Of a stretch of 61,939 nucleotides of DNA, positions 1-61,939 are shown one piece after another. The stretch lies in the NCBI GenBank assembly GCA_947626075.1, contig CANQQW010000003.1, positions 1 to 61,939 on the forward strand. Direction: 5' to 3'. Positions within the stretch are counted from its first letter, which is position 1. Each line of letters begins with the position of its first letter. The notes beneath the pieces were generated by a model. That model made no database searches, was not told where the DNA came from, and saw only the letters and a list, made by a program, of their open reading frames with translations. Made by a program: the position numbers and the translations under genes. This DNA is from an uncultured Clostridia bacterium (GTDB taxonomy: Bacteria; Bacillota; Clostridia; UBA1381).

Positions 1-114
1 GCGCCGGAAAAGATTAACGGCAAACGGACGCAGCAAATCGACATCTATTACGACTTGGTAGGATTTCTGCCAATGTCATTGTTTCAAAATGAAAAACAGG
101 ATAGGGTCGCATAA
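1..114 (+). CDS. C-terminal end of a large serine recombinase (partial)
   Basis: Only the last 37 codons are inside the window; the frame is open to the left edge and stops at TAA 112-114. The residues contain GKRTQQIDIYYDLVGFLP, which resembles the tail of large serine recombinases (resolvase/DUF4368 family) that move conjugative and mobilizable elements in Clostridia. The catalytic N-terminal domain lies outside, so activity cannot be judged. A neighbouring toxin-antitoxin pair fits the edge of an integrated element. The family call rests on this short tail only. Confidence 0.6.
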   Translation, partial: APEKINGKRTQQIDIYYDLVGFLPMSLFQNEKQDRVA

Positions 115-126
115 TGCGACTCTATC
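100..126. repeat. 13-bp inverted repeat overlapping the recombinase stop codon
   Basis: GATAGGGTCGCAT at 100-112 pairs with ATGCGACTCTATC at 114-126, with one G-T pair and a single base between the arms. The TAA stop of the recombinase lies at its centre. No T-run follows, so it is a poor intrinsic terminator. It could be a transcript-end hairpin or part of the element's recombination end. Confidence 0.5.
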
Positions 127-209
127 CCGCAAAAACAAATCTTACTGTTTTATGTGAACGGCTCTAATGGCAGTCATTTTTTTGCTTATTTCGGAAAACG
201 GTTTTTGTG

Positions 210-521
210 TTAAATAAATTCGATATAATTTTGTCTGCCGTAGAAAAAACGCACGACATAAACAATATTTTTTGATTCGTTTACCCGATAAATCAGTACA
301 TAATTATTAATTACCGTCTTTCTGTATCCGTCATTACGCAAACGGCTGTCGCCGCAATACGCGTACATAAAAGGATTATCGGCAAGGTCTTTATAAACCT
401 CCTCGATTTTGGTAAGTAAATTTTTCGCGGCGGCAGGATTTTTTAAGGAATTTACAATATAACCTAAAACACTGTCTATATCGTCGTGCGCCTCGGCTGA
501 GATAATAACATCATATTTCAT
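210..521 (-). CDS. RelE/ParE-family toxin
   Basis: A 103-residue protein of the RelE/ParE superfamily. It begins MKYDVIISAEAHDDID and has the family features of an alpha-helical first half and a C-terminal beta region with LIYRVNESKNIVYVVRFFYGRQN. Such toxins either cut mRNA on the ribosome or poison gyrase; which one cannot be read from the sequence. The ATG at 521 is preferred over an upstream start at 542 because GGAG lies about 5-8 bases ahead of it. It overlaps the antitoxin gene by 11 bases, the usual antitoxin-first coupled arrangement. Confidence 0.85.
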   Translation of the reverse strand: MKYDVIISAEAHDDIDSVLGYIVNSLKNPAAAKNLLTKIEEVYKDLADNPFMYAYCGDSRLRNDGYRKTVINNYVLIYRVNESKNIVYVVRFFYGRQNYIEFI

Positions 522-771
522 ATTTTCTCCTAAGCGTATCAAGCGAATTTTCTGCGCTCATAACACGATTGGTATCAATCGCCTTTTCACCCTGCTTGAT
601 TTTTTCGTAAATATCGTTCATATACGCCATTTTTTCGTATAATTCCATATTCATAATAACCATGTCACCGTAGCCGTTTTTGGTTACAAACAACGGTTCG
701 TTTATGCTGTGACACATTTCGGATATTGCGCTTGTATTTTTTAAATCCTTGATAGGTATAATATGCGGCAT
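511..771 (-). CDS. Phd/YefM-family antitoxin
   Basis: An 86-residue protein with the Phd/YefM fold signature: an N-terminal DNA-binding part (IIPIKDLKNTSAISEMCH), then EPLFVTKNGYGDMVIMNMELYEK. The C-terminal tail normally wraps the toxin. Established role: neutralise the toxin and repress the operon by binding a palindrome at the promoter. It is first in a two-gene operon with the RelE/ParE toxin. A strong RBS (AGGAGG) precedes the ATG at 771. Confidence 0.85.
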   Translation of the reverse strand: MPHIIPIKDLKNTSAISEMCHSINEPLFVTKNGYGDMVIMNMELYEKMAYMNDIYEKIKQGEKAIDTNRVMSAENSLDTLRRKYEI

Positions 772-787
772 AATATCAACCTCCTTT

Positions 788-823
788 TATGGTATTATTG
801 TACCATAATTATACCACAGTGTC
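788..823 (-). promoter_or_regulatory. Toxin-antitoxin promoter with candidate operator
   Basis: On the minus strand TTGACA (823-818), a 17-base spacer and TACAAT (800-795) form a near-consensus sigma-A promoter. An inverted repeat TGGTAT (788-793)/ATACCA (809-814) spans the -10 and the spacer, where an autoregulating antitoxin would bind. The operator role is inferred from family behaviour. Confidence 0.75.
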
Positions 824-866
824 AAGCGTATTATTCCTCCTGCCGAAATGCAGCGCACATCATCGG

Positions 867-2222
867 CTACCGCCGCACTCTCGCGTATTTTGGGAGGCGG
901 TTTTTTAAAATGCCGCCGGACGCTTTGCCCCAGCCTACGGGAAAGCCGTTTACCGTCACGGCGCACCAGCCGTTCTCTTTACACTCAATCGTTTCGCCCG
1001 ACAGATATTTCTTTAATTCGCCGTCGGATACTTTAAAATCAAGCGTATTTTTTATATCCTTGCCCGAAAGCGCCAAAGCAAGCGCCCTTGACGGCTCGAA
1101 ACGGTTTTTGCGGCATATGCCGAGGTGAAGTCCCGCGCGCAGTGTTTTTATTTTGTCTATGTCTATACCGCGCGGCTTCAAGTATAAATTTTCACCGAAC
1201 AGACAAAACTCGCCGTCAAGCGTCACGTTTAAAAACTCGCTTTCAAACTCGCGGTACAGCTTAGCGCCCCCGCACGGCGCGGCGTTATTTTTAAGCGCGC
1301 TTTTATCGGTAACACCGTCAAGACTTCTGAAAAGCGCGACAAAATGTCCCTCTCCGTCGTTTCTGTGCGGGAAGATGCGGCGCGTATTTTTCATGTCGTA
1401 ATTTGAGAGCGACCATTCCGTAACGCCCTCGGAAACCATGTCCATGTTTTGGGGCTTTACAAGCTCCACGTTGTAATTTTCAAGCATATACGCGCAAACC
1501 TGTTCGTTTTCCTCCGGCGCGAACGTGCAGGTGGAATAGACGATGTACCCGCCGCCTCGGAGCATTTTCACGGCGCAGTCGAGTATGCGCTTCTGGCGCT
1601 CGCCGCATGAAATTGTATGCTCCTCGCTCCACTCGTCCGCCGCCTGCGGTTCTTTGCGGAACATTCCCTCGCCGCTGCACGGCGCGTCAACTATTATTTT
1701 GTCGAAAAAGCGCGGATATTTTTCGGCGAGCCTTTGGGGCGTTTCGTTTGTTACTATCGTATTTTTAAAACCAAACCGCTCCACATTGGACGACAGTACC
1801 GCGGCGCGGCTTTTTACTATCTCATTCGCGACGAGAATACCGCCGCAGCCGAGACGCGCTCCCGCCTGCGTCGCCTTGCCGCCGGGCGCGGCGCAAAGGT
1901 CGAGAACGTAATCGTCCTTGTCTATGGGCAGCGCGGACACGGTTGACATCGCCGACGGCTCCTGAAAATAAAAAAGTCCCGCAATGTGGTAGGGGTGGCT
2001 GCCGGAAATTACCGACTTATCGGCGTAAAAGCCGTCCGAGCACCACGGCACGCTTTTGAGATCACCGAGCTGCGCCGACAGCGCATCCGCCGCGCCTTCC
2101 TTAGACGCGTTTACGCGTATGCCCGTAAATATGGGCGCTTCGTCCATGGCGCGCATAAAATCGTCATATTCGTCCTTTAGCATGTCTTTCATGCGAAGCT
2201 TAAATTTTTCGGGAAAATTCAT
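867..2222 (-). CDS. RsmB/NOP family rRNA cytosine-C5 methyltransferase (RsmF-like)
   Basis: A 451-residue SAM-dependent RNA m5C methyltransferase. The SAM motif DLCAAPGGK is at residues 108-116. The two catalytic cysteines sit in DAPCSGEGMF (C182) and STCTF (C232). After the catalytic core come about 180 residues matching the RsmF-type C-terminal domains, including GWGKASGGILKNRLP near the end. The family methylates cytosines in rRNA; the exact position is not determinable here. The start at 2222 follows AGGAG. It is probably a single-gene unit, with a terminator between it and the upstream dnaD-like gene. Confidence 0.88.
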   Translation of the reverse strand: MNFPEKFKLRMKDMLKDEYDDFMRAMDEAPIFTGIRVNASKEGAADALSAQLGDLKSVPWCSDGFYADKSVISGSHPYHIAGLFYFQEPSAMSTVSALPIDKDDYVLDLCAAPGGKATQAGARLGCGGILVANEIVKSRAAVLSSNVERFGFKNTIVTNETPQRLAEKYPRFFDKIIVDAPCSGEGMFRKEPQAADEWSEEHTISCGERQKRILDCAVKMLRGGGYIVYSTCTFAPEENEQVCAYMLENYNVELVKPQNMDMVSEGVTEWSLSNYDMKNTRRIFPHRNDGEGHFVALFRSLDGVTDKSALKNNAAPCGGAKLYREFESEFLNVTLDGEFCLFGENLYLKPRGIDIDKIKTLRAGLHLGICRKNRFEPSRALALALSGKDIKNTLDFKVSDGELKKYLSGETIECKENGWCAVTVNGFPVGWGKASGGILKNRLPKYARVRR

Positions 2223-2238
2223 AATACTTTCTCCTTAA

Positions 2239-2270
2239 TAAAAAGAGGGGCGGATGCTACCCGCCCTTTG
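2239..2270 (-). terminator. Intrinsic terminator after the dnaD-like gene
   Basis: GGGCGG (2248-2253) pairs with CCGCCC (2261-2266) across a 7-base loop. On the minus strand it is followed by CTCTTTTT, placed after the dnaD-like gene and just before the methyltransferase RBS. Confidence 0.75.
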
Positions 2271-2311
2271 GACTACATTATGTAAAAAATAATGGTCAGT
2301 CCCTAAATTAA

Positions 2312-3262
2312 TCACATTTTATCGCGCATTATTTTTTCCAGTTCGTCATAATCAACGTTATCGTCGTTATAAACGTTAAGCGCGTTCTGTTTGTTTTTGT
2401 TTTTAAAATCCTCATGGTCCCGCGTAGCCTGCGCGACCGTCGTTATGCCAAGCTCGCTCCAGCGCTTTATAATTGAGTTCATGTACGGGAACGATAATTT
2501 ACTCGTCTGCATAATGCAATACTCGTATGCAAGACCCACCATATCCTCATCCATACCGTACTCGTCGCGCCAGGTTTTAAGGTAAGTTTCCTCTGTCTTT
2601 GAAAAGCTTCTGTCGCCAATGCCGAACAGCTTGCGGAGCGAGTAGAAGTAACCGCTTTTTTCTTTTTCCTCGGTAATGTATCTGTCAGCCGCGTCAATCG
2701 TTATTATGCCGTTTTTGTGCCAGGACATGGCTACCTTTTCTATATAGCTCATGCTGCGCTTATCCTTTGAAACGCAGTATTCGAGGAGCATGGTTATAAC
2801 CTCGGGTGAAAGACCCAGCTCGTCGTAGAACCAGTACAGCGTTTCAAGGTCGCGGTTGCGCAGGGGCTTGCCGAGTATCTCCTGCGACAGCGTACATAAA
2901 TCCGCAAGCGCTTTGTTGCTCGTCATTTCCTCCGCGATTTCTTCCATGCTTTTTTTATTCGGCGTTTCGTTTTCTGTTTTTGCGTCCGCGTTTTTCGGCG
3001 GCGCGCCGCCGAAAAGTACGTTCTCTTTATCGTAACGAAGCGCGCCGTTCTTGTTCCAGTATTCCAGAGCGTTTACAACGTCGCTTTCAAGAAGATTGAG
3101 CTTCCCCGCCATTTCGCCGGTAGTCATTGATTTTCCCCCGACAGCCAGTGACAGCGCGAGAAGATATACTTTTACATACGCGCCGTTCGCCGTGGGCATA
3201 TAGTTTTCTATAAAGTCCGACGAAACGGGAATAAAGCCAATGTTACAATTAAAATTAGGCAT
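2312..3262 (-). CDS. DnaD domain protein (replication initiation/restart)
   Basis: A 316-residue protein with an N-terminal winged-helix-like part (ANGAYVKVYLLALSL, residues ~25-80). An acidic/lysine linker follows near 90-115, then two DnaD/DnaB_2 domains (roughly 118-190 and 212-285, the second with YLKTWRDEYGMDEDMVGLAYEYC). In low-GC Gram-positives DnaD-type proteins help load the helicase during initiation or fork restart. A DnaI-like loader is encoded at 25.9 kb in this window. The start at 3262 follows GGAGAAA. It could be the chromosomal DnaD or a second DnaB-type paralogue. Confidence 0.85.
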   Translation of the reverse strand: MPNFNCNIGFIPVSSDFIENYMPTANGAYVKVYLLALSLAVGGKSMTTGEMAGKLNLLESDVVNALEYWNKNGALRYDKENVLFGGAPPKNADAKTENETPNKKSMEEIAEEMTSNKALADLCTLSQEILGKPLRNRDLETLYWFYDELGLSPEVITMLLEYCVSKDKRSMSYIEKVAMSWHKNGIITIDAADRYITEEKEKSGYFYSLRKLFGIGDRSFSKTEETYLKTWRDEYGMDEDMVGLAYEYCIMQTSKLSFPYMNSIIKRWSELGITTVAQATRDHEDFKNKNKQNALNVYNDDNVDYDELEKIMRDKM

Positions 3263-3350
3263 AAGTTTTTCTCCGTGTTATCTGTTTATTATATTATATA
3301 TCAAACGTATGGCAAATGTAAAGATATTTTTTTATATATTATTGTTTTTT

Positions 3351-3668
3351 TTATTGTTTTTCTTTAAATTTCAGAAAATCAATATAGTCGGCAAGGCGTT
3401 TTAAAGAGTCCTGCGACAGCGTACTTATATCGCTGAATATTTTCGTTATTTCTCTGTAATTCGGAATATCGGTCATTCCCATAAGGTAATCCATGCTCAC
3501 GTCAAAATGCTCCGCTATTTTTAAAAGTAATTTCTCGTCGCGCGGGAAATGTATACCGCTTTCGTAAAAGCTTATCATACTGCTCGATACGTTAAGAAGC
3601 TTGGCAATATCCTTTTGCTTCTCGTCGTTATCCTCTCTTAATGATTTTAACCGCTGTGCAAATCCCAT
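3351..3668 (-). CDS. Xre-family HTH transcriptional regulator
   Basis: A 105-residue protein with an N-terminal Cro/CI-type helix-turn-helix: LKSLREDNDEKQKDIAKLL followed by VSSSMISFYESG. A short C-terminal region (FSDISTLSQDSLKRLADYIDFLKF) may be a dimerisation helix. The ATG at 3668 follows GGAG at suitable spacing. It is divergent from the membrane protein gene at 3829, so it may regulate that gene or itself; no operator could be assigned. Confidence 0.85.
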   Translation of the reverse strand: MGFAQRLKSLREDNDEKQKDIAKLLNVSSSMISFYESGIHFPRDEKLLLKIAEHFDVSMDYLMGMTDIPNYREITKIFSDISTLSQDSLKRLADYIDFLKFKEKQ

Positions 3669-3761
3669 AATTTTCATCTCCAAACAATTTATTCACCATG
3701 AAAATAATACAATATATTTAATTTTTATTGTGGTTTAAATTAAGAATGTTAATCTTTTTTG

Positions 3762-3790
3762 TTGACATTTTAGATATATTAAAATATAAT
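3762..3790 (+). promoter_or_regulatory. Consensus sigma-A promoter for the membrane protein gene
   Basis: TTGACA (3762-3767), a 17-base spacer and TATAAT (3785-3790) match the consensus exactly, 39 bases ahead of the ATG at 3829. Confidence 0.85.
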
Positions 3791-3828
3791 ATAAAAAGAT
3801 TAAATATGCTGATTTGGGGGTTCGTGTG

Positions 3829-5631
3829 ATGCGGAAGGATTTTTTGTTAAAATTTTCGGCGGTATTTTGCGCCGTGTTTGCCGCAGCGGGTATGTTTGTC
3901 GTTATATTTTCAAATATCGCGATAGGCAAAGGCGGGGCTGTCGTATATACCGCGGCATACGTCTTGGCGGCGGTCGTTTTGACGGGTATGTTCGCGTTTG
4001 TATGCGCGTTCCGTACATCGCGGCGGCGCGCGGAAAAGGCGGTGCTTGTTTTCATTTCCGCCGCGATACTTATTTTGGGCGCGGTGTTTACGCCGTACTC
4101 GCCGTGTCACGACTCTCTTGACCTGCACAACGCTCTTTACAATGTGCTGAATAATGAGGAAATCGAAACCTTTTACAGGGCGTACATGAATTTTTGGATA
4201 AATAATAAGCTGACCGTCTATTGTTACATTCCGTTTGTAAAGCTGTTTGGCTCGGTAGAAACGGGCGTCCGCGTATTAAACGGCGTACTGAACGCCGGAG
4301 CGGTATTTTTCGCGGCGGGCGCGGTGAAAAACATTGTAAAGAACAGTCGTTTTGAACGGGCGCTGTTTATTATGTCCTTTCTTTCGCCGTTTCTGCTTAT
4401 GTCGGGTCCTTACATATACTTGCCTGCGCTGTTTCTCTCGGCAGCCGCTATATTTTTTATAACGTTAAACAAACGCGTATCGCTTATACCGTTTTTTATA
4501 TGCTCGTCTTTGCTTTTTATACTGCGTCCGACATGCTTCGGATTTATATTGGTATTCGTAACCGCCGGCGCGTTTTTTAAAATAAAGGATAAAAAAGATT
4601 TTTTAAAGGGATTGTTTGTGCTTTTTCTTACAATAATATTCGCTTTTTTATGTAAAAACGCCGTCGGGTACGCTCTTAATAAAACGGGCGCGCACAGGTA
4701 TCCGTCAATGCACAACGGCGCGTTTTTATGGACGGCGGAGCTTGGTACGCGGTTAAAAGGGAACAAAACGGGAACGTGCTTTTATATGTTTTTTGACAAA
4801 AACGACAGCTTTGACGAAATACAAAACGATTTTAACAGTCTGTGGCTCAAATACTACGAGGACGAGTTTTACAAAACGAACAAATACGAGGAAATAAAAG
4901 AGGAACAAAAAATTATAGGTGAAAAAATACTTCGCCGCACTCTTAACGCGGGATTTGCGGATACCGTAAAAAGATTTTCTTTAAAGACAATAAATTTTTA
5001 CAGGAATATGTACATACCGTATTTTTACAAACAAAATGTGAACAGCGGTAATTTTAAAATATGGAAGAATTACGACAAAAAATATTTTGATTATATGAAT
5101 ATAATTTTTCTGCTGTTCTTTTTCGGCGCGGCAGTAAACGCGGTAAGGGTGTTTAAGCGCGGCGCGGACGGTACGGTTACGGCGCTTATACTGTCCGCCG
5201 CTGCGGTCAATATTGTTCTTATACTTTTTACCGAGGTGGCGAAAAGGTATATGTTCGACTTCTTCACGCCGATGGTAATAAGCATTGCGGCGCTGTTTGC
5301 CGACAGTAAAGAACGTAATATTTCCCGCGCAAAAAAGGCGGCGCTTGTCTCTTTCTTTATTATTTTTCTTATTCTTTTTGAAAGAATGTATGATATAACG
5401 CCGCTAAAAAACGCCGAGCTGACATTTATGCGCGGTGAAAGCGTGACAATGACCGTTACGATGAAAAGAGCTTGCCGCAAAAATTATATTATAGAATGCG
5501 GCGGCAAACGCATGAATATTTACGGTAAAAAAGAATTTTCCATAGTTTTCCCCAACGATACCTTTAACGCGTTTTCCGTTATTTCTCCGAATAAAAGCGA
5601 GCTTGAATTTTCCTCGCAAATAATACGGTAA
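3829..5631 (+). CDS. Polytopic membrane protein, GT-C glycosyltransferase-like
   Basis: About 600 residues, with roughly a dozen hydrophobic segments in the first 510 and a C-terminal soluble beta-rich tail of about 75. The first extracytoplasmic loop contains acidic CHDSLDLHNALYN, the position where lipid-linked-sugar glycosyltransferases of the GT-C fold (ArnT/PMT-like) have a catalytic Asp. I do not recognise the exact family, so sugar transfer to a cell-surface polymer is only a suggestion. The ATG at 3829 is chosen because GGGGG lies 8 bases upstream; TTG and GTG codons just upstream are alternatives. It has its own consensus promoter and a terminator, so it is probably monocistronic. 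Confidence 0.75.
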   Translation: MRKDFLLKFSAVFCAVFAAAGMFVVIFSNIAIGKGGAVVYTAAYVLAAVVLTGMFAFVCAFRTSRRRAEKAVLVFISAAILILGAVFTPYSPCHDSLDLHNALYNVLNNEEIETFYRAYMNFWINNKLTVYCYIPFVKLFGSVETGVRVLNGVLNAGAVFFAAGAVKNIVKNSRFERALFIMSFLSPFLLMSGPYIYLPALFLSAAAIFFITLNKRVSLIPFFICSSLLFILRPTCFGFILVFVTAGAFFKIKDKKDFLKGLFVLFLTIIFAFLCKNAVGYALNKTGAHRYPSMHNGAFLWTAELGTRLKGNKTGTCFYMFFDKNDSFDEIQNDFNSLWLKYYEDEFYKTNKYEEIKEEQKIIGEKILRRTLNAGFADTVKRFSLKTINFYRNMYIPYFYKQNVNSGNFKIWKNYDKKYFDYMNIIFLLFFFGAAVNAVRVFKRGADGTVTALILSAAAVNIVLILFTEVAKRYMFDFFTPMVISIAALFADSKERNISRAKKAALVSFFIIFLILFERMYDITPLKNAELTFMRGESVTMTVTMKRACRKNYIIECGGKRMNIYGKKEFSIVFPNDTFNAFSVISPNKSELEFSSQIIR

Positions 5632-5638
5632 TACGACA

Positions 5639-5667
5639 GGGCGGCAAATTGCCGCCCTATTTATTTA
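5639..5667 (+). terminator. Intrinsic terminator after the membrane protein gene
   Basis: GGGCGGCAA (5639-5647) pairs with TTGCCGCCC (5649-5657) and is followed by TATTTATTTA. It isolates the membrane protein gene from rpoB. Confidence 0.8.
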
Positions 5668-5717
5668 AAAGCTATGAAAAAGTATTGAAATTTTTCAAAA
5701 AAATAACGCGCCGGGTA

Positions 5718-5746
5718 TTGACAGCGCAGTAAATTTGTGATAATAT
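5718..5746 (+). promoter_or_regulatory. Probable rpoBC promoter
   Basis: TTGACA (5718-5723), a 17-base spacer and TAATAT (5741-5746) with an upstream TGTGA. It leaves a leader of about 170 bases before the rpoB start. The leader shows no strong terminator hairpin. The upstream rplJ-rplL genes that often precede rpoB are absent, so rpoB needs its own promoter. Confidence 0.65.
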
Positions 5747-5924
5747 AATAAACTGTACCTTAGTCTTAAAATAGGGGTACTATCCTCTTAATTTCACATT
5801 ATCATTGTATGTATTATACCACGGATATATACAAAATGCAACCCTGAAATTTTTGGGAAGAAATTTAAGGGGACAAACCAAAAAACACTGAACTACTTAA
5901 ATTATGATGAGGTGATTTTATAAA

Positions 5925-8900
5925 ATGGTGCATGAAGTAGAAGCGGGAAAAAATGTGCGTCTGAGCTATTCCAAGATCAAAGAAGTTCTTGAAATGCCCA
6001 ACCTTATAGAGGTACAGAAAAATTCCTACAAATGGTTCCTGGAAGAGGGACTGAAAGAAATTTTTCACGACATTTCCCCGATAACAGACCACGCGGGAAA
6101 ACTCGTTTTGGAGTTCTTTGATTACCGCCTTGACTACAATTCAAAGTACACCGTTGAGGAGTGCAAGGAGAGAGACGCGAAGTACGCGGCTCCGCTTAAG
6201 GTAAGCGTAAGGCTTATAAACACCGAAACGGGCGAAATCAAGGAGCAGGAAATCTTTATGGGCGACTTCCCTCTTATGACGGAGCAGGGTACGTTCATAA
6301 TAAACGGCGCGGAGCGCGTTATCGTCAGTCAGCTTACGCGTTCGCCGGGAATGTATTACGAGTTTGAGCGCGACAAAACGGGTAAGCCGCTGTATAAGGC
6401 TACCATAATTCCGTACCGCGGCGCGTGGCTCGAGTACGAAACGGACTCGAACGACGTGTTCTCCGTAAGAATCGACCGCACGAGAAAGCTGCCGGTAACA
6501 GTGCTTTTAAGAGCGATGGGGCTTGGAACGAACGCGGAAATACTTGATATGTTCGGTGAGGACACAAAGCTTCTTGCAACATTTGAAAAGGATACAACAG
6601 AGTCAAAGGACGAGGGTCTTTTGGAGATATATAAAAGGCTCCGTCCGGGCGAGCCGCTTAACGTGGAAAACGCGGAATCGCTTATTATGAATATGTTCTT
6701 CGACCCCAAGCGTTATGACTTGGCTAAGGTCGGAAGATACAAGTTTAATAAGAAAATGGCGATTGCGTCAAGAATAAAGGGCAGAACGCTTGCCGAAAAT
6801 GCCGTAGACCCGAGGACGGGCGAAATTATCGCCAACGCGGGCGACGCTCTAAGCGCGGAGGTTGCCATGAAAATCGAGAAAGCGGGCATAAACAAGGCGG
6901 AGCTTCTTGTCGAGGGCAAGAAAGTCCGAGTTTTCTCCAATAATATGGTACATCTTGACCAATATATAGATTTTGAGATTGAAAACTTCCCCGTTCCGAC
7001 GGTAAGAAGAACGGTCATTGAGGAAATCGTGGCGGCCGCAAATACGGAGGAGGAGCTTCGCGACCTCATTTGGGCGAGAGTGGACGACCTCGCTCCGAAA
7101 CATATAATAAGAGACGACATGTACGCTTCGATAAACTACTGCATGAACCTTGCAAACGGTCTCGGCAATGTGGACGACATCGACCACCTCGGCAACAGAC
7201 GCGTGCGCTGCGTCGGTGAGCTTTTGCAGAACCAGTTCCGTATCGGTCTTTCGAGAATGGAAAGAACGGTTAGAGAGAGAATGTCAACGCAGGAGCTTGA
7301 GATAATAACTCCGACGTCGCTCATAAATATAAGACCCATTATCGCGACGATAAACGAGTTCTTTGGCTCGTCGCAGCTGTCGCAGTTCATGGATCAGCCC
7401 AATCCGCTTGCGGAGGTAAGACACAAGAGAAGAATTTCAGCACTCGGTCCCGGCGGTCTGTCGCGTGAGAGAGCGGGCTTTGAAGTCCGCGACGTTCACT
7501 ATTCGCACTACGGCAGAATGTGTCCTATAGAGACGCCTGAGGGTCCGAATATCGGTCTTATAACGTCGCTCGCGACGTTCGCGAGAATTGACCAGTACGG
7601 TTTCATTGAAGCGCCGTACCGCAGAGTTGACAAGGAAAAGAATATAGTAACGGACGAAATAGTATATATGACAGCCGATACAGAGGACGAGTATATTGTC
7701 GCTCAGGCTAACGAGCCTCTTGACGACGAGGGTCACTTTCTCGACAAAAAGGTTTCGGCGCGTTTCCGCGACGAGATTTTGGAGGTTTCGCCCCATAGAA
7801 TAGATTACATGGACGTTTCGCCGCGCCAGCTCGTGTCGGTCGTAACGGCTTGTATACCGTTCCTTGAAAACGACGACGCGAACCGCGCGCTTATGGGCTC
7901 GAACATGCAGTGCCAGGCGGTGCCGCTTCTTACGACGGACTCGCCCATTGTAGGCACGGGTATCGAGCATAAGATTGCAAAAGACTCGGGAAGCGCGGTT
8001 CTCGCGAAAGAGGACGGCGTTGTTGAGAAAGTCAGCGCGGACACGATAGTAGTCAAAGGCGACAGCGGCATTAAACATACGCACAAGCTTATAAAGTTCG
8101 CGCGTTCCAATCAAAGCTGCTGCATTAATCAAAGACCTATCGTTACGGTGGGTGAAAGAGTTAAGAGAAATGATATAATCGCGGACGGTCCCGCTATGGA
8201 CAACGGCGAGCTTGCGCTCGGCAAGAATATTCTGATAGGCTTCATGACGTGGGAGGGCTACAACTACGAGGACGCCGTTCTTATAAGTGAGGAGCTTGTT
8301 AAAAACGACGTGTTCACCTCCATTCATATGGAGGAATACGAGTGCGAGGCGCGCGACACGAAGCTCGGCCCCGAGGAAATTACGCGCGATATTCCCAACG
8401 TCTCCGAGGACGCGCTTAAAGACCTCGACGAGAAAGGTATTATCCGCGTCGGCGCGGAGGTTCACGCGGGAGATATACTCGTCGGCAAGGTTACGCCGAA
8501 AGGCGAAACGGAGCTCACGGCTGAGGAAAGACTTTTAAGAGCCATTTTCGGCGAGAAGGCGAGAGAGGTAAGAGACACCTCGCTCCGCGTTCCGCACGGA
8601 GAACAGGGCATAATTATAGACGTGCATAAGTTTACGAGAGAAAACGGCGACGAGCTTTCGCCCGGCGTAAACGAGGTCGTACGCTGCATAATCGCGCAGA
8701 AGCGTAAGATTTCCGTCGGCGACAAGATGGCAGGCCGTCACGGTAACAAGGGCGTTGTGTCAAGGGTACTGCCGCAGGAGGATATGCCGTTTTTGGAGGA
8801 CGGTACGCCCTTGCAGATAGTGCTTAACCCGCTTGGCGTTCCGTCGCGTATGAATATAGGACAGGTGCTTGAAATGCACCTCGGCTACGCGTACAGGTGT

Positions 8901-9731
8901 CTTAGCCTCAAAACGCGCGAGGAGCTTGAAAACACCATGATAGACGACAACTTTAAAAAGTGCTTTATGGACGCGAAAGAGAATACGCGCGAGGGACGTT
9001 TTGTAAAGCTTGCCACGCCGGTATTCGACGGAGCGCAGGACGAGGATTTAAAGCTCGCGTTCAAGGAGGCGGGGCTTAGACCCGATTTTAAGTCGGTAGT
9101 ATACGACGGACGCACGGGTGAAAAGTTTGACAACCCCGTTACGGTCGGCGTGATGTATTACCTTAAGCTGCACCACCTTGTTGACGATAAGATACACGCG
9201 CGTTCGACAGGTCCTTATTCGCTCGTTACGCAGCAGCCGCTGGGCGGTAAAGCTCAGTTCGGCGGACAGCGTTTCGGCGAAATGGAGGTTTGGGCTTTGG
9301 AGGCTTACGGCGCGGCTTACACTTTGCAGGAGATACTTACGGTCAAGTCGGACGATATTGTGGGACGCGTTAAGACGTATGAAGCTATAGTAAAGGGAGA
9401 AAACATACCGAAGTCGGGCGTTCCCGAATCGTTTAAGGTTATGGTAAAGGAATTGCAGTCGCTCGCGCTCGATATAAGAATTTTGAACCATAATATGGAA
9501 GAAATTGATTTAGACGCTTCCTTTGAAGATGACGACGAAGGCGTTGTGAGCGAGGATTTAATGCAGGCGATGGAGGACAAGGACGGTATTTCCGATATGC
9601 TGGAAGAGGACGACCTCGACGACGCAAGTATGGTTTTGGACGATGATTTCGATGATGACGATTTCGACAATGATATTGCCGCGAATGACGACGATTCATA
9701 TGACGATTTCGACAACGACGAAGATTTTTAA
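5925..9731 (+). CDS. rpoB: RNA polymerase beta subunit
   Basis: A 1268-residue beta subunit, the catalytic core of transcription with RpoC. The rifampicin-binding region around residues 480-530 reads [21 protein letters not shown], the wild-type, drug-sensitive pattern. [15 protein letters not shown] and [22 protein letters not shown] mark the conserved C-terminal half. The last ~70 residues (from about 1198) form a very acidic tail of mostly Asp and Glu with repeated [10 protein letters not shown] blocks, longer than the plain family core. The start at 5925 follows GATGAGGTGA. It is followed after 82 bases by rpoC. Confidence 0.98.
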
Positions 9732-9813
9732 TATCGGATAACGGAACATAAGCATATTGAGAGTGTTTTCACAGTCCGCGCGGCGGCGTGAAACGCGAAT
9801 TGGAGGTTTTTAA

Positions 9814-12800
9814 ATGTTAGAGTTTAACAGCTTTGAAGCAATTAAAATAGGCCTGGCTTCTCCCGAGACAATCTTAAGCTGGTCGCACGGCGAGGTCTTA
9901 AAGCCCGAAACCATAAATTACCGCACATTAAAGCCCGAAAAGGACGGTCTGTTCTGCGAAAAGATTTTCGGACCGACGAAAGACTGGGAATGTCACTGCG
10001 GTAAATATAAGAAGATAAGATTTAAAGGTAAAATATGCGAGCGCTGCGGCGTTGAGGTAACGAAAGCGAAAGTAAGGCGCGAGAGAATGGGTCACATCGA
10101 GCTTGCGACTCCCGTTTCGCACATCTGGTACTTTAAGGGCGTTCCGTCGTCAATGGGTCTTATCATTGACATTTCGCCCAGACAGCTTGAAAAGGTACTG
10201 TACTTCGCATCGTATATCGTAACCGACCCGGGCGGTACGGGACTTATGCAGAACCAAGTACTGACCGAGGCGGAATACCGAGAGGCGTATGAAAAGTACG
10301 GTGATAAGTTTGTCGCCGGTATGGGCGCGGAGGCTATAAAGACGCTGCTCGAAAGAATAGACCTTGATAAGCTGAGCGCGGAGCTTAAAGAGGAATTGGA
10401 GGCTTCGCAGGGACAGAAAAAGTCAAGAATCATAAAGCGTCTTGAAATAGTCGAGGCGTTCAGAATTTCGGGAAACCGTCCCGAATGGATGATACTGACG
10501 GTCATTCCCGTAATACCGCCGGAGCTGCGTCCGATGGTACAGCTCGATGGCGGACGTTTCGCGACGTCCGACCTTAACGACCTTTACAGACGCGTAATAA
10601 ACAGAAACAACAGACTTAAAAGACTTTTGGAGCTTGGCGCGCCGGATATTATTATCCGCAACGAGAAGCGTATGCTCCAGGAGGCAGTCGACGCGCTCAT
10701 AAACAACGGCAGACGCGGCAGAACCGTGACGGGTCCCGGAAACAGACCGCTTAAATCCCTTTCCGATATGCTTAAGGGTAAGCAGGGTCGTTTCCGTCAG
10801 AATCTGCTCGGTAAGAGAGTTGACTATTCGGGACGAAGCGTTATCGTCGTAGGTCCCGAAATGAAGATATACCAGTGCGGACTGCCGAAAGAAATGGCTA
10901 TAGAGCTGTTTAAGCCGTTTGTAATGAAAGAGCTTGTGTCGCGCGGTCTCGCGCATAATATAAAGAGCGCAAAGCGTATGGTGGAACGTACCAAGCCGGA
11001 GGTATGGGACGTTTTGGAGGACGTTATAAAGGAGCATCCCGTGCTTCTTAACCGTGCGCCCACGCTGCACAGACTGGGTATCCAGGCGTTTGAGCCGAGA
11101 CTTGTCGAGGGTCACGCCTTAAAGCTTCATCCGCTCGTATGTACGGCGTACAACGCCGACTTCGACGGCGACCAGATGGCTATCCATGTGCCGCTGTCAC
11201 CCGAGGCGCAGGCGGAAGCGCGTTTCCTGATGCTCAGCGCAAATAACCTCTTAAAGCCGCAGGACGGTCACCCGGTAACGGTTCCGACGCAGGACATGAT
11301 TTTGGGTTCTTACTACCTGACTGTCACAAAGGAACATTATGACAGAATGATAGAAACAATCCTTTCCGACGAGATAAAGCTCGGTCTGCTCGCGGAAAGA
11401 CTGGCGGCTATGGAACCGGAAAGCGACCTCGTGCTTTATAAGGAGGACGAGCCGATAAAAAGCTTTACCAAGCTTGAGGACGCGCTGGAGTATGTAAAGG
11501 GACTTGGCGAAGTAACGAAGAACGAGACGAAAATACACGCCAATCCCATAACAATTGTACTCCCGCAAGGCTCGATACAAATTTCGCTTAAAAAGCTTTT
11601 GAGCGAGATAAAGAGACTTGTAATAAAGAAATACACATCGTTCGACGAGGCGCTGCTCGCCTACGATAACGGAAGCTGTACGCTCCACGAGAAAATACTC
11701 GTTGACGTAACCGTTACAATAGACGGCGCGGAAAAGTCGAAGATGATTGAGACCACCGTCGGAAGAATTATTTTCAATAATAATATTCCGCAGAATATCG
11801 GATTTGTGGACAGATCCGACCCCGAAAACGCCTTTAACCTTGAAGTTGATTTTATCGTGGACAAAAAGGCGCTTGAAAAGATTATAGATAAATGCATAAG
11901 AGTATGCGGCACGTCCGAAACAGCCGAAGTGCTTGACAAGATTAAGGCTACCGGCTACAAATACTCGACAAAGGGCGCTATTACCGTCGCGGTGTCGGAT
12001 ATCGAGGTCCCGGAGGAAAAGCAGGAAATCCTTGCGGACGCGGAAAAAGGCATTGAGGAAATTATGCAGATGTACCAGGCGGGTCTTTTGACGAACGACG
12101 AGCGTTACCGTCAGACAATCAAGCTGTGGTCAAAGGCGTCCGAGGACGTTTCAAAAGCCATGATGGAGAATTTGGGTGAGTTTAATCCCATATTCATGAT
12201 GGCGGATTCCGGCGCTCGAGGCAGCGTCAACCAAATTCGTCAGCTTGCCGCGATGCGCGGACTTATGGCTGACACGCAGGGACGCACGGTTGAAATTCCT
12301 ATCCGCGCGAACTTCCGAGAGGGTCTTAACGTACTCGAATACTTTATTTCGTCGCACGGCGCGCGTAAGGGTCTTACAGATACGGCTCTGCGTACCGCCG
12401 ACTCGGGCTATCTGACGCGCCGTCTCGTGGACGTATCTCAGAACGTTATCATCCGCGAGATCGACTGCGGCACGGACGAGGGCGAGTGGGTAACAGAGAT
12501 CACGGACGGTAAGGAAAGCATAGAGCCTTTGTACGACCGTATTGTCGGACGCACGGCTATGGAGGACGTTATCCACCCCGAAACGGGTGCTGTGCTCGCT
12601 AAGGGCGGGGAGTTAATATCGGACGACCAGGCTACGGCTATTATAAACGCGGGAATTACAAAGGTTTATATAAGAAGCGTGCTGACGTGTAAATCAAAGA
12701 TAGGCGTGTGCGCGAAGTGCTACGGCACGAACCTTGCCACGGGCGACCTCGTAAACGTCGGCGAAGCGGTAGGTATTATCGCGGCTCAGTCGATAGGCGA

Positions 12801-13614
12801 GCCGGGTACGCAGCTTACGATGCGTAACTTCCACGCGGGCGGCGTTGCGGGCAGTAACGATATTACGCAGGGTCTTCCGCGTGTCGAGGAGCTTTTTGAG
12901 GCGAGAAAGCCTAAAGGTCTCGCTATAATCTCCGAAATCGCGGGTAAGATTACAATTAACGAATCAAAGCGGAAGCGTGAGGTAATCGTTCAGAACGATG
13001 AGACGGGCGAAGCGAAAACGTATTCCATTCCTTACGGTTCGAGCATAAAGGTACGCGACGGCGACGTTATCGAAGCCGGTGACGAGATCACCGTCGGAAG
13101 CGTAAACCCGAACGATATTCTGCATATCAAAGGTCCTCACGCCGTACAGGTTTATATATCACGCGAGGTTCAAAGAACGTACCGTATGCAGGGCGTTGAC
13201 ATCAACGATAAGCACGTTGAGGTTATCACGCGTCAGATGCTCAGAAAGGTAAGAGTTGAGGAAGCAGGTCAGACCGACCTTTTAATAGGCTCGCTCGTTG
13301 ATAAGTTCGAGCTTGAAGAAGCGAACAGACGCGTGGCGGAAGCGGGAGGCACTGAGTTTGCCGCCGCGTCGCCGGTACTTCTCGGTATAACGAAAGCGTC
13401 GCTTGCCACAGATTCATTCCTGTCCGCCGCGTCGTTCCAGGAGACGACAAAGGTTCTTACAGAAGCGGCTATTAAGGGTAAGATCGACCCGCTGCAGGGA
13501 CTTAAGGAAAATGTTATTATCGGTAAGCTTATCCCCGCCGGTACGGGTATGAGTATTTACAAGGATATTAATATTACCGTTGACGGCGAAGAAGTAGAGG
13601 ACGAGGAAGCGTAA
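9814..13614 (+). CDS. rpoC: RNA polymerase beta' subunit
   Basis: A 1266-residue beta' subunit. The N-terminal zinc site has [20 protein letters not shown] at about residues 60-80. The Mg-binding active site [10 protein letters not shown] is near residue 447. The second zinc site (CGTD...[13 protein letters not shown]) and the bridge and trigger-helix region ([20 protein letters not shown]) are intact. The start follows TTGGAGG. It is co-transcribed with rpoB and closed by the hairpin at 13626-13660. The usual downstream rpsL-rpsG-fusA-tuf genes are missing here; ilvD lies convergently instead. Confidence 0.98.
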
Positions 13615-13625
13615 AAAACAGCAAT

Positions 13626-13660
13626 AAAAAGACTGTATCATTTCTGATACAGTCTTTTTT
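13626..13660. terminator. Bidirectional terminator between rpoC and ilvD
   Basis: GACTGTATCA (13631-13640) and TGATACAGTC (13645-13654) pair across TTTC. A-runs lie on the left and T-runs on the right, so it works for rpoC (+) and ilvD (-). Confidence 0.92.
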
Positions 13661-13667
13661 AATACCG

Positions 13668-15332
13668 TTAATCGTCCAGCATGACCGCGCCTTGGATCGC
13701 GGAGGATACCATTTTTGAGTATCTCTTTAAATAACCTGTTTTAATTTTCGGTTCAAGCGGTTTCCAATTCTCTTTGCGTTTTGCTATCTCCTCGTCGGAT
13801 ACTTTCAAGCTTATACTGCAATTATCAATATCTATTGATATAATGTCGCCGTCCTGTACGAACGCGATAAGTCCGCCCTCGGCAGCCTCCGGCGACACAT
13901 GACCTATCGCCGCGCCGCGCGTCGCGCCGCTGAAGCGTCCGTCGGTGATGAGCGCGACATCCTTATCAAGTCCCATACCGCATATCGCGGAGGTGGGGGA
14001 CAGCATTTCGCGCATACCCGGTCCGCCTTTCGGACCCTCGTAACGGATAACAACAACGTCGCCTTTTACAATTTTACCCTCGTAAATCGCCGCGATAGCC
14101 TCCTCCTCGCTGTTATACACCTTTGCCGCGCCCTCGTGACAAAGCATTTCGGGAGCAACCGCGCTGCGCTTAACAACCGAGCCGTCCGGCGCGAGATTGC
14201 CTTTAAGTACCGCGATACCGCCCGTTTCACTGTACGGATCGTCTATCGGACGTATTACCGAATAATCGAGAACATGAACGTCCTTTATATTCTCACCGAG
14301 CGTTTTGCCGGTAACGGTGATTGTGTCAAGCTTTAAAAGATTTTTCTTGGAAAGCTCGTTCATAAGCGCCTGCACTCCTCCCGCCGCGTATAAGTCCTGC
14401 ACGTGGTGGTCGCCCGCAGGCGCGAGGTGGCAGAGATTGGGCGTTTCCTTGCTTATCTCGTTCGCGTAGTCAAGCGTAATCGGCGCTTTCGCCTCGTGCG
14501 CTATCGCGGGGAGATGCAGCATTGAATTTGTCGAGCAGCCCAAAGCCATATCCACTCTGAGCGCGTTATATATAGAGTCGGGAGTGATAATATCGCGCGG
14601 CTTTATATCCTTTTCAAGAAGCTCCATAATCTTCATACCCGCCTGTTTGGCAAGCCTTATTCTTTCCGAGTACACCGCCGGTATGGTACCGTTACCCGGC
14701 AGCGCCATTCCAAGAACCTCACACAAACAGTTCATCGAGTTTGCCGTGAACATGCCGGAGCATGAACCGCATGACGGACAAGCTGCCTCTTCGAGATTTT
14801 TAAGCTCCGCCTCGTCAATAGCGCCCGCCTTGAACGCGCCCACAGCCTCAAACGTAGTGTTAAGGTCGCGGAATTTACCGTTATAGTTTATTGACAGCAT
14901 AGGACCGCCGCTGATTACAATCGCGGGAATATTAAGTCTCGCCGCCGCGATTAGCATACCCGGCACAATCTTATCACAGTTGGGTATAAGTACAAGCGCG
15001 TCGAAGCCGTGCGCTATCGTCATAGATTCTATGGAGTCGGCAATAAGCTCACGCGACGCGAGCGAATATTTCATACCTTTATGTCCCATCGCGATACCGT
15101 CGCACACGCCTATAGCGGGGAACTCAATAGGAGTACCGCCCGCGACCCTTACGCCCGTCTTAACCGCCTCGGCAATTTTGTCAAGATGAATATGTCCCGG
15201 AATAACCTCGTTTTTGGCGCTTACCACGCCTATAAGCGGACGGTTAAGCTCCTCGTCCGTAAATCCCGCCGCTTTAAAAAGCGAGCGGTGCGGCGTTTTC
15301 TCCAGACCTTTTTTTACCAAATCACTGTACAT
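13668..15332 (-). CDS. ilvD: Dihydroxy-acid dehydratase
   Basis: A 554-residue IlvD. It dehydrates 2,3-dihydroxy-isovalerate and -methylvalerate to the keto acids for valine, isoleucine and leucine. The iron-sulfur ligands are visible in PNCDK (around residue 122) and [17 protein letters not shown] (around 190). The C-terminal swivelling domain with [12 protein letters not shown] and [20 protein letters not shown] is complete. The start at 15332 follows AGGAGG. It is the last gene of a minus-strand run; no other ilv or leu genes are nearby, so branched-chain synthesis genes are scattered. Confidence 0.97.
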
Positions 15333-15345
15333 TTTATCTTCCTCC

Positions 15346-15996
15346 TTAAATCTTCATAAAAATTTGCAGTAATATATTATAGTTATATAAATATTTAACA
15401 ATGTACGACGTGTCTATTAATTCAAACAGACCGCTCTCTGCCGGAGCGAAAAGCGCCGCGAGCGCAAGCAGTACGAATACTATAAACAGCATATTTACCG
15501 CGCAAAGTATTCCGCCTGCGAGCTTATTCACGCTCTTTATCACGGGCGCGCCCGTAATCGCGGTTATTACCATGTACGCCGCCATAAGTATCAAACGTAT
15601 CACTATAAACAAGCCGACACTTGAAATTATTGATATAAAAACGGACGCGAGCGCCGACGCGGCGGTGTCGTTTACGGAAGCGGCAACGCCCTGCGCGCTT
15701 TCTATACCGCTGTTTACAAGCGGTTTTAAAAATTCGGGCAAATTAAGCGCGTCGGGTATATTCACGCCTCCGCCCGGCGGCAGGTGTATATTCTCGGTTA
15801 TCCACGCGCGCAAGGTCTCCGCGAACGAGGACGACGCGAGAAATTCCTTTGCCGGCTCCTTTAAAAGCATTACCGACACTATCGTAATCACAAGCGCCGC
15901 GATTTTCCATACAGACTTTACAAGTCCCTTGCGGTATCCGACCGAAAAAGCCGTTATCAAAATCAGCGCAAAAATAATGTCAAGAACTATACCCAT
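15346..15996 (-). CDS. CvpA family membrane protein
   Basis: A 216-residue protein with four hydrophobic segments. It starts [20 protein letters not shown] and has the CvpA-type [10 protein letters not shown] after the first helix. A periplasm-facing loop (~60-115) precedes the last two helices. CvpA proteins are linked to colicin V production in E. coli and envelope homeostasis elsewhere; the role in Clostridia is unclear. AGGAGG precedes the ATG. It lies 13 bases ahead of ilvD and 8 bases after the DUF5711-like gene. Confidence 0.85.
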
Positions 15997-16004
15997 ATTT
16001 CCTC

Positions 16005-17411
16005 CTAAATCGTTACAAGCTCAATACTGTTTGAATATACAATCGCAAAAGAGACGTCGGACAAAACATACAAATTACGTATATCCATTGTCGCGGTGTA
16101 TTTTGTCATATTCTTTGAGTTAAGCTTGCCGAAATACACATCTCTGCCGATATTGTACAGCGCGTTTTTATTGCTCACTCCGATAAAATCCGTCACGCCT
16201 GTAAGCGTCACGCTGTCCTTAAGGGAGCCTCCGGGCGAGTACAGATTCAACATCGGTATGTTGCCGTCGTCAAAAGACAGAAGCTTGCTGCCGTCATCGT
16301 CAACGGCGGAATGGGTAAGCTGCACGTTTTCAAACGTATTGTCGTATATTACCCTGCCCGACGAGGATACGCCCAAAATTCTGTTGTCGCCGAACGCGTT
16401 AAGCGTGTCGTCCGCGAACTTTACCTCGAAAATAACGGTATCGTCCGCGTCCACTTTCGCGTAGCTGTTTGTTTCGTTCACGTTAAAAAGCTGTATCGCG
16501 CTTTTCGCGTTCGCGTCCGTATTCAGCAGCGCGACCGCGACGCGGCGCGACGAGGATGAAATGTCCGCGCTTATAACGCTGTCGCTGCCGGACGCCCACG
16601 AGAAAATCTGCGCGCCTGATTTGTTGTATACCGATATTCCGCCTTTATACGACGCTTTATCCGTAATAATAACCGCGTCGCCGTTCGAGGACACGTTCGC
16701 CGATTCTATAATGTCGGGGTCCTCCGTTTCGTAAACGAGCTTTTTGTCGTTGTAAAGACATATTTTATTTCTTCCTCTTTCGGCAAGAAGTATATAATTA
16801 CCCTCCGCTTTCAATATCGGGTCCACTATAACCGTATCCTGCTCCCAAGCGACGCTGCCGGAAGAATCTATGTAAGACAAATGGTTCATGTTAGCGCAAA
16901 GTATTCCGCCCTTATACGGAGCGAACTCGGTATCGCTTGCGTTTTCAAGGGGGATAATCACATTCGAGGTTATCTCGGTGCTGTACACCGCGTCCGGCTT
17001 GGGTGTGGCGGGCGCTTCGGGCAAGGAATTGTCCGCAGACTTAAGCAAGGAAAAAATATTTGTGAAATTTTTTGTGAAATTATTCTTGTATTTGCCGATT
17101 ATGCCGGAATCTATGGATATAAACAACAATACCACGATTAATCCTATAATGCCTCCGACAATTACGCCCTTTTTCGTATTCTTTGGCTCGTTTCCAAAAG
17201 CTCCGTCCGTCCTGTCAAAAGCTTCGTCGTATATATCGTTGTACGCGCCGCCGTATTCAATGCCGCCCGTATCGGGAATGTCTATGGGCGGCGTGCCGCC
17301 GTCAAGCTCCCGCTCGCTTTCGGACGTATTATCGCCGTCGTTCTCCGCATAGCGGATAAGGTCGTTTATGGAACCCTCGTTTATAATGTCCTTGTCCTTG
17401 TCTTTTTTCAA
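16005..17411 (-). CDS. DUF5711-like membrane-anchored beta-propeller protein
   Basis: About 468 residues. An acidic cytoplasmic N-terminus (~80) is followed by one transmembrane segment (GVIVGGIIGLIVVLLFIS). About 330 extracytoplasmic residues then form WD40/PQQ-like beta repeats (for example VAVALLNTDANAKSAIQLFN). This architecture matches DUF5711 proteins of Clostridia, of unknown function. The TTG at 17411 is chosen because AAAGGAGGTG lies 8-9 bases upstream; an in-frame TTG at 17435 would swallow that RBS. The start overlaps the truA stop in TTGA, implying translational coupling. Confidence 0.75.
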   Translation of the reverse strand: MKKDKDKDIINEGSINDLIRYAENDGDNTSESERELDGGTPPIDIPDTGGIEYGGAYNDIYDEAFDRTDGAFGNEPKNTKKGVIVGGIIGLIVVLLFISIDSGIIGKYKNNFTKNFTNIFSLLKSADNSLPEAPATPKPDAVYSTEITSNVIIPLENASDTEFAPYKGGILCANMNHLSYIDSSGSVAWEQDTVIVDPILKAEGNYILLAERGRNKICLYNDKKLVYETEDPDIIESANVSSNGDAVIITDKASYKGGISVYNKSGAQIFSWASGSDSVISADISSSSRRVAVALLNTDANAKSAIQLFNVNETNSYAKVDADDTVIFEVKFADDTLNAFGDNRILGVSSSGRVIYDNTFENVQLTHSAVDDDGSKLLSFDDGNIPMLNLYSPGGSLKDSVTLTGVTDFIGVSNKNALYNIGRDVYFGKLNSKNMTKYTATMDIRNLYVLSDVSFAIVYSNSIELVTI

Positions 17412-18142
17412 CGATAATACACCTCCTTTAAGCAAAGTCCCTCGGGCGGCGCGGTTATGCCCGCTCTTTGCCTGTCGCGCGATTCTATTATATCTTTCAT
17501 GTCCGCGGCGTTGATTTTACCGTTTCCCGCCGCCGCGAGAGTGCCTGTTATTATCCGCACCATATTGTACAGAAATCCGTTTCCCGTTATATCGATTGTT
17601 ATCAAATCATTTTTACGAGAAATGTCAAGCGAATAAATTTCGCGCACGGTCGTTTTTACCGAAAACCCGCTTGACGCGAAGCCTATAAAATCATGCTTGC
17701 CCAAAAAAGCCGCCGCCGCTTCCCGCATTTTATCAATGTCAATCGGATACTTGTAATGCCACGCGTAGCGGCAAAGAACCGCGTCGGGAAATTCACGGTT
17801 TAAAATCCTGTACACATACCGCTTGCCCACGGCGCTCCGCGACGCGTGAAAGTCCTCGTCAACCTCGCTCGCGCCGAAGCATACTATATCTTTCGGCAGC
17901 ATGGCGCAAAGCGCGTAGGGAAATCTGTCCGCACCCATTTTCGAGCTTGTGTGGAAATTACAGACGTAATTTTCCGCGTGAACGCCGGTATCGGTGCGTC
18001 CGCAGCCGATAAGAACCACGTTTTCGCCCGTGATTTTTTCAATCGCGTTTTTCACCGTTTCCTGTACCGTCACGCTGTTTTTCTGTATCTGCCAGCCGTG
18101 GTACTCCGTGCCGTCGTACTGTAAGTTAAGCTTAATATTCAT
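17408..18142 (-). CDS. truA: tRNA pseudouridine(38-40) synthase TruA
   Basis: About 244 residues. It isomerises uridines 38-40 in the tRNA anticodon arm. The catalytic Asp is in GCGRTDTGVHA, and MNIKLNLQYDGTEYHGWQ is the family N-terminus. An ATG at 18157 (five codons longer) is a possible alternative; neither has a strong RBS. It follows ecfT by about 35 bases, in the classical Firmicutes order ecfA1-ecfA2-ecfT-truA. The rplM-rpsI pair that often follows is absent and a DUF5711-like gene takes its place. Confidence 0.95.
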   Translation of the reverse strand: MNIKLNLQYDGTEYHGWQIQKNSVTVQETVKNAIEKITGENVVLIGCGRTDTGVHAENYVCNFHTSSKMGADRFPYALCAMLPKDIVCFGASEVDEDFHASRSAVGKRYVYRILNREFPDAVLCRYAWHYKYPIDIDKMREAAAAFLGKHDFIGFASSGFSVKTTVREIYSLDISRKNDLITIDITGNGFLYNMVRIITGTLAAAGNGKINAADMKDIIESRDRQRAGITAPPEGLCLKEVYYR

Positions 18143-18176
18143 TATACCATTTCCCATGCTAAAATTCAATCTAAAT

Positions 18177-18998
18177 TTATATCCAATATTCCGCTGCGGC
18201 AAGCAGGGCGCACGCGAGGAAAAAAATTACGCACGCCGCGCCGTCAAGTCCTGTAAAGCGGCTTTCTTTCATACGCGTCCGCTTTTTCCCGCCCGTATAG
18301 CAGCGCGCTTCCATAGCCTCGGCAAGCTCGTCCGCGCGGCGAAAAGCGCTGATTAAAAGCGGTATGAGCAGAGGCAGCATAGCCTTTGCCCTCTTTATTA
18401 TATTACCCGTCTCAAAGTCCGCGCCGCGCGCGGTCTGCGCCTTCATAAGCTTGTCGGTCTCCTCCGCGAGCGTCGGTATAAACCGTATGGCTATCGTCAT
18501 CATCATCGCTATTTCGTGCGACGGTACTTTTATTTTATTAAGCGGACTTAACAGCTTCTCTATACCGTCGGTAAGCTGCAAGGGCGAGGTCGTAAGGGTG
18601 AGCAGCGACGTGCCTATAATAAGATACAAAAGCCGTATCGTCATTACCGCGCCCGCCGTCACTCCCTCTTTTGTGATTTTCAAGCTGAATGAAAAGACAG
18701 CTACCGACCACAGCTCCTCGCCCGGCGTCATAAACACGTTAAGTACCGCCGTGAATATGAAAATCCACAGCATGGGACGTATTCCCTTTAAAATCACCTT
18801 GATCGGCACGCCGCTTACAAGTATAAGCGTAAGCGTGTAAAGCGAAAATATCATATACGAAATCGGGCTGTCCGCCATAAACAGCGCCGCAACGTACAAT
18901 ATCGTAAATATCAGTTTTACCGTCGGATTGAGCCTGTGCAGCGGCGAATCGCCGGGTACGTATTTTCCTATTATTATATCCTTAAACACCGCCGCCAC
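18177..18998 (-). CDS. ecfT: ECF transporter transmembrane component EcfT
   Basis: A 273-residue membrane protein with five to six hydrophobic segments. It has the two cytoplasmic coupling helices with the Ala-Arg-Gly type motifs typical of EcfT (AQTARGADF and AEAMEARCYTG). It joins the two ATPases to interchangeable vitamin-binding S components. It overlaps ecfA2 by 17 bases. No S-component gene is in the window, so this is a shared group II module serving substrate binders encoded elsewhere. Confidence 0.95.
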   Translation of the reverse strand: MAAVFKDIIIGKYVPGDSPLHRLNPTVKLIFTILYVAALFMADSPISYMIFSLYTLTLILVSGVPIKVILKGIRPMLWIFIFTAVLNVFMTPGEELWSVAVFSFSLKITKEGVTAGAVMTIRLLYLIIGTSLLTLTTSPLQLTDGIEKLLSPLNKIKVPSHEIAMMMTIAIRFIPTLAEETDKLMKAQTARGADFETGNIIKRAKAMLPLLIPLLISAFRRADELAEAMEARCYTGGKKRTRMKESRFTGLDGAACVIFFLACALLAAAEYWI

Positions 18999-19842
18999 CT
19001 CCGAGAAACCGCGCGATAGCGTCCGCCGCGCCGCTCACGGTATAAATATTGTCGGGCAGCGTAAAACCGGCTTTGCGCAGCGCGTCCGTAAGCATGGTTA
19101 TCTGAGGCACGTCAAGACCGATCTTTCGGAGATTCTCGCCCTGTGAAAATATCCGCTCCGCCGACCCCTCGGCTTCGACGCGTCCATCATTCATAACGAT
19201 TACGTTTTCCGCTGTTTTCGCCACGTCCTCCATCGAGTGCGACACGAAAATAATAATCATGTCCGAATACTGTTCGTGAAGTCTTTTTATTATCGACAAA
19301 ATATCGTCTCTGCCCTTTGGGTCAAGACCGGCGGTAGGCTCGTCGAGTATAAGCGCCTTTGGCTTCATGGCGAGTACTCCCGCTATGGCGGCGCGGCGTT
19401 TCTGACCGCCGGACAGCTCGAACGGCGAACGATTAAAATACTTTTCGTCAAGTCCGACAAGCGCGGCGGCGTCACGGACACGTCTGTCCGTTTCCTCTTC
19501 AAAAAGTCCCATATTGCGCGGACCGAACGCTATATCGCGGTATACCGTTTCTTCAAAAAGCTGATGCTCGGGATACTGGAACACAAGCCCGACCGTGCGC
19601 CGCGCAAGCTTCACGTTTGCCGCGTCGGCGTTAATGTCCGTGCCGTCTATTAAAATCCTGCCGCTTGTCGGCTTTATAAGCGCGTTAAAATGCTGTATCA
19701 GCGTGGACTTACCGCTGCCTGTATGACCTATAATCGCGGTCAGAGACCCGTCGGGTATTTCAAGATTAACGTCCCGCAATGCGCACCTCTCAAACGGTGT
19801 GCCGGCTTGGTACGTGTAACAAAGATTTTCCGTTTTTATCAT
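18982..19842 (-). CDS. ecfA2: ECF transporter ATPase EcfA2
   Basis: A 286-residue ABC ATPase. Walker A is GHTGSGKST, the Q-loop region VFQYPEHQLFEETV, the signature LSGGQKRRAAIAG and Walker B ALILDEPTAGLD. The YPEHQLF sequence marks the A2 subunit. It powers vitamin or metal uptake with EcfA1 and EcfT. It overlaps ecfA1 by 4 bases at the start and ecfT at the end. Confidence 0.95.
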   Translation of the reverse strand: MIKTENLCYTYQAGTPFERCALRDVNLEIPDGSLTAIIGHTGSGKSTLIQHFNALIKPTSGRILIDGTDINADAANVKLARRTVGLVFQYPEHQLFEETVYRDIAFGPRNMGLFEEETDRRVRDAAALVGLDEKYFNRSPFELSGGQKRRAAIAGVLAMKPKALILDEPTAGLDPKGRDDILSIIKRLHEQYSDMIIIFVSHSMEDVAKTAENVIVMNDGRVEAEGSAERIFSQGENLRKIGLDVPQITMLTDALRKAGFTLPDNIYTVSGAADAIARFLGGGGGV

Positions 19843-20684
19843 ATACCGACCTCACTCGCTTTCTTTATAAGCTCCGCAAAGCACTCGTCCACGGTCAGTA
19901 CGCTTTTGTTTATTTCGATACCGCGTTTACCCAGTTCATACGCGAGAAGCGTAACCTGCGGCACGTCAAGTCCGAGAGACTTTAATTCTTCCACGCGGCA
20001 AAAAACGTCCCCGGGCGCGCCGTCAAGAACAATTTCTCCGTTGTCTATAACGACCGCGCGCTGCGCCTCGGCGGCTTCGTCCATGCGGTGCGTTATAAGC
20101 ACTACCGTTATACCTTTTTCGCTGTTTAGTCTTTTTATCGTTTCGATAACTTCTCTCCTGCCCTTCGGGTCAAGCATGGCGGTAGACTCGTCAAGTATAA
20201 GTATCTCGGAGTTCATCGCGAGTACAGCGGCGATTGCCACTCTCTGTTTTTGACCGCCCGACAAGTTTGACGGCGCGGACAAGGCGAATTTCGTCATACC
20301 AACCGTTTCAAGACACTCGTCAACGCGGCGGCGTATCTCCTTAGGGTCTACGCCAAGATTTTCCGGCGCGAACGCAACCTCGTCCTCAACCGACGCCGCG
20401 ACCATCTGATTATCCGGATTCTGGAACACCATACCTGCCGACTGACGTATACGGAACGTGTTTTTACCGTCGGACGTGTCCATACCGTTTACATATACCT
20501 TGCCGCCGGACGGAAGAAGTATCGCGTTAAAATGCTTCGCGAGGGTCGATTTGCCGCTGCCGTTGCGTCCGAGTACGGCGGTGAATGAGCCTTTATCTAT
20601 TTTTAAATTTATTTCCTTTAAAACGTTTTCCCGCGCGTTGTCATCCGCGCGGTACGCAAAGGAAAGCTTTTGCGTTTCTATCAT
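19839..20684 (-). CDS. ecfA1: ECF transporter ATPase EcfA1
   Basis: About 281 residues. Walker A is GRNGSGKST, the Q-loop is VFQNPDNQMVA (typical of A1), the signature LSGGQKQRVAIA and Walker B ILILDESTAMLD. The ATG at 20684 (MIETQKLSF) is preferred to an in-frame start 32 codons upstream. AAGGGGGG precedes it, and the longer version would run into the methyltransferase gene. First of ecfA1-ecfA2-ecfT-truA, 25 bases after the methyltransferase. Confidence 0.95.
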   Translation of the reverse strand: MIETQKLSFAYRADDNARENVLKEINLKIDKGSFTAVLGRNGSGKSTLAKHFNAILLPSGGKVYVNGMDTSDGKNTFRIRQSAGMVFQNPDNQMVAASVEDEVAFAPENLGVDPKEIRRRVDECLETVGMTKFALSAPSNLSGGQKQRVAIAAVLAMNSEILILDESTAMLDPKGRREVIETIKRLNSEKGITVVLITHRMDEAAEAQRAVVIDNGEIVLDGAPGDVFCRVEELKSLGLDVPQVTLLAYELGKRGIEINKSVLTVDECFAELIKKASEVGI

Positions 20685-20709
20685 TTCCGTACCCCCCTTT
20701 AAGGCGTAT

Positions 20710-21576
20710 TTACCCGCGTTCCCAGCGTCCGCTGATACCGCACGGGAGAACAAGACCGTTTGACTGCATCGTAAGACCAATCTCGTCCGCCGTAATTTTT
20801 CCGCCGTATTTTTTCCCCACAGTCATTGTAAGCACGTTTATAAGCACCTCGGCGCTAAGTCCCGTTGTATACGAGTTTATCAGAAAAAACAGCGGCTTTC
20901 GCGACAGTATTTTCATGCACTCCAACACGAGCGGATACAATTCGTTTTCTATTTTCCATACCTCGCCCGAAGGACCTCTGCCGTATGAGGGCGGGTCCAT
21001 TATAACCGCGTCGTATTCGCGTCCGCGGCGCTGTTCGCGCCGCACGAACTTAACCACATCGTCCACTATATACCTTACGGGCTTATCGCTAAGTCCAGAT
21101 GATACAACGTTTTCTTTCGCCCATGTAACCATACCCTTAGACGCGTCCACATGCACGACCTCCGCGCCCGCCGCGAGCGCAGCGACCGTCGCGCCGCCCG
21201 TGTACGCGAAAAGGTTAAGCACGCGCACGGGTCTGTTTGCAGCGCGTATAAGCTCCGTGAACCAATCCCAGTTTACAGCCTGTTCGGGGAACAGTCCCGT
21301 GTGTTTGAAGCCCATAGGCTTTATATTAAACGTAAGATCGCGATAATTAACAGTCCATCGTTCGGGCAGTTTTTTATTAAGGAACTGCCATTTCCCGCCG
21401 CCCGATTTCGAGCGGTGGTACCACGCGTCCGCCTTGCTCCAGTCCTCGCAGGACTTATCGCTCCATACCGCCTGCGGGTCGGGACGGCGCAGAAGATATT
21501 TGCCCCAGTATTCGATTTTTTCTCCGTCCGCGCTGTCGATAAGACGGTAATCTCTCCATTTGTCCGCGCTCCACAT
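20710..21576 (-). CDS. Class I SAM-dependent methyltransferase (RlmI/RlmK-like)
   Basis: 288 residues. The SAM-binding motif is VLNLFAYTGGATVAALAAGA and the catalytic-type motif is VIMDPPSYGRGPSGE. These place it among the RlmI/RlmKL-like methyltransferases that modify rRNA bases. It lacks the N-terminal PUA domain of full-length RlmI, so the substrate is uncertain. The start follows AGGAG. It is the first gene of the minus-strand run that continues into ecfA1. Confidence 0.85.
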   Translation of the reverse strand: MWSADKWRDYRLIDSADGEKIEYWGKYLLRRPDPQAVWSDKSCEDWSKADAWYHRSKSGGGKWQFLNKKLPERWTVNYRDLTFNIKPMGFKHTGLFPEQAVNWDWFTELIRAANRPVRVLNLFAYTGGATVAALAAGAEVVHVDASKGMVTWAKENVVSSGLSDKPVRYIVDDVVKFVRREQRRGREYDAVIMDPPSYGRGPSGEVWKIENELYPLVLECMKILSRKPLFFLINSYTTGLSAEVLINVLTMTVGKKYGGKITADEIGLTMQSNGLVLPCGISGRWERG

Positions 21577-21611
21577 AATTTTTCTCCTGTCTGTAGGTTA
21601 TAGATATGGAT

Positions 21612-21641
21612 ATTTTATCATTTTTCACCGTAAGCCGTCAA
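21612..21641 (-). promoter_or_regulatory. Promoter of the methyltransferase-ecf-truA-ilvD operon
   Basis: On the minus strand TTGACG (21641-21636), an 18-base spacer and TAAAAT (21617-21612), about 36 bases ahead of the methyltransferase ATG. It lies downstream of two tandem terminators, so the operon has its own start. Confidence 0.65.
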
Positions 21642-21660
21642 TACAAAAAAAAGAATTTAC

Positions 21661-21687
21661 ATTAAAAAAGACCGCATAGCGGTCTTT
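21661..21687 (-). terminator. Second terminator of the 21.7-21.9 kb transcript
   Basis: AAAGACCGC (21667-21675) and GCGGTCTTT (21679-21687) form a 9-bp stem. The T-run (six T) is on the minus strand, so it stops leftward transcription coming from the ncRNA candidate. Confidence 0.8.
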
Positions 21688-21716
21688 AGCCGGATTGTGT
21701 ATAGTATGGCGGGCGC

Positions 21717-21907
21717 AAAAAAACGCGCTGCGCCGATGGAGCAGCGCGAAAAATACGCCGCTCCTGATTTATTGACCATATAAATCCGAAACAAATATTT
21801 TCATACAACAAACGTATTCAAATAAGCGCGTATTTTTGTACAAATAAAAAACACGTTTGCTATTATATGAAAATAATTTCATTTTATTCGGAATATATGG
21901 TCATTTT
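21717..21907 (-). ncRNA. Candidate structured non-coding RNA (~190 nt, rod-like)
   Basis: Leftward transcript predicted from TTGACA (21938-21933), an 18-base spacer and TATATT (21914-21909), to a terminator with stem CGCGCTGC/GCAGCGCG (21724-21731, 21741-21748) and seven T. No reading frame is evident. The first ~131 nt fold on themselves: TGACCATATA (21903 side) pairs with TATATGGTCA (21773 side). Inside, CCGAA/TTCGG, TATTTTCATA/TATGAAAATA and CAAACGT/ACGTTTG pair in order. The shape, with 5' and 3' ends closing a long interrupted rod and a length near 190, is reminiscent of 6S RNA. I cannot confirm that from primary sequence. Confidence 0.55.
21724..21764 (-). terminator. Terminator with overlapping alternative hairpin
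   Basis: CGCGCTGC and GCAGCGCG form an 8-bp stem followed by TTTTTTT on the minus strand. The 5' half can instead pair in GGAGCGGCG...CGCGCTGCTCC (21764-21738). The two hairpins exclude each other, as in terminator/antiterminator pairs, although no gene is directly controlled downstream. Confidence 0.7.
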
Positions 21908-21956
21908 TAATATACCATATTTGCTTATAATTTGTCAACTTAATTAAAAATAGCTA

Positions 21957-21985
21957 TTCACAAGACGTTGTTTTTGTGGTAAAAT
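21957..21985 (+). promoter_or_regulatory. Probable tyrA promoter
   Basis: TTCACA (21957-21962), a 17-base spacer and TAAAAT (21980-21985), about 30 bases ahead of tyrA. It is divergent from the ncRNA promoter. Confidence 0.6.
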
Positions 21986-22015
21986 AGAAAAAAATAACGG
22001 AGTGATAGAATAATT

Positions 22016-22861
22016 ATGAGGATTGCAATAATAGGTTTGGGTCTTATAGGCGGCTCAATTGCGCGGCGTTTACGCGGTTTTCGCGGATGCAGCGTAGCCG
22101 CGTATAACAGAACGGAGGAGGTTTTGCGTCTTGCGAAGCAGGACGGAGCAATAGACGAGGGCTTTTCCGACCCCGGCGACGCTATGGACGGGGCGGATTT
22201 AATAATACTTTGCCTGTATCCGAGGTTAAACGTTGATATGGTAAAGAATAATCTTTCGCGCATAAAAAAAGGCGCGGTTATAACGGATGTGTCGGGTGTA
22301 AAAACTTTCATGGTAGACGAGCTTTCAAAAATACTTCCCGACACGGTTGATTTTGTCGGCGCGCACCCGATGGCGGGGCGCGAGGTCGGCGGCTATAAAT
22401 CCTCGACCGATACGCTGTTTGAAAACGCGTCTTTCCTTATTACGCCGACGAAGAACAACAATCCCGAAAGCGTCGCGCTGGTGCGCGAAATGGCTGAATA
22501 TATCGGCTGTAAGCATATAGTAACAACCACGCCCGAGGAGCATGACGAAATAATAGCGTACACGTCGCAGCTTATGCACGTCGTCGCGGTCGCGCTGTGT
22601 GACAATCCGATAATAGAAAAGTCAAGGTTTTTCAGCGCGGGCAGTCTGCGCGACTGTACGCGCGTCGCGAAGATAAACGAGGTAATGTGGAGCGAGCTGT
22701 TTGTGGAAAACAAGGGCGCGCTTGTAAAGCGTATACGCGAAATGGAAGCAAGCCTTGAAAAAATGGCTGTCGCAGTCGAAAACGAGGATAGGAACGAGCT
22801 TGAAAATATCATGCGCCACGCCTGCGCACAGAAGATAAAATGGCTGGAAGAAAAAGAATAA
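22016..22861 (+). CDS. tyrA: Prephenate dehydrogenase
   Basis: A 281-residue NAD(P)-dependent prephenate dehydrogenase of tyrosine synthesis. The Rossmann motif GLGLIGGS is at residues 7-14. HPMAGREVGGY is the conserved prephenate-binding segment. The catalytic His lies in SQLMHVVAVAL. The C-terminal helical dimerisation domain is complete and no ACT domain is appended. The start follows GGAGTG. No other shikimate genes are nearby. Downstream, repeats separate it from queF. Confidence 0.93.
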   Translation: MRIAIIGLGLIGGSIARRLRGFRGCSVAAYNRTEEVLRLAKQDGAIDEGFSDPGDAMDGADLIILCLYPRLNVDMVKNNLSRIKKGAVITDVSGVKTFMVDELSKILPDTVDFVGAHPMAGREVGGYKSSTDTLFENASFLITPTKNNNPESVALVREMAEYIGCKHIVTTTPEEHDEIIAYTSQLMHVVAVALCDNPIIEKSRFFSAGSLRDCTRVAKINEVMWSELFVENKGALVKRIREMEASLEKMAVAVENEDRNELENIMRHACAQKIKWLEEKE

Positions 22862-23043
22862 GGGGAGTGAGCCTCCCTTTGACAAAGGGACCTTTCATGC
22901 GGTCGCCCGCAAGGGACGACCCTACACCCGTTTTTATAAATTACACATCGTAGGGGCGACCCTCGCGGTCGCCCGTCCACGACAGCCCAACATCAACAAT
23001 ATCCGTAGGGGCGGTCATTGGCCGCCCGCAAAAATACCAACAC
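22862..23043. repeat. Intergenic repeat region between tyrA and queF
   Basis: Contains a degenerate CCTCCCTTTGACAAAGGG inverted repeat (22871-22888). A degenerate GGTCG...CGACC palindrome follows near 22902-22922. Two clean palindromic units come next: type A (CGTAGGGGCGACC...GGTCGCCCG, 22949-22975) and type B (CGTAGGGGCGGTC...GGCCGCCCG, 23004-23028). No preQ1 riboswitch pattern was recognised although the queuosine operon follows. Confidence 0.85.
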
Positions 23044-23058
23044 AAAGGAGCAGATACC

Positions 23059-23541
23059 ATGCCGAGAACAAAATCGGAAACTGAGGGTCTTACCCTTTTG
23101 GGAAGCAAAAAAACAGAATACCGAGACGACTACGCGCTGGAGGTACTGGAGACGTTTATTAACAAGCACCCCGAAAACGACTACATGGTGACATTCAACT
23201 GTCCCGAATTTACGTCTCTATGCCCGATAACGGGTCAGCCGGACTTTGCGCGTATTATAATAAACTATATTCCGAATGAAAAAATGGTCGAGTCGAAATC
23301 GTTGAAGCTGTACCTTTTTAGCTTCCGTAACCGCGGCGACTTCCACGAGGACTGCGTGAATATTATAATGAAAGACCTTGTAAAGCTGATGCAGCCGAAA
23401 TACCTCGAGGTCAAGGGCATATTCACGCCGCGCGGCGGAATATCCATTTACCCGTTCGCGAACTACGGCGAAAAAGACACAAAATACGAAAAAATCGCGG
23501 AGGAAAGACTTTTCGACAGCTTAAAGGAGAATATGAGATGA
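23059..23541 (+). CDS. queF: NADPH-dependent 7-cyano-7-deazaguanine reductase QueF
   Basis: 160 residues, the short unimodular QueF type. It reduces the nitrile of preQ0 to the amine of preQ1, the precursor of queuosine in tRNA. The nucleophilic Cys lies in [14 protein letters not shown] and the NADPH-binding QueF motif is [14 protein letters not shown]. The start follows AGGAG. It is first of five overlapping genes (queF-queC-queD-queE-folE); its TGA overlaps the queC ATG. Confidence 0.96.
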
Positions 23542-24209
23542 TAAAAGGAAAAAAGGCTATAGTGGTTTTGTCGGGCGGTCAGGACAGCACGACGTGTCTG
23601 TTTTGGGCAATAGACAAATTCGGTAAGGAAAACGTGTCGGCTGTCGGTTTTGATTACGGTCAGCGTCACAAGCTCGAACTCGAGTGTGCGGCGGAAATCT
23701 GCGCGGACGCGGGTATTATGTATGAGGTAATTCCCACGCCAATCATAAATCAGCTCAGCGCAAACTCACTCACGCGCGAGGATATACCTGTCGAAGAAAC
23801 GAAGCCCGAGGGCGCGCCACCCAACACCTTTGTCGAGGGACGAAACCTCTTGTTTTTAAGCTATGCCGCGATTTACGCGAAAACGCACGGTGCGACCGAA
23901 ATCGTCACAGGCGTGTGCGAGACGGATTTTTCAGGCTACCCCGACTGTAGGGATATTTTTGTAAAGTCGTTAAACGTCACGCTAAATCTCGCTATGGACT
24001 ATAATTTTGTAATACACACGCCGCTCATGTGGATAGACAAGGCGGCGACGTGGAAAATGGCTGACGATTTGGGTGTGCTGGATATTGTGTATAATAAGAC
24101 GCTCACGTGCTATAACGGCGTTAAGGGCATGGGCTGCGGTCATTGCCCCGCGTGTACGCTCCGTCGGCGCGGTTACGAAAAATTTTTGGAGATGAAAAAT
24201 CATGTATGA
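23538..24209 (+). CDS. queC: 7-cyano-7-deazaguanine synthase QueC
   Basis: A 223-residue ATP-dependent enzyme that converts 7-carboxy-7-deazaguanine to preQ0 with ammonia. The PP-loop is [10 protein letters not shown] (residues ~10-19). The zinc-binding cysteines are in the tail: [21 protein letters not shown]. It overlaps queF by 4 bases and queD by 8, so expression is tightly coupled. Confidence 0.97.
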
Positions 24210-24558
24210 GGTAAAAAAACGTTTGGAAATAAGCGCGGCGCATTATTTAAATTTGAGTTATAAATCAAAGTGCGAAAATCTGCACGGTCACAACTGGATT
24301 GTGGATATATATCTCAGAAGCGAAACTCTTAACGAAAACGGAATGATAATGGATTTTACACACATAAATAAAAAAATAAAGGATAAATTTGACCATAAAG
24401 TTATAAATGACGTTGTAAATTTCAATCCGACAGCCGAAAATATGGCGAAATACATTTGCGACGAACTCACGCCGTACTGTTACCGTGTGGACGTAAAGGA
24501 AAGCGAAAACAATACGGCGGTATATTACAAATCCGAATCGAAAGTGGTGCTGTCATGA
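24202..24558 (+). CDS. queD: 6-carboxytetrahydropterin synthase QueD
   Basis: A 118-residue member of the PTPS family. It turns dihydroneopterin triphosphate into 6-carboxy-tetrahydropterin. The zinc histidines appear in SAAHYLN and LHGHNWIVD, with catalytic Cys in KCENLHGHN and the C-terminal Glu in [11 protein letters not shown]. It overlaps queE by 3 bases (ATGA). Confidence 0.96.
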
Positions 24559-25223
24559 AAGTAGTTGAAATTTTTAACAGCATCGAAGGCGAAGGCATAC
24601 GCGCCGGTCAGCCGGCGACTTTTATACGTCTCGCGGGCTGTAATCTGCGCTGTTCTTACTGCGATACCGCTTACGCGCTTTTCGGTGAGGACGAGCCTTG
24701 CGTGTATGAGGAAATGACAATAAACGAAATTATTTCAAAAGTAAATATGAAATATAAGCGCGTCACGCTTACGGGAGGCGAGCCTCTTATACATAAAGAC
24801 TGCCGCGCTCTTATAGAAAAGCTTATTGAAAAAGGCTGTGAAGTAAACATTGAAACAAACGGCGCCGCCGACATTACCGACATACCGCGCCGAGGCGGAT
24901 TGTTTTTCACAATAGATTACAAACTCTCGTCAAGCGGTATGACCGATAAAATGATATGGAATAATTTTCTTAACCTAAAACCGCACGATGTCGTTAAACT
25001 CGTCGTGGGCAGCGACGAGGATATGGCTCAAACCGTGGAAATCGTAAAAAAACTGAAAGCAATATATGATGTAATGCCTCATATATTTATCGGAACGGTA
25101 TACGGTATGTATGACGCTAAAAAAGCGGTTAATGAAATTCTTTCCGAAGAAATTCTTTCCGACGCGCGTTTTCAGGTACAACTCCATAAAATAATTTGGA
25201 ATCCGCTCGAAAGGGGTGTATAA
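24555..25223 (+). CDS. queE: 7-carboxy-7-deazaguanine synthase QueE
   Basis: A 222-residue radical SAM enzyme that rearranges 6-carboxy-tetrahydropterin into the 7-deazaguanine ring. The cluster-binding CNLRCSYCD (CxxxCxxC) is at about residue 31. [10 protein letters not shown] and [11 protein letters not shown] are the usual SAM-binding parts. The ATG at 24555, overlapping the queD TGA, is chosen because FNSIEGEG is the family N-terminus; an upstream in-frame start would lie inside queD. Confidence 0.95.
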
Positions 25224-25224
25224 T

Positions 25225-25803
25225 GTGAAAAAAGAGTTCGACCATGAGAAAATAGAAAAAGCGGTAAAAATGCTCATAGAAGCGATAGGCGACGACCCAA
25301 ACAGAGAGGGACTTATTGAAACACCTGCAAGAGTGGCGCGTATGTATGACGAAGTTTTTGAAGGTATGCGTTACACAAATGACGAAATAGCGGATATGTT
25401 CAACAAATGCTTTGAGGACGTAAATTCAAATGATCTTGTACTTGTAAAGGACATTGAGGTATTTTCATACTGCGAGCACCATCTCGCGCTTATGTACAAT
25501 ATGAAATGTCATGTCGGATATATCCCGAACGGTAAGGTAATAGGTCTTTCAAAAATAGCGCGTATATGCGATATGGTTTCCAAACGCCTTCAATTACAGG
25601 AAAAAATGTGCGCCGACATCGCATACATTATGCAGAATATATGCAATACAAAAGACGTAATAGTAATTATCGAGGGTGAACACAGCTGCATGACCGCGCG
25701 CGGAATAAAAACACACAATGCGAAAACGCGTACCGCCGCGGTGAGAGGTTTGTTTGACACCGATTACGAACTTAGAAACGAAGTTTATAATTTATTGAAA
25801 TAA
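25225..25803 (+). CDS. folE: GTP cyclohydrolase I
   Basis: About 192 residues. It converts GTP to 7,8-dihydroneopterin triphosphate, the first step shared by folate and queuosine. Zinc ligands sit in [10 protein letters not shown] and [15 protein letters not shown] at 25225 with AAGGGGTG 7 bases upstream is preferred; a GTG at 25216 overlaps that RBS. As last gene of the que operon it completes the GTP-to-preQ1 route. No folate genes are adjacent, so its main role here is probably queuosine supply. Confidence 0.95.
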
Positions 25804-25819
25804 AATATCATAAAAATCC

Positions 25820-25857
25820 AACGAAGTCAAAGATTTTTTTAAATCTTTGACTTCGTT
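25820..25857. terminator. 17-bp hairpin between folE and the helicase loader gene
   Basis: AACGAAGTCAAAGATTT (25820-25836) pairs perfectly with AAATCTTTGACTTCGTT (25841-25857) across TTTT. It is placed between two convergent genes. No long T-run follows on either side, so it may be a transcript-end stabiliser as well as a terminator. Confidence 0.75.
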
Positions 25858-25859
25858 AA

Positions 25860-26855
25860 TTAATTTAAACCGGCGTTTTTTCTAAATTTTTGTAAGCGTA
25901 TATCCTCGCCGTAAAACCTGTACATCATAAAATTCTCGTAAAGTCTCGATGTGAACCGCATACTGTAAAGCTTTGTAATTTCGCTTATTTCAAGATTTGT
26001 ACTTATAATAATTTTCTTTCCGTTTGTCGTTCTTTCATTTACAACGTCAAAAAGAAACGAATAATTTTTTTTATCCTGAATTTCCGTACCTAAATCGTCT
26101 ATTATAAGAAGATCCGTATTGTAAATATTATCTATAAGCGTTCTATCGGTATTTCTTCCGAATTTATAATCTTCGTAAACTGAAAACATTTTCGCGGCTC
26201 TCAGATAAATGACGGTTTTACCCATATCCATAATTTCCTTTGCCACCGCTCCCGAAAGAAATGTCTTACCAAGTCCCGTCGGACCGTAAAATACCATTCC
26301 TTTGGTTTCCGTATCAAAATTTTCACAGAAATTTTTACAGTTACGATAAATCTTAACCATATTTTCATAAGGTGAAATTAAACCATCCTGCGATTTTTTT
26401 GAATAGTATTCAAATGAAAATGTGTCAAAATTTTGACTTTTAATAATATCAGCCATATTTGACATAGAGTATGCTTCGTTAATAAGTTTTTGTTCAAAAC
26501 ATTTACATCTTTTCCCGTCAGGCTCGTAGCCGGTATCATGACATATATCACAAACATACTCGTACTTATCATAATCGAACGGAATATTGTTTTCGGTCAG
26601 TATTTTTTGTTTTTCATCGTTAAGTCTTTTTAAGTTTTCTTTAAAATCACCGTTATACTCGTCCTTTTTTTCGGGATTTTTAAGAATATTATTTACGTTA
26701 TCGAGACCGCGGCGAAAAATTTCCTTGTCTATTTCTTCAATTCTCGGAAATTTTCCGTTAATTTCATCAATACGCTTTTTTCTTTTATTTGCCGCTTCAA
26801 TACGCATTTCCTCGTATTCTCCCATAATCTTATTTACGGTCATTTCATCAGCCAT
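25860..26855 (-). CDS. DnaI/DnaC-like helicase loader ATPase
   Basis: About 331 residues. A zinc-binding segment CDICHDTGYEPDGKRCKCF (near 109-127) is followed by an AAA+ domain with Walker A GPTGLGKT and Walker B LLIIDDLGTE. The family loads the replicative helicase; the zinc cluster plus AAA+ layout matches Firmicutes DnaI. An ATG at 26855 with GGAGGTG 8 bases upstream is preferred over a GTG three codons earlier. It overlaps the hemZ end by 8 bases. The dnaD-like gene is 23 kb away rather than adjacent. Confidence 0.88.
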   Translation of the reverse strand: MADEMTVNKIMGEYEEMRIEAANKRKKRIDEINGKFPRIEEIDKEIFRRGLDNVNNILKNPEKKDEYNGDFKENLKRLNDEKQKILTENNIPFDYDKYEYVCDICHDTGYEPDGKRCKCFEQKLINEAYSMSNMADIIKSQNFDTFSFEYYSKKSQDGLISPYENMVKIYRNCKNFCENFDTETKGMVFYGPTGLGKTFLSGAVAKEIMDMGKTVIYLRAAKMFSVYEDYKFGRNTDRTLIDNIYNTDLLIIDDLGTEIQDKKNYSFLFDVVNERTTNGKKIIISTNLEISEITKLYSMRFTSRLYENFMMYRFYGEDIRLQKFRKNAGLN

Positions 26856-28299
26856 TTTTTTCACCTCCGAGTATTTTTACTGTTTCGTCTTTCTTTTCAA
26901 GAATTTCATCAAATCTTTTTATATATTCAACAGGGTCTTTAAAATTAAAAATTCTCTCTATTCTGTCGCCCATTACAAGCTTTGTGCTTCCGCCGCCGCC
27001 AAGCGCTATAATGGTTTGTTTTTCCTCCATAATATTTATGTTGTAAGCGCTCATAAATCCGTCTTTCGAGTAGCCCACGTTTTCGAGATTACCCGAAATA
27101 TTTTTCTGACGGTACATATAATACGGTTTTCGCCCCGTTTCTTTCATTCTCTTTTGAGTGTATGAAAGCATTTCATTCATATACTTTGCTTTGGTAAGCT
27201 CCATATCTGTAAATCTCAGTGACGCCGCGCGTTTTACAGCCATAGAATGTACCGTTATATTTTCCGGGTCAAGCTTTATTACCTCGTCAAGACTGTGCTT
27301 AAACATATCAACGGTTTCATCGGGAAGTCCGGCTATTAAATCCATATTTATATTATCAAATCCTACTTTACGAGCTTCCTTAAAGCAATTTCTTACCATA
27401 TCGGGAGTATGTTTTCTTCCTACTTTTTTAAGGGTAACCTCATTCATGGTCTGCGGATTTATACTTATTCTGTTTACGCCTCCCTTTTTAGCGGCAATAA
27501 GCTTGTCCTTGTCTATAGTATCAGGTCTGCCCGCCTCAAGAGTAAATTCCTTTATTCTATCAAAATCAAAATTTTTCTTAAGACGTTCAAATATTGCTGT
27601 AAGCTGAGCGGCTGAAAGAGTTGTCGGAGTACCACCGCCAATATATATATTTTCAACGTACAATCCAATTTTCTTTACTGTTTCCGCAGTTTTATCAATT
27701 TCCAAAAGCAGCTTTTCAACAAATTCATCCATATACTTTCCGCTTACTCTTATATCCGTCGATACAAATGAGCAGTAAAGACAACGCGTTGGACAAAAAG
27801 GTATTCCTATATACACGCTTATGCTGTTTTTTCCTATTTCTTTAAGAAGTTTTATTTCATTTTCAGCCACTTCTATGGCAAGATTTATTTTTTCATCCGA
27901 TACTTCATAAACATCTTTAAGTATTTTTCTTACTTCATCGCGGTTATATCCTTCTTCCGAAAGAGAACGCACAATTTTTGCCGGACGTATACCGCACATT
28001 ACTCCCCACGGCAGATTTACATTTTTTATTTTTTCCGCCGCGTGACAAAAAGACTTCGTGCATGAAGCCGTAAATATCTTTTTTATAAGCTGCTTTTTCT
28101 TATTTTCCGTATCAAATTTATAATAATAATCGTCAAAATATATGTCCGTACCATATATTATTTCAGTATATACATTTACCGTTTTATTTTTATATTCAAA
28201 ATTGGAGTATACAATTACGTCCTCTTTTTCTCCGAAAAAAAGCTTATAAAAAAGCTTCATTTCGTAATCACATTCATAACCGTTCTGAACAATAAGCAT
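26848..28299 (-). CDS. hemZ: Coproporphyrinogen III dehydrogenase HemZ
   Basis: A 483-residue HemN/HemZ-type radical SAM protein. The cluster motif CPTRCLYCSF (CxxxCxxC) is near residue 170. It is preceded by a HemZ-specific N-terminal region (~150 residues) containing LPWGVMCGIRPAKI. IYIGGGTPTTLS and MDLIAGLPDET are further radical SAM landmarks. The established role is oxygen-independent oxidation of coproporphyrinogen III; some relatives do other porphyrin chemistry and no other heme genes are nearby. It follows the MBL gene by 4 bases. Confidence 0.9.
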   Translation of the reverse strand: MLIVQNGYECDYEMKLFYKLFFGEKEDVIVYSNFEYKNKTVNVYTEIIYGTDIYFDDYYYKFDTENKKKQLIKKIFTASCTKSFCHAAEKIKNVNLPWGVMCGIRPAKIVRSLSEEGYNRDEVRKILKDVYEVSDEKINLAIEVAENEIKLLKEIGKNSISVYIGIPFCPTRCLYCSFVSTDIRVSGKYMDEFVEKLLLEIDKTAETVKKIGLYVENIYIGGGTPTTLSAAQLTAIFERLKKNFDFDRIKEFTLEAGRPDTIDKDKLIAAKKGGVNRISINPQTMNEVTLKKVGRKHTPDMVRNCFKEARKVGFDNINMDLIAGLPDETVDMFKHSLDEVIKLDPENITVHSMAVKRAASLRFTDMELTKAKYMNEMLSYTQKRMKETGRKPYYMYRQKNISGNLENVGYSKDGFMSAYNINIMEEKQTIIALGGGGSTKLVMGDRIERIFNFKDPVEYIKRFDEILEKKDETVKILGGEKNG

Positions 28300-28303
28300 A
28301 TTA

Positions 28304-28933
28304 TCAGCCCTTTACGAACATATTAAATTTTTTTTCATATCCTATTGTGGTCTGTTCTCCATGTCCGGGAAATACCGTTATATTTTCATCGAGCGTATAC
28401 AATTTATTTTTTATTGAATCTGCCAGCTTTTCTCCGTTTCCTGTGGGGAGGTCGCTTCTTCCTATACTTCTCAAAAATAACGTATCCCCGGAAAACAGCT
28501 TTTCATTATTAAATAAATAACAAACTCCGCCGTTTGTATGACCCGGTGTATAAATACATTTTATATTCATACCGTCTATATTTAACTCTTCACCGTCGGA
28601 TAATATAATTTCACTTTTTTTCGCGCAAATAGTGATTCCAATTCCCGAAACCGAATGATTAATATCGGGATTTCCTATATTGTTACTGCAATTTTCACTG
28701 CTTACAAGCTTAGCTCCCGTTTTTTCGCGAAGCTGTTCAAGATATTCTATATGGTCGTAATGACAATGCGTTATTAGAATATACTTAATATTTATACCGT
28801 CGTCAGAAGCCGATTTTAAAATACCGCTGTCCCTATATCCCGGATCTATAACAACTCCGTTTTTTGTATTCTCGTCATATACTATATATGTATTTTCATT
28901 GCTGTAAAAATTATTTAAAGTTTTTATCTTCAT
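28304..28933 (-). CDS. MBL-fold metallo-hydrolase
   Basis: A 209-residue metallo-beta-lactamase-fold protein, similar to the glyoxalase II group. The metal ligands are THCHYDHIEYL, YTPGHTNGGVCY, FSGDTLF and PGHGEQT. The substrate is not determinable; thioester hydrolysis is likely by family. Its RBS (GGAGG) is unusually far (about 13-14 bases) from the ATG at 28933. It is the first gene of a unit with hemZ and the helicase loader. Confidence 0.88.
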   Translation of the reverse strand: MKIKTLNNFYSNENTYIVYDENTKNGVVIDPGYRDSGILKSASDDGINIKYILITHCHYDHIEYLEQLREKTGAKLVSSENCSNNIGNPDINHSVSGIGITICAKKSEIILSDGEELNIDGMNIKCIYTPGHTNGGVCYLFNNEKLFSGDTLFLRSIGRSDLPTGNGEKLADSIKNKLYTLDENITVFPGHGEQTTIGYEKKFNMFVKG

Positions 28934-29012
28934 ATCAATCTCAGTTTTACCTCCATACTAACATATAAACGTTAACTTAAAAAAGTGTAAGACACGCCGA
29001 TTATTTTTAGCT

Positions 29013-30146
29013 TTAATTATAAAGTCTTACGGGAAGTATCATATATACATACGAATCGTCGTCTTTTGTACTTCTTATAAAGCATCCGCTTGTCGGCGCG
29101 GAAAATTCCATTTTAATTTTATCCTCATCACACGCCGAAAGCGCGTCAAGTAAAAATCTACAGTTAAATCCTATTATAAGCTCGCCGCCGTCAAGCTCCA
29201 CAGGAACGGTATCGTTCACTTGTCCCTTACCCGTTATACATGACACGTCTATCTTATTATAAGCTATATTAAAACGTACAGGTATTTTATTTTCCGATTT
29301 AGCGGAAATATCATCGTTAATAAGCAGCAGCGCTCTTTCAAGGCTGTCTACTATATATCTCTTTTCCGCCACTACGTTAAGAGTATTTACGGCGGAAATT
29401 ATAGCCTCATATTTAAGAAATTCACCGTCAAGAAGTCTCGAATAAACCTGATAATTACCGAAGTCCATTAATACTGTTCTGTCGGAAACTATAATGTCTA
29501 CCTTTTCTTCCTCATCCTTTAATATTTTAATAAGTTCTCTTAACGTAAGTCCCGGCACAATAAATTTATTATTATCCACATTTTCTTTAATTTCTTCTTT
29601 TACAACGGCAAGTCTGTGACCGTCGGAAGCAACCACATTAAGATAATTATTTTTTATTTCAAACAACGCTCCCGTAAGAACAGGTTTTTTACCCTCGTTT
29701 TGAGCCACAAAGGCTATGGTCTTTCTTATGAGCTTTTTCAGGCTGTTTTGAGATACCGAAAATCTGAAATTTTCGTCAAGCACCGGGGCTGACGGAAATT
29801 CGTCGGGTGAAACTCCCTGTATATTAAACTCGCTCGATCCGCTTTTTATTTTAGTGACATAATTTGACGGATTTACGCTTATTGTAACATCACCCTCGGG
29901 TAAACGTCTTACTATTTCTCCGAACATTTTTGAAGCCAAAGCTATTGTTCCGCCTTCGGTGACCGTACATTTCGTATTATATTCTATACATAAATCTATA
30001 TTGTTCCCGGTAAATACAACGTTTCCGTCACCTGCGGCGTCTATTTTTATACACTCTAAAACAGGCAGTGACGTTTTTGGAGCTATAGCTCTTTGAACCG
30101 TATTTATAATTTCTACGAGCTGAGGTTTGTTGCATATAATTTTCAT
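29013..30146 (-). CDS. dnaN: DNA polymerase III sliding clamp (beta subunit)
   Basis: A 377-residue beta clamp with three similar domains. The N-terminus MKIICNKPQLVEIINTVQRA and the C-terminal MILPVRL motif are diagnostic. It encircles DNA and tethers the polymerase. AGGAGATA precedes the ATG. It lies 268 bases downstream of dnaA on the same strand in the standard dnaA-dnaN order. recF and gyrase genes, which commonly follow, are absent. Confidence 0.98.
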   Translation of the reverse strand: MKIICNKPQLVEIINTVQRAIAPKTSLPVLECIKIDAAGDGNVVFTGNNIDLCIEYNTKCTVTEGGTIALASKMFGEIVRRLPEGDVTISVNPSNYVTKIKSGSSEFNIQGVSPDEFPSAPVLDENFRFSVSQNSLKKLIRKTIAFVAQNEGKKPVLTGALFEIKNNYLNVVASDGHRLAVVKEEIKENVDNNKFIVPGLTLRELIKILKDEEEKVDIIVSDRTVLMDFGNYQVYSRLLDGEFLKYEAIISAVNTLNVVAEKRYIVDSLERALLLINDDISAKSENKIPVRFNIAYNKIDVSCITGKGQVNDTVPVELDGGELIIGFNCRFLLDALSACDEDKIKMEFSAPTSGCFIRSTKDDDSYVYMILPVRLYN

Positions 30147-30414
30147 TTTTTATATCTCCTTGTGTATAATTTTATCAACATTTTTTATCTATTTTTTTTT
30201 CAAATATATATTTATATATAATAAATATATATTTAATATTAACAGTAATAATAAGCGTGGATTGTTGGAAAAGTTATTATAAACAGGATAAATAAGACAT
30301 ATTTAATAAAAATTTATATGTGTATTATTTGTTTATAAATCATAATTTTCCACATCGTTATTTTTGAACTTTTCAATTTATTTTTTATCAACAGCTTATC
30401 CTAATATTTATCCT
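30147..30414. other. dnaA-dnaN intergenic region with DnaA boxes and AT-rich stretch
   Basis: DnaA-box matches: TGTGTATAA (30161-30169, perfect reverse of TTATNCACA), TTATCAACA (30172-30180 and 30385-30393, one mismatch) and TTTTCCACA (30346-30354, one mismatch). Positions 30183-30240 are almost only A and T and could be a DNA unwinding element. This fits the incC-type half of a Firmicutes oriC; function is inferred. Confidence 0.65.
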
Positions 30415-31752
30415 CTACATTTCTTCCAAATCTCTTGTTATATATGTTATGTCCGAATTAAGCGTTTCGTTTGTGTTTATTTCAGATTCTATTTTTTCTA
30501 TATTATGTTTAACAGTAGTTCTGTCTTTTGAAAATTCTTTTGATATGGAAGTATCGTTCATACTTAAAAGCTTACGGCATAAATACATAGCCACTTGGCG
30601 GGGGAGGGCTATTTCTTTTGTTTTTATTTTTCCCGTTATGTCTTTCTCGGAAATATTATAATATACCGCTACTTTTTGTATAATTGATTTTGTGCTTATT
30701 TTAGAAGAATCGTCGCTTGAAATTATGGCTTCAAGTGTTTTCTTTACAAAATCCATAGTTATATCACAATGTTTTATTTCCGACATTGATATTACATTTA
30801 AAAGAGCGCCTTCAAGTTCTCTTATACTGGAACGGATATTATCGGCTATATAACCTAAAATATCCTCATCGATGGTTACATTGTGAGCAAGCGCTTTATT
30901 TTGAAGAATAGCTATTCTCGTTTCATAATTAGGCAGAGATATATCTATTGTAAAGCCTTGTCCGAATCTTGTTTTCATTCTGGTTGTAAGAGTTTTTAAT
31001 TCACTCGGACGCCGATCGCTTGTTATTACTATCTGTTTTCCGAGTGAAAAAAGCTCATTAAAGGTATGAAAAAATTCCTCCTGTACAGCTTCTTTATGTT
31101 CCAAAAATTGTACGTCGTCCACGAGCAGAACATCGGCGCTTCTGTATTTGCTTCTGAATTTATCGGTAGTTTTTTCTCGTATAGCCACAATAAATTCATT
31201 GGTAAATCTTTCGCACGGCACACATATTATATTTGCGTCGGGATAGTTTTCCTTTATTTTATTTCCTATGGCGTGCATCAGATGAGTTTTACCCAGTCCG
31301 CTGTTACCGTAAATAAAGAGAGGATTGTCAAGCTGTCCCGGAGATTCTGCGCTGCGCTTTGCCGCCTCATATGCTACGCTGTTGGACGAGCCTACAACAA
31401 AGTTTTCAAATGTGTAACGAGGATTTACTCCGTAAAGACTTACTTCACTGTTATGAAAAACATCTGTCTTTTTATTTTCTTCTTTTTTATCTTCATATTC
31501 CTCGCCTACGGCTATCTTAAGAGACAGCTTTTGTCCCGTAACCTTTTCGAGCGAGGATTCTATTAAATTTCTGTATCTGAATTCTATTATATTTTTATTT
31601 ATAGATGTAGGAACTGAAATTGTAAAAACGGAATTTATAAGAGAAACAGGAATAGAGGCTTTTATATGTACATTATAGCCTACAGGTGAATTTATACTGT
31701 TTTTTATACTTATAAGAGTTTTATTCCATATTTCGGTTATTTCCATATTCAT
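30415..31752 (-). CDS. dnaA: Chromosomal replication initiator DnaA
   Basis: 445 residues. Domain I starts MEITEIWNKTL. A short variable domain II (~85-110) is followed by the AAA+ domain III with Walker A GNSGLGKTHL and Walker B VLLVDDVQFL. Domain IV carries the box-recognition helix SKDRTTVKHNIEKI. It binds TTATNCACA boxes and opens the origin. GGAGG lies 7 bases ahead of the ATG at 31752. It is divergent from ppk. Confidence 0.98.
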   Translation of the reverse strand: MNMEITEIWNKTLISIKNSINSPVGYNVHIKASIPVSLINSVFTISVPTSINKNIIEFRYRNLIESSLEKVTGQKLSLKIAVGEEYEDKKEENKKTDVFHNSEVSLYGVNPRYTFENFVVGSSNSVAYEAAKRSAESPGQLDNPLFIYGNSGLGKTHLMHAIGNKIKENYPDANIICVPCERFTNEFIVAIREKTTDKFRSKYRSADVLLVDDVQFLEHKEAVQEEFFHTFNELFSLGKQIVITSDRRPSELKTLTTRMKTRFGQGFTIDISLPNYETRIAILQNKALAHNVTIDEDILGYIADNIRSSIRELEGALLNVISMSEIKHCDITMDFVKKTLEAIISSDDSSKISTKSIIQKVAVYYNISEKDITGKIKTKEIALPRQVAMYLCRKLLSMNDTSISKEFSKDRTTVKHNIEKIESEINTNETLNSDITYITRDLEEM

Positions 31753-31868
31753 TTCACTTCCTCCTTTTTAAATATTTTTGACATATTATGTAAAAAACAA
31801 ACATATTATAATATTTTCAAGTCTACATTTAATAATATCAAATTTAGATAAATAAATCAAGAAAAATA

Positions 31869-31897
31869 TTGAGTTTTTTTTAATTATTATATATAAT
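31869..31897 (+). promoter_or_regulatory. Probable ppk promoter
   Basis: TTGAGT (31869-31874), a 17-base spacer and TATAAT (31892-31897), about 40 bases ahead of the ppk ATG. The dnaA-ppk divergent region (31753-31937) is AT-rich and shows no clear DnaA boxes. Confidence 0.65.
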
Positions 31898-31937
31898 AAA
31901 TGTAAATATAAAAGTATCAAAGAGAGGATTTTTTAAG

Positions 31938-34040
31938 ATGAAAAATTTAAAAAAGAGTGAAAATTACATAAACAGAGAACTCTCATGGCTTGATTTTAAT
32001 TTTCGCGTCTTGGAAGAAGCCTGTGACGATAAAAATCCTTTGTTTGAAAGAATTAAATTTTTATCCATAACAAGCTCCAATTTAGATGAATTTTTTATGG
32101 TACGCGTTGCGTCGCTTAAAAATATGCAGGTATCTGATTATGAAAAAAAGGACGCCGCTGGACTTACTCCCGCTTGTCAGCTTAAAAAAATATCGGAAAA
32201 AACTCATAATATGGTCGATAAACAGTACAATATATATACAAATAAGCTGAAAAAGGAGCTGGAAAGTGAAAATATACTCATAATTAACAGAAATAAGCTC
32301 TCAAAAAAGCAGAAAGAATTTACGGAAAGGTACTTTAAAGAAGAAATATATCCCGTTTTAACGCCGATGGCGGTGGACTCTTCAAGACCTTTTCCGCTTA
32401 TACACAACAAGTTTTTGAATATATGCGCGCTTATAAAAAAGGGAGAAGATAAAAAAGCTTTCGCTACCGTACAGATACCGTCTGTTTTTAAGCGAGTAAT
32501 TAAATTGCCGTCGGAAAACGGTAAAAACAGTTATATACTTATAGAAGAAATAGTGCAGGAATTTTTAAGTATGCTTTTTATGGGATATAATGTTGTATAT
32601 TCGTATCCGTACAGAGTAATGCGCGACGCTGATATTCCTATAGATGAGGACGACAGCGAGGATTTACTTTTGGAAATAGAAAAAAGTCTTAAGGAAAGAG
32701 AAAGGAGCGAGGTAATTCGTCTTGAAGTGGACAGCGGTATAAAGGAAGAACTTCTTTCAATACTTCAAGATGAACTTAACGTAAAAGAAGATGATATTTA
32801 TAAAATAAACGGTCCTATAGACTTTACATTTTTAAATGAAATTTACAGTGAAGAAGAATATGATAAATATAAGTATAAGCCGTTTAAACCGCAGATAAGA
32901 AAGGAACTTCAATGTGATGATATATTTGAAAAAATACGCGGGGGAGATATTCTTTTGTATCATCCGTATGACAGTTTTTCAACAATTGTGGAATTAATAA
33001 AAAAATCGGCGTCAGATAAAAATGTTCTCGCAATAAAACAGACATTGTACAGAGTAAGCGGAAATTCACCGATTATAGATGCTTTGTCAAGGGCGGCGGA
33101 AAATGGTAAGCAAGTAAGTGTGCTTGTGGAACTTAAAGCGCGTTTTGATGAAGAAAATAATATAATATGGGCGCGAAAGCTTGAAAAATCGGGTTGTCAT
33201 GTTATATACGGATTGCGCGGTCTTAAAACTCATTCAAAAATAACTGAAATAGTGCGCCGCGATAACGACGGAATAAGAAGATATGTTCATCTCGGCACAG
33301 GCAATTATAACGACATAACAGCAAATTTTTACAGTGATATAGGACTTCTTACCTGTTCAAAGAAAATAGGAGCGGATGCCGGAGCTTTTTTTAATATGAT
33401 TTCTGGATTTTCCGAACCTACGTGTTGGAATAAACTGATATTAGCTCCGTTATGGCTTCGCAAAAAAACAGTTGAAATGATAGAAAATGAAATTAAAAAC
33501 GCGAAAGAGGGTAAAAAAGCTAAAATAACAGCAAAATTAAATTCGCTTGTAGATCCCGATATTATAGCGCTTTTATATAAGGCAAGCTGCGAAGGAGTAA
33601 AAATAGATTTAATAGTACGCGGTATATGCGCGCTGCGCGCCGGAGTTGAAGGACTTTCCGAAAATATAACGGTACGGTCAATAGTGGGAAGATATTTGGA
33701 ACACGCGCGAATTTATTATTTTTATAATAATGGTAAAGAGGATTTGTTCTGTTCGAGCGCTGACTGGATGCAGAGAAATTTTAACAGGCGCGTTGAAATA
33801 ATGTTTCCGATTGACGATAAAAATCTTAAAAAAGATGTTATAAAAATTCTTGATATTCAACTGAAAGATACAATGCGTTCATATATTCAGCATGATGGTA
33901 TTTATAAGAAAAATAAGTGCAGTGATAAAAAACTCGACTGTCAGGAATATTATATAAAAAAAGCTTTGGAAAAAAGCGTTCAAAATGAAGAAAATAACGA
34001 CGTAGTTTTTGTACCTCAGATAAAAAATAAGGAGAAATAA
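31938..34040 (+). CDS. ppk1: Polyphosphate kinase 1
   Basis: A 700-residue PPK1, the usual length. It makes polyphosphate reversibly from ATP and autophosphorylates on His. The N-terminal domain carries NRELSWLDFNFRVLEEA. The catalytic His is in GLKTHSKITEIV, and VHLGTGNYNDITANFYSDIGLLT is the conserved second motif. AGAGAGGA precedes the ATG. Two bases separate its stop from the following reductase gene, so the two are co-transcribed. Confidence 0.96.
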   Translation: MKNLKKSENYINRELSWLDFNFRVLEEACDDKNPLFERIKFLSITSSNLDEFFMVRVASLKNMQVSDYEKKDAAGLTPACQLKKISEKTHNMVDKQYNIYTNKLKKELESENILIINRNKLSKKQKEFTERYFKEEIYPVLTPMAVDSSRPFPLIHNKFLNICALIKKGEDKKAFATVQIPSVFKRVIKLPSENGKNSYILIEEIVQEFLSMLFMGYNVVYSYPYRVMRDADIPIDEDDSEDLLLEIEKSLKERERSEVIRLEVDSGIKEELLSILQDELNVKEDDIYKINGPIDFTFLNEIYSEEEYDKYKYKPFKPQIRKELQCDDIFEKIRGGDILLYHPYDSFSTIVELIKKSASDKNVLAIKQTLYRVSGNSPIIDALSRAAENGKQVSVLVELKARFDEENNIIWARKLEKSGCHVIYGLRGLKTHSKITEIVRRDNDGIRRYVHLGTGNYNDITANFYSDIGLLTCSKKIGADAGAFFNMISGFSEPTCWNKLILAPLWLRKKTVEMIENEIKNAKEGKKAKITAKLNSLVDPDIIALLYKASCEGVKIDLIVRGICALRAGVEGLSENITVRSIVGRYLEHARIYYFYNNGKEDLFCSSADWMQRNFNRRVEIMFPIDDKNLKKDVIKILDIQLKDTMRSYIQHDGIYKKNKCSDKKLDCQEYYIKKALEKSVQNEENNDVVFVPQIKNKEK

Positions 34041-34042
34041 GT

Positions 34043-34759
34043 ATGAAAAATGTTCTTATAACCGGAGGAAGCCGCGGAATAGGTAAAGAATGTGTGTATC
34101 TTTTTGCAGAAAAAGGGTACAGAGTATTCCTAAATTATAACAAAAGCGTCAAAGAAGCCGAAAAAATAAGCGAAAAAACGGGAGCAATACCTGTAAAATG
34201 CGACGTTTCCGACGAAGAAGAAGTAAGAAAAATGTACACTTTCATACATGATAATTACGGAAATATAGACGTTCTTGTAAATAATGCGGGTATAGCACAG
34301 ATAAAATTATTTACTGATATTTCCGAAAAAGATTGGGATAATGTATTTAATGTAAATGTAAAAGGTATGTTTCTCGTAACAAAAGCCTTTGTAAGAGATA
34401 TGATTTCAAGAAAAAAGGGTAAGATAATAAATATTTCTTCTGTTTGGGGCATTACGGGAGGAAGCTGCGAAGTACACTACAGCGCGTCAAAGGCGGCTGT
34501 GATAGGTTTTACAAAGGCGCTTGCAAAGGAACTCGGATTATCTGGTATAACGGTAAATTGCGTAGCTCCGGGAGTTATAGATACGGATATGAATAAAAAT
34601 TTTACGGCGGAAGATATAGACGCGTTAAAAAATGAAATACCTCTTGGACGTATAGGAACACCCAAAGATGTCGCAAAGGTAATCTTATTTTTAGCTTCCG
34701 AAAAGACTGATTATATTACAGGTCAGGTTATAGGTATCGATGGAGGAATGATTATGTAA
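34043..34759 (+). CDS. SDR-family oxidoreductase (FabG-like)
   Basis: A 238-residue short-chain dehydrogenase. The NAD(P) motif is TGGSRGIG, the NNAG motif LVNNAGIA, and the catalytic residues Ser (ISSVWG) and YSASK. Closest in pattern to 3-oxoacyl-ACP reductase FabG, but no fatty-acid genes are near. Firmicutes also use a FabG-like enzyme (YmfI) for elongation factor P modification, so the substrate is open. It follows ppk in an operon and ends at an intrinsic terminator. Confidence 0.88.
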   Translation: MKNVLITGGSRGIGKECVYLFAEKGYRVFLNYNKSVKEAEKISEKTGAIPVKCDVSDEEEVRKMYTFIHDNYGNIDVLVNNAGIAQIKLFTDISEKDWDNVFNVNVKGMFLVTKAFVRDMISRKKGKIINISSVWGITGGSCEVHYSASKAAVIGFTKALAKELGLSGITVNCVAPGVIDTDMNKNFTAEDIDALKNEIPLGRIGTPKDVAKVILFLASEKTDYITGQVIGIDGGMIM

Positions 34760-34790
34760 AAAATTTCCCGTTTAGGGAAATTTTTTATAT
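34758..34790 (+). terminator. Terminator of the ppk-SDR operon
   Basis: AAAAAATTTCCC (34758-34769) pairs with GGGAAATTTTTT (34775-34786) across GTTTA, directly after the stop codon. Confidence 0.85.
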
Positions 34791-34794
34791 AATC

Positions 34795-34822
34795 AAATCT
34801 GTAAGCCGGGTTCTAAGTATAA
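34795..34822 (-). repeat. Partial second copy of the rnpB 3' end
   Basis: On the minus strand this reads TTAGAACCCGGCTTACAG then ATTTG. It matches the true RNase P RNA 3' end (CAGAACCCGGCTTATAG then ATTTG at about 34904-34922) with few changes. It lies beyond the rnpB terminator, about 108 bases away. It looks like a leftover tandem duplication. Confidence 0.7.
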
Positions 34823-34851
34823 TTTTTTCCATAACAGACAAAGTGCAATTA

Positions 34852-34894
34852 AAAAAATAAATTTTCCCAAGGAAACGGAGAAAATTTATTTTTT
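34852..34894 (-). terminator. rnpB terminator
   Basis: Left arm AAAAAATAAATTTTC (34852-34866) pairs with GAAAATTTATTTTTT (34880-34894), a 15-bp stem with a 13-base loop and a T-run on the minus strand, immediately after RNase P RNA. Confidence 0.85.
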
Positions 34895-34896
34895 GT

Positions 34897-35223
34897 AGGA
34901 GCAAATCTATAAGCCGGGTTCTGTATTTGACGATTATCTATCTTGACGCAAAGTTACCAATGCGTTCCAGCCTTTTGAGGGAACACGCCGAGCAAGCTTA
35001 ACGTTCCCAAAGTTGCTTCAGGTGGGGTTTACACGGAAATTCAGTTACCATCTTTCCTGTGCGCTCTTACCGCACATTTCCACAATCGCCGCGTTAAAAA
35101 ACGGGCATTTATTTTCTGTTGCACTATTCCTTGAAGTTGCCTTCACCGGCCGTTAGCCGGCACCCTGCTCTGTGAAGCCCGGACTTTCCTCACCGTAATG
35201 GCGCAATCGTCTGACTTACTCCT
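34897..35223 (-). ncRNA. rnpB: RNase P RNA (M1-type RNA)
   Basis: Catalytic RNA that removes tRNA 5' leaders. Hallmarks on the minus strand: GAGGAAAGTCCGGGCT (P4/CR-I region) near the 5' end, AGAGCAGGGTGCCGG, and ACAGAACCCGGCTTATAG near the 3' end. AGGAG at the 5' end (35223) starts an 11-bp P1 helix with GATTTGCTCCT ending at 34897, which fixes both ends. About 327 nt. Confidence 0.96.
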
Positions 35224-35228
35224 GAATT

Positions 35229-35257
35229 ATTATATACTACAATTATTTTTATGTCAA
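35229..35257 (-). promoter_or_regulatory. rnpB promoter
   Basis: TTGACA (35257-35252), a 17-base spacer and TATAAT (35234-35229), an exact consensus, placed 5-6 bases before the P1 helix start. The -35 box overlaps the end of the Nif3-like gene. Confidence 0.85.
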
Positions 35258-36027
35258 ATAAATTTGAATATATCCTTGTTCTCCGATTTAATGATTTTAA
35301 TTCCACAATTTTTCAGAATATCTTCGAAAATATCCATAACGCATATTTCCGTGGGATAATGTCCCGCGTCGATAACGCATATACCGAGATCTGTCATATC
35401 AATCATATTATGATATTTCATATCTCCTGTTACTATAACATCGGCTCCTTTTTCTTTCGCAAGAGGAATAATCTCGCTGCAGCTTCCGGATGCTACCGCG
35501 ACAGTATTTATGACAGTATTTAAATCGCCTGCCGCGCGGACTGTTGTATTTAAAATTTCGCCGCACATATGTGAAAATTTTTCTAAGCTTATTTTATTTT
35601 TTAATTTTCCTATACGTCCCAATCCCGCGGTATTATCTTCCGTGTGATATTCGAGAATTTTTATGTTTGTAAGATTTAATAATTTTGCAAGTCTGTCATT
35701 TATACCGCCGTGCGCGGTGTCCATATTTGTATGCGCCGCAAAGAGAGGTATGTCGTTTTCTATTAAAAGTTTTATCATCTGTCCCTCAGCGGTATTATAG
35801 TCTATGCGTTTTATACCGTTTAAAAGTATAGGATGGTGCGATACTATCATGTCCGCTCCTTTACTTATCGCTTCTTTTACCGTAGTTATATTCGCGTCGA
35901 GAGTTACGAAAACAGTATCAACTTTTTTTTCACTGTCACCGCAAAGAAGTCCTACATTATCCCACGGATATGCGAGTTTTTTGGGACATATTTTTTCTAT
36001 AATTTCAATAATTTTATTCGCTTTCAT
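35254..36027 (-). CDS. Nif3-like dinuclear metal center protein
   Basis: A 257-residue protein of the Nif3/YqfO family. Metal-binding signatures are VSHHPILLNGI, FAAHTNMDTAHGGIND and DAGHYPTEICVM. Family members are toroidal hexamers with two metals; the reaction is not established, although a GTP cyclohydrolase-like role has been suggested. It lacks the ~100-residue insert seen in longer YqfO proteins. It overlaps trmK by 14 bases in the conserved trmK-nif3 pair. Confidence 0.93.
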   Translation of the reverse strand: MKANKIIEIIEKICPKKLAYPWDNVGLLCGDSEKKVDTVFVTLDANITTVKEAISKGADMIVSHHPILLNGIKRIDYNTAEGQMIKLLIENDIPLFAAHTNMDTAHGGINDRLAKLLNLTNIKILEYHTEDNTAGLGRIGKLKNKISLEKFSHMCGEILNTTVRAAGDLNTVINTVAVASGSCSEIIPLAKEKGADVIVTGDMKYHNMIDMTDLGICVIDAGHYPTEICVMDIFEDILKNCGIKIIKSENKDIFKFI

Positions 36028-36685
36028 ACTTTTTTAGCTCCCTTAACCAGTATTTATATAAATTAAGTTTCTTTGTGTCGATATTTTTTGATGTTTTTAG
36101 TCCGTTTATTACTTTTGTAAATTCACGTTGTTTTTTTTCAAGAAGATTTTTAAAATATTTATGTTCTTTTAAATATTTCGGAATTTGATATTCAAAATCA
36201 GTTTTAAATTTTTCTTGGTCCCCGCTTTCAACATCCATTATGTTATAGACCTTAAAGCCCTCGATTTCCATGTCTTCGCCGGTTATTTTAAAACCGTTTT
36301 CAATCAGGTATTTTCTAAGCTCGTACTGCGCGTTCATAGGCTGTAAAACAAGCTTGCTGCTTTTAGCAATATCAATATTCGCATCGATAATTTCGCTTAT
36401 TAGAATACCGCCCATGCCTGCTATTATAATAGTATCCGCTTCTCCCTTTTTAAGAACGGACAAGCCGCTGCCGATTCTTACTTCTATTTTTTTTGAAAGT
36501 CCGTTTTTTTCTATATTTTCTTTCGCAATTCGCGCCGGTCCTTCCTTTATATCGGCTGCGATTACCTTTTTTGCGCGGTTTTCTTGTATTAAATGTATGG
36601 GAATATAGGCGTGATCCGTGCCTATATCAGCCGCAACCTCAGCTTTTATGCGGTTTTTTATGGCAGACAGACGGGGAGTAAGCAT
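36014..36685 (-). CDS. trmK: tRNA (adenine(22)-N1)-methyltransferase TrmK
   Basis: About 223 residues. It methylates A22 of tRNA in Gram-positives. The SAM-binding motif is VAADIGTDHAYIPIHL, and a catalytic-type GMGG follows in IIIAGMGGILISEII. The C-terminal coiled-coil helices (EHKYFKNLLEKKQREF) are typical. The ATG at 36685 with GGAGG 7-8 bases upstream is chosen over a TTG at 36700 that lies on the RBS. Confidence 0.95.
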   Translation of the reverse strand: MLTPRLSAIKNRIKAEVAADIGTDHAYIPIHLIQENRAKKVIAADIKEGPARIAKENIEKNGLSKKIEVRIGSGLSVLKKGEADTIIIAGMGGILISEIIDANIDIAKSSKLVLQPMNAQYELRKYLIENGFKITGEDMEIEGFKVYNIMDVESGDQEKFKTDFEYQIPKYLKEHKYFKNLLEKKQREFTKVINGLKTSKNIDTKKLNLYKYWLRELKKYESE

Positions 36686-37160
36686 TAAAAATACCTCCAA
36701 AAATGCGAAAAAACTTAGTTTTTCCCTTTATCCATGCGGTTATACACGCAAAGTGGATAACCAAATTGCGCAAAAAAACATACAAAAACGCGTTAAAAAC
36801 CGATTTTTTCCTTAATTAGAACAAACTAACCCCTAATTAGGACAAATTCACACTATTTTTTTAACCAAAACGGCTTTAAAAATGTAAACCGTTAAAAACG
36901 GCGTACATAAGCCGTTTTTAAAATAACACGCAATTATCTTAAACCGTGTGGATAAATATGTGGATAACGTGGATAACTTACCGAAAGCCCCATGAAAAAG
37001 CTTTAAATTTTGTTGATAAGTAAAAATATGGGGCGTTGATAAGTAAAATTTTACGTAATTTGGTTTACATAAAATACCAACAACATATAGGTATAAAAAA
37101 TTTTTTATACACAATATGTATTTTCGTCCGCGGACAAAAATTGCGCGCGGACGAAAAATT
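36686..37160. other. Gene-free region with a DnaA-box cluster (oriC candidate)
   Basis: Box-like 9-mers: TTATACACG (36740-36748), AGTGGATAA (36752-36760), TGTGGATAA (36947-36955 and 36959-36967, perfect), CGTGGATAA (36968-36976, abutting the last), TGTTGATAA (37011-37019), CGTTGATAA (37034-37042) and TTATACACA (37105-37113, perfect, opposite orientation). Other structure: an 11-bp stem TTAAAAACGGC/GCCGTTTTTAA (36892-36921), direct repeats TAATTAGAACAAA/TAATTAGGACAAA, and a perfect 20-bp palindrome at 37091-37110. The origin role is inferred. Confidence 0.6.
37121..37157. terminator. 12-bp hairpin after serS
   Basis: TTTTCGTCCGCG (37121-37132) pairs perfectly with CGCGGACGAAAA (37146-37157), 3 bases past the serS stop codon. 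The T-run on the minus strand is weak, so termination is likely but not certain. Confidence 0.55.
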
Positions 37161-38432
37161 TTATTTTGTTATTTTATCTCTGCCCATGTACGGCACAAGA
37201 ACCTCGGGAACCGTTACCGTTCCGTCCTCGTTCTGATAATTTTCGAGTATTGCCGCAACAGTCCTGCCAACGGCAAGTCCCGAGCCGTTAAGAGTATGGA
37301 CGAGCTTTGCCTTGTCCTTAGGATCGTCCTTATATCTGATATTGGCGCGGCGAGCCTGATAGTCCACAAAATTGGAGCATGAAGAAATTTCCACATACCT
37401 GCCGTAGCTGGGCATCCACACCTCGATGTCATACGTCTTAGCCGACGAAAAGCCGAGGTCGCCAGTGGAAAGGCATACAACTCTGTACGCGATACCGAGC
37501 TTTTGCAAAAGCTTTTCCGCGTCGTTCGTCAGTTTTTCAAGCTCCTCGTAGCTGTTCTCGGGCTTTACGAACTTAACAAGCTCGACCTTATTGAACTGAT
37601 GCTGTCTTATAAGACCGCGCGTGTCGCGTCCGGCGCTTCCCGCTTCGGCGCGGAAGCAGGCGCTGTACGCGCAGTATTTTATCGGCAAATCGCCGCCGGA
37701 AAGAATCTCGTCCCTGTGCAGGTTCGTTACGGGTACTTCGGCGGTCGGGATAAGGAAGAAGCCGTTATTCGTAACCTTGAACGCGTCCTCCTCGAATTTC
37801 GGGAGCTGACCCGTTCCCGTCATTGAATCTCTGTTTACCATGTACGGCGGAAAAATCTCCGTGTAGCCGCTTTCCTCGGTATGAGTGTTCAGGAAGAACT
37901 GTATAACGGCTCTTTCAAGTCTCGCGCCGAGACCTTTATATACGGTAAAGCGCGTTCCGGCAATTTTGGTGCCGCGCTCAAAGTCAAGAATATCAAGATT
38001 TGTTCCTATGTCCCAATGAGCCTTTGGCTCAAAGTCGAATTTCCTCGGCTCGCCGTATTTTCTTAATTCAACGTTTTCACTGTCGTCCTTGCCGACCGGC
38101 ACGCTCTCATCGGGAATGTTCGGAATCTTCAGCATAAAAGCGCGCAGTTGTTCGTCTATGCCGCGAACGACCTCATCATCGGCTTTAATCTCGTTTGACA
38201 GTTTTTTCATTTCGGTGAATATCGGAATGGTATCCTCTCCCGCTTTTTTCATCTGCGGGATTTTTTTGCTTATTTCGTTCTGTTTCGCCTTTTTTTGTTC
38301 AACCTCGGTGAGGATGAGTCTCCTTTTTTTGTCAAGCTCTATAGCCGGCTCGATATCAAGGTCGTTGTTTCTGTTTTTTAAAGCCGTTTTAATTTTTTCC
38401 GGCTCGGTTCTTAAAATTTTGACGTCTAACAT
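37161..38432 (-). CDS. serS: Seryl-tRNA synthetase
   Basis: 423 residues. The N-terminal coiled-coil arm that grips tRNA-Ser is at about 30-105 (for example [21 protein letters not shown]). The class II catalytic core has motif 2 in [19 protein letters not shown] and motif 3 in [28 protein letters not shown] precedes the ATG. Firmicutes often place serS near oriC, which fits the neighbouring DnaA boxes and parAB. Confidence 0.98.
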
Positions 38433-38473
38433 TTTATCTTATCCTTTCCGTTTAATAAGTCGTTTTTAACGCG

Positions 38474-38887
38474 TTATTCCGCTTCGCTTATACCTTTTTT
38501 AATATTGTCGTATATAATTTTCTGATCGACGGACAGTTCGTCATAAATAACGGCGTTAAGCATTTCAAGAGCTTTGCTGTTATTGCCGAGAGAGAAGTAT
38601 CCGTTGGCGCTCAAAAGAATGTCGTTCATGGTCTGCTTTTCCCGAAGCTCCGCAAGCTCCGTCGTGAGCTTGCTGTTTTCCTCAATCAGGTTTTTGTTTT
38701 CCTCGCTCAAAACAGCCGCTCTCTCGGTTATTCCCGAATTTACGGCATCTTCGTTTACTTCCACGGAGGGCTGATTTTTCTTAAGGTTTGTCTGTCCGAA
38801 GAAAGACAGGATAATCAGCAGCACCGCCACGATAAATATGAGAGAGGTATATATAAACAAGGATTTGTTATTGTTCTTATCAGCCAT
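38474..38887 (-). CDS. Small membrane-anchored coiled-coil protein, unknown function
   Basis: About 137 residues. One N-terminal transmembrane segment (LFIYTSLIFIVAVLLIILSFF) is followed by an extracytoplasmic coiled coil (EENKNLIEENSKLTTELAELR). A short helical tail (SLGNNSKALEMLNAVIYDEL) resembles a single TPR-like repeat. I do not recognise the family. The ATG at 38887 has GGGG at good spacing; an ATG at 38896 is possible. It overlaps the DUF4446 gene, so the two are probably co-expressed with parAB. Confidence 0.75.
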   Translation of the reverse strand: MADKNNNKSLFIYTSLIFIVAVLLIILSFFGQTNLKKNQPSVEVNEDAVNSGITERAAVLSEENKNLIEENSKLTTELAELREKQTMNDILLSANGYFSLGNNSKALEMLNAVIYDELSVDQKIIYDNIKKGISEAE

Positions 38888-39383
38888 TTTTATCATTCCC
38901 CATCAGCTTACTTTTCGCCTCGTTCAAGGCTTTTGTCTCCTCATCGAGAAGCTTTATCGAGGCTTCGCCGCCTACGATTTCGCGGACATAGGTGTTACAT
39001 GAATTATGACCGTACAGCGACGTTAAAATAAATCCGTCGTTATTGTTGTTAAGCACCGCGAGAGCGAAGCTCAAGCCGCCCTTTACGTCGTCAAACGCGT
39101 CGAAATTCACAACGGCTGTTTTTTTAAGAGATATGTTGGAGTCGTTTTCGCAGCCCGCGAGCCGCGAAAGCAGCACCGCGTCGGACGTGTCGTTTACGGT
39201 TTTGGATAAATCGTCCACCCTGTCATAATAATCCTTTAGCGCGCTTATAATATCGCCCTCGTCGGAATAGTCCATGAGGGTGCTTATTTTTGACGAGTTT
39301 ACCGCATTTAGGATAAAGCATATAATTATCAGAACCATCATTATGGCGAGAGCTATAAAAAGCAAGTTGTTACTGTTCAGCAT
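38880..39383 (-). CDS. DUF4446 family protein
   Basis: 167 residues. One N-terminal transmembrane helix is followed by a short coiled coil (DYYDRVDDLSKTV). The family core comes next: VVNFDAFDDVKGGLSFALAVLNNNNDGF then LTSLYGHNSCNTYVREI. DUF4446 proteins are commonly found beside parB (spo0J) in Firmicutes; their function is unknown. GGAGAAAA precedes the ATG. It lies 27 bases downstream of parB on the same strand. Confidence 0.9.
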   Translation of the reverse strand: MLNSNNLLFIALAIMMVLIIICFILNAVNSSKISTLMDYSDEGDIISALKDYYDRVDDLSKTVNDTSDAVLLSRLAGCENDSNISLKKTAVVNFDAFDDVKGGLSFALAVLNNNNDGFILTSLYGHNSCNTYVREIVGGEASIKLLDEETKALNEAKSKLMGNDKNG

Positions 39384-39410
39384 TTTTTTCTCCTTTCGGT
39401 GATGTGGTTG

Positions 39411-40289
39411 TTATTTTATTTTAAAGAACGATAAAATACGCTCCAAATCGTCGTTACCGTAATATTCAATTTCTATTTTGCCCTTTTTCGGGGTATGGTT
39501 TATTTTTACCTTTGTTCCCATAGCCGACGACAAATTATTCTGGATTTTTTCTATTTCTATATCGCTTGCCGTTTTTTCCCTCGTTTTCTTGGGCGGCGCT
39601 TTCCTTTGAAGCTGCTTCGCAAGCGCTTCCGCTTGGCGCACGTTCAAATTATCCTCGACAATTCTTTTAGCCAGGGCTTTTCGCATATCCGCGTTTTCAA
39701 GAGAAAGCACGGCGCGCGCGTGACCGCTCGTTAAAAGCCCGTCGGTAAGCATTTTTTGGATAGAATTGTCAAGTGATAAAAGTCTTAAGGAATTTGCGAC
39801 GGCGCTGCGGCTTTTGCCTACGTGCTTCGCGATAATCTCCTGCGTGAGATTAAATTCCTCCATAAGCAGGTTATATCCTATAGCTTCCTCTATCGGGTTA
39901 AGATTTTCGCGCTGTAAATTTTCAATCAGCGCGATTTCCGCCACCTGCTCGTCGTTATACGGACGTATCAGCGCCGGTATTTCTTTGATATTGGCTTTTT
40001 TCGCGGCGCGCCACCGTCTTTCGCCCGCCACGATTTTATACATACCGTTCTTTGACGGCGTTATTATAATCGGCTGTATAATCCCGTGCTCCTTTATGGA
40101 AGCGGTGAGCATCGCTATTTTTTCCTCGTCGAAAATACGGCGGGGCTGTTTTTCGTTAGGCTCAATCAGAGAAAGACGCACGTTTGTAACGTTTCCGCTT
40201 TCCGGCGGCTCGGGCGTTGAGGCTACATCGCGTATATCCTCTTCGCCGAAAAGCGAGCCGAGCCCTTTGCCAAGACCCTTTTTTGGCAT
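39411..40289 (-). CDS. parB: Chromosome partitioning protein ParB (Spo0J)
   Basis: A 292-residue ParB. The N-terminus KKGLGKGLGSLFGE is followed by the CTP-binding ParB/Srx domain with GERRWRAAKKA. A central helix-turn-helix (LTQEIIAKHVGKSRSAVANSLRLL) binds parS, and a C-terminal dimerisation part follows. It loads SMC and segregates origins with ParA. Two parS-like sites are at 41299 and 43185. It follows parA by 17 bases. Confidence 0.97.
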   Translation of the reverse strand: MPKKGLGKGLGSLFGEEDIRDVASTPEPPESGNVTNVRLSLIEPNEKQPRRIFDEEKIAMLTASIKEHGIIQPIIITPSKNGMYKIVAGERRWRAAKKANIKEIPALIRPYNDEQVAEIALIENLQRENLNPIEEAIGYNLLMEEFNLTQEIIAKHVGKSRSAVANSLRLLSLDNSIQKMLTDGLLTSGHARAVLSLENADMRKALAKRIVEDNLNVRQAEALAKQLQRKAPPKKTREKTASDIEIEKIQNNLSSAMGTKVKINHTPKKGKIEIEYYGNDDLERILSFFKIK

Positions 40290-40306
40290 ATCCTCACTCC
40301 CTTGTT

Positions 40307-41071
40307 TTATGAATTGTTTCTGATAACTTCTTTCGCGAGCGACATATACGCGTCCGCTCCCTTTGAGGCGCGGTCGTAATTTATAATCGGCTCGCCGAAA
40401 GACGGCGACTCGCTCAGTCTTACGTTTCTCGGAATTACGGTTCTGTATACCTTGTCGGGGAAAAACTTCTTTACCTCGTCAAGCACCTGTATCGATAGGT
40501 TTGTTCTTCCGTCGTACATAGTCGCGAGCACGCCCTCTATTTCTATTTGCGGGTTCAGTTTCTTTTTAATCGTTTTTATCGTCGTTATGAGTCGGCTCAA
40601 GCCCTCGAGCGCGTAATATTCGCACTGAATGGGAATAAGCACGCCGTTTGCCGCCGTCAGAATGTTTATCGTAATCATTCCGAGCGCGGGCGGCGAGTCG
40701 ATTATTATAAAATCAAAATCGTCCTTTACCGCGCGTATTGCGTTTTTAAGAAAAAATTCGCGCTTGTCCTCGTATGCAAGCTCTATTTCCGCCGCGCTCA
40801 TATCGGGCGACGACGGAATTATGTATAAGTTGTTGTATTTTGTTTCAAGCACCGCGTCCGCCGTTTTTGAAACGTCCGTAAGACAGTCGTAAACGGACAG
40901 CGTATAGCCGCCTCTCTCAAAGCCGAGACCGCTTGTGCCGTTGCACTGCGGGTCGCAGTCGATAAGCAGAGTTTTTTTGCCTTCGCAGGCAAGGCATGAC
41001 GCTAAATTGACGGAAGTCGTGGTTTTTCCGACGCCGCCTTTTTGGTTTGTTACCGCTATTATTTTTGCCAT
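40307..41071 (-). CDS. parA: Chromosome partitioning ATPase ParA (Soj)
   Basis: A 254-residue Walker-type ATPase with the deviant Walker A KGGVGKTTTSVNLA at residues 11-24. DCDPQCNGTSGLG and IIIDSPPALGMITIN are further ParA motifs. It partners ParB and can regulate DnaA. GGAGAGA precedes the ATG at 41071. Its upstream leader contains two copies of a 56-bp palindromic element, which is unusual. Confidence 0.97.
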   Translation of the reverse strand: MAKIIAVTNQKGGVGKTTTSVNLASCLACEGKKTLLIDCDPQCNGTSGLGFERGGYTLSVYDCLTDVSKTADAVLETKYNNLYIIPSSPDMSAAEIELAYEDKREFFLKNAIRAVKDDFDFIIIDSPPALGMITINILTAANGVLIPIQCEYYALEGLSRLITTIKTIKKKLNPQIEIEGVLATMYDGRTNLSIQVLDEVKKFFPDKVYRTVIPRNVRLSESPSFGEPIINYDRASKGADAYMSLAKEVIRNNS

Positions 41072-41102
41072 ATTTCTCTCCGTTTTCGGTTTTTTTGTTT
41101 TG

Positions 41103-41158
41103 ATGTTCTGTTATGGTGTCAAAATCTCTGATTTTGGTAACACCATAAGAGCATTATA
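41103..41158. repeat. 56-bp palindromic element, copy 1 (parA leader)
   Basis: Inverted arms ATGTTCTGTTATGGTGT and ACACCATAAGAGCAT enclose the inner arms CAAAATC/GATTTTG. Nearly identical to copy 2 at 41221-41276. The one difference (G for A at 41151) keeps pairing as G-T. The copies are in direct orientation, 118 bases apart. Confidence 0.9.
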
Positions 41159-41220
41159 ATCCGGATTTGCAGGCTGCCGAGGCAGCCGACACCGCAGCGT
41201 GGTGTGCAAAGTGGATTTCA

Positions 41221-41276
41221 ATGTTCTGTTATGGTGTCAAAATCTCTGATTTTGGTAACACCATAAGAACATTATA
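41221..41276. repeat. 56-bp palindromic element, copy 2 (parA leader)
   Basis: Same element as copy 1. Its right end (ATTATA) doubles as the -10 box of a minus-strand promoter. Between the copies (41159-41220) lies another stem, GGCTGCC/GGCAGCC (41172-41187). Confidence 0.9.
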
Positions 41277-41298
41277 CCATAAAAGTTTTATTTGTAAA
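41271..41298 (-). promoter_or_regulatory. Candidate parAB promoter
   Basis: On the minus strand TTTACA (41298-41293), a 16-base spacer and TATAAT (41276-41271). It abuts a parS-like site at 41299-41314, which would let ParB repress parAB. The transcript leader would contain both 56-bp palindromes. Confidence 0.6.
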
Positions 41299-41314
41299 TG
41301 TTTCACATGAAACA
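41299..41314. promoter_or_regulatory. parS-like site (one mismatch)
   Basis: TGTTTCACATGAAACA differs from the Firmicutes parS consensus TGTTTCACGTGAAACA at one central base. It is immediately upstream of the parA promoter. Confidence 0.85.
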
Positions 41315-41409
41315 TTTTTAAAATTTAACAATAATGTAATCTTTCGTTTATGAAGGCGCATAATTTTGCAAAAGTTTACAATAATAAGTATATCATTAAG
41401 GACACCTCA

Positions 41410-41502
41410 TCAGTCGCCTAAGGCGACAGTAAGTAAGGGCGACCGCGAGGGTCGCCCCTACGGAGAGAGGTAGGCGGCGGGCGGCCAATGACCGCCCCTA
41501 CG
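41410..41502. repeat. Repeat units upstream of the germination operon
   Basis: TCGCCTAAGGCGA (41414-41426) is followed by a reverse type A unit (41437-41462, GGGCGACC...GGTCGCCCCTACG). A reverse type B unit follows (41478-41502, CGGGCGGCC...CCGCCCCTACG). These belong to the same families as at 22.9, 51 and 55 kb. Confidence 0.88.
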
Positions 41503-41540
41503 GGGTGAGACGCAAATATATTGAAGAAAGAAGTAACGGT

Positions 41541-43184
41541 ATGAAAGGAATTTTGAACGCGGTAAAAGATTATCTTATGTTTACGCCGACGGCGCGGGAG
41601 GAGAATTTTTATTTAAGCTCCGCGCCGAGCAACACCGAGTACGACGTGCGCGGCGAAAACAAGGAAACAACGGAAACGGACACCGTTTTTGACGACATAG
41701 AACAAAATCTCTCTTACGTGAAAAAAAGGTTTACTTACCCGATAAACAATGATATTGTTATACGCGAAATATCTATGAGACACGGGCGCAGGGCGTTCAT
41801 AGTGTTTATCGACGGAATGGTGTCGAGCGAGCTTGTGGATCTGGCGATAATAAAGCCGCTGTTGGAGCTGCCGTTTTTCGCGGGCGGCAAGGAGAGTGAA
41901 CAAGTCGATGAAATCACGGAAAAATTTATCGCACATTCGCAGGCGTTTTCAACGAACAGTATGGACGTTGTTTTCGAGGAAATCAACTTCGGCTCGTGCG
42001 CCGTCTTTGCGGAGGGCTTTTCAAAGGCGTTTATGCTCGACGTGAGGGACTGGGGACACAGGAGCATAGACAAGCCCGACAACGAACAGTCAATCTACGG
42101 TCCGCAGGAGGCGTTTGCGGAGATGCTTCGCAACAATACGGCGCTCGTGCGTAAAATTATCAAGAGTGAAAAGCTTATCGCGGAGGGTATTAAGATAGGT
42201 AAAAAAAGCAAGACGCGCGGAGTTATGCTATACATTTCCGATATAGCCAATCCAGAGCTTGTGGACGAGGTGCGGCGCAGACTTAACGGGATAAATATGG
42301 ACTATGTAATCTCAATCGAGGAGGTCGCAATGATGATGGAGGAAAACACGTTTTCCACAATGACGCACTTTCTCGAAACGGAGCGTCCCGACCGCGTTGC
42401 CCGGGCGCTTACCGAGGGGCGCGTCGCGTTTATCCTTAACGGAAATCCGCAGGTGCTTGTAATGCCGACGAATATTTTTGAGCTTACACATTCGGTGTCG
42501 GACGATTATTTGAGAGTTCCTTACGCGAATATGATTAGAATTATAAGGATGATCGCGGTGTTTTTTTCGACGCTTTTGCCCGGGCTTTATCTCGCGATTA
42601 CGTTGTTCCATCAGGAAATTATACCGACGTATTTGTTGTATTCGATAAGCGCGTCGCGCGAAAATGTGCCGTTCCCGAGCGTGCTGGAGCTGCTTTTGAT
42701 GGATCTGTCGTTTGAAATGATACGCGAGGCGGGTCTGCGTATGCCCGGTCCGATAGGGTCGACGCTCGGTATAGTCGGCGGTCTTATTTTGGGTCAAGCG
42801 GCGGTCAGCGCGAAAATTGTAAGTCCAATCATGATAATCGTTATCGCGATAACGGGTATCGGGTCGTTCGCAACGGCGGATTATTCGCTGAGCTGGAGCT
42901 TTAGAGTGCTTAGGTTGATTTTTATTGTATTGGGGTCGGTCATGGGATTTTACGGAATCGCGATAGGTATTTTTGTGTACGGGTTGTCGCTCGCGGCGCA
43001 AAAGAGTTTCGGCGTACCGTTCCTGGAGCCGACGTTTAAGCTTAAAAATAATAATATGGCGAACGCCGTGTTTGTAAATCCGATATGGCGAAGAGAGAAC
43101 CGTCCTGACTTTTTAAATACAAAGGACGGTAAAGAGGAGCCGAAAATCAGTCGGAGTTGGAAAACAAAGAAAAGGTATTGGTAA
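41541..43184 (+). CDS. GerAA-family spore germinant receptor subunit A
   Basis: About 547 residues. A large N-terminal cytoplasmic domain (~1-310, with FIDGMVSSELVDLAIIKPLL and VDEVRRRLNGINMDYVIS) is followed by a membrane domain. The latter carries the conserved PTYLLYSISASRENVPFPSVLELLLMD region and MPGPIGSTLGIVGGLILG. It forms the germinant receptor in the inner spore membrane with the B and C subunits. The ATG at 41541 is preferred; the GTG at 41505 sits next to a repeat and would add residues unlike the family. A perfect parS follows its stop codon directly. Confidence 0.93.
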   Translation: MKGILNAVKDYLMFTPTAREENFYLSSAPSNTEYDVRGENKETTETDTVFDDIEQNLSYVKKRFTYPINNDIVIREISMRHGRRAFIVFIDGMVSSELVDLAIIKPLLELPFFAGGKESEQVDEITEKFIAHSQAFSTNSMDVVFEEINFGSCAVFAEGFSKAFMLDVRDWGHRSIDKPDNEQSIYGPQEAFAEMLRNNTALVRKIIKSEKLIAEGIKIGKKSKTRGVMLYISDIANPELVDEVRRRLNGINMDYVISIEEVAMMMEENTFSTMTHFLETERPDRVARALTEGRVAFILNGNPQVLVMPTNIFELTHSVSDDYLRVPYANMIRIIRMIAVFFSTLLPGLYLAITLFHQEIIPTYLLYSISASRENVPFPSVLELLLMDLSFEMIREAGLRMPGPIGSTLGIVGGLILGQAAVSAKIVSPIMIIVIAITGIGSFATADYSLSWSFRVLRLIFIVLGSVMGFYGIAIGIFVYGLSLAAQKSFGVPFLEPTFKLKNNNMANAVFVNPIWRRENRPDFLNTKDGKEEPKISRSWKTKKRYW

Positions 43185-43200
43185 TGTTTCACGTGAAACA
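43185..43200. promoter_or_regulatory. parS site (perfect consensus)
   Basis: TGTTTCACGTGAAACA, a full match to the 16-bp parS. It starts at the base after the stop codon of the GerAA-family gene and ends 34 bases before the GerAB gene. Confidence 0.95.
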
Positions 43201-43233
43201 AACCGAACCGTTTCGGTAAAATGGAGGAATGGT

Positions 43234-44325
43234 ATGCTTCAACGAAAGGAAATGACCGCGCTTTTAATAAATGTCATATCATTAAAAATGCTTCTGACAT
43301 TTCCGAGGATTTTTATTATTAACAGCGGAAACGCGGCGTGGATACAGGCGCTTTATAATACCGCGGCGGTGTTTTTGATATTCTTTGTCACGGCAAAGCT
43401 GTATCGCGGTAACAAAAATGTGATACAGCTCGCGGAGACGGCGGGAGGAAAGCCGCTTAAAATTATTGTCGGTATGACGGTGTTCGCGGTGCTGCTTATC
43501 AATTTTTCGTCGGTGGTAAGAATTTTTCCCGAGTCGGTAAAATCGGTGCTGCTGCAGAATTTTAAATTGGAGGTTATAGTAATTACGTTCGTTATCGCGA
43601 CGGCGATAGGCGCTTATATCGGGCTGCAGTCCGTGGCAAAGGTAAATTATTTGTTTTTACCCGTCGCGGGCGCGGTGCTTTTGGCGTTTTTGCTGCTTCT
43701 GATACCGTATTACAGGTTTTCAAACATTATGCCCGTATTCGGTCAGGGGTACAAGGCGATTTTCGGTAAGGGCTTTAACACCGTTTCTCTTTTCTCGGAC
43801 ATACTTTTCTTAAATATACTTCTGCCGCACTGCGAAAACGCGGGCGAGGCGAGAAAGAGCGGAGTTAAGGCGCTTGTCATAGGCGCGGGAATATCGGTTA
43901 TCATACTTTTGGGATATTGCCTTGTGTATCCGTATCCCGCGTCGAAAGAGTTTATAATACCCGTATATCAGCTTGCGAGGATAATACATTTGAGCAGCTT
44001 TTTCAGCAGGTTTGAGGCGCTGTTTCAGTTCGTGTGGTCGATATTGGTGCTTTTGTACTCGTCGGTATACGTTTATACGATGTGTTATGTATGGCAGATA
44101 ACGTTTAATTTGAAATTTTACAGACCGCTTATATTTCCCGTGGTGCTTATAAGCAGCGTCATAGCTATGGTGCCGAATTCGATGCTCGATTTAATCAGCA
44201 CAGAGGAAATAAGAAGTCTTATTGTGTATCCGATTGCTTTTTTGCTTCCGCTTATATTCGGCGCGGTTTCAAGACGGTATTACGGCGAGCGGATGAGAAA
44301 GGACGAGAGTGATGAAAAAGTTTAA
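43234..44325 (+). CDS. GerAB-family spore germination permease
   Basis: A 363-residue membrane protein with about ten transmembrane segments. It belongs to the GerAB branch of the amino acid/polyamine/organocation transporter superfamily. MLLTFPRIFI near the N-terminus and NILLPHCENAGEARKS in the middle fit this family. In GerA receptors the B subunit binds the germinant. GGAGG precedes the ATG. It overlaps the C-subunit gene by 14 bases. Confidence 0.92.
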   Translation: MLQRKEMTALLINVISLKMLLTFPRIFIINSGNAAWIQALYNTAAVFLIFFVTAKLYRGNKNVIQLAETAGGKPLKIIVGMTVFAVLLINFSSVVRIFPESVKSVLLQNFKLEVIVITFVIATAIGAYIGLQSVAKVNYLFLPVAGAVLLAFLLLLIPYYRFSNIMPVFGQGYKAIFGKGFNTVSLFSDILFLNILLPHCENAGEARKSGVKALVIGAGISVIILLGYCLVYPYPASKEFIIPVYQLARIIHLSSFFSRFEALFQFVWSILVLLYSSVYVYTMCYVWQITFNLKFYRPLIFPVVLISSVIAMVPNSMLDLISTEEIRSLIVYPIAFLLPLIFGAVSRRYYGERMRKDESDEKV

Positions 44326-45682
44326 AACAGCCGTCATGTCAGCCGCCGCGATCATACTTTCGCTTACTCTTACCGGCTGCGTCGGCAAGGAGCCGAATGA
44401 AATCGCGTATATAGTGGCGCTGGGCATAGACATGTCGGAGGGGGAGAATTACGAGATAACTATACAGTACGCCAACCCCACGGAAATAAGCGGCGGCGAG
44501 GAGGGCGGCAAGGCGGGCAGCGCGATAATAGAAAATATAAGCGTGCAGGCGCCGAATTTATACGCCGCGATAGGACTTGCCAACAAAATCGTCAGCAAGA
44601 CCTTTTATCTTTCCCACGCGCGGATCATAGTGGTCTCGCAGGAGGTTGCGGAAAAGGGACTGCGCGATATAACGGAGACGTTTATACGGAGCGACGATTT
44701 GCGTCCCGATATTTATCTCGCCGTGTCGCTCGACGGGGCGAATGAGTATCTGTCCGCCGTAAAGCCGGCAATGGAGGTAAATCCCGCCAAATATTATCAG
44801 CTTGTTTACGACAAAAACTCGTTTATGGGAATACCGGCGGGTTCGGCGAAGGATTTTTTCTTCGGTATCGAAACAAAGAATTTTGACAGTTTTCTTCCCA
44901 TAGCCGGAGTGGTGGGCAGCGGCGGGGAGGACAAAGAATCTCAAAAGAGCGAGTCCTCCGACGCGCGCGAGGAAGGCGGACTTTCCGGGGCGGGCGCGGA
45001 CGAAAAGGGCGGCGGCTCGTCCGAAAGCGGCGGAGAGGAAAGCGACTTATCCGAGGAAAACACGAAGCAAAGCGACGCTCCCGAAAACGAGCGCGGGTTT
45101 GAGTATAAAATGAAAGACTATATCGGAGGACAGGCGGCTATCGAGCTTAAAAACAAGAGCGAGTCCATGGGCAGCGCGATATTCGAGGGCGATAAAATGG
45201 TCGGCACGATAGGCTCGATAGAGGGACAAATGTTTAAGCTGCTTATGGGCGACTACAAGTACAGCTATATCACCGTATTTAACAAGCATACGCCGGACGA
45301 GCCGGTAACTTTGAAGATGATACAGGGAAAAAAGCCGCGCTACGATATAGATATTGAGAATAAAAAAATAAATGTGGAGATGTTTTTGGAGGGAGATGTA
45401 TCGTCGCTTCCGGCGGACTATAACATTGAAAGCGATATAGAGGAATTTCAAAACGATTCGGGAAAGTATATCGGCGAGGACTGCACGAGGTTCATGTCGG
45501 ATTTTATCAAAACGCATGACAGCGACACATTCCGACTGAAAGAAAGGTGCAAACAGAAATTTTTGACAAATAAATCGTATGATGAGTTTAAGGAAAGCGT
45601 AAATTTTAAGGAATATGATGTAAACGTGACGGTGGACTTCAAAATAAGACGGACAGGTCTTGTTATGAGGGAGGGGGATTAA
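44312..45682 (+). CDS. Ger(x)C-family germination lipoprotein
   Basis: About 456 residues. The signal peptide ends in a lipobox (LTLTGC, Cys near residue 23). The GerAC domain begins NEIAYIVALGIDMSEG and ends with the conserved C-terminal domain (EDCTRFMSDF, FKEYDVNVTVDFKIRRTG). Between about residues 210 and 265 there is a low-complexity Ser/Gly/Glu/Asp insert not usual for the family. The ATG at 44312 with AAAGGA 8 bases upstream is chosen over the GTG at 44309. The stop overlaps the following small gene by one base. Confidence 0.92.
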   Translation: MKKFKTAVMSAAAIILSLTLTGCVGKEPNEIAYIVALGIDMSEGENYEITIQYANPTEISGGEEGGKAGSAIIENISVQAPNLYAAIGLANKIVSKTFYLSHARIIVVSQEVAEKGLRDITETFIRSDDLRPDIYLAVSLDGANEYLSAVKPAMEVNPAKYYQLVYDKNSFMGIPAGSAKDFFFGIETKNFDSFLPIAGVVGSGGEDKESQKSESSDAREEGGLSGAGADEKGGGSSESGGEESDLSEENTKQSDAPENERGFEYKMKDYIGGQAAIELKNKSESMGSAIFEGDKMVGTIGSIEGQMFKLLMGDYKYSYITVFNKHTPDEPVTLKMIQGKKPRYDIDIENKKINVEMFLEGDVSSLPADYNIESDIEEFQNDSGKYIGEDCTRFMSDFIKTHDSDTFRLKERCKQKFLTNKSYDEFKESVNFKEYDVNVTVDFKIRRTGLVMREGD

Positions 45683-45843
45683 TGGAGAAAGCAATTTACT
45701 TGACCGCCGTGCTGGTGTGCGTTATAAGAGTGGTGAATTTCGGTATATACACATTCAGAGACGAAAACAAGACGGGCGGCGTGTCGCTTTTTGTCATGGC
45801 GGTTCTCGCCGCGTCCACATCGGTATATTTTTTAATGAAATAA
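45682..45843 (+). CDS. Small two-helix membrane protein in the germination operon
   Basis: 53 residues, starting MEKAIYLTAVLVCVIRVVNF and ending TSVYFLMK. Two hydrophobic segments are joined by a charged loop (TFRDENKTGGVS). The ATG overlaps the GerC stop (TAATG) and GAGGGGGA lies just upstream, so translation is coupled. Small fourth genes occur in some gerA-type operons, but I do not recognise this one. A role in receptor assembly is only a guess. Confidence 0.75.
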   Translation: MEKAIYLTAVLVCVIRVVNFGIYTFRDENKTGGVSLFVMAVLAASTSVYFLMK

Positions 45844-45848
45844 TACTC

Positions 45849-45877
45849 TTGAAAAAACCGCCTTGCGAGTATATAAT
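45849..45877 (+). promoter_or_regulatory. Promoter of the SLOG-like gene
   Basis: TTGAAA (45849-45854), a 17-base spacer and TATAAT (45872-45877), 19 bases ahead of the TTG start. Confidence 0.75.
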
Positions 45878-45895
45878 ACTTGTGGGGTGGTTTTT

Positions 45896-46387
45896 TTGGA
45901 TAAACGCAGAACGTGCTTTTTTACGGGTCACAGAAGAATAGCGGAGGATAAGAAAGAAATTATCAGGGCAAGATTAGCCGAGAATATAGAAAATTTAATC
46001 GTCACGCAGGGGGTTTGTGAATTTATCGCGGGCGGCGCGCTTGGCTTTGACACTATCGCGGCGGAGGAGGTCCTGAGCCTTCGTGGCAAGTACCCGAATA
46101 TAAGACTGACGCTGTATCTGCCGTGCCACGGGCAGGAGAAGCTGTGGACCAACGCGCAAAAGTACAAGTACAGGCTTGTGATGTCGCGCGCGAACGATTA
46201 CATATATGTAACCGACGGTGATTACACGGACACATGCATGATGGAGAGAAACCGCAGAATGATCGAAAGCTCATCGTTTTGTATAGCGTTTTGCCTTTTG
46301 GCGGCAAGCGGTACCGGCTCGACGCTGCGCAGCGCGCGGGCAGCCGGAATTACGGTGCGCAATATAGCGGACGAGATTTACAATTAA
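45896..46387 (+). CDS. SLOG-family (DUF1273-like) protein
   Basis: About 163 residues. The N-terminal CFFTGHRRI and central EFIAGGALGFDTIAAEEVL are the nucleotide-ligand motifs of the SLOG/DprA-like Rossmann fold (DUF1273, YspA/YpsA type). LTLYLPCHGQEKLW and YVTDGDYTDTCMMERNRRMIE follow. SLOG proteins bind nucleotide-derived ligands; the function of this branch is unknown. The TTG start at 45896 is chosen for GGGGTGG upstream. It is monocistronic, with its own promoter and terminator. Confidence 0.85.
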   Translation: MDKRRTCFFTGHRRIAEDKKEIIRARLAENIENLIVTQGVCEFIAGGALGFDTIAAEEVLSLRGKYPNIRLTLYLPCHGQEKLWTNAQKYKYRLVMSRANDYIYVTDGDYTDTCMMERNRRMIESSSFCIAFCLLAASGTGSTLRSARAAGITVRNIADEIYN

Positions 46388-46415
46388 ACCGTTCCGAGTA
46401 CGGGGCGGTTTTTTT
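46387..46415 (+). terminator. Terminator of the SLOG-like gene
   Basis: AACCGTTCCG (46387-46396) pairs with CGGGGCGGTT (46401-46410), including two G-T pairs, followed by TTTTT. Confidence 0.88.
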
Positions 46416-46419
46416 GTAT

Positions 46420-46459
46420 AAAAAACACTCCGACAAGGGCGGTTTCCCAAGCCGGAGCG
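46420..46459 (-). terminator. Terminator of tRNA-Thr
   Basis: On the minus strand CGCTCCGGCTTGGG pairs with CCCTTGTCGGAGTG with two internal mismatches and is followed by TTTTTT. It ends the leftward tRNA transcript. Confidence 0.8.
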
Positions 46460-46489
46460 CAATTCGTGTCAAGCGCCGGTGGACGCTTT

Positions 46490-46565
46490 TGGAGCTAACG
46501 AGCGGAGTCGAACCGCCGACCTCTTCATTACCAATGAAGTGCTCTGCCTACTGAGCTACGTCAGC
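46490..46565 (-). tRNA. tRNA-Thr (anticodon GGT)
   Basis: The minus strand folds as a full cloverleaf. Acceptor arms are GCTGACG/CGTTAGC, the D-arm region is GTAGCTCAGTAGGCAGAGC, the anticodon stem is CTTCA/TGAAG with loop TTGGTAA (anticodon GGT), and the T-loop is TTCGACT. CCA is encoded at 46492-46490. Confidence 0.97.
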
Positions 46566-46606
46566 AAAAACACTGCGAATATATTTGTATTGTTTGTAAC
46601 TATAAT

Positions 46607-46635
46607 ATTATATTACAGTGTCAAATGTTTGTCAA
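46607..46635 (-). promoter_or_regulatory. tRNA-Thr promoter
   Basis: TTGACA (46635-46630), a 17-base spacer and TATAAT (46612-46607), exact consensus, about 40 bases ahead of the tRNA. Confidence 0.85.
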
Positions 46636-46656
46636 GAGAAAATAATCATTTTTGTC

Positions 46657-46685
46657 TTGTTTTCATCGCGCGTTTGTTGTATACT
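46657..46685 (+). promoter_or_regulatory. Promoter of the CAP-domain gene
   Basis: TTGTTT (46657-46662), a 17-base spacer and TATACT (46680-46685), 17 bases ahead of the ATG. Confidence 0.6.
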
Positions 46686-46702
46686 TATTTTAAGAGGTGA
46701 CA

Positions 46703-47515
46703 ATGATGAAAAAAGCGTTTGCGGTAATTTTTACCGTTATCTGTTTTACGGTAACGGCGTTTGCGGATGATAATATATCGGTTTATATGAACGGCGAAAA
46801 GCTTTCGTTTGAGCAGCCGCCGGTAATACAGAACGATTCCACGCTCGTGCCGTTCAGAACGATATTCGAGCAGCTTGACATGACGGTGCAATGGTTCGGG
46901 GAGGACAGGCGCGTTACGGCGCAGAGGCAGGATATAGCTATAACGCTGTTTATCGACAGTCCCGTAATGTATGTAAACGACAAGACGGTTGAGCTTAACA
47001 CTCCCGCGATCATATACAACAACTTTACAATGGTGCCGCTGCGCGCCGTCGCCGAGGCGGCGAGCGCCGAGGTGGACTGGGACGGGGAAAGCCGCACGGT
47101 TACCATTACGTCGCCGGAGAGTGAATTTGAGGACTGGGCGCAAAGGGTGCTGGAGCTTACGAACGCGGAGCGCGAGAAAAACGGAATTGACCCGCTGGAG
47201 TGGGATGACTCTCTCGCGGAGCTTGGCGAGGCGCACTGCAAGGATATGATAGACCGTAACTTTTTCGCGCATGACAATCCCGACGGCGAGACGCCGTTCG
47301 ACAGAATGAAAAAGGCGGGCATCTCGTACCGCGCGGCGGGAGAGAATATCGCCGCCGGACATTATTCGCCGGAAGCGGCGGTAGAGGCGTGGATGAACAG
47401 CCCGGGACACAGGCAGAATATTCTCAATTCCGAGTTCAAGGTTCTCGGCGTGGGCGTTGCGAAAGGCGGCGAATACGGTATTTACTGGGCGCAGGAATTC
47501 GCGCGGCTGAATTAA
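46703..47515 (+). CDS. Secreted CAP-domain protein with copper amine oxidase-like N-terminal domain
   Basis: About 270 residues. The signal peptide (KKAFAVIFTVICFTVTAFA) is followed by a copper-amine-oxidase-N-like stalk domain (~25-140, with STLVPFRTIFEQLDMTVQW and FTMVPLRAVAEAASAEVDW). A CAP/SCP domain (~145-270) has LTNAEREKNGIDPLEWD, HDNPDGETPF, AGENIAAG and SPGHRQNIL. Related YkwD-type proteins occur in spore coats or walls; the activity is unknown. AAGAGGTG precedes ATGs at 46703 and 46706. No copper ligands are expected in this domain type. Confidence 0.92.
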   Translation: MMKKAFAVIFTVICFTVTAFADDNISVYMNGEKLSFEQPPVIQNDSTLVPFRTIFEQLDMTVQWFGEDRRVTAQRQDIAITLFIDSPVMYVNDKTVELNTPAIIYNNFTMVPLRAVAEAASAEVDWDGESRTVTITSPESEFEDWAQRVLELTNAEREKNGIDPLEWDDSLAELGEAHCKDMIDRNFFAHDNPDGETPFDRMKKAGISYRAAGENIAAGHYSPEAAVEAWMNSPGHRQNILNSEFKVLGVGVAKGGEYGIYWAQEFARLN

Positions 47516-47542
47516 AGAACAGCGGAAAATAATATTTTTCTA

Positions 47543-47571
47543 TTGACACATACCGGCAATAGTGATAATAT
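47543..47571 (+). promoter_or_regulatory. Promoter of the lysine-regulated asd-dapA-dapB operon
   Basis: TTGACA (47543-47548), a 17-base spacer and TAATAT (47566-47571), preceding the riboswitch by about 25 bases. Confidence 0.8.
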
Positions 47572-47593
47572 AATTATAATAAGATGTTATGAA

Positions 47594-47768
47594 AGCAAGG
47601 TAGAGGTGCGTTTTTATAAGAGTAATCGCGCAAAGGTACGCAGTTACCGATGAAGCGCGGCGAAAGGATAAAACGCCGAGGTTCGGGCGCGGCTGCGCGT
47701 GTTCGTGCCGGGCATATCGTTAAGAGCGGTATGACTGTCACCGTAACGGTGGGGAGCTATCGCTGATT
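47594..47768 (+). ncRNA. Lysine riboswitch (L box)
   Basis: The aptamer hallmarks appear in order: GCAAGGTAGAGGTGCG, AAGAGTAAT, GGCGAAAGG...CGCCGAGGTTCGGG, then TGACTGTCACC...GGTGGGGAGCTATCGC at the 3' end. These are the conserved parts of the five-way-junction L box. It controls the first diaminopimelate/lysine genes asd, dapA and dapB, directly downstream. Lysine binding would favour the terminator at 47783-47809. Confidence 0.95.
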
Positions 47769-47782
47769 TTTAAAACAAAAAC

Positions 47783-47812
47783 GGCAGTAGTTTCCGACTA
47801 CTGCCTTTTCAT
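47783..47812 (+). terminator. Riboswitch expression-platform terminator
   Basis: GGCAGTAG (47783-47790) pairs with CTACTGCC (47798-47805), followed by TTTTCATTT. It sits between the aptamer and the asd RBS, so it acts as an attenuator. Confidence 0.88.
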
Positions 47813-47835
47813 TTCACAAAAAAAGGAGAATAGAC

Positions 47836-48939
47836 ATGAAAAGTAATTACAAGGTAGGTATCATAGGCGCAACGGGTATGGTGGGACAGCGTTTCATAAC
47901 GCTTCTGCACGACCACCCGTGGTACACGATAGAGGTTCTCGCGGCTTCGCCGAGGAGCGCGGGTAAACCGTATAAGGACGCGGTAGGCGCGAAATGGGCG
48001 ATGAAAGAGGGAATCCCCGAAAGCGTCGCGGACATGGTTGTAATGGACGCGACGGGCGACGTTGAGAAAATTGCGTCGATGGTGGATTTCGTGTTCTGCG
48101 CGGTCGATATGAAAAAGGACGAGATAAAGGCTTTGGAGGAGCGTTACGCGAAAGCGGAGTGTCCCGTTGTTTCAAACAACTCGGCGCACAGACACACTCC
48201 CGATGTGCCGATGATAATACCCGAGATAAATCCGCAGCATATCGAAATCATTCCGTCGCAGAGAAAGCGGCTCGGCACGAAGCGCGGCTTTGTGGCTGTT
48301 AAGTCCAACTGCTCATTGCAGTCGTATCTGCCCGCGATGGCGGTTATAAATCAAAAATACCCGATAGACCACGCGCTTGTGACGACGTATCAGGCGATTT
48401 CCGGCGCGGGCAAGACGTTTGAGACGTGGCCCGAAATGGTCGATAACCTCATTCCGTACATCGGCGGCGAGGAAATGAAGTCGGAGGTCGAGCCGAATAA
48501 GATTTTGGGCAGGATCGAGGGCGGCGAGATAGTGCCGTCAACGGAGCTGCAGATAGAGTGCCAGACGTACCGCGTACCCGTTTCGGACGGTCACACGGCG
48601 GCGATATTCTTCTCGTTCAGGGACGGCGTAAATAAGCCGTCGGTCGAGGAAATAGAGAATATGTGGCGTTCCTTTAAGGGCGTACCGCAGGAGCTTGAAC
48701 TTCCGCACGCGCCGAAGCAGTTTATACACGTTTACACGGAGGATGAAAATCCCGACCGGCCGCAGATAAAGACGGCGCGCGAGATAGACGGCGGTATGGC
48801 GATAAGCTGCGGACGTTTAAGGAAGTCGATTCAGTATGATTATAAAATGGTTTCGATGAGCCATAATACGCTGAGAGGCGCGGCAGGCGGCGCGGTATTG
48901 TTGGCGGAATTATTGACGGCGAAAGGATATATGGATTGA
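47836..48939 (+). CDS. asd: Aspartate-semialdehyde dehydrogenase
   Basis: A 367-residue NADPH-dependent enzyme that makes aspartate semialdehyde for lysine, threonine and methionine. The Rossmann motif is GIIGATGMVGQRF at residues 8-20. The catalytic Cys lies in KSNCSLQSYLP and the catalytic His in SDGHTAAIF. The long form and sequence pattern resemble the archaeal/fungal branch rather than the classic E. coli type. AAGGAG precedes the ATG. It is first of asd-dapA-dapB. Confidence 0.95.
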   Translation: MKSNYKVGIIGATGMVGQRFITLLHDHPWYTIEVLAASPRSAGKPYKDAVGAKWAMKEGIPESVADMVVMDATGDVEKIASMVDFVFCAVDMKKDEIKALEERYAKAECPVVSNNSAHRHTPDVPMIIPEINPQHIEIIPSQRKRLGTKRGFVAVKSNCSLQSYLPAMAVINQKYPIDHALVTTYQAISGAGKTFETWPEMVDNLIPYIGGEEMKSEVEPNKILGRIEGGEIVPSTELQIECQTYRVPVSDGHTAAIFFSFRDGVNKPSVEEIENMWRSFKGVPQELELPHAPKQFIHVYTEDENPDRPQIKTAREIDGGMAISCGRLRKSIQYDYKMVSMSHNTLRGAAGGAVLLAELLTAKGYMD

Positions 48940-48953
48940 TAGGAGGATATAAA

Positions 48954-49841
48954 ATGAAAACATTACCGTTCACAGGGTCGGGCGTTGCAATCGTAACGCC
49001 GTTCGACGGTCAAAAGACCAACTATGACGAGCTTGGCAGGCTTATTGAGTTTAACATTGAAAACGGTACGGACGCAATTATTATCTGCGGCACTACCGGC
49101 GAAGCCTCGACGATGCCCGACGAGGAGCATTTGGCGGCTATCGAGTACACCGTTAAAAAGGTAAACGGACGTATACCCGTAATTGCGGGTACAGGCTCTA
49201 ACGATACGCGTCACGCGATAGAGCTTACAAAGGAAGCCGAAAAAATGGGCGCGGACGGTATTTTGTCCGTAACGCCGTACTACAATAAGACTACGCAGAA
49301 AGGACTTGTCGCGCACTTTACGGCTATCGCGAACGCGGTTAAAATACCCGTGATTCTATATAACGTACCGTCGCGTACGGGTATGAGCTTCGCAATCGAC
49401 ACGCTTAAAGAGCTTGCAAAGGTAGAGAATATTGTCGCGGTCAAGGAAGCGAGCGGAAATATAAGTTACATGGCGAAAGTCGCCGCCGAGGTACCCGAGC
49501 TGTACATCTATTCCGGCAACGATGATATGATAGTCCCCGCGCTGTCGCTCGGCGGTAAGGGCGTTATATCGGTTGTCGCGAATATTCTTCCGAGGGAAAC
49601 ACATAATATATGCGAGTATTATTTCAAGGGCGACGTTGAAGCGTCGCGGAATTTGCAGCTTAAGATGCTCGGTCTTATCAATAATTTGTTTATCGAGGTA
49701 AATCCCGTACCGATAAAGACAGCGATGAATTTGCTCGGTTTTAACGCGGGTAATCTGCGTATGCCGCTTGTCGATATGGACAGCGCGAATCTTGAAAAGC
49801 TTAAAAAGTCGATGATTGACTTTGGTATGAAATTGGCGTAA
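48954..49841 (+). CDS. dapA: 4-hydroxy-tetrahydrodipicolinate synthase
   Basis: A 295-residue TIM-barrel aldolase. It condenses pyruvate with aspartate semialdehyde. The Schiff-base Lys is in VAVKEASGN, the catalytic Tyr in ILYNVPSRTG, and the pyruvate-binding GTTGEASTM is near residue 45. The ATG at 48954 follows AGGAGGA; an upstream in-frame ATG at 48936 lies in the asd end. In a spore former it supplies dipicolinate as well as lysine and cell-wall diaminopimelate. Confidence 0.97.
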   Translation: MKTLPFTGSGVAIVTPFDGQKTNYDELGRLIEFNIENGTDAIIICGTTGEASTMPDEEHLAAIEYTVKKVNGRIPVIAGTGSNDTRHAIELTKEAEKMGADGILSVTPYYNKTTQKGLVAHFTAIANAVKIPVILYNVPSRTGMSFAIDTLKELAKVENIVAVKEASGNISYMAKVAAEVPELYIYSGNDDMIVPALSLGGKGVISVVANILPRETHNICEYYFKGDVEASRNLQLKMLGLINNLFIEVNPVPIKTAMNLLGFNAGNLRMPLVDMDSANLEKLKKSMIDFGMKLA

Positions 49842-49855
49842 AGGAGAGGAAACGA

Positions 49856-50614
49856 ATGATAAGGATAATCATGAACGGCTGTAACGGTAAGATGGGTCAG
49901 GTCATTACGCGTCTCGCGGGCGCGGACGAAGAGTGTGAAATCGTCGCGGGTTTTGACGTGAATGACGCAGTTGAAAATACGTATCCCGTTTTTGCGAATC
50001 CTGATGAGTTTACGGGCGAGGCTGATGTTGTGATTGACTTTTCGCATCCGTCGGCGCTTACGGGTATATTAAGTTATTGTAAAAAGCGCCGTCTGCCGAT
50101 AATTCTTGCCACAACGGGTTTTACGGCGGAGCAAAAAGAGGAGTTTCAAAGCGCGTCGAACGAGATACCTGTATTTTTCTCAGCGAATATGAGTTTGGGA
50201 ATAAATCTGCTTATAGCGCTCGCGAAAAAGGCGACGAAGCTTTTGGAGGGTAATTTTGATATAGAGATTGTCGAAAAGCATCATAATCAAAAAATTGACG
50301 CGCCCTCGGGAACGGCGCTGGCGATTGCGGACGCAATCGATGAAACGCTGTCTTTCCCCGCCGAGTATGTGTATGACCGTCACGCGGTGCGCAGAAAGAG
50401 GAAGAAAACGGAGATTGGTCTGCACGCGGTACGCGGCGGTACGATCGTCGGCGAGCATGATATTATCTTTGCCGGTAACGACGAGGTTATAACGCTGAGT
50501 CACCACGCTGCGTCAAAAGAGGTGTTTGCGGTAGGCGCTATTAAGGCGGCGAAGTTTATTGCCGACAAGCCCGCCGGTATGTATAATATGAACGATATTA
50601 TAAGTAATTTGTAA
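49856..50614 (+). CDS. dapB: 4-hydroxy-tetrahydrodipicolinate reductase
   Basis: A 252-residue NAD(P)H-dependent reductase of the diaminopimelate route. The N-terminal NGCNGKMGQVITR is the cofactor motif. The active-site block IVEKHHNQKIDAPSGTA contains the catalytic His and Lys. The C-terminal GIRP-like end is short but complete. GGAGAGG precedes the ATG. It is the last gene of the operon. Confidence 0.97.
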   Translation: MIRIIMNGCNGKMGQVITRLAGADEECEIVAGFDVNDAVENTYPVFANPDEFTGEADVVIDFSHPSALTGILSYCKKRRLPIILATTGFTAEQKEEFQSASNEIPVFFSANMSLGINLLIALAKKATKLLEGNFDIEIVEKHHNQKIDAPSGTALAIADAIDETLSFPAEYVYDRHAVRRKRKKTEIGLHAVRGGTIVGEHDIIFAGNDEVITLSHHAASKEVFAVGAIKAAKFIADKPAGMYNMNDIISNL

Positions 50615-50622
50615 AAATAAAG

Positions 50623-50658
50623 TCCCTTTAAGGCGAGTTTGCTTTAAAGGGATTTTTT
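50623..50658 (+). terminator. Terminator after dapB
   Basis: TCCCTTTAA (50623-50631) pairs with TTAAAGGGA (50644-50652), followed by TTTTTT. Confidence 0.9.
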
Positions 50659-50676
50659 AATTTTGTAAAATTTGTA

Positions 50677-50704
50677 TTGAAAATCAGGCAAAATGTGGTA
50701 TAAT
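50677..50704 (+). promoter_or_regulatory. Promoter of the 50.7 kb structured RNA
   Basis: TTGAAA (50677-50682), a 16-base spacer and TATAAT (50699-50704). The expected start near 50711 coincides with the first base of a long closing stem. Confidence 0.65.
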
Positions 50705-50710
50705 AAATGT

Positions 50711-50980
50711 ACCACATTATTTATATATCATTATGTGTAATCATATGATACTGTTTTTTTAATACGTTTTTTCAGAATATTCCCGTTTGGGTATATTCTG
50801 ATTTGCATACACTGTATAAAGGATTGTGTTTTGTTTAAAACGCAGGCTTTATATATGGAAAATCCTTTATGCAGAAAATCAGTATAGGCAGTATTTCATA
50901 TTGTGATATATAAATGTGTGGTAACATTAAATCTGAGCCGCGTTTTATGCGTGGTACAGGTTTGTGCCGCGCATTTTTTG
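50711..50980 (+). ncRNA. Candidate structured non-coding RNA (~215 nt plus terminator)
   Basis: No convincing reading frame. ACCACATTATTTATATATCA (50711-50730) pairs almost completely with TGATATATAAATGTGTGGT (50904-50922), closing the molecule. Next to it CATATGATACTG (50742-50753) pairs with CAGTATTTCATATTG (50889-50903). Inside are a 12-bp hairpin, CAGAATATTCCC/GGGTATATTCTG (50773-50800, one mismatch), and a stem TGCAT + AAAGGATT / AATCCTTT + ATGCA (50804-50873). An inner GTGTTTT/AAAACGC hairpin completes it. A 12-bp terminator ends the unit. I do not recognise a known RNA family. Confidence 0.6.
50947..50980 (+). terminator. Terminator of the 50.7 kb RNA
   Basis: ATGCGTGGTACA (50947-50958) pairs over all 12 positions (two G-T) with TGTGCCGCGCAT (50963-50974), loop GGTT, followed by a T-run. 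Confidence 0.88.
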
Positions 50981-51053
50981 TTGGGGCAGTTTCGTGAGCG
51001 AAGCGAGCAGTCAGCTGCGACGTGTGCAGAAAAACGGCACACAGTTTCCCGAG

Positions 51054-51215
51054 GGGAGGCTAACGGGCGACCGTGAAGGTCGCCCCTACGAGGGCGTGAT
51101 GGCGGGCGGCCAATGACCGCCCCTACGAGGGCGTGATGGCGGGCGGCCAATGACCGCCCCTACGGTGGACGGGCTGTCGAGGGCGCCAGCCCCTACGGTG
51201 GGCGGGCTGTCGAGG
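51054..51215. repeat. 162-bp direct repeat, copy 1, of five palindromic units
   Basis: Contains unit A (51064-51090), B (51103-51127), B (51140-51164), C (51170-51197) and the start of another C (51203-51215). All are in the orientation CGGG...CCCCTACG. Units A-B-B are separated by AGGGCGTGATGG spacers. Identical to 51367-51528, offset 313 bases. Confidence 0.92.
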
Positions 51216-51366
51216 TGAACAACATGCGGAGCGTGTTGTAGGCGTGTTGCGTAGCAACAAACGCCGTAGCAAAGGGGGCTGTCAGCGGAGCTGACTGGGG
51301 GATTCCTTTTTTGATTTTTAGAGTGAATCCCTCCACCACCTTTGGTGGTCCCCCTCCTTTTAACAA
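51216..51366. repeat. Mixed repeat fragments between the two direct copies
   Basis: Includes AGGCGTGTTGCGTAGCAACAAACGCC (51240-51265, inverted repeats TTGC/GCAA). AGGGGGCTGTC...GACTGGGGGATT follows (51276-51305). AATCCCTCCACCACC with TGGTGGTCCCCCTCC follows (51327-51357), then AACAAGGGAGG. These resemble fragments of longer interspersed elements; no gene is present. Confidence 0.7.
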
Positions 51367-51543
51367 GGGAGGCTAACGGGCGACCGTGAAGGTCGCCCCT
51401 ACGAGGGCGTGATGGCGGGCGGCCAATGACCGCCCCTACGAGGGCGTGATGGCGGGCGGCCAATGACCGCCCCTACGGTGGACGGGCTGTCGAGGGCGCC
51501 AGCCCCTACGGTGGGCGGGCTGTCGAGGGCGCCAGCCCCTACG
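51367..51543. repeat. Direct repeat copy 2 plus a complete extra C unit
   Basis: Units A (51377-51403), B (51416-51440), B (51453-51477), C (51483-51510) and a complete second C (51516-51543). The cluster ends about 60 bases before the RBS of the leucine-rich-repeat gene. Confidence 0.92.
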
Positions 51544-51601
51544 AGGGCGGGGTGTCCGCAAAGGTTACATTCATATTAAATAATTTTACGGAGGTAAAAA
51601 G

Positions 51602-53404
51602 ATGAAAAGAAAGATTTTAATTTTACTCGCGGTTTTAACCGTTATGTTCGCCGTGCCTGTTATCGCAAACGCGGCAAGCGTGGATGATTTGACATTTGAC
51701 GCGGCAACGGGAACGATTACATACTGCAATAGAGATGCTAAAGGAGAGCTTGTTATTCCCGAAGAAATGGATGGGGTGAGCGTGACAGGTATCGATCGGA
51801 GTGCATTTGCGGGCTGCAGCGGCTTAACGAGCATAAGCATACCGAACAGCGTGACAAGCATAGACTCAGATGCGTTTTGGTCTTGCACCGGCTTGACGAG
51901 TGTAAATATACCCGAAAGCATAACAAGCATAGCTTATGAGATGTTTTATAAATGCAGCAACTTGACAAGTATCACTATACCCGAAAACGTGACAAATATC
52001 GGCAGTTATGCCTTTTCAGGTTGTTATGGCTTAACAAGTGTAAATTTGCCCGACAATTTAATAAACATCGGCGATAGTGCGTTTGAATCTTGTAAAAATT
52101 TAACGGGCATAGAGATACCTGAAAATGTTACAAGCATAGGCAAGTACGCATTTTGCTCTTGCGCCGCCTTGACAAGCATAAATATACCCGACAGTGTTAC
52201 AAGCATCGGCGATAGTGCATTTGATTCTTGCAGTGGGATAACAGACATAAATGTTAATCCCCAAAATAATTATTATTGTTCAGTAAACGGAAATTTATTT
52301 GATAAAGATAAAAAAACCTTAATACTGTACGCAATTGGTAAAAATGATTCTAATTATACCATACCCAACAGTGTGACAAGCATCGGTAATCATGCATTCG
52401 AGGATTGTAAAAGTTTAAAAAGCATAGAGATACCCGACAGTGTGACAAGTATCGGCGATTATGTATTTGAGGATTGCACCGGTTTAAAAAGCATGAAAAT
52501 CCCTGAAAGCGTGATAAAACTTGGTGCTTCCGCGTTTTCAGGTTGTATGAATTTGAGAGAGATAAATATACCCACCGGCATAACAAGCATATCTGATTTT
52601 TTGTTTAAAAATTGTTATTCTTTAACAAGCATAAATATACCCGATAATATAACACTCATATCTAACTGGGCGTTTGAGGGTTGTTATCATTTAACGAACA
52701 TAAATATACCCGTCAGCGTAACGTACATTGGCCGTGGAACTTTTGAAAATTGCACAGGTCTAACGAACATAACAATCTCCGACAACGTAACGCACATTGG
52801 TCCATATGCGTTTGATAGTACGGGTTATTACAATAATAGGGATAACTGGTATAATGATGTTTTATATATAGGTCATTATTTAATTAAAGCGAGAAATAAC
52901 ACAAATAGTAACTGCGCAATAAACGATGGGACAAAAGTCATCGCATGTAATGCATTTGATGGTTGTTCCAACTTAAAGAGCGTAAGTATACCTGACAGTG
53001 TGACAAGCATCAACTCAGATTCTTTTTATGGCTGTAACGCCTTGACAGATATATACTATGACGGTAGCGAAGCAGATTGGGGAAATATTGATATAGAAGC
53101 ATCAAATTACAGACTTTTCAACGCCACTATTCATTACGGAAAATACGATCCAATCACTCCCGCCGCGCTAACCGTCATGCCGTCGGGCAGCGGATACGTG
53201 CTTACAGCCGATACGGAATACGACGGCGCTGCGTATGCGGCATCGTATGACGCGGAGGGCGCGCTAATAAACGTCGTGAGCAAACCGTTTACCGGCAATG
53301 CGGCGACCGTAACGCCCGACACGGCGGGCGCGGCGAAAATAAAATTCTTCGTATGGACGAATAATATTCAGCCGGTGACAAACGTGGAAGTAATGGATCT
53401 GTAG
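51602..53404 (+). CDS. Secreted BspA-like leucine-rich-repeat protein
   Basis: 600 residues. The signal peptide (KRKILILLAVLTVMFAVPVIANA) is followed by about 15 LRR_5 (Treponema/BspA-type) repeats of ~23 residues, built on SVTSIGDSAFDSCSGLTSI-like units at roughly 60-500. A C-terminal beta domain of ~85 residues ends in TNVEVMDL. BspA-like proteins bind host or other bacterial surfaces; the ligand is unknown. No sortase motif or membrane anchor is seen, so it is released or held non-covalently. ACGGAGG precedes the ATG. It is monocistronic. Confidence 0.9.
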   Translation: MKRKILILLAVLTVMFAVPVIANAASVDDLTFDAATGTITYCNRDAKGELVIPEEMDGVSVTGIDRSAFAGCSGLTSISIPNSVTSIDSDAFWSCTGLTSVNIPESITSIAYEMFYKCSNLTSITIPENVTNIGSYAFSGCYGLTSVNLPDNLINIGDSAFESCKNLTGIEIPENVTSIGKYAFCSCAALTSINIPDSVTSIGDSAFDSCSGITDINVNPQNNYYCSVNGNLFDKDKKTLILYAIGKNDSNYTIPNSVTSIGNHAFEDCKSLKSIEIPDSVTSIGDYVFEDCTGLKSMKIPESVIKLGASAFSGCMNLREINIPTGITSISDFLFKNCYSLTSINIPDNITLISNWAFEGCYHLTNINIPVSVTYIGRGTFENCTGLTNITISDNVTHIGPYAFDSTGYYNNRDNWYNDVLYIGHYLIKARNNTNSNCAINDGTKVIACNAFDGCSNLKSVSIPDSVTSINSDSFYGCNALTDIYYDGSEADWGNIDIEASNYRLFNATIHYGKYDPITPAALTVMPSGSGYVLTADTEYDGAAYAASYDAEGALINVVSKPFTGNAATVTPDTAGAAKIKFFVWTNNIQPVTNVEVMDL

Positions 53405-53432
53405 GAGTGAGCATATTATAAAAGCATACAAA

Positions 53433-53460
53433 AAAAGCTGCGGAGCATGCCGCAGCTTTT
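53433..53460. terminator. Bidirectional terminator between the LRR gene and gpmI
   Basis: AAAAGCTGCGG (53433-53443) pairs with CCGCAGCTTTT (53450-53460); A-run and T-run flank it between convergent genes. Confidence 0.88.
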
Positions 53461-53465
53461 CGCGT

Positions 53466-54983
53466 TTATTTTACAATCAGACTTTCGCCGGTCATTTCCT
53501 CGGGTTTTTCGAGGTTCATAAGCTCCAGCATTGTGGGGCAGAGGTCTGACAGACGACCGGTTTTCAGCTTAACGTCGCCCGCGCCTATCAAAATCATTGG
53601 AACGGGGTTAGTCGTGTGAGCCGTGAACGGCGCTTTTGTTACGGGGTCTATAAGACAGTCCGCGTTGCCGTGGTCGGCTGTGATAATAGCGTTACCGCCT
53701 TTTTTGAGTATCGCGTCAACCGTTCTGCCTACGCACTCGTCAACAGCCTCGACCGCCTTGATCGCAGCTTCCATTATGCCTGTGTGACCTACCATGTCGC
53801 AGTTGGCGTAATTCAGAATTATAACGTCGAATTTGTCGGAGTTTATCGCGTCTATAACCGCGTCCGTAACCTCATAAGCGCTCATTTCCGGCTTTAAATC
53901 AAACGTTTCAACGTCGGGCGACTTTATGAGTATTCTGTCCTCGCCCTCGAACTGCTTTTCCTCGCCGCCGTTGAAGAAGAACGTCACGTGCGCGTACTTC
54001 TGCGTCTCCGCTATGCGGAGCTGCGTCAAGCCCTTTTTGCTTATGTACTCGCCGAACGTCATGTGCAGCGACTCGGGCGGGTACGCGACGGTTACGTTCG
54101 GCATCGACTCGTCGTACTGCGTCATGCATACGAAGTTTACGGGGAAATATTTGCGCTCGAAGCCGTCGAAATCGGGGTCTACGAACGTTCTTGTAAGCTG
54201 TCTTGCTCTGTCGGGGCGGAAGTTGAAAAAGATAACGCTGTCGCCCTCCTTGACCTGTCCCTGCTTGTCAACGACCGTCGGAACGACAAACTCGTCGGTA
54301 ACGTCGTTCGCGTAGGAGTTTTTAACGGCTGTAACCGCGTCGTCCTCTTGTATGCCCTTGCCGAACACAATCGCGTCATACGCTTTTTCAACTCTGTCCC
54401 ACGCGAAATCTCTGTCCATCGCGTAGAAACGTCCGGCAATCGTCGCGATTGAGCCTACGCCTATTTCCTTGATTTCCTTTTCGAGCTGCGCCATGTACTC
54501 CGCGCCCGAGGTCGGCGGAACGTCACGTCCGTCGAGGAACGTGTGTACGTAGACCTTGGTAAGTCCCTTTTTCTTCGCCATACGCAAAAGACCGTAAAGG
54601 TGCTCGTTGTGGCTGTGCACGCCGCCGTCGGACAAAAGTCCCATGAGGTGGAGCGATTTGCCGCTTTCCTTTGCCTTGTCCATCGCGTCCGAAAGAGCCT
54701 TGTTGTCGTTTATTTTACCGTCGTTTATATCCTTTGTAATCTTGACGAGCATCTGGTACACGACGCGTCCCGCGCCGATATTCGTGTGGCCGACCTCGCT
54801 GTTGCCCATCTGACCGTCGGGCAGTCCGACGTCGAGACCGCTCGCGCTCAGCTGCGTGTGCGGGTATGTCGCCATGAATTTGTCAAGGTTCGGCTTTTTC
54901 GCAGCCGCTATCGCGTTGCCCTCCGTGGACGGGTTGATGCCGTATCCGTCCATGATGATTAACGCTGTTGGTTTCTTTGCCAT
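53466..54983 (-). CDS. gpmI: 2,3-bisphosphoglycerate-independent phosphoglycerate mutase
   Basis: A 505-residue Mn-dependent mutase interconverting 3- and 2-phosphoglycerate. LIIMDGYGIN carries the first metal Asp and the catalytic Ser is in QMGNSEVGHTNIGAG. NYANCDMVGHTG and ITADHGNAD hold further metal ligands. The ATG at 54983 with AGGAGG 7 bases upstream is preferred to a TTG two codons earlier. The Mn dependence makes this form pH-sensitive in spores of relatives. A repeat region separates it from tpiA. Confidence 0.97.
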   Translation of the reverse strand: MAKKPTALIIMDGYGINPSTEGNAIAAAKKPNLDKFMATYPHTQLSASGLDVGLPDGQMGNSEVGHTNIGAGRVVYQMLVKITKDINDGKINDNKALSDAMDKAKESGKSLHLMGLLSDGGVHSHNEHLYGLLRMAKKKGLTKVYVHTFLDGRDVPPTSGAEYMAQLEKEIKEIGVGSIATIAGRFYAMDRDFAWDRVEKAYDAIVFGKGIQEDDAVTAVKNSYANDVTDEFVVPTVVDKQGQVKEGDSVIFFNFRPDRARQLTRTFVDPDFDGFERKYFPVNFVCMTQYDESMPNVTVAYPPESLHMTFGEYISKKGLTQLRIAETQKYAHVTFFFNGGEEKQFEGEDRILIKSPDVETFDLKPEMSAYEVTDAVIDAINSDKFDVIILNYANCDMVGHTGIMEAAIKAVEAVDECVGRTVDAILKKGGNAIITADHGNADCLIDPVTKAPFTAHTTNPVPMILIGAGDVKLKTGRLSDLCPTMLELMNLEKPEEMTGESLIVK

Positions 54984-55037
54984 GTGCAATCCTCCTTTTC
55001 GATTATTGAGGTAAATTATGATTTAGGGGTGTAAATG

Positions 55038-55147
55038 CGGGACGTCGGGGGCGCCGTCCCCTACACCCGTAATTTTAAAATTGTGCGCCGTAGGGGCTGG
55101 CGCCCTCGACAGCCCGTTTCCGTAGGGGCGACCCTTGCGGTCGCCCG
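55038..55147. repeat. Repeat units between tpiA and gpmI
   Basis: A variant unit D (55038-55065, CGGGACG...CGTCCCCTACA), then type C (55089-55116, CGTAGGGGCTG...CAGCCCG) and type A (55121-55147, CGTAGGGGCGACC...GGTCGCCCG). D runs opposite to C and A. Confidence 0.88.
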
Positions 55148-55178
55148 CGTTACACCGCCCAAATAATTTATACCCTAT

Positions 55179-55931
55179 TTATTTTGCTGCGGCGGTGATT
55201 ACCGCGAAATCGGGGGCTTTGAGCGATGCGCCGCCTATAAGTCCGCCGTCGATATTCGGCTTTGACAAAAGTTCGGCTGCGTTCTTCGCGTTCATCGAGC
55301 CGCCGTACTGGATAGTGATTGCCTTTGCCGTAGCGTCGTCGTAAAGGTCGGCTAAAAGCGCTCTTATCGCGCCGCAAACCTCCTCCGCCTGCTCGTCCGT
55401 GGCGGTCTTGCCCGTGCCGATTGCCCAGATAGGCTCGTACGCTACGACAACCTTCTTCGCGTCGTCCGCGCTTATGCCCGCGAATGCCTTTTTAATCTGA
55501 ATCGCGATCCAGTCCATAGTAATTCCCGCCTCGCGCTGCTCCAGACTTTCGCCGCAGCAAACGATAGGAATAAGACCCTTTTCGAGCGCTTTTTTAGCCT
55601 TTAAATTGACCGTTTCGTCAGTTTCGTTGTTGTATTCACGTCTTTCGCTGTGTCCCATTATAACGTACTGCACGCCCAAATCAACGAGCATATCAGCCGA
55701 TACCTCGCCCGTGAACGCGCCCTTGTCCTCGTAGTGCAGGTTTTCCGCGCCGATTTTTACGTGCGTGCCTTTAGCCGCCTCAATCGCCGGAGCGAGGCAC
55801 ACGTACGGCGTGCAGCATACTACCTCACATGTCGCACCCTTTGTCGCCTCGACGACCTCTTTAACGAAGTCGTATGTTTCCGACGGAAGCTTGTTCATTT
55901 TCCAGTTTCCAGCTATTATATATTTTCCCAT
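55179..55931 (-). CDS. tpiA: Triose-phosphate isomerase
   Basis: A 250-residue TIM barrel. The substrate Lys is in AGNWKMNK, the catalytic His in IMGHSERR and the catalytic Glu in [11 protein letters not shown]; the flexible loop and GGSMNAKN follow. It interconverts glyceraldehyde-3-phosphate and dihydroxyacetone phosphate. GGAGAACG precedes the ATG. It lies 24 bases after pgk. Confidence 0.98.
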
Positions 55932-55955
55932 TGTTCGTTCTCCTTTTACTCAAAA

Positions 55956-57140
55956 TTACTTATCCGTCAAAGCCGCGATGCCGGGGAGTTCCTTGCCCTC
56001 CAAAAATTCCATGCTCGCGCCGCCGCCGGTGGAGATGTGGCTCATCTTGTCGCCGAGCCCCGCCTGATTTACAGCCGCAACGCTGTCACCGCCGCCGATA
56101 ATTGTTGTAGCGTCGAGTTCAGCTAAAAGCGCGGCGATTTCGTTCGTACCCTTTGCGAAGTTCGGCATCTCGAACACGCCCATGGGACCGTTCCAAACGA
56201 CCGTCTTTGCGTCCGCAAGCTCCTTTTTAAACAGTTCAACCGACTTAGGACCGATGTCGAGACCCATCCAGCCGTCGGGAATGTCGCCCTCGACTACCTT
56301 TGAGGGAGCGTCGTTGTCAAACTTTTCGGTGATAACCGTGTCAATCGGCAGAATAATCTTGTCGCCCGCCTCGTCGAGCATTTTCTTTGCGTAGTCGATG
56401 TAATCTTCTTCGAGAAGCGACGTGCCGACCGTCCTGCCCTGCGCCGCAAAGAACGTGTACGCCATACCGCCGCCGATTATGAGCTTGTCCACTTTCTTCA
56501 AAAGGTTCTCGATAACGGAAATTTTTGACGAAACCTTACTGCCGCCCAAAATAGCAACGAGCGGTCTTACGGGGCTGTTAACGGCGTTGCCGAGGAAGTT
56601 TATTTCCTTTTCGATAAGATAGCCCGCAACGGCAGGTTTTAATATGGACGCTACGCCCACGTTTGAGCAGTGCGCTCTGTGAGCCGTGCCGAACGCGTCG
56701 TTTACAAACAGGTCCGCGAGCGAGGCGAGTTCCTTTGAAAACGCTTCCTCGTTCTTTGTTTCTTCCTTTCTGTAGCGCGTGTTCTCTAAAAGAACAACGT
56801 CGCCGTCTTTCATTGCCGCAACGGCAGCCTTCGCGTTGTCGCCGACAACGTTATTGTCAGCCGCGAAAACAACCTCTTTGCCAAGCTTTGCCGAAAGGCT
56901 TTTCGCAACCGGCGCAAGCGACATTGAGGGAACGGGTTCACCCTTTGGCTTGCCCATATGCGAGCAGAGAATAACCTTTGCGCCGTTATCCGCAAGGTAC
57001 TTGATTGTCGGAAGCGCGCCCACTATGCGGTTCTCGTCCGTGATGTTGCCGTCGGCGTCCAGCGGAACATTGAAATCGCAGCGGACAAGCACTTTCTTGC
57101 CCTTTACTTCCACATCTTCTACCGTAAGTTTGTTATACAT
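55956..57140 (-). CDS. pgk: Phosphoglycerate kinase
   Basis: A 394-residue monomer. RCDFNVPLD and CSHMGKPKG line the substrate site. [15 protein letters not shown] and [11 protein letters not shown] form the nucleotide side and hinge. It makes ATP from 1,3-bisphosphoglycerate. GGAG precedes the ATG. It is first of pgk-tpiA-gpmI; the gap gene that usually heads this operon is missing here. Confidence 0.98.
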
Positions 57141-57188
57141 AATTTTATCTCCTTTTCGCGCGGCACAGCCGCATTTTTTCTATTTTAT

Positions 57189-57217
57189 ATTATATATAAA
57201 ATTTGTCCGTATTGCAA
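57189..57217 (-). promoter_or_regulatory. pgk-tpiA-gpmI promoter
   Basis: On the minus strand TTGCAA (57217-57212), a 17-base spacer and TATAAT (57194-57189). A small GCGGC/GCCGC hairpin (57160-57172) lies in the leader. Confidence 0.7.
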
Positions 57218-57235
57218 GTAGATAATACAATTTCA

Positions 57236-57739
57236 TCAAAAATTTAACAGTTTAATCAGTATAACAGCCATGAGTATTCCCACGACGTCCCCGAGCACGG
57301 CGAACGGCAGGGCGCGGAGCGTATGTTTTGCGCGCGTTCCGGCGAAGTACACGCAGAGGCAGTAAAGCGTCGTTTCGGTGCTGCCCATGATTACGGACGC
57401 GATACGTCCTATGTCGCCGTCCGCGCCGTGGGTTTTGAGTATGTCGGTCAAAAGTCCGAGCGCGCCGCTGCCGGATATGGGTCGCAGCAGCGCGAGCGGC
57501 ATTACCTCGGCAGGTATGAGCCGCGTCACGGGCGAAAGCAGTTTTATTATAAGGTCGAGCGTGCCGGACGCGCGGAGCATATACGCGGCGGTAAGCGCGG
57601 CTAAAAGCGGCGGAAATATGTTCGCCGCGATTTTCATACCGTCCGCCGCGCCGGAGATGAACAGGTCGTAGGTGTTTTGTTTTTTCGCGAGCGCGATAAT
57701 GAGGATCGCGGCGATTATCGCGGGTATTACGTATGTCAT
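57236..57739 (-). CDS. spmB: Spore maturation protein B
   Basis: A 167-residue membrane protein with a nucleoside-recognition (Gate) domain: LFISGAADGMKIAANIFPPLLA and RPISGSGALGLLTDI. SpmA and SpmB are needed for full dehydration of the spore core. The ATG at 57739 overlaps the spmA stop (ATGA). It is the second gene of the conserved spmA-spmB pair. Confidence 0.95.
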   Translation of the reverse strand: MTYVIPAIIAAILIIALAKKQNTYDLFISGAADGMKIAANIFPPLLAALTAAYMLRASGTLDLIIKLLSPVTRLIPAEVMPLALLRPISGSGALGLLTDILKTHGADGDIGRIASVIMGSTETTLYCLCVYFAGTRAKHTLRALPFAVLGDVVGILMAVILIKLLNF

Positions 57740-58305
57740 GGTGTGTACCTCAGCCACAGCCGTGCGGAGAGGGTGGCGGTGGCGGCGGCGGTAAATGATG
57801 CTATCCACACGGGCAGGACAATCGAAAACGGGTCAGCCGACCCGGCGGCGGCGCGCAGCGCGATAATCGTCGTCGGTATAAGCTGTATCGACGCGGTATT
57901 TATAACGACAAGCATACACATATTTTTCGACGCGTACTCGGGGCGCGGATTTTCACGGTCGAGCGCGCGCATCGCCAGAATACCCTCGGGCGTCGCGGCG
58001 TTGCCCATGCCGAGCAAATTCGCGCTCATGTTCATCGCTATATGACCTTTCGCTTCCTCGCCCGCACCGGGAAAGAGGAACGAAATTACGGGTCGGAGCA
58101 GCCGTTTTACCTTATCCTGAAGTCCCGACTTTTCCGCGATTTTCATTATTCCCGTCCAGAAGCACATCACGCCCGCGAACGACAGTACGACAAAAACCGA
58201 CTCTTTCGCACCGTCAAACGCGGCGTTCACCGTTTCGCCGACCGTGCCGTTTACCGCCGACACGACGAGCGACACTATTATCATTGCGCACCAGATATAG
58301 TTCAT
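57736..58305 (-). CDS. spmA: Spore maturation protein A
   Basis: A 189-residue membrane protein with the partner Gate domain: FDGAKESVFVVLSFAGVMCFWTGIM and NLLGMGNAATPEGILAM. It works with SpmB in spore core dehydration. The ATG at 58305 is chosen because AGAGGTG lies just upstream; the GTG at 58314 overlaps that RBS. Confidence 0.95.
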   Translation of the reverse strand: MNYIWCAMIIVSLVVSAVNGTVGETVNAAFDGAKESVFVVLSFAGVMCFWTGIMKIAEKSGLQDKVKRLLRPVISFLFPGAGEEAKGHIAMNMSANLLGMGNAATPEGILAMRALDRENPRPEYASKNMCMLVVINTASIQLIPTTIIALRAAAGSADPFSIVLPVWIASFTAAATATLSARLWLRYTP

Positions 58306-58356
58306 AAACTTCACCTCTGTTTAAAGATTTATTCTTTTTACGATATTTTTAGCACA

Positions 58357-58387
58357 AAAAAAACGAACCGATTAAGGTTCGTTTTTA
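58357..58387 (-). terminator. Terminator of the TM2 gene
   Basis: AAACGAACC (58361-58369) pairs with GGTTCGTTT (58376-58384), with a T-run on the minus strand, just past the TM2 gene. Confidence 0.85.
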
Positions 58388-58395
58388 ATTTTTGC

Positions 58396-58791
58396 TTAGT
58401 CTGCCAAAAGATTTCCTTTTGCGTCCTTATTAATTTTTCCGCAAAGGATAAGGATACCCTCAATAAAGCCCCAAATAGCGCCCGCGCCGCAGGTTACAAG
58501 AGTAACCGCAATCTGAGCTATGCCTATGCCCGTGCGTCCGAGATAAAAGCTATGTACTCCGAATCCGCCAAGGAATATTCCGAGCAATCCGGCTGCCATT
58601 TTTGACTTGCTGCCAACCGTCGCTGTATTATTGGTAAGCGACACACCGCATTTTACACATACTGACGCATTGGGTACGGTATTCGCACCGCAGTTCGGGC
58701 AAAAATTAACGCCCTGACCCACGCTGACACCGCATTTTACGCATACTGACGCGTTTGGGTCTATTTGATTTCCGCAATTTTTACAAAACAT
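58396..58791 (-). CDS. Zinc-ribbon and TM2-domain membrane protein
   Basis: About 131 residues. Two tandem zinc ribbons come first (CKNCGNQID...CVKCG and CPNCGANTV...CVKCG). A TM2 domain follows with two membrane helices around FLGGFGVHSFYLGRTGIGIAQ and AIWGFIEGILILCG. The ribbons repeat the segment PNASVCVKCGVS, pointing to an internal duplication. The function is unknown. The ATG at 58791 follows GGAGGG; an in-frame start at 58824 would include the RBS. Confidence 0.88.
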   Translation of the reverse strand: MFCKNCGNQIDPNASVCVKCGVSVGQGVNFCPNCGANTVPNASVCVKCGVSLTNNTATVGSKSKMAAGLLGIFLGGFGVHSFYLGRTGIGIAQIAVTLVTCGAGAIWGFIEGILILCGKINKDAKGNLLAD

Positions 58792-58864
58792 AAAAAACCC
58801 TCCATTCCGAAAATATTTTATCATAATTATATATACATGTCAATAAAAATTTTTAATTTACGGT

Positions 58865-58892
58865 TTGCTAACGCGGAAAAATGTGGTACAAT
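58865..58892 (+). promoter_or_regulatory. Probable coaBC promoter
   Basis: TTGCTA (58865-58870), a 16-base spacer and TACAAT (58887-58892), about 30 bases ahead of the ATG. Confidence 0.55.
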
Positions 58893-58923
58893 ATAAATAC
58901 GACCACAAGAAAGGAATGGTTTT

Positions 58924-60108
58924 ATGCTTACTGGGAAAACGGTTATACTCGGCGTAACGGGAAGTATTGCGGCGTATAAGACGGTTAATCTTGCGCGGAT
59001 GCTGATAAAGCTTCATTGTGATGTGCGTGTTATTATGACAAAAAACGCGCTGAATTTTATAAATCCGATAACCTTTGAATCGCTTACGGGAAACAAATGT
59101 CTTGTAGATACATTTGACAGGAATTTTGAGTACAGCGTGGAGCATGTGGCGCTCGCGAAAGCGGCGGACGTGGTTATGATCGCGCCCGCGAGCGCGGACG
59201 TGATAGGCAAAATCGCCGGCGGTATCGCGGACGATATGCTCACAACAACCGTTATGGCGTGTCCGTGCAAAAAAATCATAGCGCCGGCGATGAACCATAA
59301 TATGTACCATAATCCTATTGTTAGGGATAATTTAGAAAAACTGAAAGGGTACGGCTATGAGATCGTGGAGCCGGCGCGCGGTATGCTCGCAAACGGCGAC
59401 ATAGGCGACGGAAGAATGCCGGACGAGGCGCTTCTTTTCGAGTACATCATGCGTGAAACCGCGTTTGAAAAGGATATGGCGGGTAAAAAAGTAGTTGTGA
59501 CGGCGGGAGCCACCATGGAGGCTATCGACCCGGTGCGCTATATAACAAATTATTCCACAGGTAAAATGGGCTTCGCGCTTGCGAGGAACGCTATGCGGCG
59601 CGGCGCGGACGTTACGTTAATCGCGGGTAAATGCGAGACCGATATGCCGCTGCTCGTTAATACCGTGCGCGTCAAAAGCGCTAAAGAAATGTACGACGCG
59701 GTTATGGCGAACGCGGACGCGGATATAATCGTCAAAGCGGCGGCGGTGGCGGACTACCGTCCGAAAAATGTCGGTAAGGAAAAGATAAAAAAGACGGATG
59801 AAGATATGGTTATAAAGTTAGAACGCACCGACGACATACTTGCCGTGCTCGGTAAAAACAAGAAAAAGGGTCAGTTTATATGCGGTTTTTCAATGGAGAC
59901 CGAAAATTTGATTGAAAATTCGCAAAAAAAGCTTGTGGAAAAAAATGCCGATATGATAGTTGCCAACAGTCTGCGCCGAGAGGGCGCGGGGTTCGGCGGC
60001 GACACGAATATCGTAACGCTGATTACCGCAAAAAGCGTTATTCAGCTTGAAAAAATGAGCAAGGACGAGACCGCGGAAAGGATTTTTGATTTTATTCTCG
60101 GGAAATAA
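58924..60108 (+). CDS. coaBC: Phosphopantothenoylcysteine decarboxylase/phosphopantothenate-cysteine ligase
   Basis: A 394-residue bifunctional coenzyme A enzyme. The N-terminal FMN-dependent decarboxylase domain (~1-180) has GVTGSIAAYK, the catalytic His in VEHVALAKAAD and APAMNHNMYHNP. The C-terminal ligase domain (~185-394) has TAGATMEAIDPVRYITNYS and KAAAVADYRP. AAAGGA precedes the ATG. It is monocistronic; pantothenate synthesis genes are not adjacent. Confidence 0.97.
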   Translation: MLTGKTVILGVTGSIAAYKTVNLARMLIKLHCDVRVIMTKNALNFINPITFESLTGNKCLVDTFDRNFEYSVEHVALAKAADVVMIAPASADVIGKIAGGIADDMLTTTVMACPCKKIIAPAMNHNMYHNPIVRDNLEKLKGYGYEIVEPARGMLANGDIGDGRMPDEALLFEYIMRETAFEKDMAGKKVVVTAGATMEAIDPVRYITNYSTGKMGFALARNAMRRGADVTLIAGKCETDMPLLVNTVRVKSAKEMYDAVMANADADIIVKAAAVADYRPKNVGKEKIKKTDEDMVIKLERTDDILAVLGKNKKKGQFICGFSMETENLIENSQKKLVEKNADMIVANSLRREGAGFGGDTNIVTLITAKSVIQLEKMSKDETAERIFDFILGK

Positions 60109-60112
60109 ATAA

Positions 60113-60144
60113 AAAAAGAAGATGTCTCATGACATCTTCTTTTT
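60113..60144. terminator. Bidirectional terminator between coaBC and tuf
   Basis: AAAAAGAAGATGTC (60113-60126) pairs with GACATCTTCTTTTT (60131-60144) across TCAT, between convergent genes. Confidence 0.92.
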
Positions 60145-60157
60145 AGTTACGTTTTAA

Positions 60158-61360
60158 TTATTCGGCAATATCCGAAACAACGCCCGAACCAACCGTTCTG
60201 CCGCCCTCGCGGATAGCGAAACGCAGACCCTTTTCGATAGCGATCGGTGTGATAAGCTCAACGTTCATCTTTACGTTATCGCCGGGCATGCACATCTCTG
60301 TACCCTCGGGAAGATTGATAACGCCTGTAACGTCTGTTGTTCTGAAATAGAACTGAGGTCTGTAGTTATTGAAGAACGGTGTGTGACGGCCGCCCTCGTC
60401 CTTTGTCAGAACGTAAACCTCGCCTGTGAACTTTGTGTGCGGATGGATCGAACCGGGCTTTGAAAGAACCTGACCTCTTTCAATTTCGGTTCTCTGAACA
60501 CCACGAAGAAGCGCGCCGATATTGTCGCCCGCCTCAGCGTAATCAAGAAGCTTTCTGAACATCTCGATACCTGTAACGACAACCTTTCTCTTTTCGTCTG
60601 TAAGACCAACGATTTCAACCTCGTCGTTAAGGTTCAAGCGGCCTCTTTCAACTCTGCCCGTAGCAACCGTACCACGACCCGTGATCGAGAAGATGTCCTC
60701 GATAGGCATAAGGAACGGAAGATCCGACTTTCTTTCGGGAGTCGGAATGTAGCTGTCAACAGCGTCCATAAGCTCGTGAATACACTTGTACTCGGGAGCG
60801 TCCGGGTCTGTTGCTGACGACTCAAGAACCTGCAGCGCGGAACCTGTGATAATCGGTGTATCGTCGCCGGGGAAGTCATACTCGTTAAGAAGCTCTCTTA
60901 CTTCCATTTCAACAAGCTCAAGAAGCTCGGGGTCGTCTACCTGGTCGCTCTTGTTAAGGAATACAACGATGTAAGGAACGCCAACCTGACGTGAAAGCAG
61001 AATGTGCTCTCTTGTCTGGGGCATCGGACCGTCTGCAGCCGATACAACGAGGATAGCGCCGTCCATCTGAGCCGCGCCGGTAATCATGTTCTTTACATAG
61101 TCGGCGTGTCCCGGGCAGTCAACGTGAGCATAGTGACGAGCGTCTGTCTCGTACTCAACGTGAGCAGTTGAAATCGTGATACCTCTTTCTCTCTCCTCGG
61201 GAGCCTTATCAATCATGTCATAAGCTTCATACTTAGCCTGACCTTTCATAGCCAGAACCTTGGTGATAGCCGCCGTAAGAGTTGTCTTACCGTGGTCAAC
61301 GTGGCCGATGGTACCAATGTTTACGTGCGGTTTGGTTCTTTCAAATTTCTCTTTTGCCAT
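60158..61360 (-). CDS. tuf: Elongation factor Tu
   Basis: A 400-residue GTPase that delivers aminoacyl-tRNA to the ribosome. G1 is [10 protein letters not shown]3 [10 protein letters not shown] and G4 NKSD (Ser where many EF-Tu have Cys or Val). Domains II and III are complete, with GVVSDIAE at the end. AAGGAGG precedes the ATG. It lies 107 bases after fusA on the same strand, the usual fusA-tuf order, and has its own promoter. Confidence 0.98.
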
Positions 61361-61404
61361 TGTAAAATTCCTCCTTAAAATAATATAGTTACACTAATAA
61401 AGTT

Positions 61405-61433
61405 ATTGTACAATTTTTTCTTGAAAAAATCAA
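61405..61433 (-). promoter_or_regulatory. tuf promoter
   Basis: On the minus strand TTGATT (61433-61428), a 17-base spacer and TACAAT (61410-61405), giving tuf expression independent of fusA. A weak hairpin, TTTGTAAA/TTTACAAA, lies between fusA and this promoter. Confidence 0.65.
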
Positions 61434-61467
61434 GTATTTTTTGTAAATATTTTTAATTCTTTACAAA

Positions 61468-61939
61468 TCAATCCTTAGACCGTTCGTTCATAATCTTTTC
61501 CTGAACGGATCTGGGGACTTCGCTGTAATGCGACGGTTCCATTGTGTACTGTCCGCGTCCCTGTGTGCCTGAGCGGAGCACCGTCGCGTAGCCGAACATT
61601 TCAGCCAGCGGCACGTCAGCCGTTACCTGCGTAACGCCGCCGGAACGTGATTCCTGCTGCTTGACCATACCTCTTCTCGATGAAAGGTCGCCGATTACGA
61701 AGCCGAGATAGTCGTCGGGAACGATTACGTTTACGAGCATGATAGGCTCCTTGATTACAGGGTCAGCCTTCTTCATACCCTCCTTGAACGCCATTGAAGC
61801 GGCAATCTTGAACGCCATTTCCGAAGAGTCGACCTCGTGGTAAGAACCGTCGTAAAGCGTGGCTTTTACGTCAACAACGTTGTAGCCCGCGAGTACGCCG
61901 GACTGCATAGCGCCCTGGATACCCGCGTCAACAGCCGGT
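61468..61939 (-). CDS. fusA: Elongation factor G, C-terminal part (partial)
   Basis: The last ~157 residues of EF-G; the frame is open to the right edge, so the start is outside. [19 protein letters not shown] and [20 protein letters not shown] are domain [36 protein letters not shown] is domain V. It translocates tRNA and mRNA on the ribosome. The [15 protein letters not shown] segment departs from the common EF-G pattern, which might mark a divergent EF-G or a paralogue. It is followed by tuf. Confidence 0.93.

Follow-up and report, generated by a model that had tools for sequence, protein, structure and literature searches.

The stretch of DNA analyzed here (the window; 61,939 nucleotides of an uncultured Clostridia bacterium, contig CANQQW010000003.1) holds, between the dapB terminator and a cluster of repeats, a transcription unit (50677 to 50979, forward strand) that had been predicted to encode a free-standing structured RNA, possibly 6S RNA or a new class. 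What kind of RNA is this, and does it act on its own or on a neighboring gene? Comparison with related sequences indicates that the window copy is very probably the transcription-attenuating leader of the leucine-rich repeat (LRR) gene that starts at 51602, and a member of a multicopy family of Clostridia; its free-standing nature most likely does not hold. That the family is also a new riboswitch class with a secretome-wide regulon, in which up to about twenty leaders per genome respond to one signal, we put at even chances.

Table 1. Features of the window copy and of the gene that it is proposed to regulate (window positions).
Feature	Positions	Strand	Remarks
Promoter TTGAAA-16-TATAAT	50677..50704	+	TTGAAA 50677-50682, TATAAT 50699-50704, 16-nt spacer
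P1 closing stem, 5' strand (a) with extension	50711..50731	+	minimum-energy fold (50711-50717 with 50916-50922; 50719-50731 with 50903-50915); P1 pairing tests
Further stem	50747..50756 with 50886..50895	+	minimum-energy fold
Internal hairpin around AGAATATTC	50772..50801	+	in most copies near the window's; absent from the shortest copies
Long internal hairpin	50812..50874	+	switching segment in its apical part; predicted folds, alignment
P3, local hairpin	50825..50832 with 50837..50844	+
Switching segment h2 (AAAACGCAGGCTT)	50837..50849	+	forms either the local hairpin P3 or the long-range P6 (with 50935-50946)
P1 closing stem, 3' strand (b) with extension	50903..50922	+	minimum-energy fold; P1 pairing tests
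P7, small hairpin AATGT-GTGGTA-ACATT	50913..50928	+	rival of P1 for strand b
Antiterminator hairpin (AT)	50930..50962	+	50930-50935 with 50957-50962, 50937-50943 with 50949-50955; predicted -16.0 kcal/mol on its own
P6, 3' strand	50935..50946	+	overlaps the 5' strand of the antiterminator
Intrinsic terminator (T) with T-run	50947..50979	+	12-bp stem, 50947-50958 with 50963-50974
Proposed regulated gene	51602..53404	+	600 aa, signal-peptide-like N terminus, BspA-type leucine-rich repeats

The original prediction of a structured RNA that has a promoter and a terminator to itself was borne out, and the RNA is conserved: the fold beats shuffled sequences, and the stems are kept in other copies. 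The promoter was located, and the closing stem, the further stem, two internal hairpins, and the terminator with its T-run were all present in the minimum-energy fold (Table 1). The closed fold spans 50711 to 50922, and the T-run ends at 50979. Folded as 275 nt, the copy reached -91.7 kcal/mol, against -56.9 ± 4.3 kcal/mol for shuffles (z, -8.06; 0/200), and the core without the terminator gave a z of -7.27 (0/200). The expected position of the stem near the first transcribed base recurs in the family: 91 of 124 copies tested keep at least 7 of 8 P1 pairs, and in 79 of these 91 the -10 box and the start of P1 have the same 6-nt distance as in the window copy.

A scan of the window with Rfam 15 gave no match at the window copy at gathering scores; elsewhere, it found RNase P RNA (34894 to 35222, reverse strand), a lysine riboswitch (RF00168; 47593 to 47767, forward strand, upstream of the dap genes), and a tRNA. 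Both a lysine riboswitch and RNase P RNA were rejected as the identity of the window copy, in line with what had been predicted, because their covariance matches lie elsewhere in the window. At an E value of ≤10, positions 50600 to 51050 returned nothing convincing, only 22 low-scoring names, all below gathering scores (SpF39, PyrR, a yeast snoRNA, and others), many of them on the dapB terminator and taken as chance. Rfam scans of the window and 40 fetched loci placed lysine and THF riboswitches at other positions and gave no family match at the copies themselves, which agrees with the suggestion of a new class. The c-di-GMP-I riboswitch (RF01051) was matched at none of the copies when the window and fetched loci were scanned, nor in the window's own genome, though control genomes also gave no match.

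Copies of the RNA were sought with blastn (309-nt query), which returned 8 matches in the own genome and matched 18 of 61 genomes (own included), and with R1, a covariance model built on the conserved 3' module (76 positions, 71 sequences; 71 of 72 references went into its alignment A2, and 49 of 53 copies went into an earlier alignment). R1 found 16 matches in the own genome and up to 21 per genome in the family search. Genomes with R1 matches numbered 49 of 70 in the family (own included), 62 of 95 in the order (own genome and family members included), and 60 of 341 in a sample of the class (own included; 49 of the 60 outside the family). A sample of the phylum gave 2 of 398, namely, the own genome and one whose only match is weak (32.1 bits). 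Named genomes were also scanned for an exact pattern, which returned 59 stretches, all labelled Clostridia or groups within it (57 from metagenome bins, 2 from Lachnospiraceae bacterium MD329); the same scan of viral contigs found no stretch. From the family, order, and class matches listed, 100 regions were picked for spread.

The copies differ in size. Among those near the window's, the 5' and 3' strands of P1 lie 95 to 243 nt apart (67 of 73 copies, those in which the 5' strand was found); larger copies have an additional hairpin as well as a second internal stem, and the shortest are without both. A short divergent set comprised 47 copies of ≤190 nt with at least 7 of 8 P1 pairs, of which 39 were aligned, with the consensus GCNACATA...TTAATA...GTTTGCGTTT-loop-AAAAAACGTANGCTTTG...TCATACC...TGTGTNGCAGCA...AAATCAAAGCTGCGTTTTT...TGCGTGGCTTTG...GCNGCGCATTTTTT. 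Some units stand in tandem, three at contig C59 of the own genome (G000:C59) and two each at G000:C7 and at loci L212, L214, L215, L216, L224, L254, and L285; L212 has a third weak match beside its two units.

Pairing tests started from 185 gathered copies; 2 without an early T-run were dropped, and filtering the remaining 183 for module identity below 85% left 124. Each copy's own partner strand was compared with partners from other copies (2,000 permutations). The resulting z values, which are not probabilities because the copies are related, were 15.9 for P1 (0/2,000; 124 copies), 15.4 for AT (0/2,000; 124 copies), 14.8 for P6 (0/2,000; 123 copies), 22.3 for the terminator T, 13.1 for P7 in register (4.4 or less when slid), and 11.8 for the local hairpin P3 (71 divergent copies). 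For the same reason of relatedness, the swap was repeated among the five most similar copies only (n = 123). The own partner was better in 74 copies, worse in 12, and tied in 37 for P1; the corresponding counts were 71, 35, and 17 for P7, 91, 30, and 2 for P6, 89, 32, and 2 for AT (P = 2.2e-8), and 99, 23, and 1 for T, with P values from 8.6e-7 to 2.2e-13 across the five helices.

The helices fall into two sets, whose structures were written out from a single aligned copy (L287). Across the 39 short copies, set one (P1, P3, and AT) was paired in 89.8% of cells (29 to 53% for slid versions), with changes on both sides at 23 of 28 pairs, and set two (P6, P7, and T) was paired in 89.9% (35 to 54% when slid), with double changes at 16 of 27 pairs. 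P6 in these copies joins h2 to the 5' strand of AT and the following U-run, with one bulge; its column 88/169 pairs in only 20 of the 39. The 98.2% pairing of P1 is biased upward because the copies were chosen for at least 7 of 8 P1 pairs. Two outer pairs, one in AT (43.6%) and one in P7 (9.7%), were unsupported. Among 85 distinct R1 matches, in an alignment fitted to that structure, P7 and T were paired in 96.7% of cells and held 201 double-changed cells against a shuffle mean of 43.

The sequences indicate that P1, P7, P6, AT, and T are each kept by compensatory changes, and these changes support two mutually exclusive helix sets, P1 with P3 and AT versus P7 with P6 and T. The helices exclude each other because their strands are shared: P1 and P7 use strand b, P3 and P6 use h2, P6 and AT use the 5' strand of AT, and AT and T use the 5' strand of the terminator. 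Homologues that broke the stems had been named as evidence against the original prediction; the relatives preserve them by compensatory changes. AT, P6, P7, the other genomic copies, and the link to downstream genes were absent from that prediction.

Two further pairings were tried and left out of the model. P4, which would join UCAUAC of the apical loop to a GUAUGA that precedes strand b, had a z of 5.0 and a neighbor-swap P value of 0.0034, against 0.0004 for a control stretch that is itself not clean because it may hold a 5' extension of P1. In many of the 124 copies, the 3' strand of P1 resembles the 5' strand of the terminator, which prompted the idea that strand b pairs with the terminator 3' strand (d); this pairing had a z of 11.0, but its neighbor-swap P values were 0.4 (5 neighbors) and 0.012 (10 neighbors).

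Genes downstream of the copies are mostly codirectional and mostly encode secreted-looking products. By crude open reading frame (ORF) calling, the nearest downstream ORF of the 124 nonredundant copies was on the same strand in 86 and on the opposite strand in 18, and none was found in 20. Of the 129 downstream ORFs that reach 120 aa, 105 had signal-peptide-like N termini, against 86 of 435 background ORFs from the same loci, an odds ratio of 17.8 by a crude test that may be inflated because the background ORFs are uncurated and both the signal-peptide test and the ORF calls are crude. At loci outside the family, such N termini were seen in 23 of 34 downstream ORFs (at least 60 aa). The own genome has its 16 matches on 13 contigs, and the picked downstream ORF was secreted-looking on 12 of these, 11 by script and one (L200) only with another start codon; no secreted-looking downstream gene was found on contig C59.

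To describe the products, 186 matches were considered, of which 17 had no ORF; with repeated ORFs set aside, 154 were left. Pfam was run on 131 of these, and 23 were omitted because they were probably chance ORFs or were truncated, near-duplicates of others, or not next to a copy. Among the 25 of 58 Pfam families listed, LRR_5 occurred in 42 of the 131 proteins, the copper amine oxidase N-terminal domain in 9, CHAP in 7, a ricin-type lectin domain in 5, and SLH and DUF6273 in 4 each. HSP90, an EF-Tu-type (EF-G-like) GTPase, and SAICAR synthetase each occurred once in the 131; the two HSP90 loci, L269 and L272, are near-identical, and L272 was omitted from the scan. At the window copy, the product of 51602 to 53404 matched LRR_5 with an E value of 4.6e-95 over its first 380 aa.

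Several other elements were seen near the copies. GGAAAGGAG directly follows the terminator in 16 of 185 copies (including L035, L037, L045, L051, L071, L201, and L202), and the sequence behind it is often rich in G+C and could form two hairpins that overlap (such as CGGCU..AGCCG and CCGCAA..UUGCGG, judged by eye); together they sit within 45 nt after the terminator, before the start codon, and are possibly a second regulatory element. Small helix-turn-helix-like proteins, similar by eye, are encoded near copies of two genomes, at L197 (2118 to 2444, reverse strand) and L226 (1246 to 1569, forward strand). At L211, some 0.8 kb downstream of the copy, RT-14 RNA (RF02921; 2423 to 2599, forward strand) was matched with 59.5 bits, the gathering score being 48.1.

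These arrangements bear the marks of an attenuator: an intrinsic terminator lies between the promoter and a same-strand gene (in the window and in 86 of 124 copies), and a conserved antiterminator is exclusive with it. When the transcript of the window was grown in steps, AT entered the best predicted fold at about 50955 and was still part of it at 50975 and 50979, where strand b was paired to the terminator 3' strand; only at 50985 was P1 with the terminator the best predicted fold. The terminator region alone is predicted to fold at -22.6 kcal/mol. We infer two states. With P1, P3, and AT formed, RNA polymerase would read on into the gene; with P7, P6, and T formed, h2 would sequester the AT strand, the terminator would form, and an RNA of ~270 nt would result. 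The outcome would hinge on h2, which in its own hairpin would leave the AT strand free and in pairing with the AT strand would leave the terminator free. A common signal would set the balance at many loci, switching many secreted-protein genes together. This signal would most likely be a small molecule or ion, and the RNA would sense it, as a riboswitch does, through the h2 hairpin and its conserved neighbors.

If the family is indeed a new riboswitch class, one signal (for example, an envelope or surface second messenger) would throw a nested three-part switch (P1 or P7, P3 or P6, AT or T), and gut Clostridia would turn their secreted LRR proteins, hydrolases, lectins, and lipoproteins on or off together. 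A leader family unmatched in Rfam 15 would offer a handle on surface remodelling in mostly uncultured gut bacteria, and the signal behind it would have an RNA sensor that matches no known family. Both folds are visible in covariation, and the mechanism is therefore testable at once with short synthetic leaders.

A protein or temperature is less likely as the signal. Control of the leader by an RNA-binding protein or by temperature would leave the leader mechanism the same and change the trigger alone; the paired A/U runs in P6 and the AU-rich stems could respond to temperature or be bound by a protein, and the downstream products hint at no ligand, but the conserved h2 and its 3' neighbor (AAAAAACGTANGCTTTG...TCATACC) resemble a sensing core, and we consider such a trigger possible rather than probable.

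An alternative that would do away with the leader itself is a free-standing multicopy small RNA (sRNA) gene, whose terminated ~270-nt RNA would act in trans and whose position before genes would be a by-product. The terminators and promoter-like sequences of the inspected copies would suit it, as would the tandem units, which are unusual for a leader, and the copies without an adjacent same-strand gene. The leader reading must also accommodate the 18 of 124 copies with an opposite-strand ORF and the 20 of 124 with none (crude calling), as well as the copies that precede genes for HSP90, the EF-G-like GTPase, and SAICAR synthetase. Against the sRNA stand the orientation bias (86 versus 18), the enriched class of downstream genes, and a start codon frequently close to the terminator: among 113 secreted-like downstream ORFs, the start lies ≤60 nt from the terminator in 47 and >130 nt from it in 39. 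A covarying antiterminator would, moreover, be needless in a plain sRNA. We judge the sRNA gene unlikely, and the RNA is most likely not free-standing, in view of the 86 of 124 same-strand ORFs, the enrichment in secreted products, and a terminator that forms one arm of a terminator/antiterminator switch.

The window copy itself weighs against a leader in one respect, a gap of 622 nt, filled by repeats, between its terminator and the LRR gene. A G+C-rich repeat cluster occupies 50985 to 51560, and similar stretches follow the terminator in L032 and L034. Positions 51564 to 51604 (GTTACATTCATATTAA...ACGGAGG...ATG) resemble the sequence directly after the terminator in L070 and L078, and the repeats were therefore probably inserted between the window terminator and its gene. 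The window copy was scored as having an opposite-strand ORF because of what we read as a probable chance ORF in the repeats. A mobile repeat of the MITE type, carrying promoter and terminator with it, would account for the repeats directly behind the window copy and for many copies per genome; it is very improbable, as the sequence has diverged between copies while pairing was kept and the copies show a strong bias in how they are oriented to the next gene.

Two known RNAs share surface features with the copies. GUGGUA...CCGCG bears what we take to be a surface likeness to a T-box motif, and 6S RNA has a long closed stem. The T-box (RF00230) gave no match at the window copy (E value, ≤10) or in 20 divergent loci (E value, ≤1), and its three matches in the own genome lie at G000:C23 and C89 (over the cut-off) and C17 (below the cut-off). 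UGGU in strand b was rejected as a reader of the tRNA 3' end because strand b varies together with P1, the GUGGU strand occurring as GUCGC, GUAGC, and GUGAC in step with its P1 partner. The only match of the genome to 6S RNA (RF00013) is at G000:C13:8407-8598 (68.9 bits), with none at the window copy, which disposes of the 6S option in the original prediction. A divergent T-box or 6S RNA, for which the motif likeness and the long closed stem might speak, is thus hardly credible, as the matches of the genome to both lie elsewhere, with none at the copies scanned, and the GUGGU strand varies along with its P1 partner.

The leader that we favor can be set beside known systems. Transcription-attenuating riboswitches have a sensing fold followed by a competing antiterminator and terminator before the gene. 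The lysine riboswitch is alike in this order of a folded sensing part and competing hairpins; in contrast, the RNA described here is without a covariance match to it and has many copies over secreted-protein genes. T-box leaders likewise have mutually exclusive antiterminators and terminators, as does the RNA here, whose T-box-like strand, however, pairs in P1 and varies, with no T-box match at the copies scanned. The likeness to 6S RNA lies in the long closed stem and similar size, whereas the only 6S match of the genome is elsewhere.

The passages of published work that were compared (from PMC8040213, PMC11109978, PMC2864571, and PMC6429828) contain no description of the family, and the searched terms are absent from PMC8632094. 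Possibly, the family is an unnamed entry in a large published candidate list. By gene context, the nearest published candidate in those passages, compared by description and not by sequence consensus, is the SLH motif, an orphan riboswitch candidate upstream of surface-protein genes with 80 unique examples in Clostridia among others (Stav et al. 2019, PMC6429828). Both are candidate cis-regulatory RNAs before surface-protein genes in Clostridia, but, as described there, about 60% of SLH motif examples precede SLH-domain genes, whereas the RNA here precedes SLH proteins in 4 of 131 cases and LRR_5 proteins in 42 of 131. By the descriptions compared, we class the RNA as a family that is new within a known kind, that of transcription-attenuating, riboswitch-like leaders.
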